This document shows, piece after piece, positions 1-64,000 of a stretch of 64,000 bases of DNA; positions within the stretch are counted from its first letter, which is position 1; each line of letters starts with the position of its first letter. Under the pieces are notes generated by a model. That model ran no database searches. It was not told the origin of the DNA and saw only the letters and a list, made by a program, of their open reading frames with translations. Source of the DNA: Pseudomonadota bacterium (lineage in GTDB: Bacteria > Pseudomonadota > Gammaproteobacteria > Arenicellales > UBA868); assembly GCA_016845525.1 (NCBI GenBank), contig JAERSQ010000156.1:1-64000 (forward strand), given 5' to 3'. Made by a program: the position numbers and the translations under genes.

Positions 1-290
1 CCGGGTTCTCCCCCGAGCAGTACCACCGACCCCGGGACAATTCCACCCCCCAGGACACGATCCAGTTCAGTCAGTCCAGTCTGGTAACGCTCGTATTCGG
101 CCGTGACAACGTCGGCCAGCCGCGCGGGCGGTTTGCCCCCCGGCAGATCGGTTGGGAACGAGCCAGAGCCGGTCGCGAGACTCAGTGTGTTCCAGGCGCC
201 GCAACCGGCACACTGGCCCACCCATTTATGGCTTTTTGCGCCGCAGTCACTGCAGCGGTACAGGGCGTCGGACCGCGCCTTCGGTGTCAC
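1..290 (-). CDS. radA: DNA repair protein RadA, N-terminal part (gene runs off the window)
   Basis: RadA is a RecA-like ATPase that helps process recombination intermediates. Only the first 96 codons are present. The translation shows the N-terminal zinc finger with cysteines at residues 13, 16, 27 and 30 (CxxC-x10-CxxC), then the segment leading to the ATPase core. It stops inside the Walker A loop (LLGGEPG). The start is the GTG at 288-290, which overlaps the TGA of alr as GTGA, so translation is probably coupled to alr. The zinc finger followed by GGEPG is specific to RadA among RecA relatives. The Lon-like C-terminal domain would lie outside the window. Confidence 0.95.
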   Translation of the reverse strand, partial: MTPKARSDALYRCSDCGAKSHKWVGQCAGCGAWNTLSLATGSGSFPTDLPGGKPPARLADVVTAEYERYQTGLTELDRVLGGGIVPGSVVLLGGEP

Positions 291-1363
291 AATGACACCC
301 GTTCCACCCGTTTACCAAGTCCAGTGAGAACATGGTGTGGAATCGTTCCACTATCCGCTGCAATTTCCTCCAATGGGACGTTATGACCCCACAGTTCGAC
401 CGGTTCGCCCACATCAACACTGCACAAACTTGACAAGTCGACAATCATCGAGTCCATCGAAATCCTTCCGAGAATCGCACACCGCTTGTCGCGAATTGCA
501 ACACTGGATGACGAGAGCTCCTGTCGGGGGAATCCATCAGCGTATCCAAACGGAATTAAACCCACTCGCATCTTGGATTTGCAACGAAACGTACTCCCGT
601 AGCCTATAGTTTGCCCGGGATCCATAGTTCGAATTCCTCGTATGCGGGAGAAAACTCGCATGGCAGGCTGGAGATCAAAATCAGCGCCCCGAGACTCTGG
701 AAAAGGTGAAATCCCATAGAGCATTAAACCCGGGCGAACCCAGTCAAGATGAGTAAAAGGATGGGCTAAAATTGCAGCTGAGTTTGCCAAAGTCAACGAA
801 CGACCCACCGACCGGGAAGCGTTGCTGAATCTTCTGGACGCCTCCCTTATCTCCGTGAAGTTAGATGATTCCGCGGCAGGGAAATGCCCGAGGACGAGAG
901 TAGGGCCCCTGTGGTCGTCGCTTTGAAGTTTTGTTAGCTGATGCGAGGGTTCTTGTATCTCGAACCCCATACGCCCCATTCCAATGTCGAGTTCAATAAT
1001 AACTTTCATGGACTCGATGCCCCCCGAGGTCCAGAGATTCAGTTGATGCTCACTTGCGATCACTGGAGTAAGCTGATGCGAAACGCAAGTCTTTAGTTCG
1101 CCTTCGTCGCCGTACCCGAGCAGTACCCATATTGGGGTGATTGAGTCCTGCTTTCTCGCTTGAATTCCTTCAGCACAGGTTGCCACTGCGAATGCATCTA
1201 CCTTTTCAGCGAGAATCCGAGTGACTAACTCGATGCCGTGACCGTATGCGTTAGCTTTCACTACCGCAGCCACCTTTGAGCGGGGAGCTAACTCCCGGAC
1301 ACGCTGAAGGTTGTGCAAGAGAGCTCTAGAATCGACCTCTGCCCAACTCCAAACTCGATTCAA
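287..1363 (-). CDS. alr: Alanine racemase
   Basis: PLP enzyme that converts L-alanine to D-alanine for peptidoglycan. At 358 residues it has normal family length. The PLP lysine is K36 in VVKANAYGHG, and the second catalytic base, a tyrosine, sits in TIGYGSTF near residue 253. The start appears to be TTG at 1361-1363, which overlaps the dnaB stop as TTGA; no ATG offers a better fit. The order dnaB-alr-radA is common in gammaproteobacteria. Sampled 60-base stretches here are about 47-53% GC, lower than several neighbouring genes, so the gene may have a partly different history, although function and position look normal. Confidence 0.96.
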   Translation of the reverse strand: MNRVWSWAEVDSRALLHNLQRVRELAPRSKVAAVVKANAYGHGIELVTRILAEKVDAFAVATCAEGIQARKQDSITPIWVLLGYGDEGELKTCVSHQLTPVIASEHQLNLWTSGGIESMKVIIELDIGMGRMGFEIQEPSHQLTKLQSDDHRGPTLVLGHFPAAESSNFTEIREASRRFSNASRSVGRSLTLANSAAILAHPFTHLDWVRPGLMLYGISPFPESRGADFDLQPAMRVFSRIRGIRTMDPGQTIGYGSTFRCKSKMRVGLIPFGYADGFPRQELSSSSVAIRDKRCAILGRISMDSMIVDLSSLCSVDVGEPVELWGHNVPLEEIAADSGTIPHHVLTGLGKRVERVSL

Positions 1364-2745
1364 TATGATTGATCCTCAAAGGCGGGGGTGTAACTTTCAA
1401 ACCGCGTGTATTCACCGAGGAAGGTCAGCCGAACAGTGCCTGTCGGTCCGTTACGCTGCTTCGCTACGATGATCTCGGCGGTGCCTTTCTCGGGACTATC
1501 TTCGTTATATACCTCATCACGATAGATGAATAAGATGAGGTCTGCATCCTGCTCGATCGCCCCCGACTCACGCAGATCCGACATAATCGGCCGCTTGTTG
1601 GGACGCTGCTCCAGGCCACGATTAAGTTGTGACAGTACCACCACCGGCACACTAGATTCTTTGGCAACGACTTTCAGCGCCCGAGTGATATTGGCCACCT
1701 CTACCGCCCTATTCTCACTGTTGTCGCCGGTCTGCATCAGTTGCAGATAGTCCACGATCACAAGCCCCAGATCACCATGTTCACGGACCAGGCGCCTTAT
1801 TCGGGATCTAAGCTCCAAGGGAGTCAGGGCGGGAGTATCGTCAACAAAAATAGGCGCCTCGTCCAATAACCCCATTGCCGAGGTAAGCCGAGGCCAATCT
1901 TCCTGCTCTAGCTGGCCTGTCCGAATTCGGTGAGCATTGATTCTCCCCAACGAGGCAAGCATCCGCATTGCCAGTTGATGCCCAGGCATCTCCATGCTGA
2001 AGACGGCCACCGGCAGCTTTGAGCCCACCGCGGCATTTTCCGCAAGATTCATTGCCAGCGAGGTTTTCCCCATTGACGGTCTGCCGGCAATAACCACGAG
2101 ATCGGCGTCCTGCAGGCCTGAGGTCAGCGCATCAAGGTCACGAAAGCCGCTCGCTACCCCGGTGATCCCGCCTTTGGATTCGTAAAGTTCTTCAATCCGA
2201 TCCAGCGCCTGCGTTAGCAACCCTTGGATGGGGTCGAATCCAGAAGCCGACCGTCTGTCTGCATCCGAAATATCGAATACTGCTTTTTCGGCATGATCCA
2301 GCAAGGCTTCGATGTCGAGACCTTCCGGTTGATAGGCCTTTTCTGAGATGTCACTCGCAGCAGCGATCAGAGAACGCAAGATTGAGCGCTCACGGACAAT
2401 CTGAGCGTAGGCTTTGAGATTAGTTGTCCCCGGAGTACGGTTGGCCAACTCACCAAGGTAGGCAAGACCGCCGGCCGCTTCCAACGTGCCTTTGTTCTTT
2501 AGCCACTCCGAGGCCGTAACCACATCAACGGCTTTGTCGGACTCGTGGAGCGCATGGATCGCCGAAAAGACCTCACGATGTGCCCGGGTGTAGAAATCCC
2601 CGGACCGAACGGTCTCTGCGACTTCATCCCATCGGCGGGAATCCACCAGTAGACCGCCCAGCACAGACTGCTCTGCCTCTACAGCCTGCGGGGGCACTCG
2701 GGGCATGCTGGAGACTGCGCTTAGCGTAGGCGTTGTCTGGGCCAT
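1360..2745 (-). CDS. dnaB: Replicative DNA helicase DnaB
   Basis: Hexameric 5'-3' helicase that unwinds DNA at the replication fork. The 461 residues show the N-terminal domain with EAEQSVLGGLL near residues 23-33, then the RecA-like domain. Walker A is GRPSMGKTS at 221-229, Walker B is in VIVDYLQLM near 330, and an SQLNRG segment follows. No intein or insertion is visible. The ATG at 2743-2745 is used; a second Met at codon 14 is possible. A candidate promoter lies just upstream (2793-2822), so the gene may be transcribed separately from rplI as well as with it. The stop overlaps the alr start. Confidence 0.97.
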   Translation of the reverse strand: MAQTTPTLSAVSSMPRVPPQAVEAEQSVLGGLLVDSRRWDEVAETVRSGDFYTRAHREVFSAIHALHESDKAVDVVTASEWLKNKGTLEAAGGLAYLGELANRTPGTTNLKAYAQIVRERSILRSLIAAASDISEKAYQPEGLDIEALLDHAEKAVFDISDADRRSASGFDPIQGLLTQALDRIEELYESKGGITGVASGFRDLDALTSGLQDADLVVIAGRPSMGKTSLAMNLAENAAVGSKLPVAVFSMEMPGHQLAMRMLASLGRINAHRIRTGQLEQEDWPRLTSAMGLLDEAPIFVDDTPALTPLELRSRIRRLVREHGDLGLVIVDYLQLMQTGDNSENRAVEVANITRALKVVAKESSVPVVVLSQLNRGLEQRPNKRPIMSDLRESGAIEQDADLILFIYRDEVYNEDSPEKGTAEIIVAKQRNGPTGTVRLTFLGEYTRFESYTPAFEDQSY

Positions 2746-2792
2746 GATGGGTGAAATGTTCCTGCCGGATTGTAATGACGCCGAGAAGAACT

Positions 2793-2822
2793 ATTGTAGA
2801 CAAGCCGACGTCGCATTGACAG
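2793..2822 (-). promoter_or_regulatory. Candidate sigma-70 promoter for dnaB-alr-radA
   Basis: Read on the minus strand, CTGTCA (2817-2822) and TACAAT (2793-2798) are separated by 18 bases, in the gap between rplI and dnaB. The -10 box matches consensus at 5 of 6 positions and the -35 box at 4 of 6. This is pattern matching only. Confidence 0.4.
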
Positions 2823-2886
2823 CGACGGCCCGTTTCGGCCCTCGGGCGCCTGCAATCAGACAACCCTGGGCTCGAAGATGAACGCC

Positions 2887-3423
2887 TTAGTGATCGATGG
2901 GAGCAGTATCCGCGGGGGCTTCTGCTTCTTCGGGAGCGGATTCAGCCGCCTCAGAAGCCTCGGGCACGCTGGATACCTCATTTTCTGGCTCCACGACGAC
3001 CTGGACGGTGGCTTGAACTTCCGGATGAAGAATCAGGGCGACCGTATGCTCCCCGGTGGTCTTGATCGGGCCGTCGGGCATTGAGACTTCGGAACGCTGG
3101 ACCGCAATGTCTGCCGATTGCAGTAATTCCGCAATATCGACCGGGCTGACTGACCCGAACAGCTTGCCTTCCTCGGCAACCAGTCGTTTCACAGTGAGCC
3201 GCTGCGGGAGCAGCGCCGCCTTCGCTTCAGCGGCCTCGCGGCGCTCTGAATCCAGCTTGGCCAGTTCCCGTCGGCGCGCTTCGACTTCTTCTTTGGCATC
3301 AGCACTCGCCGGCATGGCTTTGCCCTGCGGAATCAGATAATTCCGGCCGTACCCTGACTTAACGTTGACGATGTCACCGAGATCGCCGAGGTTCTGGATC
3401 TTTTCAAGGAGGATCAATTCCAT
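2887..3423 (-). CDS. rplI: 50S ribosomal protein L9 with acidic C-terminal tail
   Basis: L9 binds 23S rRNA near the L1 stalk and helps keep the reading frame. The start is the ATG at 3421-3423, giving MELILLEKIQNLGDLGD, the standard N-domain; an open frame reaching further upstream only overlaps rpsR. The N-domain, the long charged connecting helix (residues about 40-80) and the C-domain are all present. The protein has 178 residues against about 149 in E. coli. The extra 30 or so residues at the end are rich in Glu, Ala, Pro and Ser. rpsF, rpsR and rplI form one transcription unit. Confidence 0.96.
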   Translation of the reverse strand: MELILLEKIQNLGDLGDIVNVKSGYGRNYLIPQGKAMPASADAKEEVEARRRELAKLDSERREAAEAKAALLPQRLTVKRLVAEEGKLFGSVSPVDIAELLQSADIAVQRSEVSMPDGPIKTTGEHTVALILHPEVQATVQVVVEPENEVSSVPEASEAAESAPEEAEAPADTAPIDH

Positions 3424-3433
3424 GGCTGTCTCC

Positions 3434-3658
3434 TCAGTGTTGGTCGGTATACGGCAACAAAGCGAGGAAACGGGCTCGCTTGATTGCGGTTGCCAACTGA
3501 CGTTGGTATCGCGCTTTGGTCCCTGTATTACGGCTGGCCATGATTTTTCCGGTCTCGGTGATATAGGCCTTGAGCGTGTCGAGATCCTTGTAGTCGATTT
3601 CATCCACACCCAGCGCAGTGAACCGGCAATATTTCCTTCGCTTGTTCATGCGGTTCAT
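3434..3658 (-). CDS. rpsR: 30S ribosomal protein S18
   Basis: S18 pairs with S6 on the 30S platform. The 74-residue protein carries the family core [17 protein letters not shown] and ends in LLPYTDQH, closely like E. coli S18 (75 residues). The ATG at 3656-3658 overlaps the rpsF stop (ATGA), so S6 and S18 are translationally coupled, which fits their 1:1 complex. priB, which lies between rpsF and rpsR in enteric bacteria, is absent here. An internal ATG at codon 4 is an alternative start. Confidence 0.96.
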
Positions 3659-4209
3659 ACGCGCTTCTCCTCGTTGTTGTTGTCTTCATCGTCGTCGCGG
3701 GAAATCGGTTCCACAGGGTCGGTGCCGCCGGCCGTTTCCGAGCCGGCAGCCTCCTGGGATTCAGACGGAACGTCTGCTGGCGCGCCTGCGGCAACGCTCT
3801 CTTTTTTGTCCTCGCTCTCGACTTCGGGTGCTCCCTGTGTCGGTCCAGAGGCCGCTTCCGTAATCTCGTCATCAATCTCGTCATCGTCTGACTGATTATC
3901 GGCAAGAGGGGACGCTTCGGTGACTGCTGCATCTCGGCGCATGACTAGATTCCGAAGGACGGCATCACTGAACTTGAACATGTTCGTGATCTCATCGATG
4001 GTCGCCTGATCACACTCGATATTCATCAGCACGTAGTGCGCCTTATGCACTTTGCCGATGTTATAAGCCAGGTGACGACGGCCCCAGTCTTCGAATCGGT
4101 GCACGTGCCCGCCGCTGCCTTCGATCAGGCCGCGGTACTTTTCGACCATTGCACCGACTTGTTCACTTTGGTCCGGATGGACCAGGAAAACGACCTCATA
4201 ATGTCGCAT
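3655..4209 (-). CDS. rpsF: 30S ribosomal protein S6 with long acidic C-terminal extension
   Basis: S6 forms a heterodimer with S18 on the small subunit. The start at 4207-4209 is set by a strong AAAGGAGAG ribosome site and by the family N-terminus [14 protein letters not shown]. Residues 1 to about 97 form the ordinary S6 fold, ending in NLVMRRD. Residues about 98-184 are a low-complexity acidic tail that ends in a run of Asp, Asn and Glu. E. coli S6 is about 131 residues and receives extra glutamates from RimK; here a much longer acidic tail is encoded. An open frame extending upstream to 4263 has no ribosome site of its own and is not used. Confidence 0.95.
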
Positions 4210-4231
4210 CAAACTCTCCTTTCGGTTTAAA

Positions 4232-4254
4232 GCCCCCCAGGTATTTGGTGGGGC
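4232..4254 (-). promoter_or_regulatory. Hairpin in the rpsF leader, possible S6:S18 autoregulatory site
   Basis: In the mRNA sense, GCCCC (4250-4254) pairs with GGGGC (4232-4236), enclosing a loop rich in A, C and U, about 22 bases before the rpsF start. S6:S18 leader structures regulate rpsF in many bacteria. I see the hairpin, but I cannot confirm the conserved protein-binding nucleotides by eye. Confidence 0.35.
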
Positions 4255-4287
4255 AAGGAGCATGCGCTTTTGCGCTGCGGGGTCGCG

Positions 4288-4316
4288 ATTTTAAAGGGAG
4301 CCCGAGAGTATCGCAA
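4288..4316 (-). promoter_or_regulatory. Candidate promoter of the rpsF-rpsR-rplI operon
   Basis: On the minus strand, TTGCGA (4311-4316) and TAAAAT (4288-4293) are exactly 17 bases apart. The predicted transcription start is near 4281, leaving a leader of about 70 bases that contains the hairpin at 4232-4254. Confidence 0.5.
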
Positions 4317-4351
4317 GCGCCCACCGCTAGGGCTCGGACCCGTTAGCCGCC

Positions 4352-6292
4352 CTATTGCGCGCTTGCGCGGTTTTCGATCAGTTCGCTAACCACCGCCGGT
4401 TCCGCGAGCGTCGACGTATCGCCGAGATTATCGAGCTCGTTGGCCGCAATCTTCCGGAGGATCCGGCGCATAATCTTCCCTGATCGGGTTTTCGGCAGAC
4501 CGGGCGCCCACTGGATGACATCGGGACTGGCAATAGGTCCTATTTCTTTCCGAACGAGGGCGATCAATTCCGCCCGCAGCGCATCACTTGACGCGACTCC
4601 TGCCATGAGCGTCACGTAGGCATAAATCCCCTGCCCTTTAATCTCATGCGGGTAGCCCACCACCGCTGCTTCCGCGACTTCGCTATGCAGCACGAGGGCG
4701 CTCTCTACCTCTGCCGTACCCATCCGGTGCCCTGAGACGTTGATGACATCATCAACCCGGCCCGTGATCCAATAGTAACCGTCCTCGTCACGACGGGCTC
4801 CATCGCCGGTCATATAAAAGCCAGGGTAAGTCGAGAAGTACGTCTGCACAAAGCGTTCGTGGTCGCCGTAGACCGTACGCATCTGGCCCGGCCACGACCC
4901 GGTGATGACAAGGTTGCCCGACGCGGCGCCCTCCAGCACTTTGCCGTCGGCATCCAACAGTGCCGGTACGATGCCAAAGAAAGGGCGTGTCGCCGATCCT
5001 GGTTTAAGGTCGGTTGCCCCCGGAAGCGGTGTGATGAGAATGCCCCCGGTTTCTGTCTGCCACCACGTGTCCACAATCGGACAGCGGGCATCGCCGACTG
5101 TATTGAAATACCATTCCCAGGCCTCAGGATTGATCGGCTCGCCCACCGTGCCCAACAGTCTGAGGCTGGAACGGCTCGTACAGGTGACTGGGTCATTCCC
5201 CTGGCTCATCAGGGCCCGGATTGCGGTAGGTGCGGTATAGAAAATATTGACTTGATGCTTGTCCACGACTTTCCAGAATCGGGACGCGTCGGGATAAGTG
5301 GGCACGCCTTCAAACATCAGAGTGGTCGCCCCATTCGCAAGCGGGCCGTACAGGATATAGCTGTGACCGGTGATCCACCCCACATCCGCCGTACACCAAT
5401 AAACATCTCCATCGTGGTAATCGAACACATAGCGGTGTGTCATCGCCGCATACAACTGGTAGCCGCCCGTGGTGTGCAGCACTCCCTTGGGTTTTCCAGT
5501 CGATCCAGACGTATAAAGGATAAACAGCGGATCCTCCGCCGCCATCGGTTCAGCTTCACACTCAGCCGGGACTTCCGCCACGGCTTCGTGGTACCACACG
5601 TCTCGATCACCCCCGGACGGGACGGCATTTCCCGTTCTTCGAACCACAATGGTCGTATGCACCTCAGGGCACCCTGCCAGAGCCTTTTCCACGTTGGCCT
5701 TCAGAGGAACCGCTTTCCCGCCCCGCGGCCCTTCGTCTGCTGTGATCACCACGCGGCAATCTGAATCGAGAATCCGATCACGGAGGGCTTCAGGAGAGAA
5801 TCCACCAAACACGACCGAGTGCACTGCTCCAATACGCGCACAAGACAACATGGCGATAGCCGCCTCAGGAATCATTGGCATGTATATCGACACCCGGTCC
5901 CCTTTAGTCACACCCCTGGCTTTAAGGACATTCGAGAACCGGCAAACGGCCTCGTGCAGTTCCTTGTAGGTGAGCTTCTCGTCAACCGAAGGATCGTCGC
6001 CTTCCCAGATGATCGCGGTCTGATCTCCTCGACTGGGAAGATGACGGTCGATGCAGTTATAGGCAACGTTAAGGGTCGCGCCCGCAAACCAGCTGATCTC
6101 GCCAGTGTGATAGTTCCAGTCACTTACCGTGCTCCACGGTGTGAACCAATCTACAAAGATGTCGGCCTGTTCGGCCCAGAACCCATCCGGGTCAGACACC
6201 GATCTCTGGTACATCTCCTCGTATCGCTCCCCGTCGATATGCGCCGCCGCGGCGAAACTGGGGATGACGTCGTGAATGTTGCTATCGCTCAT
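4352..6292 (-). CDS. acs: Acetyl-CoA synthetase (AMP-forming)
   Basis: Activates acetate to acetyl-CoA through acetyl-AMP. The 646 residues match the family length. The ATP-binding motif [11 protein letters not shown] lies at 260-270, the adenylation core around WWQTETGG, the hinge region around YMTGDGA, and the C-terminal catalytic lysine at K606 in TRSGK, the residue that Pat-type acetyltransferases modify in this family. The ATG has a good TAGGAG ribosome site. Upstream is dnaQ and downstream the rpsF leader, so it is probably a single-gene unit. No deacetylase or acetate permease gene is adjacent. Confidence 0.97.
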
Positions 6293-6400
6293 GAAAACTC
6301 CTATGACTGCCGGTCTTACGTCAAACTTCGGGCGTTGATATTTTAACTGCAGAGCACTCCGCGGTTCAGAGGCGACCGGCTGGAGCGGACGTGTCTAGCG

Positions 6401-7111
6401 CTACGACCCGTTATGCGTCCGATCGATCTCGTGCCAGGGTGTGTCGGGGCCCAACATATCCAGCCAACGCTGGTGTTCGTTGAGTTCTCCTTCATCGGCA
6501 CGAATGACAGGAAAACCCGAGTGAGCGGTGAATGTCGAACTTCCCGAATCCGTCTGATGGGCCGCGTCAGCCGCACCGTCGAGTGCAAGCGCTGTTTGAC
6601 CCCCGGTCATGGCCAAATAGACATCTGCCAGAATTTCTGCGTCCAGCAAGGCCCCGTGGAGTTCGCGGCCGCTATTATCCACATCGTAGCGCCTGCACAA
6701 CGCGTCCAGACTGTTCCTCTGTCCCGGATGCATTTGCCGCGCCAAGGCCAGAGAGTCTGTCACCTCGCACACGTCTTCTAGCCGGAGCGGCTTTCCGGCA
6801 AGCTCCAACTCCCGGTTCAAAAATCCCAGATCAAACGGGGCATTGTGAATAACGAGCTCTGTACCGTCCACGAACGCCAAAAACTCATCCAAAATCTGCG
6901 CAAAAGGTGGCTTGTCCTCGAGGAATTGCTCGGTGATGCCATGTACCTCCTGTGCCTCTAGGTCGATTGCTCTTCCAGGATTAATGTAATGATGAAATCG
7001 GGCTTCGGTATGCTTGCGATTGGATAACAGCACGCATCCGAGCTCGATGACCCGGTGGCCATCAGTCACCTCCAGACCCGTCGTTTCGGTATCCAGGACT
7101 ACAAGATTCAT
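6401..7111 (-). CDS. dnaQ: DNA polymerase III epsilon subunit (3'-5' proofreading exonuclease)
   Basis: DEDD-family proofreading exonuclease of the replicase. It starts MNLVVLDTETTG, with the metal ligands D7 and E9 of motif Exo I. Motif II (IHNAPFDLGFLN) and motif III (HGALLDAEILADVYL, with the catalytic His) follow. The 236 residues fit the family, and the last part should hold the polymerase alpha-binding segment. It follows rnhA by 22 bases in the same direction; the rnhA-dnaQ pair is conserved in gammaproteobacteria, though often divergent in enteric species. Confidence 0.96.
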   Translation of the reverse strand: MNLVVLDTETTGLEVTDGHRVIELGCVLLSNRKHTEARFHHYINPGRAIDLEAQEVHGITEQFLEDKPPFAQILDEFLAFVDGTELVIHNAPFDLGFLNRELELAGKPLRLEDVCEVTDSLALARQMHPGQRNSLDALCRRYDVDNSGRELHGALLDAEILADVYLAMTGGQTALALDGAADAAHQTDSGSSTFTAHSGFPVIRADEGELNEHQRWLDMLGPDTPWHEIDRTHNGS

Positions 7112-7133
7112 GACTCCCTTCCTCGGCTTTTAC

Positions 7134-7586
7134 TCAGCCTCTCAACATCGTATCAATCGCATGGTTGGCCAATGCGTCCGCTCGCTCATTACCGGGATGT
7201 CCACTATGCCCACGAACCCAATACCACTCCACAGTTCTCTCTCCTGCAACGCGGTCCAGCTGTTGCCACAGATCCTGATTTTTAACCGGTTTTCGTCCTG
7301 CTGTTCTCCACCCATTCCGTTTCCAGTTGGACATCCACTGGGTAACACCATTACGGACATACTGGGAATCGGTATAGACGGAGACCGCGGTTCCGAGGTC
7401 AGTGGCTTCGAGACCCTGAATCGCGGCCAATAGCTCCATCCGATTATTGGTGGTGTGCGCATCCGCGCCGAATAACTCTTTCTCGACCCCGTTATGGGAG
7501 ATCAGCACACCCCAGCCTCCGGGGCCGGGGTTTCCGCGACACGCCCCATCAGGAAAAACAACCACCCCTCCCTTGATTCCCGTCAT
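7134..7586 (-). CDS. rnhA: Ribonuclease HI
   Basis: Cuts RNA in RNA-DNA hybrids. The 150 residues carry D13 ([16 protein letters not shown]), the catalytic Glu in [10 protein letters not shown], Asp in YTDSQYV, and His and Asp in [15 protein letters not shown]. It also has the basic W-rich handle (SNWKRNGW) seen in E. coli RNase HI. The ATG overlaps the stop of the upstream methyltransferase gene (ATGA), so the two are probably coupled, and dnaQ follows. Confidence 0.97.
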
Positions 7587-8422
7587 CCGCGGAGTACCCG
7601 CAATCGTTCCTTTGCCACCTGCCTCGGGAGAGCCGAGACAAGGGGTTTCTGCGTGCGCCGACGCGCGCTACGGACTGGCTCCAGCAAAGCCGAATGGCCG
7701 AATGCCCGCTTTCTCACGACGATAACGTAGGCTCCGGAGAACACAGGCCACCAGCGGTCGCCGGCGGGCTCGAGAAAAGCGGTTCTTTGAAGCAATCTCG
7801 CCTGTCCGATTGGAAGCCGATAGAAAACAGATGCCGCCGACACCAGTTCAAGACCGAGCAATCTCGTCCAGTCCTGCACCTGACTTAAGGTCAAAAAGCT
7901 TCCGCTCCAGGGAGCTTGGCGGACGCCGAGCCGCAACAAGCGGCGCAGACCCCACAAGCTCCATCGATTGAAGCCGCAGATCACGAGGCATCCTTCAGGC
8001 GCCAGGACACTATGAGCCTCCCGGAGCACCGCATGAGGATCGAGTGAGAAATCCAGCACAAATGGCAGCGCCAACAGGTCTATTGATCTCGCTGCAAAGG
8101 GTAGTTGTTCAGGTCGGCAGATAAGAGCCGACGGGCTGCCGTCCGCACAATTGTTGGGCTGGTTTAAAGATTGAAAAAATGGAGACTCTGCCCGTTGCAG
8201 CAGATTCACAGGGGCGAACCCCGCCTGAAATCCGCTCCGATAATACCCCGCAGGCACCAATCGGTTGACGGACTCTGCCGTCACTTGCCCGAGCGTTTTG
8301 CCCAAAGTCGTTTCAAACCACTGAGCTACCTCGTCACTGCCGTCGCGTCGCAGAGGCGCTTGACCCGCATGCTGGCCCGCCGGATCGTTACGTTCAAATC
8401 TCCTACCCTTAACTGATCCCAT
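7583..8422 (-). CDS. SAM-dependent methyltransferase, YafS-like
   Basis: A predicted class I methyltransferase of unknown substrate. It lies immediately upstream of rnhA-dnaQ, the position of yafS in gammaproteobacteria. The middle of the 279 residues has the order expected for the family: [23 protein letters not shown] (post-motif acidic loop and strand 4), then [20 protein letters not shown] (motif III). The glycine-rich SAM loop at the N-terminus (around [11 protein letters not shown]) is degenerate, so SAM binding is inferred. The C-terminal 40 residues are very basic and probably flexible. Confidence 0.75.
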
Positions 8423-8495
8423 GGAACCCTGATTCCCTAATCCAAACGACAGACATTCTACCCCGTGGCAGGACAGATCAAGGAGTCAAATGGAC

Positions 8496-8948
8496 TTAAA
8501 GCGCAAGCGCGTAGACGAGAGCGTCTTCTGGGTGGGGCAGACCGTAGTACTTTTTCCTTATACTGAGGAATTCGAATCCCGCTTTTTCGTATATTGCCCG
8601 AGCCCGGAGATTGCTCGGCCGAACCTCGAGAAAGACGCGTTCGGCCCCGGCCTGTCTGGCTACCGTCACTCCTTTCTCCAGAAGCTGCCTACCAAAGCCC
8701 CGTCTTTGCTGGTCCGGCGCGACAGCAATATTCAACAGATGGGCTTCGCCTGGTCCGAGTGACACAATCACATATCCAGCGATCTCACCGAGACGAAAAA
8801 CCCAGCACTCGTAGTGGGCTTTGAGGCAGTCCCGAAATATCCCCACGCTCCAGGGTGCAGGCGACACCTGTGCTTCCAGACCGGAAACCACTTCAACGTC
8901 ACCGGGCTCCATTCGGACGATCTGAGGCGCATCCTGGACCGCACGCAT
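8496..8948 (-). CDS. rimI: Ribosomal-protein-alanine N-acetyltransferase RimI-like (GNAT family)
   Basis: GNAT acetyltransferase. RimI acetylates the N-terminal alanine of S18, whose gene lies in this window. The acetyl-CoA loop is visible as IAVAPDQQRRGFGRQLL, followed by VRPSNLRARAIYEKAGFE and KKYYGLPHPEDALVYAL, typical of RimI. I place the start at the ATG at 8946-8948 (150 residues, near the usual 148). It lies 8 bases from the stop of the glycosylase gene; a longer in-frame form would overlap that gene by about 40 bases. The glycosylase-rimI pair is common in proteobacteria. Confidence 0.88.
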   Translation of the reverse strand: MRAVQDAPQIVRMEPGDVEVVSGLEAQVSPAPWSVGIFRDCLKAHYECWVFRLGEIAGYVIVSLGPGEAHLLNIAVAPDQQRRGFGRQLLEKGVTVARQAGAERVFLEVRPSNLRARAIYEKAGFEFLSIRKKYYGLPHPEDALVYALAL

Positions 8949-8956
8949 GAGGCTCT

Positions 8957-9643
8957 CTAGGCCAAAAGCGATTGGGCCAGCACCAGGTCTTCCCAAGTCT
9001 TGCTTTTCGCGGCCGGTGAGCGGAGCAGGTAGGCCGGGTGGTAGGTCACCACCAGCGGCAACTGATTGAGTCTGTACTGATGCGCCTTTCCCCGAAGCTG
9101 GCTCAAGCTCTCAGCGGAGTTGAGCAGCGCCTGCGCCGCGAAACGACCCATGGCCACAATGATCTGCGGTTGAATGAGATCGATTTGCGCATGAAGGAAA
9201 GGACTGCACTCCTGTACCTCGATCCCGAAGGGGTCGCGATTGTTGGGAGGTCGACACTTCAGCACATTCGCGATATAGACGCTTTCCCGGGACAGGCCGA
9301 TGCCGAAGAGCATGGCGCTCAGCAAGGCTCCTGCTCTGCCCACGAACGGCACACCCTGCTTGTCTTCTTCTGCCCCGGGCGCTTCTCCCACGAAGAACCA
9401 ACGCGCTCCGGGTGATCCCGAACCGAATACCACCTCGCCGCGTGTCCGATGGAGTTCGCAGCGCTCGCAACGACGTGCTTGCTCAGCAAGCGAAAGAAGC
9501 CCTGGGTTCTCGTCTCCGCCTCCGACGTGTGTTCCAGACGCAAGAGAATCCGGCTCCGGTCCGCTGCGGCCACCACCGCCAGAGCCAAAACGCCATCGAA
9601 CCAGGCCCATTTCCCGCAGATAAGGCGCCTGACGATCCATCAT
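8957..9643 (-). CDS. Uracil-DNA glycosylase, family 4 (iron-sulfur type)
   Basis: Removes uracil from DNA. Motif GEAPGAEEDKQGVPFVGRAG (residues 87-106) and motif YHPAYLLRSP (201-210) define family 4. Cysteines 59, 62, 130 and 146 match the expected iron-sulfur ligands, with C-x2-C and then C-x15-C spacing. The first 45 residues are a Gly- and Ser-rich extension without recognisable fold; in some relatives this region is annotated as polymerase-related. Two adjacent ATGs begin the frame. It starts 6 bases after the leuA stop and runs in the same direction, so it may be cotranscribed with leuA. Confidence 0.93.
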   Translation of the reverse strand: MMDRQAPYLREMGLVRWRFGSGGGGRSGPEPDSLASGTHVGGGDENPGLLSLAEQARRCERCELHRTRGEVVFGSGSPGARWFFVGEAPGAEEDKQGVPFVGRAGALLSAMLFGIGLSRESVYIANVLKCRPPNNRDPFGIEVQECSPFLHAQIDLIQPQIIVAMGRFAAQALLNSAESLSQLRGKAHQYRLNQLPLVVTYHPAYLLRSPAAKSKTWEDLVLAQSLLA

Positions 9644-9649
9644 GCGGAT

Positions 9650-11197
9650 CTAGATGGTCTCACCACTTTGAGGATTGAAACGCTGCGGGCTAGTCTGAAG
9701 TTTGTTTACCCCGTTTATGTATGCCTTAACGGAAGCGACGACAATGTCGGTGTCAGCGCCCTGCCCGTTCACGACACGGCCATCCTCCTGCAGACGGACG
9801 CTCACCTCTCCTTGAGAGTCAGAGCCGGCCGTTATCGCATTGACAGAGTACAACATCAAATTTCGGTTGCCCGGAACGACTTCCTCCACCGCCTTGAACG
9901 CCGCGTCGACCAGTCCGTCCCCCTCGGCTCGGCTCGATCGTGCCTCACCTTCAACTTCAAGAGAAAGTTCCGCAATCGGAATCTCTCCAGTCTCGGAGAT
10001 CGTTTTGAGCCCCACAAATCGGATGGTCTCGTGGTCTTCCTGGGCCGCCCCCTCTCCGGCCAGCACCTGCAGGTCATCATCAAAGATCTCGTGCTTTTTA
10101 TCAGCGAGATCCTTGAAGCGACCAAATGCGGCATTGAGTTCCGCCTCGCTTGCGAACTCGATACCCAGCGCCGACATGCGCTCACGAAACGCCGTTCTCC
10201 CTGAGTGCTTTCCGAGTACGATCTGGTTTGCCGACCAACCCACATCCTCAGCACGCATAATCTCGTAGGTATCCCTTTGCTTTAGCACACCATCCTGATG
10301 AATACCGGCCTCATGGGCGAACGCATTCGCGCCGACGATGGCTTTATTGGGCTGGACAGGAAAGCCCGTCACGCTGGAAACCATCCTGCTGGCGGGGAGA
10401 ATCTGGGTGGCGTCAATCGCCGTATCACAGGAAAAGACATCCTGGCGGGTACGAACCGCCATAACGACTTCTTCCAGAGAAGCGTTCCCCGCCCGCTCCC
10501 CAAGGCCATTGATCGTGCATTCGACCTGGCGTGCTCCCGCTTGCACAGCGGCCAGCGAGTTGGCGACCGCCACGCCGAGGTCATTGTGACAGTGGACCGA
10601 GAAGACGGCTTTATCCGAATTCGGGATACGTTCCATCAGGCGACTGAACATGTCACCAAATTGGTCCGGCATGGTGTAGCCGACGGTGTCTGGGATATTT
10701 ACCGTCCGCGCACCGGCTTCGATTACCGCCTCGAAGATTCGGCAGAGAAAGTCCTCATCGGAGCGCCCCGCGTCCTCGGCCGAGAATTCAACATCGTCCA
10801 CAGCGTCTCTGGCCTGGCGAACTGCCTGCACCGCTTTTTCGAGCACATCCTCGGGCGACATCCGAAGTTTGGCCTTCATGTGGATCGGCGACGTCGCAAT
10901 AAACGTATGAATGCGCGGCGCATTGGCCTCCTTCACGGCATCAGCGGCTTTGTCGACGTCACCGGGGTTTGCCCTTGCCAATCCGCAGATGCGACTCTCG
11001 CGAATCTCTTTAGCGACCAACTTGACTGCTTGGGAGTCGCCCTCACTCGCTGCCGGAAAGCCTGCTTCAATGATATCTACCTTGAGTTTTTCCAACTGCC
11101 TTGCAATCCGAATCTTCTCCGCTGCCGTCATTGACGCGCCTGGGCTCTGTTCCCCGTCGCGCAAAGTGGTGTCGAAAATATATAGCCGGTCGTTCAT
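9650..11197 (-). CDS. leuA: 2-isopropylmalate synthase
   Basis: First committed step of leucine synthesis: condenses acetyl-CoA with 2-ketoisovalerate. The 515 residues start with the DRE-TIM metallolyase signature [16 protein letters not shown]. The metal ligands are in the [13 protein letters not shown] segment, and the C-terminal LeuA allosteric domain (about 390-515) binds leucine for feedback inhibition. The ATG has a GGAG ribosome site. Upstream is a strong sigma-70 promoter (11411-11439) and a leucine-rich leader ORF (11291-11404), which suggests attenuation. It lies downstream of the ilvIHC-psd-pssA unit, a common gammaproteobacterial arrangement. Confidence 0.97.
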
Positions 11198-11247
11198 GCT
11201 TGTTCTCCGCGAATCAAGACTTGTGAAATTACCTTACCTTCCCTTTC

Positions 11248-11290
11248 AGGAGGGCAAAAAAATAGGTTCGGTGTATTAGGGGGGTGAAGT
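11248..11290 (-). promoter_or_regulatory. leuA leader region between leader stop and leuA
   Basis: In RNA sense, the stretch after the leader stop is rich in C and nearly free of G, and ends in a run of seven U (11256-11262). It is followed by CCCUCCU (about 11248-11254), which could pair with purine-rich sequence nearer leuA. I do not find a GC-rich hairpin directly before the U run, so a classical intrinsic attenuator is not demonstrated. A Rho-dependent or translational mechanism would also fit. Confidence 0.3.
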
Positions 11291-11404
11291 TTATAGCGCC
11301 GGCAGGCGCAGCAGGCCTAGCAGGCTGCAAGGCAGCCCGGCCAGCGGGTGTCCGGCGAGGCTGGAGCCGGAGCGAAGGTCAAAAAGGGATCGAATCGACA
11401 TCAT
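11291..11404 (-). CDS. Putative leucine-rich leader peptide of leuA
   Basis: A 37-codon frame that starts ATGATG and ends TAA, about 95 bases before leuA. Eleven of the 37 residues are leucine, and 8 of the last 17, including CTG CTA at codons 28-29 and CTG CTG at 31-32. A perfect 6-bp hairpin (GGCTGC/GCAGCC, 11323-11337) lies within these codons. Leader peptides rich in the regulated amino acid control leu operons by attenuation in proteobacteria. The predicted transcription start falls on the first base of the first ATG, so the peptide would be translated from a leaderless mRNA; no ribosome site is visible. Chance leucine richness in GC-rich DNA is the main alternative. Confidence 0.55.
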   Translation of the reverse strand: MMSIRSLFDLRSGSSLAGHPLAGLPCSLLGLLRLPAL

Positions 11405-11410
11405 CGTCAG

Positions 11411-11439
11411 AGTATAGCGCTGGTCGGAGTGCCTGGCAA
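11411..11439 (-). promoter_or_regulatory. Sigma-70 promoter of leuA
   Basis: On the minus strand, TTGCCA (11434-11439) and TATACT (11411-11416) are exactly 17 bases apart. The two boxes match consensus at 5 of 6 positions each. The predicted start is near 11404-11405, at the first codon of the leader ORF. Confidence 0.65.
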
Positions 11440-11461
11440 AATGCCGCCCCCCGTTTGGTTT

Positions 11462-12295
11462 CTAGTCTGAGGGGCCTGCCGCAGACTCATTAGGCTTTTG
11501 GGTCGAATCTGCGTCGTCCGCCGCATCTGCCTCGTCCGGACCCTGAAACACACTTTGCCCATCCTTCCGATTAAGCGCCCAACTCACCGCGCCAGACGCG
11601 GCATAGACGAAAAAAATCGCGAGGAGAACTGCCGGAGGATCGAAGGAGATTAATACGAAGACCAGCACAAGGACGAGCACCGCCACAAACGGGACTCGAT
11701 GCTTCAGATCCAGATCTTTGAAGCTGCGATATGGCATCGCACTGACCATGGCGAAAGCGAGCAGCCCCATCAGGATGAACCCGGCCACGGTGAAGGACGT
11801 GCCTGTGAGCGCATAACTCTCCGCAGTCCATACCGCCGCTGCCAGCAGCACTGCGGCGGCAGGACACGGCAATCCTTGAAAATAGCGCTTGCTGGGAACC
11901 TCCTGCGTGTTGAACCGGGCCAAACGCAGTGCGGTCGTTGCGACATAAGTGAAGGCGACGAGCCAACCCGCCTTTCCCAGCGATTGGAGGCCCCACTCGA
12001 AAAGGATCAAAGCCGGTGCCAAGCCAAACGCCACCAGATCAACGAGTGAATCGTATTCTTTGCCAAAGTCACTTGCGGTATTGGTCATGCGGGCGACGCG
12101 CCCATCGAGCATGTCGAGCACAGCCGCCACGATGACAGCTATTGCCGCATTGCCGAAGTTTCCAACCGTCGACTGGATAATCGCATAGAACGCAGCGAAC
12201 AGACTGGCCGTTGTAAAAAGATTAGGCAGGATGTAGATGCCTTTGGGGCGCTTGTCGCGCTGGTCCAATGCGGTGACCTTGTTCAGCTTGGACAT
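11462..12295 (-). CDS. pssA: CDP-diacylglycerol-serine O-phosphatidyltransferase
   Basis: Inner-membrane enzyme that makes phosphatidylserine from CDP-diacylglycerol and serine. The CDP-alcohol phosphotransferase signature is complete: DGRVAR, then G and two spaced Asp residues (DFGKEYDSLVD). Several hydrophobic helices follow, and the last 35 residues are acidic and polar. The 277-residue protein belongs to the integral-membrane type II family, unlike the peripheral enteric PssA. It starts one base after the psd stop, so product and next enzyme are encoded together. Confidence 0.95.
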   Translation of the reverse strand: MSKLNKVTALDQRDKRPKGIYILPNLFTTASLFAAFYAIIQSTVGNFGNAAIAVIVAAVLDMLDGRVARMTNTASDFGKEYDSLVDLVAFGLAPALILFEWGLQSLGKAGWLVAFTYVATTALRLARFNTQEVPSKRYFQGLPCPAAAVLLAAAVWTAESYALTGTSFTVAGFILMGLLAFAMVSAMPYRSFKDLDLKHRVPFVAVLVLVLVFVLISFDPPAVLLAIFFVYAASGAVSWALNRKDGQSVFQGPDEADAADDADSTQKPNESAAGPSD

Positions 12296-12296
12296 A

Positions 12297-12944
12297 CTAG
12301 CTGGGGCTCTGTTTTAGCCGGGCGATAATATCACTCCCCGATAGGACCCATTTTCCCGCCTTTGCGACAATCTCTGAATCCGCGGGCAGGTAAACATCGA
12401 CCCTGGATCCAAAGCGGATAAAGCCGTAGCGCTCTCCAAGAGCAACTTCGTCACCGATGTCGACGTAGGTCAGGATGCGGCGTGCCACCAGACCCGCAAT
12501 CTGGACGCAACTGACGAGTGCCCCCTCTTTGTTCCTGATCTGCAAGGCACAACGCTCGTTTTGGGACGATGCCTTCTCGAGCTCGGCGTTCAGGAAACGG
12601 CCTGCGTGATATTGGTGCCCGACGATCTCGCCGGCGAGCGGTATCCGGTTCGAATGAACAGAAAAAATATTCATGAAGATACTGATTCGCGTGCTCGGAT
12701 CTCCTGAAAACGGATCGACAGTGGGTTGGATGCTGACCACTCGGCCGTGGGCGGGCGATACCACTGCACCCGGCGACTCCGGAATAGTGCGGGGCGGGTC
12801 ACGAAAGAATTGGATAACCAGGATCGCAATCAGCCAAAAAGGCGCGGCAACCCACAGACCCCCCAAAGCATGAGCCAATCCCGCAATCGCGACGGCAATT
12901 ACGATTCGACTCCATCCCTCGCGGGCGATAATCGGGTGCGTCAT
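12297..12944 (-). CDS. psd: Phosphatidylserine decarboxylase, short form
   Basis: Converts phosphatidylserine to phosphatidylethanolamine. This is the short proenzyme type: an N-terminal hydrophobic segment (about residues 15-45), a VSPAHGRV segment, and the self-cleavage site RFGSRVD, where the serine (residue 180) becomes the pyruvoyl group. I start at the ATG at 12942-12944 (215 residues); an in-frame start 12 codons upstream is less likely because it falls closer to ilvC without a better site. It lies between ilvC and pssA, as in many gamma- and betaproteobacteria. Confidence 0.93.
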   Translation of the reverse strand: MTHPIIAREGWSRIVIAVAIAGLAHALGGLWVAAPFWLIAILVIQFFRDPPRTIPESPGAVVSPAHGRVVSIQPTVDPFSGDPSTRISIFMNIFSVHSNRIPLAGEIVGHQYHAGRFLNAELEKASSQNERCALQIRNKEGALVSCVQIAGLVARRILTYVDIGDEVALGERYGFIRFGSRVDVYLPADSEIVAKAGKWVLSGSDIIARLKQSPS

Positions 12945-12986
12945 GGTATCGGTCCGGCCGCCCTGCCTCGACAGGTGCAATCGGAA

Positions 12987-14036
<1,050 letters not shown>

Positions 14037-14063
14037 TTAAGAGAAAAGACTCTAGCGTTGTCG

Positions 14064-14555
14064 CTACAATCTGAGGGACCGTTCCCCGCGTGCAATTCCC
14101 GACACACCCGAACGCACGACTTCGAGGATATCGGCAGCCGGCATTGCAGCCAGGAATGCGTCCAGTTTGTCCCCGGGGCCCGTTAGCTCAATCGTGTAGG
14201 TTTCACCGTCAACGTCAATGATTCGACCCCGGAAGATATCGACGAGGCGTTTAATTTCCTCTCGTGCGACCCCTTCCGCCGCCACCTTAAGCAGCATTAA
14301 CTCGCGCTCAATGTGACGCCCTTCTGTCAGATCCATCAATCGGACTACATCGATCAGTTTGTTAAGTTGCTTGGTGATCTGTTCGATAATCTGTTCAGAC
14401 CCGTGGGTGACAATCGTCATCCTTGAGAGCGAATCGTCATCTGTCGGTGCCACTGTCAGAGATTCGATGTTGTAGCCGCGCGCCGAGAAGAGCCCCGCAA
14501 TCCGGGAAAGCGCTCCGGGCTCGTTTTCGACGAGCAGAGAAATGATTCGGCGCAT
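14064..14555 (-). CDS. ilvH: Acetolactate synthase, small regulatory subunit
   Basis: Regulatory subunit that confers valine sensitivity on the large subunit. The 163-residue protein has the N-terminal ACT domain (RRIISLLVENEPGALSRIAGLFSARGYNI), where valine binds at the helix-strand glycine turn, and the C-terminal domain typical of the family. It begins 3 bases after the ilvI stop, so the two subunits are made together. Confidence 0.97.
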   Translation of the reverse strand: MRRIISLLVENEPGALSRIAGLFSARGYNIESLTVAPTDDDSLSRMTIVTHGSEQIIEQITKQLNKLIDVVRLMDLTEGRHIERELMLLKVAAEGVAREEIKRLVDIFRGRIIDVDGETYTIELTGPGDKLDAFLAAMPAADILEVVRSGVSGIARGERSLRL

Positions 14556-14558
14556 ACC

Positions 14559-16295
14559 TTACGCGAGCTCCCTTTCCGCCGGAGCAGAGCCATCCGGTAA
14601 CGGCTTCAGCACCATCTCGTTATGGCCGGCACCCGCTGCGATCATCGGGTACACGTTTTCGGTCTGATCGGTCACAAAGTCGAGGAAAACCAGTTGATCT
14701 TTCTGTGCGAAGGCATCGCGCAACGCCCCTTCGACGTCTCCGGGCCTCTCAACACGGATGCCCGTGTGGCCGAAACTGGACGCCAATTCCACAAAGTCTG
14801 GAAGCGAATCCATATAGGAGTGTGAGTAGCGGCGGTCATAAAAGAACTCCTGCCACTGGCGGACCATCCCCATGTAGCGGTTGTTCAGGTTAATAATTTT
14901 AATCGGCAGGTCGTATTGCCTGCAGGTGGATAATTCCTGAATGCACATGATGATGCTGGCTTCTCCCGTGACACAGGCGACCGCGGCCTCCGGGTGAGCG
15001 AGCTGGACGCCCATAGCGGACGGCAGTCCAAAGCCCATCGTACCCAAGCCCCCGGAATTAATCCAGCGCCGGGGCTTATTGAAGCCGTAGTACTGGGCCG
15101 CCCACATCTGATGCTGCCCAACATCCGAAGTGACATAAGCGTCACCCAGGGTCACCTCATGTAACTTCTGGACCACAAACTGCGGCTTGATCACCTCATC
15201 ACTGGCGTCATACCCGAGCGAATCGCGGCCGCGCCACGTGTCAATCTGCTCCCACCATTGCCCGAGGCTGTCTGTGTCCTGCTCCACGCTGGTATGGTCA
15301 AGTACATCAAGCAGTTGCTCCAGTGCAGCTCCAGCATCCCCGACGATGGGGACCTCAACAGAAACGTTCTTGCCGATTGACGCGGGGTCTATGTCGATAT
15401 GGATAATTTTGGCATTCGGTGAGAACTTCTTCAGATCACCTGTCACCCGGTCGTCAAAACGAGCGCCCACCGCGAGCATGACATCGCATTCGTACATCGC
15501 CATGTTCGCTTCGTAGGTACCGTGCATCCCCAGCATCCCCAGAAATCTCGGGTGGTCGGATGCCAAGGCGCCCAGGCCCATGAGCGTGTTCGTGCAGGGA
15601 TGGCCGAGTCGCTCTACCAAAGTCGTCAGTTGTTTCGCCGCCCCCGACAGCACCACCCCGCCGCCGGTATAGATAATGGGTTTGCGAGCCCGCAACAGCA
15701 AAGAGGCCGCTCGCGAAATCTGTTTGGCATGCGCTTTGTGCGCTGGCGCGTAGGAGCGGATCCGGACGTTTTTCGGGTAACTGTAATTCGTCGTATGCGC
15801 CGTCACGTCCTTCGGTATATCCACTACGACGGGACCCGGCCTACCCGAATTCGCAATAAAGAACGCCTTCTTCATTGTGGCAGCGAGATCGTTTACATCC
15901 CTGACCAGGAAATTGTGTTTCACACACGGTCGCGTGATTCCTACGGTGTCGACCTCCTGAAAGGCATCGTCCCCGATCAGATGAGTTGGGACCTGGCCCG
16001 TCAGAATGACCATCGGGATTGAATCCATATACGCCGTCGCAATTCCCGTCACGGCGTTGGTGACGCCTGGGCCCGAAGTCACCAGCACAACGCCGGTTTT
16101 ACCGGTGGCCCGAGCATACCCATCGGCCGCATGAGTCGCGGCCTGTTCGTGTCTTACCAGGATATGACGCACATCTTCCTGGCTATAGAACGCGTCGTAA
16201 ATGTGAAGCGCCGCGCCTCCGGGATAACCGAAAACCAATTCGACGCCTTCATCTTTTAAGCTTTGGACGACAATCTGCGCGCCGGTCAGCTCCAT
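14559..16295 (-). CDS. ilvI: Acetolactate synthase, large catalytic subunit
   Basis: Thiamine diphosphate and FAD enzyme that condenses pyruvate into acetolactate. It has the catalytic Glu region in GYPGGAALHIYD and VRHEQAATHAADGYARATG, and the C-terminal ThDP motif that begins near VTGEASIIMCIQEL (GEAS replaces the common GDGS) and ends in NLNNRYMGMVRQWQ. The ATG at 16293-16295 has a GAGG site; an upstream TTG in frame does not. It is the first gene of ilvI-ilvH-ilvC-psd-pssA, behind a promoter at 16361-16390. Confidence 0.96.
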   Translation of the reverse strand: MELTGAQIVVQSLKDEGVELVFGYPGGAALHIYDAFYSQEDVRHILVRHEQAATHAADGYARATGKTGVVLVTSGPGVTNAVTGIATAYMDSIPMVILTGQVPTHLIGDDAFQEVDTVGITRPCVKHNFLVRDVNDLAATMKKAFFIANSGRPGPVVVDIPKDVTAHTTNYSYPKNVRIRSYAPAHKAHAKQISRAASLLLRARKPIIYTGGGVVLSGAAKQLTTLVERLGHPCTNTLMGLGALASDHPRFLGMLGMHGTYEANMAMYECDVMLAVGARFDDRVTGDLKKFSPNAKIIHIDIDPASIGKNVSVEVPIVGDAGAALEQLLDVLDHTSVEQDTDSLGQWWEQIDTWRGRDSLGYDASDEVIKPQFVVQKLHEVTLGDAYVTSDVGQHQMWAAQYYGFNKPRRWINSGGLGTMGFGLPSAMGVQLAHPEAAVACVTGEASIIMCIQELSTCRQYDLPIKIINLNNRYMGMVRQWQEFFYDRRYSHSYMDSLPDFVELASSFGHTGIRVERPGDVEGALRDAFAQKDQLVFLDFVTDQTENVYPMIAAGAGHNEMVLKPLPDGSAPAERELA

Positions 16296-16360
16296 TAGCA
16301 AACCTCGATAAGGGTTGGGTGATCAAGATTCCCTGGGAACAGACAGGAATCAAACCAGAA

Positions 16361-16390
16361 AGTATAAACAGTTCTCCGGTAGGATGTAAA
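16361..16390 (-). promoter_or_regulatory. Candidate promoter of the ilvIHC-psd-pssA operon
   Basis: On the minus strand, TTTACA (16385-16390, 5 of 6 matches) and TATACT (16361-16366, 5 of 6) are separated by 18 bases. The 58-base leader contains an inverted repeat (GATTCC/GGAATC, 16327-16351) but no leader ORF, in contrast to leuA. Confidence 0.5.
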
Positions 16391-16391
16391 T

Positions 16392-17846
16392 TCAGCGGCG
16401 ACGCCAAGAGGTGGAGCCATCAGGACGATCTTCAAGGGTGACGCCCATTTCCTCAAGTTGTGTCCGCACTTCATCAGAGAGCTGAAAGTCTTTATCCTGT
16501 CGCGCCCGTCGCCTCTTTTCGATCAACGTTTCGATCAAGACATCCCTGTCTGAGGAGGCCGTCTCGGCCGCTTCAGTTGATCCTTCCCGCACTCCGCCGA
16601 TGCCGAGAATGGTCGCGGGCTCCTGATAAAGCAACCCAAGTCGTCCGCCAAGCTGCTCTAGCTGATTTGCGAGAACCTTGGCCTCGGGCCCCGCACCGGC
16701 CTCGATTGCTCGGTTAATCTCTCTGACGAGATCAAATAAAACTGCAATCGCCGAAGGTGTATTGAAATCATCTTCCAGCGCCTTATCGAACGCTGCCCCG
16801 AATCCATTGTCGGCTTCAGCGCCTGCATGCGTTGTGCTGGATTGCTCCCGCGCCCGAAACAGAGCGCTATACAGTCGCTCAAGCCCGGACCTTGCCTGAT
16901 CCATGACGTCTGTCGAGAAGTTCAGGGGGCTTCTGTAGTGACTCAGAAGCACGAGAAACCGTATCACCTCTCCGGCACGGGCGGGATCGTCGTCCTGGCC
17001 GACCAGGTCCCGAATCGTAAAGAAATTGCCCAACGATTTTGACATTTTCTCTTCATCAATCTGGACGAAGCCGTTGTGCATCCAGGTGTTTACAAACCGG
17101 CATCCGGTTGCGCCTTCCGTCTGGGCGATTTCATTTTCGTGATGTGGAAAGCGAAGATCCATGCCCCCGCCGTGAATGTCGAAATGTTCACCCAGGCATC
17201 TGGTTGACATAGCCGAACACTCGATATGCCAGCCCGGCCGACCCTCCCCCCACGGCGAATCCCACATCGGCTCTCCGGGCTTGGCGCGCTTCCACAACAC
17301 AAAATCGAGCGGATCATCCTTCGCCTCATCTTTTTCGACGCGGGCACCTGCCAGGAGATCGTCTAGAGAGCGTCCTGAGAGTTGTCCATAGGCTTCAAAT
17401 TCGCGCACCCGAAAATACACATCCCCGTTTCCCCCCTGATAGGCCAGGCCTCGCTGCTCCAGTTTCCGGGTGAGCTCGATAATCTCGGCGATGTGACCCG
17501 TGGCACGGGGTTCCTGGTCTGGCGGGGCCACATTCAGTATTTCCTCATCCTGGTGCATCGCGTCTATGAAGCGCTCTGTGAGATGCCGAAACGGCTCGCC
17601 GATTTCTGTCGCGCGCGCAATAATCTTGTCGTCTATGTCGGTAATATTGCGGACATATTCGACATCGTAGCCCCAGGCTCTTAAAACCCGGACCACCATA
17701 TCAAACACCACCAGAACCCGGGCGTGACCCAGGTGACAAAAATCGTAGACCGTCATCCCGCAGACGTACATCCCAACCCGGCCTGGGGTTAAGGGCTCAA
17801 AACGCTCTTTTCTGCGCGTAAAACTGTTGTAGATTTGAAGGGCCAT
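16392..17846 (-). CDS. cysS: Cysteinyl-tRNA synthetase
   Basis: Charges tRNA-Cys. The 484-residue class I synthetase has the HIGH-like motif HLGHARV near residue 37, the zinc-site cysteines (C28 in [11 protein letters not shown] and C in WHIECSAM), HHENEIAQ and the KMSKSLGNF motif. The C-terminal DALR-type and anticodon regions end in a basic tail. The start at 17844-17846 has a strong GAGGAG site. lpxH is divergent, with starts so close that the two promoters must overlap. Confidence 0.97.
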
Positions 17847-17883
17847 GCAACATACTCCTCAGCGGGTGGCGAATGTTAACCAA

Positions 17884-18690
17884 ATGCAGGATATTCTCCA
17901 ACTCAGCGCGGCGTCAGATTTAGAGATACCCCCCCAAAACCGCCCGGAACGTATTTTGATCCACTTAATTTCCGACCTACACCTGAGCCCGGATCGTCCA
18001 GAACTGCTCAGTCAATTCAATAGGTTTGCCGGCACACTCTCTGCCGGAGATGATCTGTATATTCTCGGAGATCTTTTCGAATACTGGCTTGGTGATGACG
18101 CCGTCCAATTCCTCGGTCATGGCGCCGTTGAACAGCTCTTGATCTCGTTGTCTGGACGCGGGACCCAGATCTTCTTTCTTTCAGGCAATCGAGACTTTCT
18201 TCTTGGGCAACATTTTGCCGATCGCTGTGGGATAGAGCTCATCTCGGACGAGCATGTTATCCAGGTGGGGAGTCGCCGTGTCCTGCTGATGCACGGGGAC
18301 AGTTTGTGCACAGACGATCTCCCCCACCAGGCATTCAGGAAGTTGGTTAGGTCCGCAGATTGGCAGAGGACATTTTTGGATAAGTCCGTCGCTGAGCGTG
18401 ACGGGTTGGCCAAACTGGCGCGCTATCGCAGCCAGGATGACAAGGCTCAGAAAACGATGGAGATCATGGATGTAAACCAGCAAGCCGTGGAACAGGTCAT
18501 GCACTCGCATGGCGTGGATACCCTGATCCACGGTCACACGCATCGGCCGGCCATCCATCGATGGGATTCCCCTCATACCGCCCACCGCATCGTGCTGGGA
18601 GACTGGACGCCTGAGCCCAGTTGGATTCAACTGAGCGCAGCCGGAGCAGAACTCGCGTTCTCAGGGAATCTGCAGCGACTCGATTTTTAA
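17884..18690 (+). CDS. lpxH: UDP-2,3-diacylglucosamine diphosphatase
   Basis: Peripheral membrane enzyme of lipid A synthesis. The metallophosphoesterase motifs are complete and in order: SDLHL, GDLFEYWLG, GNRDFLLG, MHGDSLC and HGHTHRP. The start is uncertain. An in-frame ATG lies at 17884 without a ribosome site. A TTG at 17956 has GGAA upstream and gives 244 residues, nearly the 240 of E. coli LpxH, so it may be the true start. An ATG at 17845 overlaps the cysS start and is unlikely. It converges on purF. Confidence 0.93.
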   Translation: MQDILQLSAASDLEIPPQNRPERILIHLISDLHLSPDRPELLSQFNRFAGTLSAGDDLYILGDLFEYWLGDDAVQFLGHGAVEQLLISLSGRGTQIFFLSGNRDFLLGQHFADRCGIELISDEHVIQVGSRRVLLMHGDSLCTDDLPHQAFRKLVRSADWQRTFLDKSVAERDGLAKLARYRSQDDKAQKTMEIMDVNQQAVEQVMHSHGVDTLIHGHTHRPAIHRWDSPHTAHRIVLGDWTPEPSWIQLSAAGAELAFSGNLQRLDF

Positions 18691-18708
18691 CGAAATCCGA
18701 GTTCGCGA

Positions 18709-20226
18709 TCAGTGGTAGGCACTGATCTCAGCGACATCGAGCGCTTCGGTACTTTTCGTCTTGGCGAGGTCACTGCGGGCTCCTGCCACTGCCTGTAAAA
18801 AGTCATCACTGACGTTACCCGTGATGTAGTTACCATCGAAGCAGGAGGCATCAACCCGGGTGATCTGCGGATTCCCCTCGCACACAGCATCAATCAAATC
18901 ATCCAGACGCTGGTAGATCAGCCGGTCGGCCCCAATAAATTCACCGATTTCTTCCTCTGTTCTCCCGTTCGCCACCAGTTCTGAGCGGGAGGGCATATCG
19001 ATGCCATAAACGTTGGCGTAGCGCACCGGAGGGGCAGCGGACGCAAAATACACTTTCTTCGCGCCGGCGTCGCGGGCCATCTGAATAATTTGCTGCGACG
19101 TCGTGCCACGAACGATTGAATCATCCACCAGCAGCACGTTCTTGCCGCGAAACTCCAGATCGATCGCGTTCAACTTTTGTCGAACTGATTTCTGTCGCTG
19201 TGCTTGACCCGGCATGATGAACGTCCGCGCGATATACCGGTTCTTGATAAATCCCTCTCGATACTTGAGCCCAGCCACATTGGCCAGTTGAAGGGCGGAA
19301 GTCCGACTGGTATCCGGGATCGGGATGACCACGTCAATATCATGATCCGGCCAGACATTAAGCATGTGCTCCGCGAGTTTCTCACCCATTCGCAAACGGC
19401 TCTTGTAAACCGCGACGTCATCCATGATCGAGTCTGGGCGCGCCAGATAAACGTACTCAAACAGGCACGGCGCCAACTCAGTCTGTGACGCGCAGATTTC
19501 CCTTTCGATGGCGCCATCCGGCTTGATAACCACTGCCTCCCCGGGAGCGATATCCCCAAGATGCTGGTATCCGAGCACATCCAACGCGACGCTTTCGGAA
19601 GCGGCCATCAGTGAACGACCCTCCGCGTCGGCGCGTTCGCCCAGCACCAGCGGCCGAATACCGTACGGGTCGCGAAATGCCACCAGGCCATACCCCGCAA
19701 TCATCACGACTACCGCATAGGCGCCCTGGCAGCGTTCATGCAGCCGCCGGACCGCGTCAAAGACGTTTTGGGTCCGGAGTACAGCGTCGCCGCCACGGAC
19801 AAATTCCATGAGTTCGTGCGCAAACACATTCAGCAGAACTTCGGAATCTGAACCTGTATTTATCTGCCGGAGATCGTCCTGGAATAACTCCTCACTGAGT
19901 TCAGGAGCGTTGACGAGGTTTCCGTTATGGCCTAGTGCGAGACCAAAAGGGGAATTAACGTAGAAAGGCTGCGCTTCTGAGCGATTGTCGCCTCCGGCAG
20001 TAGGGTAGCGCACGTGACCGATCCCCATATTGCCCTCCAGTTGCAGCATGTGACGGGCCTGGAACACATCACGCACAAGACCGCTGTCTTTGCGGAGAAA
20101 AACCCGCCGACCGTCACAAGTCATGATACCCGCCGCATCCTGCCCTCGATGCTGGACCACGGTTAGCGCATCGTAAATCTGCTGATTGACAGGACCCGTT
20201 CCGACAATACCGACGACACCACACAT
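18709..20226 (-). CDS. purF: Amidophosphoribosyltransferase (PurF)
   Basis: First committed step of purine synthesis: forms phosphoribosylamine from PRPP and glutamine. The start is the ATG at 20224-20226, because the second residue must be the N-terminal catalytic cysteine (MCGVVGIVG). An open frame reaching 20346 only overlaps cvpA. At 505 residues it equals the E. coli enzyme. The PRPP loop ([14 protein letters not shown]) and the glutaminase residues (HNGNLVN) are present. No leader of the low-GC, Fe-S type is visible. It is the last gene of the truA-to-purF operon, 23 bases after cvpA. Confidence 0.97.
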
Positions 20227-20249
20227 GGTTAGCGACTCTCCTTGAAATT

Positions 20250-20807
20250 TTAGTCTGTACTGTCGGAGGCGCTCGGCAGTGCACCGTCCAGCAGGTCGGC
20301 TCCGAATCCCTCGAGCATGCCGGGCGCGATGTACTGTGCCGTCCAATCCACCGCTGGATCAAAAATCGGGATTATCATCGAAGCATTGTACCAATCCTGT
20401 TGGGGCGCGCCGGTGTTACGGGCGAGCAGCAGCACAGCACCAAGAATAACGAGAGCGCGAACCAGTCCAAATATTCCGCCTAGCAGGCGATCCATCCCGG
20501 CCAGGCCGGTTGCCTTAAAGATCTTGGCAATCAGGCTCGCCAAAAGCAGCAACCCGATCAACACCCCCACAAACACCAGGACCACCGCAACCACTCGGGA
20601 CAGCGTCGGGTTTTGTAATACCGGATCGATGGCCTGCGCCGCATCAGCGCTATACCGGTAGGCAATCCAGAATGCCGTTATCCAGGAGAGCAACGACAAC
20701 AACTCCCGCAGCAGCCCCCGAAAGAGGCCGAACACAAGCGAGAGCGCCATCGTCGCGACAATGGCAACGTCGACAAGCGAAGGCCAGGCGCCCGCAATTC
20801 CATTCAT
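20250..20807 (-). CDS. cvpA: Colicin V production protein family, CvpA
   Basis: Inner-membrane protein of unclear molecular function, linked in other bacteria to purF expression, envelope stress and bile tolerance. The 185 residues show four hydrophobic segments (about residues 10-28, 30-48, 67-92 and 100-124), matching the family. The C-terminus is soluble and ends near a Ser- and Asp-rich tail. It sits between the SPOR gene and purF, its conserved neighbourhood. Confidence 0.92.
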
Positions 20808-20843
20808 CGCAGTCGCCTACACATGCTTAGGAACGGCACAGTC

Positions 20844-21455
20844 TCAATTGAGCTCGACCACAAAAGCCGGCTCTCCGGTGACTAGCATCGCTTTGCCGCT
20901 CTCGCGCTCAGCCGCCGCTAAATCTGAGAACGGGCCGAGGAAGATTCGAACCGCGGCGCGCCCGTTAATTTCGATGTTTTCCTGCTGGGGAGTCATTCCG
21001 TTATCTTTGAGGAGGCTTGAACGTTTCTTTAAATTTTCTGCCTGGGAAAATACTCCCACACGGACTACCCAGCCCTGTTGCACTCCGGAAAGTGAGCCAG
21101 CAACCGAGGCAGCTGCCACCTTACCCTCATTATCGCTTTCCTCACCGTTCTCTTCTGGCTTCTCCGATTCTTGCGAAGCGGCTGGTTCAGCGTTTTTTGT
21201 CGATATTTGATCCCCGGGCGCATCGGAAACATCCGGCCCGGGCTCGGCCAGGGCAACCTGCGCTTCCGGGGAGGGTTCAATTGAAGAGTTGAAGTCGCCT
21301 TTTGGCTCGAGAAAGGCGGGGGGCTCGTGGACTGTTTCTTGACCCGTCCGACCACCGAGCAGCCATGGCAATAGCAGCACCGGCAACGCCAAAAGGATTA
21401 GAGCCCCGGTTACACGATGCTTCAGACTGAACGCCGGGTCCGAGGTGGTTTCCAT
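20844..21455 (-). CDS. dedD: SPOR-domain cell division protein, DedD-like
   Basis: Anchored periplasmic protein that binds septal peptidoglycan. The 203-residue protein has a short cytoplasmic start, one membrane segment (about residues 14-32), a long acidic Pro/Ser/Glu linker (35-120) and a C-terminal SPOR domain starting WVVRVGVFSQAENL. The gene abuts the folC stop without spacing and precedes cvpA and purF, the same place as dedD in E. coli. The symbol rests mainly on that context and domain order. Confidence 0.88.
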   Translation of the reverse strand: METTSDPAFSLKHRVTGALILLALPVLLLPWLLGGRTGQETVHEPPAFLEPKGDFNSSIEPSPEAQVALAEPGPDVSDAPGDQISTKNAEPAASQESEKPEENGEESDNEGKVAAASVAGSLSGVQQGWVVRVGVFSQAENLKKRSSLLKDNGMTPQQENIEINGRAAVRIFLGPFSDLAAAERESGKAMLVTGEPAFVVELN

Positions 21456-22748
21456 TTATCCAGGTGCCCGTTCTGAATGCGCGGCCAGTATATCACCCAC
21501 AAGGTAAAACGATCCGAAGACCACCACTCGATCGCCCGGTACGCTCGCCTGTACGGCAGCTCGATAGCACGCTTGCGGCGTTTGCCCCCGCCCCGCATCC
21601 ACAATGGCTAACCCGGACAATGCAGAGCGCAGGTCATCATCAGCCAGCGCCCGTCCATCCTCGAGCGTTGCCGGATACCAATAATCTACGGCAGAACGCA
21701 TCACCTCAATTGCCGGCGCGATATCCTTGTCTTTCAGCATTGCAAACACGGCCCGCGTTTTGCCTGAGACAGACTCGGCGTGCAGCGCTTGTGCCAGTGC
21801 ACAGACCGCCTGCAGGTTGTGCCCAACATCAAACCAAATCGAAACATCGCCACCGACCCGCTCCTGCCGACCGGGCATCGACAATCCATTCAGCGCCGAA
21901 ACATGCTCGCGGGCGACCGGGAGCTTTTTCTCAAGCACTCGGATAGCCGCCAGGGCGCCAGCCAGATTTTGAGACCAGACTGGGTTGGTCGACTCGACTT
22001 CGACATGCTCCAAAAAAGACGGCTGACTCCACTTTGGTCCAGCTGAGGAGAAGGCCCTCTTGCCGTTCACTTCCTCAACAGAAAAGTCGCGCTCCGCAAG
22101 ACGCCAGTCGCACTGCAGAGCCGCCAGGCGCTCGGTGATTGTTGTGGGAGGGTTGGAATCTGACACGACGGCAGATCCACGATACCGCAGAATACCCGCC
22201 TTCTCCTTCCCGATCTCCTCCCGGGAATCACCAAGCCAGGCCTGATGGTCCAAGTCGATTGACGTAATGATGGCTAAATCAGCATCCACGGCGTTAACGG
22301 CGTCCAATCTGCCGCCCATTCCAACCTCCAGAATCCAGATATCCAGTCCAGAACGCGAAAAAATCTCTAAAGCGGCGAGCGTGCCAAACTCGAAATAGGT
22401 CAGCGGGATACCGCCGCGCACGTCTTCGACTGATTGGAACGCCTGGCAGAGCCGATCGGCCGAGGCCGGGCGGCCATTCACCTTCGCCCGTTCGCCGTAG
22501 TGCACCAGGTGCGGCGAGGTATACGTACCGACTCGATATCCCGCGGATCGATAGACTGCATCCAGCATCGCAACCGTTGATCCCTTTCCATTGGTGCCGC
22601 CGACCGTAATGATGGTCCTCGGGTAGGTCGGGATAAGACAGTGCAGCACGCGCCGCACCCTGTCCAGGCTGAGATCGATCGTTCTTGGATGTATGGACTC
22701 GATATACTGGAGCCAGTTGCTTAACTCCCAGTCCAACCGCGGCTGCAT
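21456..22748 (-). CDS. folC: Dihydrofolate synthase / folylpolyglutamate synthase
   Basis: Adds glutamate to dihydropteroate and to folates. The 430 residues carry the P-loop VGGTNGKGSTVAML near residue 45, the substrate loop YTSPHLVHYGER, the Mg-binding ITSIDLDHQAWLG, and the C-terminal Mur-ligase-like domain (around WFDVGHN). It begins 9 bases after accD and is followed directly by the SPOR gene, matching the conserved accD-folC-dedD order. Confidence 0.96.
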   Translation of the reverse strand: MQPRLDWELSNWLQYIESIHPRTIDLSLDRVRRVLHCLIPTYPRTIITVGGTNGKGSTVAMLDAVYRSAGYRVGTYTSPHLVHYGERAKVNGRPASADRLCQAFQSVEDVRGGIPLTYFEFGTLAALEIFSRSGLDIWILEVGMGGRLDAVNAVDADLAIITSIDLDHQAWLGDSREEIGKEKAGILRYRGSAVVSDSNPPTTITERLAALQCDWRLAERDFSVEEVNGKRAFSSAGPKWSQPSFLEHVEVESTNPVWSQNLAGALAAIRVLEKKLPVAREHVSALNGLSMPGRQERVGGDVSIWFDVGHNLQAVCALAQALHAESVSGKTRAVFAMLKDKDIAPAIEVMRSAVDYWYPATLEDGRALADDDLRSALSGLAIVDAGRGQTPQACYRAAVQASVPGDRVVVFGSFYLVGDILAAHSERAPG

Positions 22749-22757
22749 CGCGCAGGC

Positions 22758-23684
22758 TTATTCGAGATTGGACGCGGGCACGGGGGCTTCCCCGGGAAAC
22801 AACAGCTCGGCCCCTGCCGTTTGAACCGGTCCGAACCCCAGCGTCTGGAGCGCATCACTGATGGTGTCGCGCAATTCGTTCCGCGTCACCACCATGTCGA
22901 TCGCGCCATGTTCGAGCAAAAATTCGGATTGCTGAAACCCTTCCGGCAACGTTTCCCGAACCGTCTGCTCAATGACTCGCGGGCCAGCGAATCCAATGAG
23001 TGCACGGGGCTCAGCAATAATAAGATCACCCAGCATCGCGAGACTCGCTGAGACCCCGCCCATCGTGGGATCGGTCAGGACTGAAACGAAAGGCAACTTC
23101 GCATTCTTCAAATTATTCAAGGCCGATGTGGTCTTGGCCATCTGCAGCAAAGAGAACAGACCCTCCTGCATTCGCGCCCCGCCGCTCGCACTGAAGCAGA
23201 TAAAGGGGTTTCCTTGTTCGACCGCATCATCAACGCATCGCGTAAATTTCTCGCCTACGACGGAGCCCATGGATCCGCCCATGAAGGCGAATTCAAATGC
23301 CGCTACCGACACGGGAATGTCCAGAAGCGTACCCCGGCCCGCGACCAGAGCCTCGGGTTCCTGACTCGTCTTGCCTGCCTCCGAAAGTCGATCGCGATAG
23401 CGTTTGGCGTCACGAAAAGTCAATACATCAACCGCGCGCAACCCCGGGGCAATCTCCTCAAACCGGCCGTCGTCCAGAAAACCGCTCAGGCGCGCTCTCG
23501 CACCCAAACGCATGTGATGACCGCATTTCGGGCAAACCTGCATTCCGCGGTCAAGATCTGCACCGTACAGGACGGTGCTGCAGTCATCGCACTTTCGCCA
23601 AAGCCCCTGCGGCACTCCCCTACGCGTAGCCACCGAGGCCACATCCTTGATCTTGGGGGGAATCAATCGGTCAAACCAACTCAT
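22758..23684 (-). CDS. accD: Acetyl-CoA carboxylase, carboxyltransferase beta subunit
   Basis: Beta half of the carboxyltransferase that makes malonyl-CoA. The N-terminal zinc ribbon is visible (CDDC ... CPKCGHH, residues about 33-55), followed by the crotonase-fold core with the oxyanion-forming glycines in [11 protein letters not shown] and the [11 protein letters not shown] segment. The 308 residues match the family. The ATG overlaps the trpF stop (ATGA). accA is not in this window. Confidence 0.97.
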
Positions 23685-24340
23685 GTCCCTGCTCCTACAG
23701 TAGTTGAACCGACGCCGTGCAAATCCCAGGCACGAACCGCCCGACAGAACTCAACCATCTTTTCCGGACTCTTTATCCCCGGCTCCAGTTCAACACCGGT
23801 ACTGACGTCCACCGCCCAGGCACCGGACTGCGCAAGCGCGTCACCGACATTTCCCGCAGCCAGGCCTCCGGCCAGGATTACCGGCGCGTGCAGACTGACC
23901 CGAGCACGTTCCCAGTCGAACGCCGCCCCGGTGCCCCCCACCGCTTCAGGATGGTAGGTATCCAATAAAAACGCGCTCGCGTTGGGATGCTGATCACAGA
24001 CGATATCTAGATCCACTTCGTTGCGCATCCGAACGGCTTTGATGTAGCGCATTCCAAATCGTTCGCAGTGTTCGCGCGTTTCTTCTCCATGAAACTGGAG
24101 AAGGGTTAGTGGGATGCGATCGAGCACATTGGACACCTCGGCTTCGCCCGGGTCAACAAATACGCCAACGAGGTCAACCAGTGCCGGTACCGAGGCCGCG
24201 AGCGATGCCGCTTGCTCCAGGGATACGGCGCGACGACTTTCCGGAAAAAAAATAAGACCCAACGCATCTGCGCCAGAGGCGATAGCGACTGCTGCGTCGT
24301 TTTCGCGGGTCAGGCCGCAGATTTTTACTCGGGTTCGCAC
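23681..24340 (-). CDS. trpF: Phosphoribosylanthranilate isomerase
   Basis: Third step of tryptophan synthesis. The TIM-barrel protein of 219 residues starts with GTG and has the catalytic Cys in VKICGLT and the catalytic Asp in [19 protein letters not shown]. The phosphate loop is in [12 protein letters not shown] and the end has [11 protein letters not shown]. It lies between truA and accD. trpB and trpA normally follow it directly, but here they are on the other strand, beyond truA. Confidence 0.96.
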
Positions 24341-24376
24341 CTGCCTATTTTACCCTTGCTACTCTATCGGCTGCGT

Positions 24377-25198
24377 TTACCAGAACTTGCAGGGATCAGG
24401 CGGCGAGGGAATCTTGAATGCCTCGGGATACCTAACCCCGCTGAAGTACAATCCGTCAGGAAGCGCCGTTACCCCCCCTGCCGATCGGTCACGGCTTGCC
24501 AAAACCTCCGCCGCCCAGAGAACGGGTTTCGAGCCGTTTGCGACAGCAGTGAGCACTCCAGCGATATTCCTCACCATATGTTGGAGAAACCCATTCGCCT
24601 CAATATCTATCCATATCCACGGGCCTTCACTGTTCACCGACAGTTCATAGATCTCCCGCACCGGCTGTTTCGACTGACAACCGCTCGACCGAAACGCGGA
24701 AAAGTCATGCCGGCCTTTCAACAGCATGGCTGCACTTTTCATACGTTCCACATCCAGTTTCTCGTAGGTCCAAGTCACTTTTCCGGATAAGTAGGTCGGC
24801 CGAACGTCTCGGCAGAATAGGACGTACCGATACCGCCTCGACAACGCAGTAAAGCGAGCGTGGAACGTACGGTCGACTTGTTTGATCCAGGTGAGGGCCG
24901 ACCCGCTTGGCAGGTGCGTGTTGGCACCCCTGAGCCAGTTAAGCGGGGAGCGATCCGCCACAGAATCAAAGTGAAAGACCTGGCCGGTCGCGTGCACACC
25001 GGTGTCAGTACGGCCTGCTGTCACAACGCGGATCGCCTCAGACGCAACCGCACCTAGGGCCTTCTCGATGCAATCCTGGACCGTGCGCACCCCCGACTGA
25101 CTCTGCCAGCCATGAAACCGACTGCCATCGTATTCCACCCCAACAGCATAGCGCACGGACCCCGCTGAGACAGTGGCTGGGATGTTGTCGACGTCCAA
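24377..25198 (-). CDS. truA: tRNA pseudouridine synthase A (positions 38-40)
   Basis: Makes pseudouridine in the anticodon arm of many tRNAs. It has the catalytic Asp in [14 protein letters not shown] near residue 62, the substrate loops in [13 protein letters not shown], and the C-terminal [11 protein letters not shown]. The frame begins with TTG at 25196-25198 and has no clear ribosome site; a GTG at codon 15 is a shorter option, but it would leave too little before the first strand. It is the first gene of the truA-trpF-accD-folC-SPOR-cvpA-purF run and is divergent from trpB. Confidence 0.95.
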
Positions 25199-25332
25199 GA
25201 GGGGATCACTCGTGTTGTAGAATCAGGAAACGTGTTTTGCAGATTGTACCCACTCCTCGGTTGCCCCAACTTGGGCTTTGTTCAGTCGAGGAAGGCGCTG
25301 TCTTCGTATTTCCGGATAATTTAAGAGCACTT

Positions 25333-26562
25333 ATGGCACCGACCAACAAGAATACCGAGCCGCTTGAGTCGTATCGAAGCGGCCCCGATGAACGCGGCCA
25401 TTTCGGGCTGTTTGGAGGGCGTTTTGTCGCTGAAACGTTGATGCCATTGATTCTGGATCTCGAAGCTGCCTACGGCGAGGCCCGTCAATCCCCCGAGTTC
25501 CAGCGCGACTTTGACTACTACGCCGCCCACTACACCGGTCGGCCCAGTCCGCTTTATTTTGCCCAGAGCCTCACCGAATCCCTCGGCGGAGCGAAGGTTT
25601 ATTTCAAACGGGATGAGCTCAACCACACGGGTTCGCACAAGATCAACAACACCCTTGGACAGATTCTACTGGCCAAACGGATGGGCAAGTCCCGAATCAT
25701 TGCCGAGACCGGCGCAGGCCAACACGGTGTGGCCACCGCTACGGTCTGCGCCCTGTTTGACTTGCCCTGTGTGGTCTACATGGGCGCAACAGATATTGAA
25801 CGCCAGGCGCCGAATGTGTTCCGCATGAAGTTGCTCGGCGCGGAAATCGTTCCCGTTACGAGCGGCACCGGGACGCTCAAGGATGCGATGAATGATGCGT
25901 TGCGCGATTGGGTTGCCAATGTGGCTGATACGTTTTACATCATCGGCACCGTGGCCGGACCCCACCCCTACCCGGCAATGGTGCGCGATTTTCAGAGTGT
26001 CATCGGGCGCGAAGCCAAAGAGCAGGTGTTGGCGGCCGAGGGTCGACTTCCCGACACCTTGGTGGCCTGCATTGGGGGCGGCTCAAATGCAATGGGACTG
26101 TTCCACCCCTTCCTCGATGACTCGGTCCAGATTGTTGGAGTCGAAGCCGGTGGCTTTGGGCTTGAGACCGAGAAACACGCGGCCTCTTTGACCGGCGGAC
26201 GGCCCGGCGTACTCCACGGCAACCGCACCTATCTGCTTCAAAACGAAGACGGTCAGATTACCGACGCGCATTCCATCTCTGCGGGTTTGGATTACCCAGG
26301 CATCGGGCCCGAGCATGCCTGGCTCCATGATCAGGGTCGCGTCGACTACGTCTCGGTCACGGATTCCGAGGCCCTCGAGGCTTTCCAGTTGTGCTGCAGG
26401 ACTGAAGGCATTATTCCCGCCCTCGAGCCGGCACATGCACTGGCCCATGTAGCCAAGATTGCTCCCGAAATGGACAAGGATCAGATTATCGTCATGAATC
26501 TTTGCGGCAGAGGCGACAAGGATATCTTTACCGTGGCGGATGAGCTCGGGGTAGAAATATGA
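25333..26562 (+). CDS. trpB: Tryptophan synthase beta subunit
   Basis: PLP subunit that joins indole and serine. The ATG at 25333 starts a protein of 409 residues, of usual length; an open frame reaching 25237 has no homology upstream of it. PLP lysine is K103 in [10 protein letters not shown], the catalytic Glu is in ETGAGQHG, and the phosphate loop is GGGSNAMG. The final residues [10 protein letters not shown] are typical. It overlaps trpA by 4 bases. Both are on the plus strand, opposite their usual orientation to trpF and accD. Confidence 0.96.
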
Positions 26563-27383
26563 GACCCCAGGATCGTATCGACTCGACCTTTCAGCGGTTG
26601 ACGGACGAGGCACGGGCGGGACTCGTCACCTTTATCACCGCGGGAGACCCTGACCCGGAAACAAGCCAGCAGCTTATGGATCGTTTGCCGGGCGCCGGTG
26701 CGGACATCATCGAACTGGGCATGCCCTTTTCTGATCCAATGGCCGATGGCCCCGCGATTCAAGCGGCAAACCTGCGTGCTTTGTCTTCAGGCGCATCCCT
26801 TCGCGGCACGCTGGCGATGGTGAGCCGGTTTCGCGAGAACAACAACGACACGCCGGTCATCCTGATGGGGTATTTCAATCCCATCTATCAGTATGGGCCA
26901 TCGCGCTTTGTGACCGATGCGGCTGCCGCCGGCGTGGACGGGCTGATTATGGTCGATCTTCCGCCGGAAGAGGATGATGAGCTTTGTGATCCGGCACGAA
27001 CAGCCGGCCTGCATTGGGTCCGGCTCGTCACACCCACGTCAGATGATGCCAGGCTACAACAGGTGCTTCGCAATGCCAGCGGCTTTATCTATTACGTGTC
27101 AATTGCCGGTATTACGGGAACGCGATCGGCCGCCGCATCCGCAATTGGAGACGCCTTGGCGGTGATACGCAAACACACCGCGCTTCCGATTGCAGTCGGC
27201 TTTGGGATCAATACCGCCGACCAAGTCCGGGAGACGGGCGCGGTTGCCGACGGTGCCGTGGTCGGATCGGCCATTATCCGGGAAATCGAGAATCATCTGG
27301 ACGGGTCCGGCAAAGCCAAACCGGAGTTGCTGGATCGTGTCACCGGACTTGTCTCGGAACTTGCCGGAGGGCTCCGCGCATAA
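26559..27383 (+). CDS. trpA: Tryptophan synthase alpha subunit
   Basis: Cleaves indole-3-glycerol phosphate and channels indole to TrpB. The 274-residue barrel has the catalytic Glu in [16 protein letters not shown] and the catalytic Asp in MVDLPPEE. The phosphate loops are in [12 protein letters not shown] and [10 protein letters not shown]. The ATG overlaps the trpB stop (ATGA). It converges on fimV with a 40-base gap, in which I see no clear terminator. Confidence 0.96.
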
Positions 27384-27423
27384 CGGACGGCAGGGCCCGC
27401 CGCATCCTGTTCTATCCGCTGGC

Positions 27424-30042
27424 TCAGCTTGTGAGTGTCGCTAGCAAGGTTTTTGCCCGCTCCTGGATTTCAGTATCTTGAGAGTGGCTTAAACCCATGA
27501 GTATCTCGCGTGCCGCCGCAGGATCTCCCATTTCAAGGTAGGCATTCGCCAATTCGAGCTGTGTTCTTTCTTCGCTGACCCCTTCCGCAGGAACAGCGGG
27601 GTCCGGGTCCGGTGAGTCAGGCCCAGGATCTGCATGCTCCGCCCCACCCCCAAGCACTGTAGAGGCTTCTCCCAAATCTGATTGCGTTCCATGGGCAGTG
27701 GCCTCAGACCCCTCAAGATCCAACTCGAGACCGCTGGTGCCGTCGTACACCTTTTTGTCCGATCCCGCGATTTCAGAACCCAGTGCTGCGGTTGTCGGCA
27801 TCGCCTCCGACTCGGCATCCAGATCAAACTCGAAAGGGATACCCTCATCCTTCAGCGGGGCCGGTTCCGAAGAATCCGCCCCGGCTGCCGCGTCAGGGGG
27901 TAGATCAATGGCGACCGCGGGCGAGCCAACTCCCGGCGCCGGGATATCTTCTTTTCCGATGTCTGTGATCCCGCCGACCAGTTTATCGAGGTGGGCTTCC
28001 TCAGGCGATCCCGCGGCCACTGCTTGCCGCACCTCATCTGCCAAGGCCTGAAACGCCTCTTTTTGACCTAAGACGGTTAGCACGTCGAGTAGTTTAAGTT
28101 TGAGCTCAATCCGGTCCGGTGTCCGGGAAATCGCGTCTCGCAGTGTCTGTTCGGCCTGGACGGTACGTCCGTAAGCCAGATAGATCTCTGACTCGGTCAG
28201 GGGGTCCACCTCGTCACTCTGAACCGCGACGCCGCGCTGGGTTTCAGTATCGGTAACGAACCCGGCTCCCACGCTCTCCTCGGGCGGGTCAGTTTCTCCA
28301 CGCTGGGCATCCTCCGTTGACCGCGCGCTATTCCCGGCGAAAAGATCCCGACCGCCCGAAGCATCCGTGTGTGTAGTAGAGGATCGATCCGAATCTTCCG
28401 CTTGCGTCCTTCTGCGTTTGATGAGAAGCCATAGCAGCAACAAAAAGACGGTCACCAGTCCCAATGTCTTGTTGGAAACTCCGGGTACGGCGGATGAGTC
28501 GCTGTCCAGAACTCCCCAAAGTACTTTACCGGACTCACGAGCCATCTTGGCCAACGAGCTTGCTTGACTGGCCACCCATTCAACACTACGCGAAGGATCA
28601 CGCCATGGCGGAGCCACCTCGTCGATCCCGCCAACAGGCTGGGATATTATCCCTTCCGCCTCAGCCGCAACGGTGTCGGGCGCGGGATCTTCTGGCACGT
28701 TGGAAATTACAGAGGCGTCCGCTGAAGCTTGGCTTGCGATTTCCCCCGAGGCTGGTTGGTCAGATGGGGTTGGCGACTTCGCGACCGAATCTTCCTCGAC
28801 AACCTCACCGGTTGACTGCTCCTCTTGCGATAACCCACTAGAGACCGCTACCTGCTCAGCCGATCTCGCTGCTTTTTGCGCCAACATTGATTCCAGCTGC
28901 TGTTGGGCGATCGCGAGCTGGGTCTCCTGCAGCTCAATGAGCTGCATGGTTTTTTCAAGCTGCTGCTGAAGCAGGTCAACTTGCTGGCTGAGTTGCTGAT
29001 TCTCAAGCTCTTTCGATCCTAAGGACTCTTCGACCGCGCTGAGCCGATCGGTCAGGGCGGTGACGGCAGCAGCTTCCTCTGTCTCAAGTCGTGGAGTGGC
29101 ATCTGCAGTACTGCTGACGGGCCTCATGGGAACCATTTCGCCTCCACCGGCAGTGCCAATCTGCGAGAGGGACTCCGGAGGCTGTATCACTCTAAGTACG
29201 TAACTGGACGAATCCCTTCCGGTAAGATCCGTCTCGGGAGTCAACAACCCAGCGACAGGTCCGTGAAGCGTCATCCAGTTTCCGTTCGGGCTCGACGTCC
29301 CGGGCTCCGACCGGCGCTGCAGCCAGCGCACAAGATGGTCTTCATACAAGGCCCGCGCTTGCCCAAAGTCGGTCCGGGCCATCTGACGCTCTGAGGGTAT
29401 GTGCAGTCTCGCTCCCGCCCGAAGGAGGTTCATGTTGCCGTCAATAAAACTATCCGGATTGTCTTGGACCAGGGCGACCATCGCCTGCTCGATGGAGATG
29501 GCGTCATCCACCTTGATCCGCCGGGCGATCTGCATCAATGTTTGGCCCTCTTGGATCGGCCCGACATATTCCCCCGGGTAACTCACCTCCGACGCGCTTG
29601 GCGAGAAGGGTTCTGGCTCGGGCGTTGCAACTCTTGCCGCTGTCAACTCTTCGGCGGGATCCAGCATGACCGTGTATTCGCGAAGTGTCTGCTGCCCGTT
29701 GCTCTCGACGAGCAGGAGAAAGCGTAAAAACGGCGTTCGAATCGGGTCTCTCGACTCGACTTCAATCGTGACAGGGCGGGAAAGTAAATCCAGGGTGAAT
29801 ATCAGGCCGGTAACCGCGGGATCCAGCGGAATTCCAGCGGACGCATGGGCCTGGGCAGAGGCGAGGGAAATTACGGCCGTACTCGCCTCCGTACCGCTGT
29901 CGGGGTCCTTTACTTCGATTGCGGCCCGCAGGGGCTCATTCAACCTCGACGTTACCGAAATACCGGAAAGCTCGACCGCGTGTGCCGCGCTGCAGGCAAG
30001 CACCTGAAGCGACATGGCAAGACCGGCAAGGAATAGCCTCAC
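27424..30042 (-). CDS. fimV: FimV/HubP family polar inner-membrane protein
   Basis: Polar organiser linked to type IV pili and chromosome polarity. The 872 residues begin with GTG and a signal peptide (1-22). A FimV N-terminal domain, then a LysM-like peptidoglycan-binding domain (about 165-218), a Gln/Leu-rich coiled coil (335-395) and one membrane segment (527-541) follow. The cytoplasmic part is acidic and holds TPR-like helices (around TESEIYLAYGR) and the conserved C-terminal FimV domain (ERTQLELANAYLEMGDPAAA). It lies downstream of asd, its conserved partner in gammaproteobacteria. No pilus genes are in the window. Confidence 0.93.
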   Translation of the reverse strand: MRLFLAGLAMSLQVLACSAAHAVELSGISVTSRLNEPLRAAIEVKDPDSGTEASTAVISLASAQAHASAGIPLDPAVTGLIFTLDLLSRPVTIEVESRDPIRTPFLRFLLLVESNGQQTLREYTVMLDPAEELTAARVATPEPEPFSPSASEVSYPGEYVGPIQEGQTLMQIARRIKVDDAISIEQAMVALVQDNPDSFIDGNMNLLRAGARLHIPSERQMARTDFGQARALYEDHLVRWLQRRSEPGTSSPNGNWMTLHGPVAGLLTPETDLTGRDSSSYVLRVIQPPESLSQIGTAGGGEMVPMRPVSSTADATPRLETEEAAAVTALTDRLSAVEESLGSKELENQQLSQQVDLLQQQLEKTMQLIELQETQLAIAQQQLESMLAQKAARSAEQVAVSSGLSQEEQSTGEVVEEDSVAKSPTPSDQPASGEIASQASADASVISNVPEDPAPDTVAAEAEGIISQPVGGIDEVAPPWRDPSRSVEWVASQASSLAKMARESGKVLWGVLDSDSSAVPGVSNKTLGLVTVFLLLLWLLIKRRRTQAEDSDRSSTTHTDASGGRDLFAGNSARSTEDAQRGETDPPEESVGAGFVTDTETQRGVAVQSDEVDPLTESEIYLAYGRTVQAEQTLRDAISRTPDRIELKLKLLDVLTVLGQKEAFQALADEVRQAVAAGSPEEAHLDKLVGGITDIGKEDIPAPGVGSPAVAIDLPPDAAAGADSSEPAPLKDEGIPFEFDLDAESEAMPTTAALGSEIAGSDKKVYDGTSGLELDLEGSEATAHGTQSDLGEASTVLGGGAEHADPGPDSPDPDPAVPAEGVSEERTQLELANAYLEMGDPAAAREILMGLSHSQDTEIQERAKTLLATLTS

Positions 30043-30104
30043 GGGCGGCGCTCCCGGGGGCAGCGCGTTCCGGAGAAGGGAAACAATCGAGGGATCATCC
30101 CCGG

Positions 30105-30133
30105 ATTATAGGCACGCCGGGGTATCGAACCAA
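30105..30133 (-). promoter_or_regulatory. Candidate promoter of fimV
   Basis: On the minus strand, a perfect TATAAT (30105-30110) lies 17 bases after TTGGTT (30128-30133, 3 of 6 matches), in the 122-base gap between asd and fimV. The predicted leader is about 55 bases. Confidence 0.5.
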
Positions 30134-30164
30134 TCAGAACCGGCGAACCCTGTCGTAAGCGGTG

Positions 30165-31184
30165 TCAAACTCCGGGATACAGGACTTCTGCTATTTGAAT
30201 GCTGTTCAGGGCCGCCCCCTTGCGGATATTGTCCGCCACCACCCAGAGGCAAAGCCCGTTTTCTGTCGAGATATCCTCGCGGATTCTCCCCACGAAGACC
30301 GGATCCTGATCGGCTGCCTCCGAAACCGGCGTCGGGTAGCCTCCCGGCTTGCGTTCGTCGACGACACATACTCCCTCGGCTTCTACCAGCGCTGCCCGGG
30401 CTTCATCGGCAGTGATCTTCGCTCGGGTCTCAATATGTACCGCTTCGGCATGACCGTAGAACACGGGGATCCGCACCGTGGTGGGATTAACCGCAATCGT
30501 GTCATCTTCGAAAATCTTTTGCGTCTCCCAGACCATCTTCATTTCTTCTCGGGTGTAGCCGTTATCCTGAAAGTTGTCGATATGGGGAATCGCATTGAAG
30601 GCAATTTGCTTTGGCATCACTTCGGACACCGCACCCTTGCCGTTTAGGAGAGAAGCGGTCTGTCCTGCAAGTTCCTCAATGGCGCGCCGCCCTGCGCCAG
30701 AGACGGCCTGATAGGTCGCCACATTGATTCGGCTAATTCCCACTCTGTCGTAGATTGGCTTTAACGCGACGACCATTTGGATCGTGGAGCAATTTGGATT
30801 TGCGATCAGGCCCTGGTGGTCTTCAAGCGCGTGAGGATTGACCTCCGGCACCACCAGGGGCACCTCCGGATCTCTTCTGAAATGTGAGGTGTTGTCAATC
30901 ACCACGCATCCGGCCCCGACCGCTTTGGGCGCGTACTCGGCGGAAACGCTGCCTCCCGCTGAAAACAATCCGAGTTGGACTTGCGAGAAATCAAAGGTTG
31001 CGAGGTTCTGAACCCGGATCGCTTTGCCCCGGAACATGATGGTGCTGCCAGCAGAGCGTTCGCTCGCCAGTGCATACAGTTTCCGCACGGGGAAACTTCT
31101 TTCCTCGAGGATCCGAAGCATCACTTCGCCCACGGCCCCGGTGACCCCAACGACGGCAACGTCGATTTCAGGCTTTGCAGTCAT
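30165..31184 (-). CDS. asd: Aspartate-semialdehyde dehydrogenase
   Basis: Makes aspartate semialdehyde for lysine, threonine, methionine and diaminopimelate. The 339 residues have the NADP loop VVGVTGAVGEVMLRIL, the catalytic Cys in ANPNCSTIQM, and a conserved His and Arg in RIPVFYGHAEAVHIE. It is the shorter, Gram-positive/Pseudomonas-like subtype rather than the enteric one. It follows leuD by 63 bases; leuB, which usually lies between leuD and asd, is missing. Confidence 0.95.
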   Translation of the reverse strand: MTAKPEIDVAVVGVTGAVGEVMLRILEERSFPVRKLYALASERSAGSTIMFRGKAIRVQNLATFDFSQVQLGLFSAGGSVSAEYAPKAVGAGCVVIDNTSHFRRDPEVPLVVPEVNPHALEDHQGLIANPNCSTIQMVVALKPIYDRVGISRINVATYQAVSGAGRRAIEELAGQTASLLNGKGAVSEVMPKQIAFNAIPHIDNFQDNGYTREEMKMVWETQKIFEDDTIAVNPTTVRIPVFYGHAEAVHIETRAKITADEARAALVEAEGVCVVDERKPGGYPTPVSEAADQDPVFVGRIREDISTENGLCLWVVADNIRKGAALNSIQIAEVLYPGV

Positions 31185-31247
31185 AGTGTTGTCGGCTCAC
31201 CCTGGCCGGCAAAAGCGAAACGCCTGCTATCACCGGATGCACCCATC

Positions 31248-31898
31248 TCAGGACCGCATGTCCTCAAACAGCCAGGGGACCTCTTTCATGCGCCGCTCTT
31301 CATAGGCCGCAATATCCCCTTCGTGCTGAAGCGTCAACGCAATATCGTCCAAACCTTCCAGTAGGCATTGCTTCTTGAAGGCGTCCATCTCGAAACGATA
31401 AACCTGTCCCGATTCAGCGGTCGCCGTCTGGCGTTCCAGATCAATCTCCATGGACAGCGGACCTGAGTCACCGTCCTGGCTGAACAAAGCCTCTATGTCT
31501 GCGCTTGGCAGTGAGATCGGCAGCACCCCATTTTTGAAGCAGTTGTTGAAGAATATATCGGCGTAACTCCCGGCAATGACCGTTCTGATCCCGAAGTCCC
31601 GGAGCGCCCAGACTGCGTGCTCCCGTGATGACCCGCAACCAAAATTCTCACGCGCCAACAGAATCCGGCCCTCTCGATACGCCTTTTTGTTCAGTACGAA
31701 ATCCGAATTTAAAGGCCGGCCGCTGCAGTCCTGTCCTGGCTCTCCCTGATCCAGATAACGCCATTCGTCAAAAAGATTATCGCCAAATCCGGATTTTTCC
31801 ACGGACTTCAGGAACTGCTTAGGAATTATTGCGTCGGTATCCACATTGCTTCTGTCGATCGGAATCACGACACTGCTGTAATTTATAAACTTCTCCAT
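31248..31898 (-). CDS. leuD: 3-isopropylmalate dehydratase, small subunit
   Basis: Swivel-domain subunit of isopropylmalate isomerase. The 216 residues have IDRSNVDTDAIIPKQFL at the start and the conserved GCGSSREHAVWAL loop near residue 84. It begins 14 bases after leuC, so the two subunits are coexpressed. Confidence 0.97.
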   Translation of the reverse strand: MEKFINYSSVVIPIDRSNVDTDAIIPKQFLKSVEKSGFGDNLFDEWRYLDQGEPGQDCSGRPLNSDFVLNKKAYREGRILLARENFGCGSSREHAVWALRDFGIRTVIAGSYADIFFNNCFKNGVLPISLPSADIEALFSQDGDSGPLSMEIDLERQTATAESGQVYRFEMDAFKKQCLLEGLDDIALTLQHEGDIAAYEERRMKEVPWLFEDMRS

Positions 31899-31912
31899 GA
31901 TCCTGAAACCTC

Positions 31913-33316
31913 TTAAAGCTGATTGGGATCGGCGAACCGTCCTGCGATCGCGGCTGCTGCGGCCATCGACGGTGATACCAGATGCGTTCGGCCACCGTAA
32001 CCCTGGCGCCCTTCGAAGTTGCGGTTGGATGTCGCGGCGCAGCGCTCTCCCGGCTCAAGACGGTCTGCATTCATCGCGAGGCACATCGAACATCCCGGTT
32101 CACGCCACTCAAACCCTGCATCCGTAAAGATCTTGTCCAAACCTTCGGCTTCGGCCTGTACTTTGACGAGACCCGACCCCGGTACAACCAGGGCTTGTTT
32201 GATGTTCTGAGCCACTTTGCGGCCTGATGCCACTTTGGCCGCTGCGCGCAGATCTTCAATCCGACCGTTGGTGCAGGCGCCGATAAAGACTTTGTCGAGG
32301 GCAATAGCATCGATCCGCGTTCCGGGCGTCAAGTTCATGTACTCCAGTGCGCGTGTCCAGTCTCCCCGCCGGGTTTGATCAGGCGCGTCAGCAGGATCGG
32401 GGATCGCGTCGTCGACACTGACGACCATTTCCGGAGAAGTCCCCCAAGTCACCTGCGGCCGCAACGAGGACACATCGAGGTGATATTCCTTGTCAAATTC
32501 TGCATCTGTGTCGGTCACCATCTCGAGCCAGTAATTCTGCGCTCTGTCGAACGCGCCATCCTGCGGCGCGTAGGGACGATCTTTCAGATACGCCACCGTC
32601 GCCTCATCCACTCCCACCAGTCCTGAGCGTGCACCGGCCTCGATCGCCATATTGCACAGAGTCATTCTGGCCTCCATTGACGCGCTCTTGACTGCACTGC
32701 CCGCGAATTCGATCGCGTATCCGGTTCCACCAGACGTGCCGATCAGTCCGATCACGGCCAGGATCATATCTTTGGAAAAGATGCCCTCCGGCAAAGTTCC
32801 ATTCAGGTTGATGCGCATATTCTTCATCTTTTGCGCAACGAGGCACTGTGTGGCGAGAACATGCTCGACTTCCGAGGTTCCAATACCGAATGCCAATGCG
32901 CCGAGTGCGCCGTGGGTTGCGGTATGTGAATCTCCGCAGACAATTGTCATGCCCGGCTGGGTCGCACCTTGCTCAGGTCCCACGACATGGACAATGCCCT
33001 GCCGAGGATCTGCCATTGAAAACTCCGTAATCCCAAACTCTTCGCAGTTCCGGTCCAGTGTCTCGACCTGCAGTCTTGCAATGGGATCAGCGATCCCGGC
33101 GCTGCGATCGGTTGTGGGTACGTTGTGGTCTGCAACAGCCAAATTTGCTGCCTTTCGACGTGGATTGCGTGCCGCGTCCCGCAGGCCCGCGAATGCCTGC
33201 GCCGAGGTCACCTCATGCAAGAGCTGCAAATCGATGTAAATCAGGGCGGTGCCATCCTCGGACTCCCGCACGAGGTGCTGTTCCCAGAGTTTGTCGTAAA
33301 GGGTTTTTCCAGTCAT
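31913..33316 (-). CDS. leuC: 3-isopropylmalate dehydratase, large subunit
   Basis: Iron-sulfur catalytic subunit of isopropylmalate isomerase. I start at the ATG at 33314-33316, which gives [14 protein letters not shown], the family start, and a GAGGAG site; the frame could extend 11 codons further without support. The 467-residue product has the [4Fe-4S] cysteines in [11 protein letters not shown] and the CSMC segment near the C-terminus, and the [19 protein letters not shown] substrate segment. A promoter candidate lies directly upstream. Confidence 0.97.
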
Positions 33317-33339
33317 CTGTGTCTCCTCGAGGGCGGGCG

Positions 33340-33367
33340 ATTCTAACACAGCGATTCAGCCTGTCCG
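33340..33367 (-). promoter_or_regulatory. Candidate promoter of leuC-leuD-asd
   Basis: On the minus strand, CGGACA (33362-33367) and TAGAAT (33340-33345) are separated by 16 bases. The predicted leader is only about 17 bases, too short for an attenuator like the one proposed for leuA. Confidence 0.4.
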
Positions 33368-33464
33368 ACGGGGGGAAGCGCGGGTTTATGTGCCACTGTC
33401 TCCTGCGCAAGGACGGTGGTAATCTTTATCTAATGAGAAGTCAGCACCGGTTGGAAACCATTCA

Positions 33465-33878
33465 GTGACCAGTTACTACAGTCTCTTTGTTTCGCTCGAG
33501 CGCACACTCGGCAAGGTCCTGCTCCCCATTGACCATAATGCGTCAGAACCGAACCGATTCATCTCGTCAAACGCCGCATTCCTTGAATTGAGCCGATCGG
33601 TCGCGTCTGAAGTCTTTGCGGAAAATGGCTGCAGAACCAAAGATGATCCCGTCACGTTGTATCCGACACTCGACGCCCTGGGGCGGATAAAACGAGCCCA
33701 GAAAGACTGCGAGGCGTTGGATGTTGTCGCGGCCGACTTTCTCGAGCAGGTCGGAGTCGCCGTGATCGAACTGCTTCCTCTCGAAGCCGGCAGTCTCGAC
33801 GGTCCCAACGAGCGCTCTGTTTCATCATCGGGCCCGCGACACCAAGCCGACGCTGCCCGCTCTAAGGTCAGCGCTTAG
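33465..33878 (+). CDS. Hypothetical protein, 137 residues
   Basis: I do not recognise this protein. The frame begins with GTG at 33465; there is no internal Met and no strong ribosome site. Most codons in the body end in G or C, as in neighbouring genes, which supports real coding. The product looks soluble and partly helical, with a central block (about residues 35-106) that could fold, followed by a polar Ser/Asp/Ala-rich tail. There is no signal peptide or membrane segment. It sits between divergent leuC and convergent aroC. A 110-codon frame on the other strand is less protein-like. Confidence 0.5.
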   Translation: MTSYYSLFVSLERTLGKVLLPIDHNASEPNRFISSNAAFLELSRSVASEVFAENGCRTKDDPVTLYPTLDALGRIKRAQKDCEALDVVAADFLEQVGVAVIELLPLEAGSLDGPNERSVSSSGPRHQADAARSKVSA

Positions 33879-33888
33879 GAGCCAAGTT

Positions 33889-34983
33889 TTAGACCTCGGG
33901 CGGAATGGCTGGACCGACCGCCGCCTCAACTCCGAGAGATTGCTGTCGCAAAAAATGGTCAATCAGCACCAGCGCGAGCATGGCCTCGGCAATGGGAACG
34001 GCCCGGATGCCGACGCAAGGATCATGGCGGCCTGTGGTCACGACCTCGACGGCCTCCCCCTGCACGTTGACCGTTCTTCCAGGGGTGGGAATACTCGATG
34101 TCGGCTTAAGAGCCAACGCGGTGTGGATCTGCTGTCCGCTGGAAATGCCGCCCAGCACTCCTCCCGCGTTATTGCTTAAGAAACCCTCCGGTGTCATCTC
34201 GTCACGATGTTCACTACCCCGTTGTTGAACGCTATCGAATCCGGAGCCAATTTCCACTCCTTTAACCGCATTGATCGACATCATCGCCCGCGCGATGTCT
34301 GCATCCAACCGGTCGAACACCGGCTCACCGATTCCGGGAGGTACCCCGTCCGCTATTACGATTACTTTCGCGCCAATAGAGTCCCCCTCTTTACGCAACG
34401 CGTCTATCAATGCCGCAATATCATCGACCTGCCCTGCATCCGGAAAGAAAAAAGGGTTGTCCTGCACCACCGCCCAGTCGATCGTCTTTGCCGAAACATT
34501 CCCGATCTGGCTCATGCAACCCTGAATACGTATACCGACTCGGTCTAGCAGAAACTTGCGTGCCACTGCCCCGGCGGCCACCCTGGCTGCGGTCTCCCGG
34601 GCCGATGCACGGCCGCTGCCCCGATAGTCGCGCAATCCATATTTTTTAAGATAGGTATAGTCCGCGTGACCGGGTCTAAATTGGGCCCGAATCTTTTCAT
34701 AATCTCTCGGCCGCTGGTCCTCATTTCGGATCAAGAGCCCTATCGGAGCCCCGGTCGTTCTCCCCTCGAACACGCCTGAGAGGAGTTCTACTTGATCCGA
34801 TTCGCGCCGTTGGGTTGTGTAGCGGGATTGACCGGGACGTCGACGATCCAGGTCTCCCTGGATATCTGCTTCACAGAGCGACAGCCCCGGCGGGCAGCCG
34901 TCGATAACGCAGCCCAACGCCGGTCCATGGCTCTCGCCAAAGGTCGACACCCGAAAAAGGGTTCCCAATACACTACCGGCCAT
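33889..34983 (-). CDS. aroC: Chorismate synthase
   Basis: Last step of the shikimate pathway; uses reduced FMN. The 364 residues begin with [16 protein letters not shown] and include [29 protein letters not shown] and the C-terminal [18 protein letters not shown]. It lies 29 bases after dcd in the same direction, so mrp-dcd-aroC may form one unit. Its product feeds the tryptophan genes in this window. Confidence 0.97.
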
Positions 34984-35012
34984 TACCAGGCTCCAATAGG
35001 GCGAAGTCCAAC

Positions 35013-35576
35013 CTAAGCCCGAGGCAGGGTGACGCCGCTTTGACCCTGATACTTGCCTTTACGGTCTTTGTAGGACACTTCACAGACTTCGTCGGATTCA
35101 AAAAAGAGAACTTGCGCCACACCCTCATTTGCGTATACCCGGGCCGGAAGAGGCGTGGTGTTCGAAAATTCCAAGGTAACGTGGCCTTCCCACTCGGGCT
35201 CGAAAGGGGTGACATTCACAATGATACCGCACCGGGCATAGGTTGATTTTCCTAGGCAGATAGTCAGCACGTTTCTGGGGATCCGAAAATATTCCACCGT
35301 TCTAGCGAGAGCGAATGAATTGGGCGGGATAATGCAGCATGACCCCTCAAAGTCAACAAAACTACTCTCATCAAAAGCTTTGGGATCGACAATTGCAGAG
35401 TTGATGTTGGTGAATATCTTGAACTCGCTCGAACAGCGGATGTCGTAGCCATAACTTGACGTCCCGTACGACACGACCTTTTGACCCGCCACAGCTGACA
35501 CCTGCTCGGGCTCATAGGGATCAATCATCCCTTGCCTGGCCATCTCCCTTATCCACCGATCTGACTTGATTGTCAT
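35013..35576 (-). CDS. dcd: dCTP deaminase
   Basis: Turns dCTP into dUTP for dTMP synthesis. The 187-residue trimer-forming protein has the catalytic Glu in [19 protein letters not shown] and the nucleotide-binding GKSTYARCG segment, and ends near [11 protein letters not shown]. It starts 12 bases after the mrp stop; mrp-dcd next to divergent metG is a common gammaproteobacterial order. Confidence 0.96.
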
Positions 35577-35588
35577 GGTTTCTGGTAA

Positions 35589-36692
35589 TCAGGTGTTCTG
35601 AACCACGATCGAGGGGAACACCTCGCTGTAGTTCCTCTTTCGGGCTGCGAGCCGCCCTGCGACCTGGCGGGCGATGACCCGATAGTTCGCAGCGACCGCC
35701 CCATCCGGATCCGCCACCACGGTGGGGCGTCCTCCGTCAGCGTCTTCGCGAATCCGGATATCGAGGGGAATGCCACCGAGAATGTCGACGCCGTATTCGG
35801 ATGCCATTCGTTCTCCGCCGCCCGTACCGAAGATCGCTTCCTCATGCCCGCATTTGCTGCAGACATGGGTGCTCATGTTTTCAATGACACCCAGTACTGG
35901 AATCTCTACCTTTTCAAACATCTTGAGCGCCTTTCTGGCGTCCAACAGGGCAATATCCTGGGGCGTTGTGACGATCGCGGCACCCGAAACCGGGACTTTT
36001 TGCGCCAACGTGAGCTGGGTATCACCGGTCCCCGGCGGGAGGTCGATCACGAGGTAGTCGAGGTCACGCCATTGGGTATCGTTGAGCAACTGCTCCAGCG
36101 CCTGGGTCACCATCGGGCCCCGCCATATCATGGGGGTGTCATCGTCGATCAGGAATCCGATGGACATCGCCTGGAGTTGGTAACTGATCATCGGTTCCAG
36201 CGTCTTGCCGTCGCTGGACTGCGGTCGGCCGCTGATTCCCAGCATCCGGGGCTGGCTCGGACCGTAGATATCCGCATCAAGAATGCCTGCAGCGGCCCCT
36301 TCCGCCGCCAAGGCGAGCGCAAGGTTCGAAGACACGGTTGATTTGCCCACACCGCCCTTGCCCGAGGCAACCGCGATGATGTTCTTGACGCCCTTGATTG
36401 GCGTTACGCCCTTTTGCACCTCATGCGCGACCACCTTGGTCTCAATGGTCACCTGTACTTCACCCGAGTGCCCCGCGCCTGCTACCGCGCTGCGGACTAA
36501 ACCGCGCAACTCGTCATGCCAGCCGCTTGCAGGATATCCGAGCGACACGGTGAGCTCTACCCCCGAGGGCGTGACGCTCACTTCGCCGATGCTTTTGCCA
36601 TCGCCCAACGTGGCGCCAGTGTGGGGGTCTGCTATGGAGGCTACAACGCTTTTTATTTTCTCGTCGGAACTGTCTGTCATCGGTGTCATCAT
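35589..36692 (-). CDS. mrp: Iron-sulfur cluster carrier ATPase Mrp/ApbC
   Basis: P-loop ATPase that carries or inserts Fe-S clusters. A MIP18-like N-terminal domain (about the first 90 residues) precedes the deviant Walker A motif SGKGGVGKST. The C-terminal CSKC pair in STHVCSKCGHEE is where a bridging cluster binds. I start at the ATG at 36690-36692; two more ATGs follow within four codons. An open frame reaching 36767 seems too long. It is divergent from metG. Confidence 0.94.
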   Translation of the reverse strand: MMTPMTDSSDEKIKSVVASIADPHTGATLGDGKSIGEVSVTPSGVELTVSLGYPASGWHDELRGLVRSAVAGAGHSGEVQVTIETKVVAHEVQKGVTPIKGVKNIIAVASGKGGVGKSTVSSNLALALAAEGAAAGILDADIYGPSQPRMLGISGRPQSSDGKTLEPMISYQLQAMSIGFLIDDDTPMIWRGPMVTQALEQLLNDTQWRDLDYLVIDLPPGTGDTQLTLAQKVPVSGAAIVTTPQDIALLDARKALKMFEKVEIPVLGVIENMSTHVCSKCGHEEAIFGTGGGERMASEYGVDILGGIPLDIRIREDADGGRPTVVADPDGAVAANYRVIARQVAGRLAARKRNYSEVFPSIVVQNT

Positions 36693-36887
36693 CTCGAATG
36701 TTTGACTTGGAGCAAAGGAGCGAAGAATTGTCCCAAGTCCTGAATCAAGGGGCCGTGATGCTACCACACCAGGCCCTGACAGAGCCCCGTTCGGCTATAC
36801 TTTACCCGCAAGTCGCGATGCCCAATTGCGCGCTTAAACAGGCGCCGCCGGCATCGAAAAGCTGATCCTCTCTCCGGAAACAACCGC

Positions 36888-38933
36888 ATGACTGCCGCTC
36901 CGCGCAAGATCCTCGCGACCAGTGCCCTACCGTACGCCAACGGACCCATTCATCTGGGACATCTGGTGGAGTACATCCAGACTGACATCTGGACTCGGTT
37001 TCAACGGCTGAATGGCCACGAGGCGTACTACGTCTGCGCAGAAGATACACACGGGACACCGATCATGCTCAAGGCCCGTGCCGACGGCATCACACCCGAA
37101 GCGCTGATACAGCAAGTCGGCGATGAACATCGAAGAGATTTTGCCGGCTTCAATATCGCTTTTGATCACTACTACACAACCCATTCTCCAGAGAACCGCG
37201 ATTTTTCGGAATTCATCTTCAACAGACTGAAGGAAAAGGGTCATATAGAAGTCCGCACCATTACCCAAGCCTATGACCCGACCGAGGAGATGTTCTTGCC
37301 GGATCGTTTTATTCGGGGAACCTGCCCCCGCTGCGGGGCAACGGAGCAGAACGGGGATAACTGCGAGGTCTGCGGGGCGACTTACGCCCCAACTGATCTC
37401 GCCGACGCTGTGTCTGTCATCTCAGGCGCAACGCCGGTCTTACGGGACTCGGAACATTACTTCGTCCGCCTATCTGATTTCGAGCCGATGCTGCGTGAAT
37501 GGACTGGATCTGGTCGGCTGCAAACCGAGGTCGTCAACAAATTGACCGAGTGGTTCGACGCGGGCCTTCAAGATTGGGACATATCACGTGATGCGCCCTA
37601 TTTCGGATTCGAAATCCCTGACGCACCGGGCAAGTACTTCTATGTCTGGCTGGATGCCCCAATTGGCTACATGGCGAGTTTCCGAAATTTCTGTAATTCC
37701 AACGGAGTCGACTTCGATACCTTCTGGGCGGCGGACGCGTCAGCCGAGCTCTATCATTTTGTGGGCAAGGACATACTTTATTTTCACACCCTCTTTTGGC
37801 CTGCCATGCTGTATGGTGCCGGCTTCCGTACCCCCACTGCAGTTTTCACCCATGGGTTTCTGACGATCAACGGCCAAAAGATGTCCAAGTCACGTGGGAC
37901 GTTCATCACAGCGCGCACCTATCTGGATCATCTGGACCCGGATTACCTACGCTACTACTTCGCTGCAAAGCTCAACAATCGTGTGGAGGATCTGGATTTC
38001 AACGTGGAGGATTTTGTTACCCGTGTCAACGCAGACTTGGTCGGCAAAGTCGTCAATATCGCCAGCCGTTGTTCGGGATTTATTGAAAAACATTTCGAAG
38101 GTCAGTTATCTGGGGCGCTGCCAGACCTGTCACTGGATGCACGCTTTCAGGAGCAGCATGAAGTCATTTGCCAGCATTTCGAAAACCGCGAGTACAGTAG
38201 AGCCATCCGCGAGATCATGGCATTGGCCGATCTGGCCAACCAGTACATCAACGATCACAAACCGTGGATCATCGCTAAAGATCCGGATCAGCGAGACGAA
38301 TTGCAGGCCGTCTGCACCCAGGGTCTGAACCTCTTCCGCATGTTGATCACCTGGCTTGCGCCCGTGGTTCCGGACCTCGCTGAGCGTAGTGCAGAATTTC
38401 TGCGCCACCCGATCGCATCGGCAGACGCGTTGCGGTGCATCAAACAGCCGCTATTGAATCACCCGATTGGCCCATTCTCGCGTCTTTTAGACCGAATCGA
38501 TCCCGATCGGGCGCAGGCAATGATGGAGGAAACACAACTTATGTTCGATGAACCCACCCGCCCTTCTGCAGGAAAGCACCTGCATGATGACCCTTTGTCC
38601 TCGGAGATAAGCATTGATGAATTCTCCAAAGTGGACCTTCGTGTCGTCAGGATTCAGACGGCTGAGACCGTGGAAGGGGCAGACAAACTGTTGAAGCTGA
38701 CTTTGGATCTCGGGGGTGAAACCCGGGAAGTCTTCGCCGGGATAAAAAGCGCCTACGATCCAAAAACGCTTGTCGGTCGACAGGTCGTCATGGTGGCGAA
38801 TCTCGCGCCGCGAAAAATGCGTTTTGGTGTCTCAAACGGGATGATTCTTGCGGCTTCCGGTACGGACGACGCTGGCGGGATTTTTCTACTCTCTCCCGAC
38901 ACCGGTGCCGAACCCGGAATGCGCGTGCGCTGA
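36888..38933 (+). CDS. metG: Methionyl-tRNA synthetase
   Basis: Charges tRNA-Met. The 681 residues show the HIGH-like motif HLGH (residues 23-26), the zinc knuckle [18 protein letters not shown], the KMSKSRGTF motif near 338, and a C-terminal tRNA-binding domain starting [21 protein letters not shown] box at 36796-36801 lies upstream, but no -35 box at the right distance. It heads a plus-strand group of four genes with aminotransferase, RnfB-like protein and nth. Confidence 0.97.
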
Positions 38934-38952
38934 GAAAACGCGTCACCTTTCG

Positions 38953-40098
38953 TTGAACGGGACACGCTCCTTAGCACCGCAGCGGGATTTGTTTGATATC
39001 CCGGAGGAGGTCTGTTACCTCAACTGCGCCTATATCTCGCCGCTGCTGAAATCCACGGTAGAGGCGGGCAAGCAAGGCATCGAGCGTAAGAGCCGGCCCT
39101 GGGAAATTCGGCCGAGCGACTTCTTTTCTACTGCCGGCGAAGTTCGACAAATGGCTTCGTCACTTCTGGGAAGTGCGCCAAGCGATATCGCTATCGTCCC
39201 TTCAGCCAGCTATGGACTTGCGACCGCAGCGAGAAATCTGCCGGTGCAACCGGGGGATAATATTGTTGTTCTGGCCGAACAGTATCCTTCCAATTTCTAT
39301 ATCTGGGAACGCCTGGCGGAACGCTCGGCCGCAACTATTCGGACCGTGCCCCGCCCACTGAACGGGGACTGGACGAGCAACGTGTTGGAGGCCCTGGACA
39401 GTAAAACGGCGATCGCTGCGCTGCCCCACTGTCACTGGTCGGATGGCACTCTCGTGGACCTGCGGCAGGTGCGGCACCGCCTTGATGAACTGAGAGGCGC
39501 GCTCGTCGTCGATCTCACGCAAAGCCTCGGCGCCATGCGTTTTAATCTGGATCAGATCCGGCCTGATTTTGCGGTTGCCGCGGCCTACAAATGGCTGTTG
39601 GGACCCTATTCAACCGGGTTGCTCTACGTTGATCCTCGTCACCAGCGGGGAGAGCCACTTGAGCTTCCCATTTTTTCCCGAAAGAATGCCGCGGACTTCA
39701 GCGACATCCGTTACCGCACCGAATTTGAACCCGGCGCCTGTCGCTATGATGTGGGGGAGGTTGCCAATTTCGCCCTTTTGCCAGCGTTACTTCGTGCTCT
39801 GACTCAGATTGTTGAGTGGGGTATCCCGGCTATCGAAACCGAACTCGCTCAACGAACCCACACCATCGCGAACAGCGCTAAGACGCTCGGCCTCGAGGTA
39901 ATTGATTCCAAATTCCGCGCGCCCCATTTTGTGGGAGTTCGCTTCCCCGGCGGGCCTCCACCAGGATTGGCTGAGCATTTTCGCACTGAAAACGTTTATG
40001 TCGGCATTCGGGGTAACGCGCTCCGCGTGACACCCTACCTTTACAATACTGAAGAAGACCTCGCGCGCTTCGCTCAAGTATTGCGGGCGACGCTGTGA
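38953..40098 (+). CDS. Aminotransferase class V-fold PLP enzyme
   Basis: A PLP enzyme of the class V fold (SufS, serine-pyruvate and kynureninase-like relatives); the substrate is unknown. The PLP lysine is in AAAYKWLLGPYSTG, preceded by the Asp of LVVDLTQSLGAM and the His of ALPHCHWSDG. There is no Cys in the C-terminal loop (NVYVGIRGNALRVTPY) where cysteine desulfurases carry their catalytic residue, so that activity is unlikely. The start is unclear: TTG at 38953 gives a usual N-terminus, while an ATG at 38848 would overlap metG by 86 bases. Its stop overlaps the next gene (GTGA). Confidence 0.85.
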   Translation: MNGTRSLAPQRDLFDIPEEVCYLNCAYISPLLKSTVEAGKQGIERKSRPWEIRPSDFFSTAGEVRQMASSLLGSAPSDIAIVPSASYGLATAARNLPVQPGDNIVVLAEQYPSNFYIWERLAERSAATIRTVPRPLNGDWTSNVLEALDSKTAIAALPHCHWSDGTLVDLRQVRHRLDELRGALVVDLTQSLGAMRFNLDQIRPDFAVAAAYKWLLGPYSTGLLYVDPRHQRGEPLELPIFSRKNAADFSDIRYRTEFEPGACRYDVGEVANFALLPALLRALTQIVEWGIPAIETELAQRTHTIANSAKTLGLEVIDSKFRAPHFVGVRFPGGPPPGLAEHFRTENVYVGIRGNALRVTPYLYNTEEDLARFAQVLRATL

Positions 40099-40739
40099 AC
40101 GATTCTGTCGCCCAGTTGGTTTCTGGAGTCGACGCGCTGTTGCCCCAGCTTCAATGTCAACGTTGTGGTTACCCGTCGTGTCGCGAGTTTGCCGAAGCCG
40201 TCGTCCGTGGGCGATGCCACGCGAACCGGTGCGACCCTGGGGGTTCGCGGGTTCTTATGGAGTTGAACTGCGCAACGGGCGAGGCATATGACAAGTTGGA
40301 CCCCGACTTCGACTCAGTTACGCTTCCCGAGGCGGTCGTCATTGCTGAATCCGAATGCATTGGGTGTACGCTTTGCATCAAGGCGTGCCCTGTTGATGCC
40401 ATCATTGGTGCAGGAAAGCTCATGCACACCGTTGCGACAACTGATTGCACCGGATGTGAACTGTGTCTTCCCGTCTGCCCGGTCGACTGTATTCGCCCAG
40501 TCCGACTCACAAAGAAAGAATCCCCTGCTTTCCAGGACGCCCTGATCGACCGCGCATACCATCACCGTGCCAACTATCTTCGCCGACAGGAGAAATCGGG
40601 GAACGAAAAGCAAGATCGGGATATGCCCGACGGCCCCTCACGACGCGAATCCATAACTGAGAGTGTCGCTCGTGTCCGCGCCAAGCGCGAGCAACCCAAC
40701 GTGAGCCCTGCGGCCAATGAACCAGGCGCAGCGCACTGA
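40095..40739 (+). CDS. RnfB-like iron-sulfur protein, soluble and without other rnf genes
   Basis: Related to RnfB/RsxB, the iron-sulfur subunit of an electron transport complex. The first cluster motif CQRCGYPSCREFAEAV is near residues 21-36, followed by a bacterial ferredoxin domain with two [4Fe-4S] motifs (CIGCTLCIKACPVD and CTGCELCLPVCPVD). RnfB normally starts with a membrane helix; none is visible here. The C-terminal 60 residues are charged. rnfA, C, D, G and E are absent from the window, but nth follows, as in the rsx-nth order of E. coli. The GTG start overlaps the aminotransferase stop. Confidence 0.88.
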   Translation: MNDSVAQLVSGVDALLPQLQCQRCGYPSCREFAEAVVRGRCHANRCDPGGSRVLMELNCATGEAYDKLDPDFDSVTLPEAVVIAESECIGCTLCIKACPVDAIIGAGKLMHTVATTDCTGCELCLPVCPVDCIRPVRLTKKESPAFQDALIDRAYHHRANYLRRQEKSGNEKQDRDMPDGPSRRESITESVARVRAKREQPNVSPAANEPGAAH

Positions 40740-41349
40740 GATCTTCGCCCGACTCCAAGAGTCGACTCCCGAGCCGGTTACCGAACTGAAGTACCGGACG
40801 CGGTTCCAACTGCTGGTGGCCGTTATTTTGTCGGCTCAGGCAACAGACGTTTCAGTGAATCGTGCCACGCGGCCCCTTTTTCGCGCTGCCGGCACGCCTA
40901 AAGCGATTCACGCTCTCGGGGTCTCAGGGCTTAGGCCGTACATCCGGACTATTGGCCTGTTCAATACCAAAGCGGCGAATATCATCAAGACCTGTTCGAT
41001 CCTGTTGGATGAGTACTCGGGTCGGGTACCTCATGACCGGGCCGCTCTAGAAAGTCTCCCCGGGGTGGGCCGGAAGACAGCGAACGTTGTGTTGAACACC
41101 GCTTTCGGAGAACCGACGATAGCGGTCGACACCCATATCTACCGGGTTGCTAACCGGACCGGTCTCGCCAAGGGTCGTACCGTCCTGGCGGTAGAGAAGG
41201 GATTACTTCGATCAACGCCCAACCCGTATCTGAAAAATGCGCACCACTTGCTCATTCTTCATGGACGCTATACCTGTCGCGCACGCACGCCGGATTGCAG
41301 GCGATGCCTTATCTCCGACCTGTGTCAGTGGACCGCAAAAACCAATTGA
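40717..41349 (+). CDS. nth: Endonuclease III (DNA glycosylase/AP lyase)
   Basis: Removes oxidised pyrimidines from DNA. The 210 residues have the helix-hairpin-helix LPGVGRKTANVVLN with the catalytic Lys, the catalytic Asp in VDTHIYRVANR, and the four-Cys [4Fe-4S] loop C-x6-C-x2-C-x5-C at the C-terminus. The ATG lies 23 bases inside the preceding iron-sulfur gene, so the pair is probably coupled. It converges on rlmB. Confidence 0.97.
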   Translation: MNQAQRTEIFARLQESTPEPVTELKYRTRFQLLVAVILSAQATDVSVNRATRPLFRAAGTPKAIHALGVSGLRPYIRTIGLFNTKAANIIKTCSILLDEYSGRVPHDRAALESLPGVGRKTANVVLNTAFGEPTIAVDTHIYRVANRTGLAKGRTVLAVEKGLLRSTPNPYLKNAHHLLILHGRYTCRARTPDCRRCLISDLCQWTAKTN

Positions 41350-41387
41350 TGTCGGTTTTTTAGGGCCCGCCCTTGCCGGATCCCTAC

Positions 41388-42146
41388 TCAGTTCGGTCCC
41401 TTCAATTGCCGTTGGCGCAGCATTTCGAACAACATTACGCCTGCGGCGACGGAAACGTTCAGACTCGAGAATCCCGCAACCGTCGGGATGTGTACCGTTG
41501 CATCGCAGTGCTTACGCGTTAGCGGCCGCATACCCGCTGACTCCGAGCCGACCACGAGCGCCACCGGTCCAGAGAGATCAAAATCAAAAACAACATCCTG
41601 ACCCTCCTCGCCAGTGCCAATCAACCAGATACCGGTTTTCTTCAACTTCAAAAGAATCTGACCCCAGTTTCCTACCTCAAAGATTTTCAAATGATGGACT
41701 CCACCCTCGGCGACACGCATCGCGGCCGGCGTAAGCCCCGCACCGGTGTTGGACGGCATGATGATCGCCTCCACCCCCGCTGCTGCACCCGTTCGAATGC
41801 AGGCTCCGATGTTTCTGGGATCCTCCAACCCGTCCAGAAGCAGGACCACAGTCTGCTGCGTTACACCGGAAAGCCACTCGTTCAGTTCAGACTGTCCTAA
41901 AGTCGGCGCCCTGGCGAGCAGTCCGAGAATGCCCTGATGACGAACATCCCCGGCAAGCCGATCTAACATCAACGTATCGCCTCTGACGACGCGCACCCCC
42001 CGCGCTCTGGCGAGAGCCAACAATTGATTAACGCGCTGGTCCTTTCTGGCGCCGTCGTGGACGATTTCCGCAACCCGAACCGGGTCAGCCCGCAATCCGG
42101 ACTCGACCGCGTGAAAACCGCATAGGGATTGGCTCTGTGTGCTCAT
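41388..42146 (-). CDS. rlmB: 23S rRNA (guanosine-2'-O)-methyltransferase RlmB
   Basis: SPOUT methyltransferase that modifies G2251 of 23S rRNA in E. coli. It has an N-terminal L30e-like substrate domain (about residues 8-85), the Asn/Arg loop LEDPRNIGACIRTG, the SAM-binding VVGSESAGM and the knot motif SSLNVSVAAGVMLFE. The ATG overlaps the stop of the upstream exoribonuclease gene (ATGA). In many gammaproteobacteria rpsF follows rlmB, but here the rpsF cluster is about 37 kb away. Confidence 0.95.
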   Translation of the reverse strand: MSTQSQSLCGFHAVESGLRADPVRVAEIVHDGARKDQRVNQLLALARARGVRVVRGDTLMLDRLAGDVRHQGILGLLARAPTLGQSELNEWLSGVTQQTVVLLLDGLEDPRNIGACIRTGAAAGVEAIIMPSNTGAGLTPAAMRVAEGGVHHLKIFEVGNWGQILLKLKKTGIWLIGTGEEGQDVVFDFDLSGPVALVVGSESAGMRPLTRKHCDATVHIPTVAGFSSLNVSVAAGVMLFEMLRQRQLKGPN

Positions 42147-43771
42147 CGCGTTCTACGCCTCCGATCAGTTGTCTTCCTAGGCGACCGTCTTTTTGCTTTT
42201 GTATTGGGTCGCTTGCTCGATCGATTCAGCCTGCCTTGTGGGGGCGAAATGACCGTAGGGAGTAGATTGACCTTGCCTTCTTCGAGCTCCACCCCAGCGA
42301 CTTTGACGTCGAGCCGGTCTCCCAGGCGGATTCGTCTTCCCGAGCGCCGCCCAATGAGAGTCAAAAATCGCTCATCAAACTCGAAGTAATCCTTACCGAG
42401 ATCAGAGATATGAACCAGACCATCGATGGGGAACGTGCCCAAAGTGACGAAAACACCAAAGCTGGTCACACCGCTCACGGTACCAGAAAACACGTCTCCA
42501 ATACTTCGACTAATGAACTCAGCTTTGAGCCAGCCCATCATCTCACGCTCAGCCACTTCTGCTGTTCTCTCGGTGTAAGAGCAGTGCTCCGAAATGGCGG
42601 ACAGTTCCGCCCCTTGCAGCGCCGCGGCTCCCCGTGCCGGATACCCGAGTGTCGCCTTAAGCATGCGGTGGGCGATGAGATCGGGATAACGTCGAATGGG
42701 AGACGTGAAGTGGGTGTAAGCCGGAAACCCAAGACCAAAATGCACACATTTTCCTGCCGAGTAATAGGCCTGCTTCAATGATCGTAACACCAGCATCTGC
42801 AGGGACTCTCGGACTGCGCTGGACGCTTCAACCGATTCGAGCGCGCGAGTGAGCATACGCCCTGTCGGCTCGCGGCCCGGCCGCATTTTTACCCCATAAA
42901 GCCCAAGAATATCCTTTAACGCTCTCAAGGACTCCGGCTCAGGGGCCTCATGACAACGATAGATCGCTTCACCGAACCACTCGTCCAGCCTTTGCGCCGC
43001 ACAAACATTGGCCGCCAGCATACATTCCTCGATAAGGGAGGCCGCCGCCAGCCGCGGCCTTGAGGCAATGTCCTCGATGAAGCCATCGTGGTTCAGGGGA
43101 GCGACGGTCTCCGGAAAAACGAGGTGCAGACTCCCCTCGCCTATCCGATGGGCAAAAAGTCTCTTGCTGACCGTCCAAAGCGCCAAAAGACTTTGCTCAA
43201 TCTCTGGTGCGAACCTTTGCGTCCCCTTCATCCCTTTCGCGAGAAACTCGGATGCCGCCTCATAGGTAAGGCGGCCCGCAGAAATTATCTGGGCCTCGAT
43301 AAAATCGTACCCGGTAATTTGGCCTTGGTGGTCAATTTGGAGCCTACAGACAAAAACGTCTCTCAGTTGCCCTGCTCTTAGTGAGCACAAGTTGTTTGAT
43401 AGCAGTTCCGGGAGCATCGGCACCACCTGACCCGGGAGGTAGACCGAATTACCCCGCTCCCGCGCGGCACCGTCAAGCGATCCGCCCGGTGCTACCCATC
43501 GTGCAACATCTGCGATCGCCACGTCCAGGCAAAACCCGTCTCCGACCTGTTCGCAAAAAACGGCGTCATCAAAATCCTTCGCATTCTCGCCATCAATGGT
43601 GACGAAAGGAAGGTGAGTCAGGTCAATGACTGATTTGTTTGTCTCGCTAACCGCATTCTCACTCAACTGCGCCAGTTCGGCTTCGACTTCGATCGGCCAT
43701 TCTGTTTCAATCTGATGCTGATGGAGCAGGCGCTCCCGAAACGCATCGGCGCTTGGCGTCGACTGCTTCAT
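42143..43771 (-). CDS. rnr: RNase R/II family exoribonuclease lacking the N-terminal domains
   Basis: 3'-5' exoribonuclease. The 542 residues hold an intact RNB domain with the catalytic aspartates in DGENAKDFDD (60-69), the YFPSQ-like NSVYLPGQVVPMLPE and YTHFTSPIRRYPDL, then an S1 domain (about 420-505) and a short basic tail. RNase R is normally about 750-810 residues: the helix-turn-helix and two cold-shock domains before RNB are absent. Only 146 bases separate this start from a tRNA gene, too little to encode them, and the ribosome site is weak. Its position between purA and rlmB is that of rnr. Confidence 0.87.
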   Translation of the reverse strand: MKQSTPSADAFRERLLHQHQIETEWPIEVEAELAQLSENAVSETNKSVIDLTHLPFVTIDGENAKDFDDAVFCEQVGDGFCLDVAIADVARWVAPGGSLDGAARERGNSVYLPGQVVPMLPELLSNNLCSLRAGQLRDVFVCRLQIDHQGQITGYDFIEAQIISAGRLTYEAASEFLAKGMKGTQRFAPEIEQSLLALWTVSKRLFAHRIGEGSLHLVFPETVAPLNHDGFIEDIASRPRLAAASLIEECMLAANVCAAQRLDEWFGEAIYRCHEAPEPESLRALKDILGLYGVKMRPGREPTGRMLTRALESVEASSAVRESLQMLVLRSLKQAYYSAGKCVHFGLGFPAYTHFTSPIRRYPDLIAHRMLKATLGYPARGAAALQGAELSAISEHCSYTERTAEVAEREMMGWLKAEFISRSIGDVFSGTVSGVTSFGVFVTLGTFPIDGLVHISDLGKDYFEFDERFLTLIGRRSGRRIRLGDRLDVKVAGVELEEGKVNLLPTVISPPQGRLNRSSKRPNTKAKRRSPRKTTDRRRRTR

Positions 43772-43842
43772 TGCGGTGTGGGGATGCTTGGCGTTAGTTC
43801 ATTCATTCGGGATCTGGAACCGCAACTGCCTTCTGCCTGCAA

Positions 43843-43871
43843 TTGACAACTTTGGGCTCAATCGTTAAGGT
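43843..43871 (+). promoter_or_regulatory. Promoter of tRNA-Leu
   Basis: A perfect TTGACA (43843-43848) is followed after 17 bases by TAAGGT (43866-43871), then by a GC-rich stretch (TCGCGCCCC) at the predicted start. A GC-rich discriminator is typical of stable-RNA promoters under stringent control. The -10 match is weak (3 of 6). Confidence 0.5.
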
Positions 43872-43917
43872 TCGCGCCCCTGTCAGGCCTATAGCGACTC
43901 GACAGGTGACGCTCTTT

Positions 43918-44004
43918 GCCGAGGTGGCGGAATTGGTAGACGCGCTAGCTTCAGGTGCTAGTGGGGGTAACCCCGTGGAGGTTCAAGTCCTCTCCTCGGT
44001 ACCA
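43918..44004 (+). tRNA. tRNA-Leu (anticodon CAG)
   Basis: 87-base class II tRNA. Acceptor strands GCCGAGG and CCTCGGT pair over 7 positions (with one G-U), and the 3' CCA is encoded at 44002-44004. The anticodon loop TTCAGGT is closed by CTAGC/GCTAG, with anticodon CAG at 43952-43954. A long variable arm (GTGGGGGTAACCCCGT region) and the TTCAAGTCC T-loop follow. The sequence is closely like bacterial leucine tRNAs. It reads CUG codons, which the proposed leuA leader peptide uses heavily. Confidence 0.97.
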
Positions 44005-44027
44005 TCAATATCATTCAATCATTCATG

Positions 44028-44050
44028 TTGATCGAGCCCCCGTCGATCAA
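44028..44050. repeat. Perfect inverted repeat after tRNA-Leu
   Basis: TTGATCGA and TCGATCAA form an 8-bp stem with a 7-base loop, 24 bases after the tRNA. There is no T run on either strand, so it is not a classical terminator; it may help tRNA 3' processing or protect the purA transcript end. Confidence 0.5.
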
Positions 44051-44137
44051 GTCAACCGGTTTGGTCCCAGGGGAATCTGTTTCCGCTCCCAAGATCCCCA
44101 TCACGGCTTAGGGCCGATAGCGGTGGTCCGACTCAGT

Positions 44138-45433
<1,296 letters not shown>

Positions 45434-45508
45434 CTATTCAGCCTGTGAAGAACGGTTGTTTCAGAAGCCAGTCGTGCCCTCGGGTCCAATCGACCGGCGC
45501 CAAATCCC

Positions 45509-45700
45509 TTAATGCCGGATCAGGTACAAGAGCAAGAGACCGGCGATCATCATGATCAATCCGCCCCACCGCAGATGGGTCTCGCTGATGGCCCCGAGAG
45601 TCTCGACCAATCGCCGGTACCTCGACGGGGCCGCAAACGGGATCAAGCCCTCCAATATCAATACCAGGGACACAGCCACAAAAAGGTCCCGCCATTCCAC
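45509..45700 (-). CDS. DUF2065 (YjeT-like) small membrane protein
   Basis: A 63-residue protein of unknown role, conserved between hflC and purA in gammaproteobacteria (yjeT in E. coli). It has two hydrophobic segments (about residues 5-24 and 44-61) joined by a basic loop with SRYRRLVETL, the family pattern. The frame starts with GTG at 45698-45700, 9 bases after the hflC stop. No function can be read from the sequence. Confidence 0.88.
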   Translation of the reverse strand: MEWRDLFVAVSLVLILEGLIPFAAPSRYRRLVETLGAISETHLRWGGLIMMIAGLLLLYLIRH

Positions 45701-45709
45701 GGAGTACGA

Positions 45710-46597
45710 CTAATCTGCGGACTCGACGGGCGCCGGCGACGCCTGGTTGAAATATCGGAAGAACTCCGAGTCAGGCTCGATCACGAGCAGATTATCCGGA
45801 GTAGCAAACGTATTACGATAAGCGTTCAGGCTGCGGTACATCCGATAGAACTCGCGATCCCGATCAAACGCGTCGGCGTAAATCGCTGTCGCTTCGGCAT
45901 CCCCTTGACCTTTGACCTCCTGCGCCTTTTGTTCGGCCTCTGCCAGGATAATCGCCCGCTCGCGATCCGCATCGGCTCGGATTCGTTCGGCCGCTTCGGC
46001 GCCTCTCGCTCTAAGGTCTTTCGCCACCCGAGAACGCTCGGCTTCCATTCGTTGATAAACGCGCTCGCTGATATCTGGATCAAGATCAACCCTTTTCAGG
46101 CGGACATCCAATACCTCGATACCTAAAGATGCCGTCTCCTCGTTTGTCGTTTGGCGCACGACGTCCATGATCTCGACGCGGTCTCCCGATATAACTTGCT
46201 GCACCGAGCGGTTACCGAACTCCCGCCGTAATGCATCATTAACTCTTTGAGCAAGCCGATTACGTGCATTACTGGCCAGTCCACCCAGTCTGGTGTAGTA
46301 GTCAGCGGCGTTCGTGATTCTCCACTTTACGAACGAGTCCACCACGAGATTCTTCTTTTCTCGGGTGAGGTACAGTTCTGGATCAGAATCCATCGTTTGT
46401 ACTCGCGCGTCGAAGTACTGCACGTTGTTAATCAGGGGCGCCTTGAAATGAAGCCCGGGTTCGTCATTCGACCGCACGATCTCGCCGAACTGGAAGACGA
46501 TCGCTTTCTCTCGCTCGTCAACGTAATAGACCGCTGAGGAGCCCACTGAAACCAGGATCACCGCCAGGATCACCCACATCATGCTCTTACCGCTCAT
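45710..46597 (-). CDS. hflC: HflC, modulator of FtsH protease
   Basis: SPFH-domain inner-membrane protein that, with HflK, encloses and controls FtsH. The 295 residues have an N-terminal membrane segment (about 7-25), the SPFH domain starting YYVDEREKAIVFQFGEIV, and the long charged helix (ERVYQRMEAERSRVAKDLRARGAEAAE) that forms the cage wall. The ATG overlaps the hflK stop (ATGA). Confidence 0.96.
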   Translation of the reverse strand: MSGKSMMWVILAVILVSVGSSAVYYVDEREKAIVFQFGEIVRSNDEPGLHFKAPLINNVQYFDARVQTMDSDPELYLTREKKNLVVDSFVKWRITNAADYYTRLGGLASNARNRLAQRVNDALRREFGNRSVQQVISGDRVEIMDVVRQTTNEETASLGIEVLDVRLKRVDLDPDISERVYQRMEAERSRVAKDLRARGAEAAERIRADADRERAIILAEAEQKAQEVKGQGDAEATAIYADAFDRDREFYRMYRSLNAYRNTFATPDNLLVIEPDSEFFRYFNQASPAPVESAD

Positions 46598-47811
46598 TGC
46601 GTCAGACTCCTGAGGCGGCTAGAACGCTCTTGCCGCGAATTATTATCTGTGCCGGCAAACGTTCCGCCAAAGCCTGCGCCAGTCGACGTCTCATCCAACT
46701 GGGAGATCGATCCACCCGCACTACGTTGCCGAATCAACTGGTCCAGAGGTAAATACATAACGTTGTTGGATCCGCTGCTTTGATCGATGAGGAGCTTCGT
46801 GGAGTTTCCATACACCTCCTCAAGCGCGTCTATGTAGAGTCGGTCACGCGTGATGCCGGGCGCTTTCGCGTACTCGTCGAGCACCTGGATAAATCGAGAT
46901 GCTTGGCCCCGCGCAGCCGCTACGACGGTCGCCTGATAGGCGGCGGCTTCCTGCTCTAACCTCGCTGCAGCGCCCCTTGCCCGGGGGATGATGTCGTTTT
47001 GATACGCCTGAGCTTCATTCTTGAGGCGTTCTTCATCCTCTCGGGCCTTCACGGCGTCGTCAAACGCGGCTTTGACTTCCGCGGGCGGCTGAGCATTCTG
47101 CATCTCGACCGCCTTAATGTTGATGCCGGTATCGTACCGATCAAGAATCTGCTGAAGAAGCACCTTCGTTTCCTGGGCAATTTCCGCCCGACCACCCGTG
47201 ATCGCGAAGTCCATTGAGTTCCGGCCAACGATTTCTCTTACCGCACTCTCAGTAGCGCCTCGAACCACGAGTTCCTGTGATTCGGCGACATTGAAGAGCA
47301 ACTCTCTCGGATCTTTGATGTCATACTGAACCGCAAAGTGAATATCGATGATATTCTCATCCGCGGTCAGCATCAGCGCCTCCCGGGGCACACCCGCAAG
47401 CTGATTTGATCGGGTGTTGGTTCGGTAGCCTACCTCGACAGTTCTGATCTGCTGAACATTGACTATTTCCACAGTCTCGACGGGATACGGCATACGCCAC
47501 CTCAGACCGGCTTCCTTGATGGTCTTGTAGGCGCCAAAACGCATTTCAACGGCCTGTTGTCCTTGTTCGACCACATAAAAACCGGTCGCGAGCCACAGTC
47601 CCGCCAGAACGACGGCGATGGGCCCAATTGCTCTTGAACTGAACGAGGGTAATTTACCCCCGCCCTTGCGGCCGGAGCCGCCACCACCGAACAGGCCCCC
47701 AAACTTTTTCTGAAAATCTCGGATAACCTCATCGAGATCCGGCGGCCCGTTTTGGCCGTTACCCTGCCCCCAGGGATCGCGATCGTTGGATCCTGGCTGA
47801 TTCCACGGCAT
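46594..47811 (-). CDS. hflK: HflK, modulator of FtsH protease
   Basis: Partner of HflC in the FtsH-controlling membrane complex. The 405 residues start with a Gly/Asn/Pro-rich cytoplasmic region, with GLFGGGGSGRKGGGK near residues 38-53, then one membrane segment (about 62-82), the SPFH domain and a long helix (DAVKAREDEERLKNEAQAY). The end is Ser/Gly-rich. hflX lies 80 bases upstream, and a separate promoter is possible. Confidence 0.96.
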   Translation of the reverse strand: MPWNQPGSNDRDPWGQGNGQNGPPDLDEVIRDFQKKFGGLFGGGGSGRKGGGKLPSFSSRAIGPIAVVLAGLWLATGFYVVEQGQQAVEMRFGAYKTIKEAGLRWRMPYPVETVEIVNVQQIRTVEVGYRTNTRSNQLAGVPREALMLTADENIIDIHFAVQYDIKDPRELLFNVAESQELVVRGATESAVREIVGRNSMDFAITGGRAEIAQETKVLLQQILDRYDTGINIKAVEMQNAQPPAEVKAAFDDAVKAREDEERLKNEAQAYQNDIIPRARGAAARLEQEAAAYQATVVAAARGQASRFIQVLDEYAKAPGITRDRLYIDALEEVYGNSTKLLIDQSSGSNNVMYLPLDQLIRQRSAGGSISQLDETSTGAGFGGTFAGTDNNSRQERSSRLRSLTQ

Positions 47812-47891
47812 GTTTTAGTGTCCTCTTAAAAAAGTAAATTCATAACGGCGCCGGAACTGCACCTAGCAACCCGAGCTGGAACGATATTTTA

Positions 47892-49259
47892 TCATGGGTA
47901 CGCGGGGTTTCTTGTTGAGACTTCCTTCACACAGGCTGACGTGTCAACCGGTCTCCGTCCGCATTCGACCCAGTAACTCTGATCAAAGTCCGGATCCTTC
48001 TCTATCTGCCCAATCGTCGCTGGTTCTGCGCTGACCTGAATCAGTATTTCCCCTCGTTCGGTGATCGACTCGTCATCAACCGCTGTGAGTTCGTAAATTC
48101 GGGCCCGCAGACGACCTTGAGACGCCGGAAGTTTTAAGACGCAGGGCTGCCTCGTCCTCGCCAGCCGCATAGCCAGCTGATTTCGCAGCACGTCTAGGCC
48201 TTCCCCGGTGTGCGCAGACACTCGAATTGCAGATTTCTCCCCGAGAGAGGAATCCACGACTCCAGCCGCTCTGCCACTGAGATCACATTTATTTCGCACG
48301 ATCATGGCCGGAATCTGCAAGGCCCCAATCTCTTCCAGGACATTGTCGACTTCCGACTCCTGCTCCCGCACGTCAGGCTGGGCGTCATCGGCCACCCGCA
48401 AGAGTAGATCGGCAGAACTGACCTCTTCTAGCGTTGAACGAAACGCCTGGACGAGGGCGTGTGGCAGCCCTTTAATAAACCCCACGGTGTCCGATAAAAC
48501 GACTGGGCCATAACCTGGCAACTCTAGTCTGCGCATTGTCGGATCCAACGTCGCGAAAAGCTGGTCCGCGCTATAACTGTTGGCGTCCACGAGCTCATTG
48601 AACAACGAAGATTTTCCAGCGTTTGTGTAGCCCACAATAGCAACTGTGGGCACACGCTCGCGACTTCGTCGGTTCCGCCGAAGCCCTCGCTGCAGACCCA
48701 CTTTGGCGAGCCGGCTTTGCAAGTGTCGGATCCGAGCACCCAGGAGCCGGCGATCTGTTTCCAGTTGTGTTTCCCCAGGCCCTCTCAAGCCAATACCGCC
48801 TCGTTGCCGCTCAAGGTGTGTCCATCCTCTGACCAACCGGGTTGAGAGGTGCCGCAATTGTGCCAGTTCAACTTGGAGCTTACCCTCGTGGGTCCGGGCC
48901 CGCAGGGCGAAGATATCCAAAATCAATCGTGTCCGGTCGATCACCCGACAGCAAACTATTTTTTCAAGATTGCGCTCCTGAACAGGAGAGATCGGTTGAT
49001 CCACAATAACGAGGTCTGCGCAGTGCGTTGAGACAGCTTCTGCGATCTCCTGCGCTTTCCCACGCCCAACATAAGTTCCCGCTTCTGGGGCCCGCCTCGT
49101 GGCGCCAATACAGGTCACGACGTGGCCGCCGGCAGACTCCGCCAGACCCCTCAACTCATCAAAGTGGTCATCAACGACACGGCCGTTAAGGCTTTGGTGT
49201 ACCAGGACAGCACGTTCCGGCTGATCGAGATGAGAGGATATGTCGTTGGGACTTGTCAA
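47892..49259 (-). CDS. hflX: GTPase HflX
   Basis: Ribosome-associated GTPase that splits stalled 70S ribosomes. The 455 residues carry the N-terminal HflX domain with the glycine-rich RGGIGLRGPGETQLETDRR, then the G domain: P-loop VGYTNAGKSSLFN, switch region SDTVGFIKGLPH and NKCD. A C-terminal extension of about 90 residues follows. The frame begins with TTG at 49257-49259 and shows no strong ribosome site. It lies 50 bases after hfq, the conserved order hfq-hflX-hflK-hflC. Confidence 0.95.
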   Translation of the reverse strand: MTSPNDISSHLDQPERAVLVHQSLNGRVVDDHFDELRGLAESAGGHVVTCIGATRRAPEAGTYVGRGKAQEIAEAVSTHCADLVIVDQPISPVQERNLEKIVCCRVIDRTRLILDIFALRARTHEGKLQVELAQLRHLSTRLVRGWTHLERQRGGIGLRGPGETQLETDRRLLGARIRHLQSRLAKVGLQRGLRRNRRSRERVPTVAIVGYTNAGKSSLFNELVDANSYSADQLFATLDPTMRRLELPGYGPVVLSDTVGFIKGLPHALVQAFRSTLEEVSSADLLLRVADDAQPDVREQESEVDNVLEEIGALQIPAMIVRNKCDLSGRAAGVVDSSLGEKSAIRVSAHTGEGLDVLRNQLAMRLARTRQPCVLKLPASQGRLRARIYELTAVDDESITERGEILIQVSAEPATIGQIEKDPDFDQSYWVECGRRPVDTSACVKEVSTRNPAYP

Positions 49260-49309
49260 AAGCGTGCTCGCTGAGACAAACCGCCGATCTCAGGACTCAT
49301 CTGAAAATG

Positions 49310-49582
49310 CTACCCGTCTGCTGGAGTGCCCAAGCCCTCCTCATCGGCCTCGTCACTGCCGTGGGGAATGCGCACCGCGCGGGATGGCACAATAGTTGAA
49401 ATAGCATGTTTGTAGATCAACTGACTGACGCTGTTTCGCAACAGAACAACAAAAGGGTCAAATGACTCAACCTGGCCCTGCAACTTGATACCATTGACCA
49501 GGTAAATGGAGACCGGGATTCTTTCTTTGCGAAGAATATTAAGAAAAGGATCCTGAAGGGCGGCACCTTTTTGCTGGTTCAT
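49310..49582 (-). CDS. hfq: RNA chaperone Hfq
   Basis: Hexameric Sm-like protein that pairs small RNAs with mRNAs. The Sm1 motif ([21 protein letters not shown]) and Sm2 motif ([12 protein letters not shown]) are complete, with the FNILR-like start [14 protein letters not shown]. The ATG at 49580-49582 has a strong AGGAG site 7 bases upstream; a TTG two codons earlier is ignored. The 90-residue form has a short acidic tail instead of the long tail of E. coli (102 residues). Confidence 0.97.
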
Positions 49583-49777
49583 AAGCAAGCTCCTGTCTGA
49601 AAATGGTGCAAAAGTAGACGCGACCCGGACTCAACGGAAACAGAATCCTGTACGGAGTGACCCGAAAGACAAAAGCTGGTGCCGATGTCTGGAGTTACGC
49701 GGCGCCCATGCACAATACGTAATAATGTTATTGTCGTTGTGACCTGATACCAAATCTGGTTTTTCAATCACGCATCC

Positions 49778-49806
49778 AATGTAAGGCTCCATGAGTGATA
49801 TTTCAA
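49778..49806 (-). promoter_or_regulatory. Candidate promoter of hfq
   Basis: On the minus strand, TTGAAA (49801-49806) and TACATT (49778-49783) are exactly 17 bases apart. This leaves a leader of about 190 bases before hfq. The rest of the 231-base miaA-hfq gap shows no gene or clear structure that I can support. Confidence 0.4.
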
Positions 49807-49819
49807 GTCTGAACGGAGC

Positions 49820-50785
49820 CTACCGGCAGCCGGCCGCGTCAAGAAACCGGGATATCCCTTCGAACACACGCGGATTGAGCGCATCAAACCAGATCCAACC
49901 CGGCTCATTCCGCAGCCAGGTAAGTTGCCGTTTTGCCAGGCGGCGGGTGGCTGTTTGGACATCTTCTTCAAACTGCCGGCGACTGGTCTCACCCTGAAGG
50001 AACCTCCAGGCCTGCTGATACCCCACGCTGCGCATTGCTGGAGTCTGCCGGGCTTTGGGAAACGCCGATTTAAGGCCTTCGACCTCCTCCAGAAACCCTT
50101 GCCCAAGCATCGACTTGAAGCGCTGTGAGATCCTTTCATGCAACACAGCCCTGTTCGAGAGAAATAGACACAACTTCAATACCCTCACATTGCTGCCGGC
50201 CAGTCCGCCAATACGCGCAGTCTCTTCACCGACACTACCGGAATGCATGTGAATCTCCAGCGCCCTCAGGATCCGTTGCCGATCCTCCGGCGCGATGTGC
50301 CGGGCAGCGTCCGGCGCCAACCTGTGAAGCCGCTCATACAAACCCGGCCAGCCGACTGCCCTCGCCTCCTCCTCCAGAGTCGCTCGCAACAGCGCGTCTG
50401 CAGGGGGCAAGTCCGACAAACCGTAAAACAATGCAGAGAAATAAAACAGCGTGCCTCCAACACAGAGCGGAATACGACCGCGTCTACGACTGTCTGAGAT
50501 CAGCCGTTGGGCATCCGTCCGAAAGTCGGCAGCCGAATAGGGTTCCTCGACATCGCGGATATCGATCAGACCGTGGGGCGTCTTCTCGAGCACAGCTGGA
50601 GCCGGTTTGGCCGTGCCGATATCCATCCCCCGATAAACCTGCCCCGAGTCGACGCTCACGAGGTCGAACGGGAATTCCCTGGCTAACCTGAGCGCCAGAT
50701 CGGTTTTACCACACGCCGTCGTCCCCGCAAGAAAGATCACGGGCAGATTGGGCGCGGCGGCCACATTCACGTTCTTTGGGTTCAC
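49820..50785 (-). CDS. miaA: tRNA dimethylallyltransferase
   Basis: Adds an isopentenyl group to A37 of tRNAs that read codons starting with U. The 321 residues have the P-loop LAGTTACGKTDLALRL, the catalytic Asp in VSVDSGQVYRGMDIGTAKP, and the DMAPP and tRNA-binding region around RRRGRIPLCVGGTLFY. The frame starts with GTG and overlaps the amidase stop (GTGA). mutL, which usually separates the amidase gene and miaA, is missing. Confidence 0.96.
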   Translation of the reverse strand: MNPKNVNVAAAPNLPVIFLAGTTACGKTDLALRLAREFPFDLVSVDSGQVYRGMDIGTAKPAPAVLEKTPHGLIDIRDVEEPYSAADFRTDAQRLISDSRRRGRIPLCVGGTLFYFSALFYGLSDLPPADALLRATLEEEARAVGWPGLYERLHRLAPDAARHIAPEDRQRILRALEIHMHSGSVGEETARIGGLAGSNVRVLKLCLFLSNRAVLHERISQRFKSMLGQGFLEEVEGLKSAFPKARQTPAMRSVGYQQAWRFLQGETSRRQFEEDVQTATRRLAKRQLTWLRNEPGWIWFDALNPRVFEGISRFLDAAGCR

Positions 50786-52089
50786 AGGGGAACCTTAAGC
50801 TTTTGCCCAATCTGAAGCGTTCCGGACTGGAGCGTATTTTCTCTCCTCAGGTCAGACACGCTTACTCCCAGTCGGGCAGCTATCAGTCTTAGCGAATCTC
50901 CGGGCGCCACCACATACGTATTTTCTTCCCGTGTTCTTCGGGGGCAGCGCTCATCAGCATCGCAGTACCTCGACAGGCCACGAAAGATCGCTCCGGCGAT
51001 GCGCTCCTGGGTGAGTTCCTGCTGCAGATCCTTCTCCTCAACCGGATTGGTCATAAATCCGGTCTCGATCAATACTGCCGGGATGTCTACTGCCTTAAGA
51101 ACCGCAAAGCCCGCCCGACCCACCTCGCGGCTATGGAGTGCTCCGACCTCATTGAGGGCGCCGAGCAACGCCCGACCCAGTTCATGACTCTCCCGGATCT
51201 TCCAATCGAGTCCCATATCCAGCAAGGTTCGCTGCAGAACGGGATCCTGTTGTCCAATGTCGACCCCGCCTGCGAGATCGGCCGCGTTCTCCCGTTGCGC
51301 CAGCCACTTACCCATCTCGCTGCTGGCGCCGTCAGTCGATAAAATGTACACAGACGCGCCCTGCGCGGTCTTGCGTCGCGCTGCATCCGCATGAACTGAC
51401 AAAAACACATCGGCTCTGCGGGTCATTGCAAATGTGACTCGCTTGCGCAGGCTCACATAATAATCGTCGGTGCGGGTTAGGATCGCCCTCATGCGCCCGT
51501 CCCAATTAACAATTCGCTTCAGCCGGCGTGCAATACTCAACGCCACGTTTTTCTCATAAGCCCCGGTCCCGCCAACCGCACCGGGATCCTCACCCCCGTG
51601 TCCGGGGTCGATCACGACCAGGTAATCTTCTTCCCGCAACTCCAATGAAGAAGAAACACCCTGCTCTGCTGTTGCCTCGTGAATCAAGTCGACGACAAGG
51701 CGATGGGGATAGGCATCACTCGGATCCAACAGAAATGCGCGAAAGGTCACTGCGTGTCGCAGGTCTAAAACGATCCGGAACGTTTCTGGATCGGGTCGAC
51801 CGGTTCGGACACCCGCGACCGAACCTCCCTCGCTGGTCGTGAAGTCAAATCCCTGTCTCAGCCGCCCCTCATCGAGATCAATGACGATTCTCTTTGGGTT
51901 ATCCAGGGAAAAGACACGATAGGTCGCCGCCGTGCTGAGTTCGAGGACCAGCCGGGTTCTTTCGGGTCCATGCCAGAACCGGCTATCTGTGACTTCGGTC
52001 TGGGAATAAACCGGTTGCGGCCATGCGGCCAAGGCGGCAAGCAAACTGGTGACGACCGCCGGCCCTAGCCATTTGCAGACCCCGCTCAT
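50782..52089 (-). CDS. N-acetylmuramoyl-L-alanine amidase (AmiB/AmiC type)
   Basis: Periplasmic peptidoglycan amidase used in daughter-cell separation. I start at the ATG at 52087-52089, which gives a signal peptide (about residues 1-31) and puts the gene just after tsaE; a longer frame would overlap tsaE by 100 bases. Domain order: AMIN domain (about 35-145), Amidase_3 domain with zinc residues in VIDPGHGGEDPGA and the catalytic Glu in VLIETGFMTN, and a C-terminal LysM domain (YVVAPGDSLRLIAARLGVSV). It has no visible ribosome site at the usual spacing, so translation may depend on tsaE. Confidence 0.94.
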   Translation of the reverse strand: MSGVCKWLGPAVVTSLLAALAAWPQPVYSQTEVTDSRFWHGPERTRLVLELSTAATYRVFSLDNPKRIVIDLDEGRLRQGFDFTTSEGGSVAGVRTGRPDPETFRIVLDLRHAVTFRAFLLDPSDAYPHRLVVDLIHEATAEQGVSSSLELREEDYLVVIDPGHGGEDPGAVGGTGAYEKNVALSIARRLKRIVNWDGRMRAILTRTDDYYVSLRKRVTFAMTRRADVFLSVHADAARRKTAQGASVYILSTDGASSEMGKWLAQRENAADLAGGVDIGQQDPVLQRTLLDMGLDWKIRESHELGRALLGALNEVGALHSREVGRAGFAVLKAVDIPAVLIETGFMTNPVEEKDLQQELTQERIAGAIFRGLSRYCDADERCPRRTREENTYVVAPGDSLRLIAARLGVSVSDLRRENTLQSGTLQIGQKLKVPL

Positions 52090-52091
52090 CC

Positions 52092-52511
52092 TCAGATTTT
52101 GAGAATACAGACCGCTCGGCCCGTATCCCGATAGGCTAACGACACTCTCCAATTGGGCAGCGGCAGCGCATGCCCGCCTCGGTCCGGCCACTCAATCAAA
52201 ACTATATCCGAGGGACCACATCGATCCCGCAGCCCAAGGCTTTCCACCTCTTCCGGTCCTGCAATCCGGTAGAGATCCAGGTGATGAACCCGTCCCCGGT
52301 CAGTCATGTATTCCTCGACCAGGGTGTAGGTCGGACTGACGACTGCCGCATCACACCCGAGCCCATCGATCAACCCCTGCGCGAACGAAGTCTTCCCGGC
52401 GCCCAAGTCCCCCTCGAGGTAGATGACCACCGGCGCGCCCAATTCAGCGCCGAAGGATTTACCCAATGCGTGAGTCTCCCGAGCGTCCTTGAGCACATGG
52501 TTACCCTCCAT
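52092..52511 (-). CDS. tsaE: tRNA threonylcarbamoyladenosine biosynthesis ATPase TsaE
   Basis: ATPase partner of TsaB and TsaD in making t6A37 in tRNA. The 139 residues have Walker A LEGDLGAGKTSFAQGL near residue 36, YTLVEEYMT and the HLDLYRI motif. It starts 4 bases after the nnr stop and ends just before the amidase start. tsaB and tsaD are not in the window. Confidence 0.96.
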   Translation of the reverse strand: MEGNHVLKDARETHALGKSFGAELGAPVVIYLEGDLGAGKTSFAQGLIDGLGCDAAVVSPTYTLVEEYMTDRGRVHHLDLYRIAGPEEVESLGLRDRCGPSDIVLIEWPDRGGHALPLPNWRVSLAYRDTGRAVCILKI

Positions 52512-52515
52512 ATCG

Positions 52516-54012
52516 TTATCCGCCTACGGACAGTTCTGACCGCAGTTCTCTAAGATAAGGATTGAGATCACTCGCAGCCATTCCAAACGCTCCGGCTGCC
52601 GCCCCTGCCCGCTCTGCCGCGACCGCATGCAGCCACACTCCAGCACCTGCAGCCTCGTAGTCTGAAACGCCCTGCACCCGCAATGCGCCGATGACACCAC
52701 TCAACACATCGCCCATACCGGGCGTGGCCATCCCGGAATGACCGCGATCACAGGCCATGACAGGATGATCGCCCTTTGCTACCAACGTCCCCGACCCCTT
52801 AAGGACACACGTGGCGTCAAATTTCGATGCCAGGTGCTCGACGATCATTGGCCGTGTCCCCTGCACCTCCTTGGTAGTTAAGCCAGCAAGTCGCCCGGCC
52901 TCGCCTGGGTGCGGTGTCAACAGTGACCCGTTTAGTCTTGTCGGACTCTGTGCCAGCAGGTTAAGGCCGTCGGCGTCGACGACCTTGGGTAACTCGGCGT
53001 CCCTGCAAACAGAATACATCTCGCTGGCCCAAACCGTCTGCCCAAGTCCAGGACCAACCACGACAGCATCAACACCCTCAAGAAGCGCGGTCAACTCGTT
53101 TGGATCGGTTACCCCATTGACCATTAATTCAGGACAAAGTGCGGCGGCCGCACTGCGGCTATCAGGATGACAGGCAATACTGACGCGCCCTGACCCCATA
53201 CGCAGAGCAGCACACCCTGCCAGCACCGGGGCCCCCGCCATGCCCGGGCCTCCGCCTACGACCAACAGGCGTCCTGCAACGCCTTTGTGCGCGCTATTCG
53301 GCCTAACCGGCAGGACCTGCCGGACCCAGGATTCAGAAATCCGAAAACCCCAAGGCTGTAACGCCCTGACTCGTGCGCTTGACTCCTCCGATACCCGCAA
53401 ATCCTCGATTACAACTTCGCCCGCGTAGTCAACTCCCCGACCGGTAACCAGGCCAGGTTTGTTGCGGATAAAAGTCACCGTCACGTCTGCGCTCACCGCA
53501 CTTCCCAATGGGGCACCGGTGTCGGCATTCAGACCCGAGGGGATATCCAGGGCGAGGCAAGCGCCGCCATATTGATTGATATCGTCCACAATCGAGGCGA
53601 GCGGTTCGCGCAAGTTGCCTGATACCCCAATACCAAGCAACGCATCGACCACGACCTCGGTCTCCTGGAGTATGGTTTGGGAGTGGGACTCGGGGATGAG
53701 CCCGACGGACAAGGCCTCCTGTTCGGCCAATCTCGCCTCAGGCGTCGTTGCGGTCCCCAGTGACACCAACCTGACAGACAGGCCGCACGAGCTCGCGATC
53801 CGCGCAAGCACATAGCCATCGCCGCCATTGTTTCCTGTGCCGCAGTAGACGGCGATGCATTGGGCTCGGGGCCATCTTTGACGCAGCACCCGAAATGCCG
53901 CACGTCCGGCGCTCTCCATCAACACCTGGCCAGATCTTCCCGAAGCAATCTCCCCCTGCTCCAGTGATCGGACCTGGTCGACGGTACAAAGAGGGGATTG
54001 CGGGGTGCGCAT
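52516..54012 (-). CDS. nnr: Bifunctional NAD(P)H-hydrate epimerase / ADP-dependent dehydratase
   Basis: Repairs hydrated NAD(P)H. The N-terminal epimerase domain (residues 1 to about 215) has YCGTGNNGGDGYVLAR and LDIPSGLNADTG; the C-terminal kinase-like dehydratase domain has GPGLGQ, LTPHPGEAGRL and the catalytic Asp segment GHSGMATPGMGDVLSG. I choose the ATG at 54010-54012, which clears the divergent queG start; other in-frame ATGs at 54039 and 54063 would overlap queG. Fusion of the two enzymes is usual in proteobacteria. Confidence 0.93.
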   Translation of the reverse strand: MRTPQSPLCTVDQVRSLEQGEIASGRSGQVLMESAGRAAFRVLRQRWPRAQCIAVYCGTGNNGGDGYVLARIASSCGLSVRLVSLGTATTPEARLAEQEALSVGLIPESHSQTILQETEVVVDALLGIGVSGNLREPLASIVDDINQYGGACLALDIPSGLNADTGAPLGSAVSADVTVTFIRNKPGLVTGRGVDYAGEVVIEDLRVSEESSARVRALQPWGFRISESWVRQVLPVRPNSAHKGVAGRLLVVGGGPGMAGAPVLAGCAALRMGSGRVSIACHPDSRSAAAALCPELMVNGVTDPNELTALLEGVDAVVVGPGLGQTVWASEMYSVCRDAELPKVVDADGLNLLAQSPTRLNGSLLTPHPGEAGRLAGLTTKEVQGTRPMIVEHLASKFDATCVLKGSGTLVAKGDHPVMACDRGHSGMATPGMGDVLSGVIGALRVQGVSDYEAAGAGVWLHAVAAERAGAAAGAFGMAASDLNPYLRELRSELSVGG

Positions 54013-54029
54013 CGGGATATCATAACGTG

Positions 54030-55124
54030 ATGAAAGCATTATCGGATGCAGCCTTGCATGCACTGGCCGAGGATATCCGCGGTTGGGCGCATGATCTCGG
54101 GTTCGATGCCATCGGCATTTCCGCTACTGATCTTTCAGAGGCCGCCCTCGCGCTTCGCAAATGGCTGCAACAGGGCTGGCATGGGGAGATGGACTTCATG
54201 GATCGCCATGTCCAAGAACGAACTCACCCAGAACTGCTCGTTCCGGACACGGTCCGGGTCATCAGTGTCCGGCTGGGTTATTGGCGCGATTCAGGAGCAG
54301 GTGCGCTCGAGACTCTCCGTGATCCGGAAAAGGCCTATATCGCGCGCTATGCGCTGGGAAGGGACTATCACCGTCCGATGCGGCGCAGACTCCAGAAACT
54401 GGCTGACCAGATTACCGAGTCGGTAGGCCCCTTCTCTTACCGCGCGTTTACAGACAGTGCGCCAGTCATGGAAAAACCCCTGGGGCAACATGCCGGGCTG
54501 GGCTGGCTGGGCAAAAACACCAACCTGATAGATCCAAAAACAGGGTCGTGGTTCTTTCTGGGAGAGTTGTATACAGACCTGCCCCTGCCCGTTGATACCC
54601 CTCACTCCGATCATTGCGGTTCCTGCTCGCGATGTGCAGTGGCCTGCCCAACCGGCGCACTCGACACTCCTTATCAACTGGATGCCAGGCGCTGCATTGC
54701 CTACCTCACCATAGAACACAAATCCGCAATCCCGGAGTCTTTGCGCGCGATGATCGGCAACCGCATCTTTGGCTGCGATGACTGCCAACTTGTCTGTCCG
54801 CACAATGATAGCCCCGGAGCTGGAGACGAATTGTTCTCTCCTCGACATGGACTGGAACAAGCAGACCTGGTCGATCTCTTCAACTGGTCACCCAAAGAGT
54901 TTGAACGCTATACAACGGGAAGCGCCCTGCGTAGGCTCGGATACGAACGATGGATGAGAAATCTGGCGGTGGCGTTAGGTAACGGCGTACCTGATGAAAT
55001 GGTGAAAAAAGCGCTACAAGCTCGTCTCGGCAAGATTTCTGACATGGTCGACGAACATATAAACTGGGCCCTTCGCCGCCTGAACGGCCACCCGGATTCC
55101 GCTACCCAGACACGCGGATGTTAA
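54030..55124 (+). CDS. queG: Epoxyqueuosine reductase QueG
   Basis: Last step of queuosine synthesis in tRNA, using cobalamin and two [4Fe-4S] clusters. The 364 residues have the cobalamin domain with [14 protein letters not shown], then [16 protein letters not shown] and [13 protein letters not shown] cluster motifs, and HEAT-like helices at the end. I start at the ATG at 54030; a longer frame would run antisense into nnr. Neither start has a good ribosome site. Its 3' end overlaps the 3' end of orn by 23 bases. Confidence 0.95.
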
Positions 55125-55653
55125 AGAAGTGCTCACGATAGTATTTGAGCTCTTCAATTGACTCGAGAATATCATCAAGAGCCCGATGCCCCCCTTTTTT
55201 GGCGAAACCACTCGCCAAGCCGGGACACCATCTGACCGCCAGTTCCTTGACGCTGCTGACATCGAGGTTTCGATAGTGCAGGAAGGACTCCAGTTCAGGC
55301 ATGTGCTCGGCAAGAAAACGCCGGTCCTGACAGATACTGTTCCCACACAGGGGTGATTTCCCGGGACGAATGTACTCCCGGAGAAAATCGAGGGTGACGG
55401 CTTCGGCTTCCGCCTGGGTTACCGTTGACGCCCTGACCCGCTCAATTAATCCAGTCTGAGCATGGGTCGTCTGGTTCCATTCGTCCATCCCTGAGAGGAC
55501 TGCCTCCGACTGGTGGATCGCCAAGACCGGGCCCTTTGCCAAAAGATGCAAATGGGCATCGGTCACCACCGTGGCAATCTCGATAATGAGATCGGCCTTG
55601 GGATCAAGGCCGGTCATCTCCAGATCCATCCAGACGAGATCAGAATCGTTCAT
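55102..55653 (-). CDS. orn: Oligoribonuclease
   Basis: Degrades RNA oligos of 2-5 nt, including pGpG from c-di-GMP turnover. DEDDh motifs are clear: [30 protein letters not shown] and [15 protein letters not shown] start at the ATG at 55651-55653 (183 residues). It is convergent with queG, and the two coding regions overlap by 23 bases at their 3' ends. Confidence 0.97.
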
Positions 55654-55715
55654 CGCATCCAACGCGCCACCGCATGACCGGAATTCGCATCAGAGAGAAG
55701 CCGTCCTCGTTTTAA

Positions 55716-57803
55716 TCAGGCGTCACTCTCCACGGCCTTCATGCTCAGCCGGATCCGGCCCTGTTTGTCGACCTCCAGGACTTTGACCTTAACAACATCA
55801 CCTTCAGAGAGTTTGTCGCTTACATTGGCAACCCGTTCATCAGAAATCTGGGAGATGTGCACCAGGCCGTCTTTACCAGGAAGGATGTTTACAAAGGCGC
55901 CGAAGTCCATCAGGCGCACCACTTTACCTTCGTAGATTGTTCCGGCTTCGACGTCGGCGGTAATCTGTTCGATCCGACGCTTCGCCTCTTCCGCGGCCGA
56001 CAGATCGGACGTCGCGATCTTGATGGTTCCATCGTCCTCGATATCGATGGCCGCTCCGGTGGCTTCAGAAATTGCGCGAATGGTGACACCGCCTTTACCA
56101 ATAACATCACGTATCTTGTCAGTAGGAATGGATAGTGTCGTAATACGCGGCGCATACTGGGACATCTCTTCACGAGGTGCACTGATGACTTTCGCCATTT
56201 CAGCGAGGATATGCAATCGGCCCCGTTTGGCTTGGCCTAATGCCTGTTCCATAATTTCCGAAGTGATGCCGTCAATCTTGATATCCATCTGCAGAGCCGT
56301 GACACCTTCGGCCGTCCCGGCAACCTTAAAGTCCATATCGCCAAGGTGATCTTCATCGCCCAAAATATCCGTCAGGACGGCGAATCGGTCTGCGTCCTTG
56401 ATCAGTCCCATCGCAACGCCAGCGACAGGCGCCTTTAACGTGACACCAGCATCCATCAAGGCCAGACTGGTACCGCAGACGGTTGCCATCGAACTGGATC
56501 CGTTGGACTCAGTAATTTCGGATACGGCCCGAATAACATACGGAAACTCTTCGGGACTCGGCAGCACGCCGAGAATGGCGCGCTTGGCGAGCCGGCCATG
56601 GCCGATTTCCCTTCTCTTAGGCGACCCAACCCGTCCGGTTTCGCCCACACAAAACGGCGGGAAGTTGTAATGCAGCATGAACGGGTCCCGCCGCTCGCCT
56701 TCCAGGGCATCAATAATCTGTGCGTCCCTTTCTGTCCCGAGCGTACAGGTTACGATCGCCTGCGTCTCTCCCCGGGTAAAGAGTGCCGAACCGTGTGTCC
56801 GGGGTAGTACGCTCGTCTCAATACTGATGGGCCGAACAGTCTCCAGGTCACGGCCATCAATTCGGGGTTCATTCGAGAGAATCCGTCCACGGACAGTTGC
56901 CTTTTCAATGCCTTTGACGGCGCCTTTTATACGATCGGCCAAATCCGCTTCCGAGTCCTCCGAGAGCAGTTCGCTGGATGCTTTTTCACGCACTGCGGCC
57001 ATGGCATCCTGGCGGGCGGTTTTGTCCGCGATCTGATAGGCGCTTTCGATATCTGCCGCAACAAGAGCGGAAACCTGCTCCTGGAGCCCTTGATCCTGTG
57101 CTTGCGCTTCCCACTGCCACTGTTCTGCCCCTACTTTGGCGGCCAATGACTCAATGGCTGAGATCGCCGCCTGCGATGCGTTGTGCCCAAACACTACCGC
57201 CCCAAGCATCTGTTCCTCAGTCAACTCCTGGGCCTCTGACTCCACCATGAGGACAGCGCTTTGGGTTCCGGCCACCACCAGATCAAGCGCAGAAGCTTCA
57301 AGCTGCGTCGCGCTCGGGTTAAGGACGTACTCTCCATCAATAAAGCCGACACGCGCGGCGCCGATTGGGCCATTAAAGGGGACGCCGGAGATGGACAGTG
57401 CCGCAGACGCGCCGACCATCGCAACGATGTCCGGATCGATTTCTGGATCCACTGACAGGATCGTCGCGATAACCTGTACTTCATTGTTGAAGCCTTCTGG
57501 AAAGAGCGGTCGGATCGGGCGATCGATAAGGCGGCAGGTCAAGATGGCCTTCTCGGAGGGCCGCCCTTCGCGCTTAAAAAAACCGCCGGGAATTCTTCCG
57601 GCGGCGTAGGTTCGTTCTTCGTAATCGACGGTCAGGGGGAAAAAATCCCGACCGCTCGGCTCTCGTGCAGCGACCACGGTAACCAGTACAACGGTTTCGC
57701 CCATGCTGGCCAATACTGCACCGGATGCCTGTCGGGCGATTTGCCCGGTCTCCAGGCGAAATTCCTGATCGCCGTACTGGAAAGTTTCAACGGTTTTGTT
57801 CAA
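55716..57803 (-). CDS. pnp: Polyribonucleotide nucleotidyltransferase (PNPase)
   Basis: Phosphorolytic 3'-5' exoribonuclease of the degradosome. The 695 residues contain two RNase PH domains (around 1-220 and 305-530) with the TRGETQA and [16 protein letters not shown] segments, a helical linker, a KH domain ([15 protein letters not shown]) and a C-terminal S1 domain ([21 protein letters not shown]). The start is TTG with a GGAG site 8 bases upstream; the site lies partly in an inverted repeat (57808-57823). It follows rpsO by 37 bases. Confidence 0.97.
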
Positions 57804-57807
57804 GCGG

Positions 57808-57823
57808 ATAACTCCGTAGTTAT
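57808..57823 (-). promoter_or_regulatory. Hairpin at the pnp ribosome site
   Basis: In mRNA sense, ATAACT and AGTTAT pair around ACGG; the GGAG ribosome site of pnp lies across the loop and right arm. PNPase expression is controlled through leader hairpins in E. coli; here the hairpin is short and its role is inferred. Confidence 0.35.
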
Positions 57824-57840
57824 TAAGGTGTCGAGCGGGT

Positions 57841-58110
57841 TTAGCGTCTGAGGCCCAAGCGACCGATTAGTGTGCGGTAACGTTCGGCGTCGCGATCTTT
57901 GAGGTAGTCCAAGAGTTTGCGACGGCGATTCACCATCCGCAGCAAACCCTGGCGTGAATGGTGATCGTGGATATGCGTTTTGAAGTGGTCAGTCAGATCA
58001 CTGATACGCGCAGTCAACAACGCTACCTGGACTTCGGGGGAACCGGTATCTCCGGGTCCGGTGGCATACTCATTGACGACCTTGGCTTTGTCTTCGGCCA
58101 CTAAGGACAT
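57841..58110 (-). CDS. rpsO: 30S ribosomal protein S15
   Basis: Binds 16S rRNA at the central domain. The 89-residue protein has normal length and the family core [25 protein letters not shown]. The end ([12 protein letters not shown]) is also typical. The ATG at 58108-58110 has an AGAGAGG site; the open frame continues upstream without support. It has its own promoter and is cotranscribed with pnp. Confidence 0.97.
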
Positions 58111-58200
58111 AACTAGACCTCTCTTACGATAAATTTCGAATGTGTGGAGCAGGATCGACGCCGGTTGAGGGGCAGATAAGCGCCGGCACAAAATGAAGGC
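58111..58200 (-). promoter_or_regulatory. rpsO leader, possible S15 autoregulatory region
   Basis: The predicted 90-base leader contains a GCCGG/CCGGC inverted repeat near 58160-58187. S15 represses its own translation through leader structures in many bacteria. The repeat is seen; the regulatory role is inferred. Confidence 0.3.
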
Positions 58201-58206
58201 CGCGGT

Positions 58207-58235
58207 ATTCTACAGTCATGCCTCGATTTCCTCAA
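58207..58235 (-). promoter_or_regulatory. Promoter of rpsO-pnp
   Basis: On the minus strand, TTGAGG (58230-58235) and TAGAAT (58207-58212) are exactly 17 bases apart, just after the truB stop. Confidence 0.5.
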
Positions 58236-58240
58236 GAAAT

Positions 58241-59173
58241 TCAGCCGGTCTGGATTCCCGAAGAAACCAACCTTTCCGGCGCGACCGTTCCCTGTGGGCC
58301 TACAACCCCCACCCCCAGAAAACCAGCGCCAGCAGAATACAGACGGACGTTTCCTTCGGTTGGGAGGTGACTCGCCCGAACGCTCTGACCGCGGCAAAGG
58401 TAAAACGCTGCGTCTACTGACAATTCGACCGCTGGGAGGTGGTCTAGCGCGTCAGCGATCGCTCCAAGACAGGAACGTCGATCAGTCGGCCCCGATAACT
58501 TCACCAGGTCATCCAAGGTCTGCGCCTCCTCCACCAGCAGTCCTGCTACGCCCAGGCGCCGCAACGCGATCACGTGACCGCCGGTTTCGAGTCTGTCGCC
58601 GATTTCCGTGGCCAATGCCCTGACGTAGAATCCGGAAGAGCACCGTAGCGTCAGTTCGACGTCCCGGCCGTCATATGAGTCGAAGTCCAGGGAGTGGACA
58701 GTGACCTCTCTGGCCTCTCGCTTTACCTCTTTGCCCTCTCGGGCCAATTTATATAAGGGCTGCCCATCGACTTTGATGGCGGAATACATCGGCGGGACCT
58801 GAAAGTACGTACCGACAAACTCTTGCAAGACGGTGCGCACCTGGTCTTCGGTTACGTCGACGGGAGCTTGTTGAATGATGGCGCCTTCGCTGTCCCCGGT
58901 TTCTGTGGTTTCGCCTAAGCGCACCGTCGCTCTATAGTGTTTGTCCGATCCGAGAAAATATCCCGACCAACGCGTCGATGTACCAAAACAGAGTGGCAGC
59001 AATCCGGTAGCAATGGGATCAAGGCTTCCGGTATGGCCCGCTTTCCTCGCCCCCAACAGTTTTCGGGCGCGTTGGAGCGCCTCGTTCGAGGTAATGCCTG
59101 CGGGCTTATCCAGAAGCAGGATTCCGTCTACCGGGTCGCCGAATGGTTTCTTTCGCCTACGGCCCAAGCTCAA
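58241..59173 (-). CDS. truB: tRNA pseudouridine synthase B (position 55)
   Basis: Makes pseudouridine 55 in the T-loop of all elongator tRNAs. The 310 residues have the catalytic Asp in HTGSLDPIATGLLPL, the GILLLDKPAGITSN start and the YKLAREGKEV segment, with a C-terminal PUA-like domain. It starts with TTG at 59171-59173, overlapping the rbfA stop (TTGA). rbfA-truB-rpsO-pnp is the conserved order. Confidence 0.96.
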   Translation of the reverse strand: MSLGRRRKKPFGDPVDGILLLDKPAGITSNEALQRARKLLGARKAGHTGSLDPIATGLLPLCFGTSTRWSGYFLGSDKHYRATVRLGETTETGDSEGAIIQQAPVDVTEDQVRTVLQEFVGTYFQVPPMYSAIKVDGQPLYKLAREGKEVKREAREVTVHSLDFDSYDGRDVELTLRCSSGFYVRALATEIGDRLETGGHVIALRRLGVAGLLVEEAQTLDDLVKLSGPTDRRSCLGAIADALDHLPAVELSVDAAFYLCRGQSVRASHLPTEGNVRLYSAGAGFLGVGVVGPQGTVAPERLVSSGIQTG

Positions 59174-59538
59174 TTTCCGTTTTCGTGATCGTCAGAATAG
59201 GAAATGTCATCCAACAATTTTGACATCTCGGCACCGCGCTCAATACTGTCGTCATACTCGAACACCAGTTCCGGTGTTCGGCGCAAACCAGCCCGCTGTC
59301 CCAACGCCCAACGCAGGGAACTCGAGACCGCATTCAATTCTTTTGTGATCTCGGTGCTTGAGAGTTTTGGGGCGAGCGAAGTGACAAACACCCTGGCATG
59401 TCTCAGATCCTTGCTCACAGAAACTGAGGTGATAGAGATCAATCCAACCGTATTGGGTTCCATCTCGCGGGAGATAATTTCGGCCAGCTCTTTTCGCAGA
59501 ACCTGCCCGATCCGACGCGTCCGATCGACGCCCTGCAT
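59170..59538 (-). CDS. rbfA: Ribosome-binding factor A
   Basis: KH-fold 30S maturation and cold-shock factor. I start at the ATG at 59536-59538 (122 residues), with AAAGGA upstream; it gives MQGVDRTRRIGQVLRKELAEII, matching the family. A longer frame from 59613 would overlap infB by 23 bases and add 25 residues without homology. The KH-type core runs from ISITSVSVSKDLRHARVFV to FEYDDSIERGAEMSKLL. Confidence 0.93.
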   Translation of the reverse strand: MQGVDRTRRIGQVLRKELAEIISREMEPNTVGLISITSVSVSKDLRHARVFVTSLAPKLSSTEITKELNAVSSSLRWALGQRAGLRRTPELVFEYDDSIERGAEMSKLLDDISYSDDHENGN

Positions 59539-59590
59539 CTTGATCTTCGTCCTTTGTGAGGCTGTTTTAACTGCTTCTGTTGACGTTCGG

Positions 59591-62074
59591 CTAGAGCGTG
59601 GCAGCCTGTTCAATATTCTCGTAGATCTCTATCTGGTCGCCCGGCTTGATATCGTTGTAATTCTTCACACCGATTCCGCATTCAAAACCTGACTTGACTT
59701 CGGTCACGTCGTCTTTGAATCGCTTTAACGAGTCAATCTGGCCGTCAAAGATGACCACGTTGTCCCGAAGCACGCGCACTGGAAGATTTCTACGGACTTC
59801 GCCTTCGATCACCCGGCAACCGGCGACGGCACCCATCTTCGCAACCCGGAAGACATCGCGCACCTCCGCCAGGCCGACTGCCTGCTCCCGGATAATGGGG
59901 GCGAGCATACCGGTCAGTGCGGCAGTCACCTCGTCAACCACATCATAGATAACGTTGTGGTACCGCACATCAATTCCCTCAGACTCTATGACTTTTCGTG
60001 CTGTTGCATCGGCACGCACATTAAAGGCGATCACAATCGCCTCAGAAGCGCCCGCAAGATTGACATCCGACTCGTTAATTCCCCCCACCATTCCATGCAC
60101 CACCACCACTTTCGCCTGATCGGTGCTGAGCTTCTCAAGTGACTCTGTCAGCGCCTCAACCGATCCCTGGACGTCACCTTTGATGATCACGTTCAGCGTC
60201 TTGACCTGGCCTTCCCCCATCGCATTGAACATACTCTCGAGCTTGGCCTTTTGCTGTCTCGCCAGCTTGACCTCTTTGAATTTTGCCTGCCGGTAGCTGG
60301 TTATTTCCCGGGCACGGCGCTCATCCGCGACAACCGAAAACTCATCCCCCGAGTCGGGAGCACCGCCCAGGCCTTGAATTTCAACAGGGGTGGAGGGGCC
60401 CGCCGATTTTGTGACCTCACCTGAATCACTCGTCATCGCCCGAACACGCCCGAACTCCCGACCGGCAATGACGATATCGCCTTTCTTCAATTGGCCTTTC
60501 TGGACGAGCAACGTCGCCACGACGCCCTTACCCCGATCCAGCCGCGCCTCCACGACGGTGCCGGAGGCAGCACCCTGATCCGGCGCGCTGAGGTCCAGCA
60601 TCTCTGACTGTAGTAACACCGAATCAAGGAGGTTGTCGACACCTTCTCCGGTGATGGCAGAGACCTGGCTCATCAACGTATCTCCACCCCAGTCCTCCGG
60701 AATCACCTCCTGGGTAGACAACTCCTGTTTAACGCGATCGGGGTCTGCATCCTCTTTATCCATCTTGTTGATTGCGACAATCAAAGGAACCGAGGCCTGT
60801 CGTGCGTGGTTGATCGCCTCAATCGTTTGCGGCTTTACGCCATCATCGGCCGCCACCACCAGGATAACAAGATCTGTCACCTGTGCGCCACGAGAACGCA
60901 TCGCGCTGAATGCCTCATGGCCCGGGGTGTCGAGAAACGTAACCGTGCCTTTGTCTGTCGCGACGCGATAGGCACCGATATGTTGCGTAATCCCGCCCGC
61001 TTCGCCGGCGGTCACCTTTGTTTCCCTGAGATAGTCCAGTAGAGAGGTCTTGCCGTGGTCAACGTGGCCCATCACGGTTACGACGGGGGCGCGGGGTGCG
61101 CCTGGCCGATCGTCCGCGCCCTCATCGGCGCTCAACATCGCTTCAGGATCAGCTAACTCTGCGGCAACGGCTTTGTGGCCCATCTCCTCCACGACCAGGA
61201 TTGCCGTGTCCTGATCAAGGACCTGGTTAATGGTCACCATGCTTCCCATCTCCATCAGGACGCGAATCACTTCCGCTGCCTTGACCGACATGAGTTGCGC
61301 AAGATCCGCAACGGTAATCGTTTCCGGAACGGAAATATCCCGGCTCACCGGCTCTGTTGGCTTCTCAAACGCATGCTGCCCTGCAGTCGTTGAGGTCAGG
61401 CGGCGCGGTTTTATCGGTTGACGCGGCCGACGCTTCCCTCGCTTGCCCTCTGCCAAATGGAGTTCACCGCCACTTTCGCCCCTGCCTTTCCCTTTGCGCT
61501 TCTTGGGCTTATCTTCCCGACGACCGGTAGGTTTGGCTTCTTCAGGCGGCACGGGTGCCGGGGCGGGGGTTTCATTGGGGGCCGCCTGTGCTGCCTCGGC
61601 GGCCGCTTCAGCCTCCGCAGTTTGTGCTGCCTGTTCGGCTTCGGCCGCCGCAACCGCCTCCTGTTTCGCCCTCTCTTCGGCTTCCAGCTGCGCCTGTTTC
61701 TCCCGCTCCTTCGCCTCCTCGGCTTCGCGGGCAGCCTGTTCCGCCTCTTCCTGCTGCCGCTGGAGCTCTCCACGGCGTACATAGGTTCGGCGTTTTTTTA
61801 CTTCAACATGAACGGTTCTGGAGCCCCCCGTGCGCGAGCTCTGCTTGACTGCCGTTGTGGTCCGGCGGCTTAACGTTACCTTTTCCTGCGGCTTCGATGC
61901 CTCCGGTGCTGCCTTACCGCCGCGGAGGTAGGCAAGCAGGGTACTGCGCTCATCATCGTCCAAGTTGTCATCGGCTTCCTTTCCCGATACGCCAGCTGCG
62001 GCCAGTTGCTGCAACAGCTTTTCCGGGGCGACGCCGATCTGTTCAGCGAGTTTCTTTATGGCTACGACAGGCAT
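59591..62074 (-). CDS. infB: Translation initiation factor IF-2
   Basis: GTPase that brings initiator tRNA to the 30S subunit. The 827 residues have an IF2 N-terminal domain (about 1-50), a long charged Ala/Glu linker (104-165) that should form a single helix, a basic stretch near 185-225, the G domain with GHVDHGKTS (336-344), DTPGHEAF and [10 protein letters not shown], and the C-terminal domains. It lies 19 bases after nusA. Confidence 0.97.
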
Positions 62075-62093
62075 AGGTATCTACCGTTAAGGG

Positions 62094-63641
62094 TTAACTT
62101 GAGCTGGCACTCTCTAGGGCCGCGACTTCTTCCTGGGACTCAGCAGCACCTTCCGTTTCCTCAAACCATGGCTTCCTTGCGATCATGATCAGTTCGCTGG
62201 CGCGTTCGGCATCAATTCCGGTCATCTCGACCAGTTCATCTGTCGCGCATTCGGCAAGCTCCTCCATCGACCGGATTCCTTTCCCCGCAAAAAGCGTTGC
62301 GGTAGCCTCATCCATCCCTTCCATTGCCTGCAGATCGGCCTCGGGACGACTCTGCTCGAGTTCAGCTATCTCCCGGATATCCAGGAAATCCCGAGCGCGT
62401 ACCCGCAGCTGTTCTACCAGGTCTTCGTCAAAACCCTCGACGTCCAATAACTCCTGCACAGGGACGTAGGCAACCTCTTCCGGCGTGACGAAGCCTTCCT
62501 CTACCAGAACGCCTGCGACCTCGGAATCGATATTGAGTTGCGTCATGAGTCTCTCGACGGCTTCCTGAGCCTCTTGCTCCGCTTTTTCGGCAGCTGCCTC
62601 GTCGGTCATGATGTTCAGCTCCCACCCGCTCAATTCGGACGCCAGGCGGACATTCTGACCTCCTCGTCCGATCGCTAGAGACAACTGGCTTTCCTCAACA
62701 ACCACATCCATCGACCGGGATTCTTCGTCTACCAGGATGGAATCCACTTCAGCAGGCTGCAGCGCCTTGATAACGAACTCCGCGGGACTCTCGACCCAGG
62801 TAATAATGTCGATGCGTTCGAGATTGATTTCGTTTGAAACACTCTGAACCCGCGCGCCGCGAATCCCGACACACGCGCCCACCGGATCAATCCGACTATC
62901 CTGCGACCGTACGGAAATCTTGGCCCGGGATCCGGGATCTCTCGCGGCACCCAGAATTTCGATCACCCCCTGCCCTACTTCCGGCACCTCCAACTGAAAC
63001 AATTTGATCACGAGCTCGGGGCAACGACGGTCGAGAATCAATTGAGGACCTCGTGGCTCCGAGCGAACTTCCGTCAGGATCGACTTGACGCGGTCACCGC
63101 TTCTCAAAATTTCCCGATCGATCCAGTTGGAGCGGGGAAGAGAAGCTTCAACACCCTCGAGATCAATAATCGCCTCGCGGTTGCCCACACGCTTGACGAC
63201 GCCCTGAACCATTTGGCCAACGCGGTCCTTAAACTCCTCGTGGACCCTTGCGCGTTCGGCTTCCCGAACCTTTTGGCTAATGACCTGTTTTGCAGCCTGG
63301 GCCTCAATACGGCCAAAGGTCGCTACGGTCTCTAGAGGCTCTTCGACGACACCGCCGATCTCATGCGTGTCCTCGGGATAACTTATCTCTGCCGCGGCAA
63401 ACGTCATTTGCCGGGCGGGGTTTTCCACCGCAGCATCGTCCTCGACAATCTCCCACTGCCTGAACGCTTCGTAGTCACCACTGGCTCGATCGATCTGCAC
63501 GCGGACTTCCATATCCTCTCGATTTCGCTTGCGGGTAGCAGTGGCAAGAGCCGCTTCGATCGCCTCAAACACTATCCCGCGGTCGATATCCTTCTCCCGG
63601 GACAGTACGTCTGCCATCATCAATACTTCGTCTTTTGTCAT
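62094..63641 (-). CDS. nusA: Transcription termination/antitermination protein NusA
   Basis: RNA polymerase elongation factor. The start at 63639-63641 gives MTKDEVLMMADVLSREKDI, with an AGGT site; 515 residues. Domains in order: N-terminal polymerase-binding domain, S1 (around GVVKRVGNREAIIDL), two KH domains (GACVGIRGARVQSV and LAIGRGGQNVRLAS), and two C-terminal acidic repeats (from about 370) as in gammaproteobacterial NusA. It is followed by infB. Confidence 0.96.
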   Translation of the reverse strand: MTKDEVLMMADVLSREKDIDRGIVFEAIEAALATATRKRNREDMEVRVQIDRASGDYEAFRQWEIVEDDAAVENPARQMTFAAAEISYPEDTHEIGGVVEEPLETVATFGRIEAQAAKQVISQKVREAERARVHEEFKDRVGQMVQGVVKRVGNREAIIDLEGVEASLPRSNWIDREILRSGDRVKSILTEVRSEPRGPQLILDRRCPELVIKLFQLEVPEVGQGVIEILGAARDPGSRAKISVRSQDSRIDPVGACVGIRGARVQSVSNEINLERIDIITWVESPAEFVIKALQPAEVDSILVDEESRSMDVVVEESQLSLAIGRGGQNVRLASELSGWELNIMTDEAAAEKAEQEAQEAVERLMTQLNIDSEVAGVLVEEGFVTPEEVAYVPVQELLDVEGFDEDLVEQLRVRARDFLDIREIAELEQSRPEADLQAMEGMDEATATLFAGKGIRSMEELAECATDELVEMTGIDAERASELIMIARKPWFEETEGAAESQEEVAALESASSS

Positions 63642-63748
63642 GTCTACCTGCTCCCAAGCATTCAATGCTTACGATCCAAGATCAGCTCACCGGTTTGTCC
63701 GCTGCCGGATACCCGCTTCCCGGTTAACCCGGCGTCTACTGATCCTCT

Positions 63749-64000
63749 CTAATCCAGTCCAACCAGATTGGCTCTTTCCATGGTGCGATAGGCCAACTCA
63801 TAGGCTTCACCGTCCACCTCAACCACTGCGAACTCAGGAGCCGCCTCTATCAACAATCCTGTAAACCGCCGTCTCCCAAGATGCGTCTCACGCATCAGTA
63901 CTTTTACCTGACTCCCTTGAAATCGCTGAAAATGCTCAGGTTTGATCAAAGGACGATCGACCCCCGGCGAAGAGACCTCGAGGGTGTACTCCCCTTTGAT
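63749..64000 (-). CDS. rimP: Ribosome maturation factor RimP, C-terminal part (gene runs off the window)
   Basis: 30S maturation factor. Only the last 83 codons are present, with no start in the window. They include EVSSPGVDRPL and HFQRFQGSQVKV, hallmarks of RimP, followed by the C-terminal SH3-like domain. It lies about 107 bases upstream of the nusA start and leads the rimP-nusA-infB operon. Confidence 0.93.
   Translation of the reverse strand: MKGEYTLEVSSPGVDRPLIKPEHFQRFQGSQVKVLMRETHLGRRRFTGLLIEAAPEFAVVEVDGEAYELAYRTMERANLVGLD

Follow-up and report, generated by a model that had tools for sequence, protein, structure and literature searches.

The leuA gene of a gammaproteobacterium of the order Arenicellales is preceded by a short leucine-rich leader ORF with an RNA hairpin at its end and a C-rich stretch beyond it, and this layout recurs ahead of leuA at most of the gamma- and betaproteobacterial loci that we sampled. 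We read the leader as a leucine attenuator: a ribosome held up at the leucine codons would prevent Rho-dependent termination, a reading to which we give slightly better than an even chance. Its parts carry different weights: that the leader responds to leucine is highly probable, Rho as its effector is an even call, and the parking of the ribosome on the leucine codons is inferred. The analysis adds an unannotated small ORF and an RNA element upstream of leuA in these groups.

The window analysed here is the whole stretch of 64,000 nucleotides (contig JAERSQ010000156.1, positions 1 to 64,000), in which pssA, the leader promoter, the leader ORF and leuA follow one another in that order (Table 1). 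leuA is the first committed gene of leucine synthesis. As the first-pass annotation had stated, a frame of 37 codons with 11 leucines is present ahead of leuA, here on the minus strand, and its final 17 codons account for eight of these leucines; six of the 11 leucine codons are CTG, two CTT, two CTA and one CTC. Measured against a background of 9.3% leucine in seven neighbouring genes, the binomial probability of this excess is 4e-4 for the whole frame (11/37) and 6e-5 for its end (8/17). The leader is exactly 37 codons long in the window and in its six closest relatives (L004-L009), and their peptides diverge strongly before the end. Two genes on the same strand lie directly 3' of leuA (8496-9643); judged from their translations they encode a uracil-DNA glycosylase-like protein and a RimI-like acetyltransferase, and they may be co-transcribed with leuA and share its leucine control.

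Table 1. Features around the leuA leader in the window.
Feature	Position	Strand	Remarks
pssA	12295..11462	minus	upstream neighbour of the leader promoter
-35 hexamer TTGCCA	11434..11439	minus	similar TTTGCC...TATACT upstream in same-genus relatives
-10 hexamer TATACT	11411..11416	minus	17-nt spacer to the -35 hexamer
Predicted transcription start, A of first ATG	11404	minus	seventh base past the -10 hexamer; conserved spacing
Leader ORF (leuL)	11404..11291	minus	37 codons, MMSIRSLFDLRSGSSLAGHPLAGLPCSLLGLLRLPAL, then stop
Leu-rich 3' part of leader ORF, control codons	11294..11344	minus	8 Leu in 17 codons
P1 hairpin GCGCC-TGCC-GGCGC	11296..11309	minus	begins at the G of CTG in Leu-Leu-Arg; the stop codon lies shortly 3' of it
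C-rich, G-poor, unstructured linker (rut-like)	11255..11290	minus	includes U7 at 11262-11256
P2 hairpin CCCT-CCTGAA-AGGG	11241..11254	minus	at about the same place in relatives, with differing sequence; not followed by a U-tract
leuA Shine-Dalgarno GGAG	11205..11208	minus	GGAGAAC invariant among close relatives
leuA	9650..11197	minus	type I 2-isopropylmalate synthase, 515 aa

The sigma-70 promoter and the predicted start on the first ATG that had been proposed for this leader agree with the sequence. The promoter, TTGCCA-17-TATACT, agrees with the consensus at 10 of 12 bases and is the sole such site in 411 bp on both strands, where 0.1 would be expected. Because its -10 box ends 6 nt ahead of the leader ATG, the predicted transcription start falls on the A of that codon. 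In a survey of 103 in-frame ATGs from 78 nonredundant loci, good -10 boxes (five of six bases or better) stood 6, 7 and 8 nt 5' of the ATG in 19, 14 and 6 cases (39 in total), and the other spacings between 0 and 59 nt had mostly 0-4 cases each (about one), with a minor rise at 39-41. Since the spacing peaks so sharply at 6-8 nt, leaderless translation of the leader, with its start predicted, is very probably conserved. Three relatives (L021, L023 and L025) are non-leaderless, with a GTG start about 26 nt past the -10 box, a possible Shine-Dalgarno and P1 retained, and leaderless initiation therefore seems to be the rule among relatives rather than a requirement. Leaderless translation could have a purpose here, as the sensing ribosome would load at once.

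The search for LeuA covered 61 genomes from the same genus, family and order as well as GTDB contigs, and the upstream regions were read in gene orientation. A detector was applied that asked for a Leu-rich ORF end, a hairpin whose first base lies in a CTG codon, and a nearby stop. The resulting sample of 108 leuA loci combines the 80 best-matching public loci with the relatives and is an uneven survey of gamma- and betaproteobacteria; its record titles include Acidiferrobacterales, 'Muproteobacteria', Ectothiorhodospira, Methylococcales and Methylophaga, and among betaproteobacteria Aromatoleum, Pseudothauera and Sulfuricella. As controls we took 1704 windows of 500 nt, mostly coding, from both strands of the neighbouring sequence of the same loci. 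The leader layout before leuA exceeds chance: leader and P1 were detected at 82 of the 108 leuA loci versus 6 of the 1704 control windows, and at a score of at least 5.5 the detector returned 72 leuA loci and no control window. Conservation of the leucine codons and of a paired hairpin in related genomes, the check suggested with the earlier annotation, was thus found. Among the 26 loci that the detector left without a leader, one lies on a cut contig, and three, which carry a TTG variant, were added by hand; within the 108, the leader is truly absent from L027 and L028 (same order), from L030 (same family) and from several other gammaproteobacterial loci.

The hairpin that had been noticed across the leucine codons of the window (P1, at 11309-11296) is the key element of the leader and covaries in relatives. 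In its general form, the 5' arm runs from the G of the final CUG codon in the leucine tract and is often lengthened by a U:A or C:G pair, the loop has 3-5 nt in nearly all loci, and the stop codon lies within the loop or at most about 14 nt 3' of it. The arms differ by clade, with GCGCC/GGCGC in 30 loci, GCCC/GGGC in 22, GCGC/GCGC and GCC/GGC in 6 each, and the rarer GCGCT/AGCGC and GCCGC/GCGGC in 3 and 2. When 31 sequences of the 5-4-5 type were aligned, 98.4% of the cells were paired and both partners had changed in three of the six pairs; 0-1 of 500 shuffles did equally well, and slid versions were 17-53% paired. As for the coding side, at 65 of 77 nonredundant loci the codon preceding the last leucine also encodes leucine, and CTG, CTA, TTG, TTA, CTC and CTT are all used there. 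Leucine makes up 44% of the leader frame versus 5% and 10% when the other two frames are read, figures that the detector's own requirement helps. Because the arms covary and leucine is kept through synonymous codons, both the P1 RNA and the leucine codons are under constraint. In L023 and L025, P1 shows a C-G to U-A change together with a U-G intermediate. The whole leader, taken without a ribosome, folds slightly better than shuffles (z -1.45).

Beyond P1, the RNA has an unusual composition. Over the 50 nt after the hairpin, G falls to 7-18% and C lies at 25-39%, and the balance is regained further downstream. At 53 of 77 loci the first 35 nt contain at least two C for every G, a bias shared by 8.6% of control windows, and the linker folding energy is -2.0 kcal/mol against -5.6 kcal/mol in control windows. 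The C/G ratio over 50 nt exceeds the 95th percentile of local windows at 51 of 77 loci, the window's own value being 5.3. The C-rich, G-poor stretch and the U7 run to which attention had been drawn are thus both present, but only the stretch is conserved; the run (11262-11256) is peculiar to the window's species and is not conserved in its close relatives, and we rejected it as part of a terminator. Unstructured RNA that is rich in C and poor in G is the typical signature of a Rho loading site. The linker may accordingly be called rut-like, a composition typical of Rho sites and not proof of one. Separately, 17 of the 77 loci, all from other clades, carry a second and different element 4-15 nt past P1, a stem of 4-5 bp capping GGCG with CGC(C) 3-10 nt further on, which is possibly a pseudoknot; no pseudoknot was seen in the close relatives of the window. 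Covariation in the stem of this second element is strong (20 cells with changes in both partners, a level reached by none of 500 shuffles), and the element can be seen, for example, at L037:1400-1422, with equivalents in L040, L041, L043, L044, L055, L059, L062, L065, L078, L089, L090, L106 and L109.

Textbook attenuation depends on an intrinsic terminator and on a pair of hairpins that compete. Applied to this leader, P1 would be the 1:2 stem and P2 the terminator, and a stalled ribosome would let the 3' arm of P1 pair downstream. The control codons and the stop do lie inside P1, as in the 1:2 stem of trp and leu leaders (PMC2659441, Shewanella leuA), and folding around P2 is more stable than in shuffles (mean z -1.37). 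However, no U-tract follows P2, no intrinsic terminator was found in the leader of the window, and terminator-like sites occur at just 7 of 77 loci, all of them weak and consisting of a few U-rich bases close to P1 itself in methanotroph-type loci. Moreover, the complementarity of the 3' arm of P1 to downstream sequence does not rise above that of shuffles (mean z 0.04), and the RF00512 covariance model has no match in the window and scores over its cut-off in 0 of 41 relatives, with 1 of 14 control genomes over it. We therefore regard classical attenuation as unlikely. The first annotation had also seen no classical terminator and had suggested leucine attenuation by a non-standard mechanism; as a classical terminator is absent across relatives, a non-standard mechanism is a fair conclusion, and a leucine response is highly probable. 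The role of P2 is unaccounted for by Rho-dependent attenuation.

The position of the leader ribosome might instead act on translation, by exposing or hiding the leuA Shine-Dalgarno in the way proposed for the actinobacterial LEU element. In an alignment of seven close relatives, leader codons and the leuA ribosome site can form 4 bp (CCGC with GCGG), and these are kept with G-U changes. The predicted accessibility of the Shine-Dalgarno, however, is unchanged when P1 is opened (0.413 versus 0.410), and pairing of the leucine codons with downstream sequence, the Shine-Dalgarno included, stays at chance (mean z -0.26, with p < 0.05 at 5% of loci), and we consider such control improbable. It could also be argued that a Leu-Leu-Arg or Leu-Pro end stalls the ribosome as a nascent peptide, in a TnaC-like manner, so that starved leucine codons would play no part. 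Proline precedes the stop in 28 of 77 peptides and Arg-Arg in 15 of 77, and Pro-stop is a known slow context for translation; yet conservation is lacking over the N-terminal two thirds of the peptide, the C-termini are clade-specific (LLRR, LLP, LLRFAR, LLRLPAL) and the feature held in common is the leucine codons, which leaves peptide arrest with a small probability. Finally, a DNA operator, in which the palindrome TGCGCC-N4-GGCGCA would bind a repressor and the overlapping ORF would be incidental, is hardly credible and was rejected: the palindrome is near-invariant inside some clades, but P1 covaries between them (GCCC/GGGC, GCCGC/GCGGC), always keeps one register with synonymously varying leucine codons, and is accompanied by a conserved start codon, stop codon and leaderless spacing.

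Rho control is what remains, because the alternative pairing of P1 is at chance and access to the Shine-Dalgarno is unchanged. The rho gene is present in this genome. In Rho-dependent attenuation as we propose it, transcription would begin on the AUG, and a ribosome would load once the 5' end emerges from RNA polymerase. When Leu-tRNA is ample, this ribosome would pass the leucine-rich 3' end of the ORF, terminate at the stop in or beside P1 and depart, upon which P1 would close, the C-rich linker would be free, and Rho could load and end transcription ahead of leuA. When Leu-tRNA is scarce, the ribosome would park on the last leucine codons, holding P1 open and shielding the start of the linker; with the linker start shielded, Rho would fail and leuA would be transcribed. 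Geometry is the weakest step of this scheme, as a ribosome on the last leucine codon would cover P1 but only a few bases at the start of the linker. Timing may play a part at this point, or the freed G-rich 3' arms may pair loosely with the C-rich linker. Going further, it is conceivable, though we would put it somewhat below an even chance, that these leaders represent a widespread attenuator class without alternative hairpins, in which P1 would report the parked ribosome, alone deciding Rho loading; this broader reading also includes the leaderless AUG start and an element either retained before, or acquired by, a non-orthologous leuA.

Several known leaders share parts of this design. In the tnaC and mgtL leaders, the position of the ribosome on the leader ORF decides Rho loading just downstream, the signal being free tryptophan with nascent TnaC in the former and Mg2+/proline in the latter. 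The proposed logic is the same; the signal here would be starvation for Leu-tRNA, and the role of Rho is putative. Similarly, the trpL leader ORF in an amino-acid attenuator of Sinorhizobium meliloti is leaderless, and it differs from the present leader in its amino acid, its bacterial group and its classical terminator. The enterobacterial and Shewanella leu attenuator (RF00512 Leu_leader; PMC2659441) also places a leader with leucine codons before leuA, under presumed control by charged Leu-tRNA. In contrast to that system, which has a terminator and an antiterminator, neither was found here, the ORF is leaderless and RF00512 is unmatched. In Campylobacter jejuni, LeuL is an ORF of 28 aa with five C-terminal leucine codons before leuABCD, and its RNA ends soon after the stop codon (PMC3847290). 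The other members of that family were predicted from location and a ribosome binding site, and hence are not leaderless, and a stop-codon hairpin is not among the features given in the part of that report cited here (PMC3847290).

The closest known case is the actinobacterial LEU element, a leucine-rich leader peptide before leuA with no typical Rho-independent terminator (PMC1262725, Seliverstov 2005), since LeuL1 of S. lividans, which precedes leuA, has a leaderless transcript and likewise no typical terminator (PMC8079986). The published structure of the LEU element comprises a pseudoknot and a base stem that pairs the leucine codons with the leuA Shine-Dalgarno (PMC1262725), whereas that pairing is not above chance in our loci. 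At four actinobacterial loci that we inspected by eye, the bases after the leucine codons seem complementary to sequence about 20 nt downstream, forming a long stem, and a tight hairpin at the last leucine codon, unlike P1 here, is missing from these four. Terminator-less leucine leaders have thus been reported in Actinobacteria, where their mechanism is unsettled. In the proteobacterial leuA leaders described here, some of them in cultured species such as Aromatoleum buckelii (L111) and Pseudothauera nasutitermitis (L071), only the leaderless start, the terminal leucine codons, the stop-codon hairpin and the rut-like linker are conserved, and a minimal switch between ribosome and Rho becomes directly testable with them. 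Scans of the window and of 12 relatives against Rfam gave no family at the leader, an NCBIfam scan of three leader peptides gave no match, and we found no description of the proteobacterial element in the literature searched, which included few subscription journals and preprints, so that an earlier account is possible. The single traits, namely a leucine leader, a leaderless leader and a leuA leader lacking a terminator, have all been described before, and the combination found here is a variant.

A covariance model of P1 gave 41 matches at E < 1e-3 in the 61 genomes, 38 of them just upstream of a leuA; 34 of these precede a type I gene and four a type II gene (TIGR00970). The four type II genes (G038, G047, G052 and G057, from one family of the order) all score over the TIGR00970 cut-off, and in the three of these genomes that possess a type I copy as well, that copy has no leader (L027, L028 and L130). 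Because a leader also stands ahead of type II leuA, which is non-orthologous, the leader follows leucine-pathway function rather than the descent of one gene. Leader and P1 lie ahead of the type II gene at L113, L114, L115 and L116, again from one family of the order, and at L114 and L116 the ATG stands 6-7 nt past a TA-rich, -10-like hexamer. The three matches away from leuA are G001:C177:15130-15155, G036:C126:8377-8402 and G015:C13:50098-50123, the first of which is not a Leu-rich leader. Class-wide and phylum-wide searches with the model, confined to the GCGCC type under strict filters and so no measure of true spread, gave few additional sites, and 4 of 15 fetched loci were at a type I leuA; a degenerate DNA pattern run over 369 genomes proved too loose to use. 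Among named records read by eye, the type II leuA genes of Acinetobacter baumannii (L161) and Burkholderia arboris (L160) are preceded by unannotated Leu-rich leader ORFs, MKTNYLFAQPTQARHHLELLMLRLARV and MQAAQSLFSLRLLARFSGLGLRPRAFHLLLS respectively, each with a hairpin at its last leucine codons.
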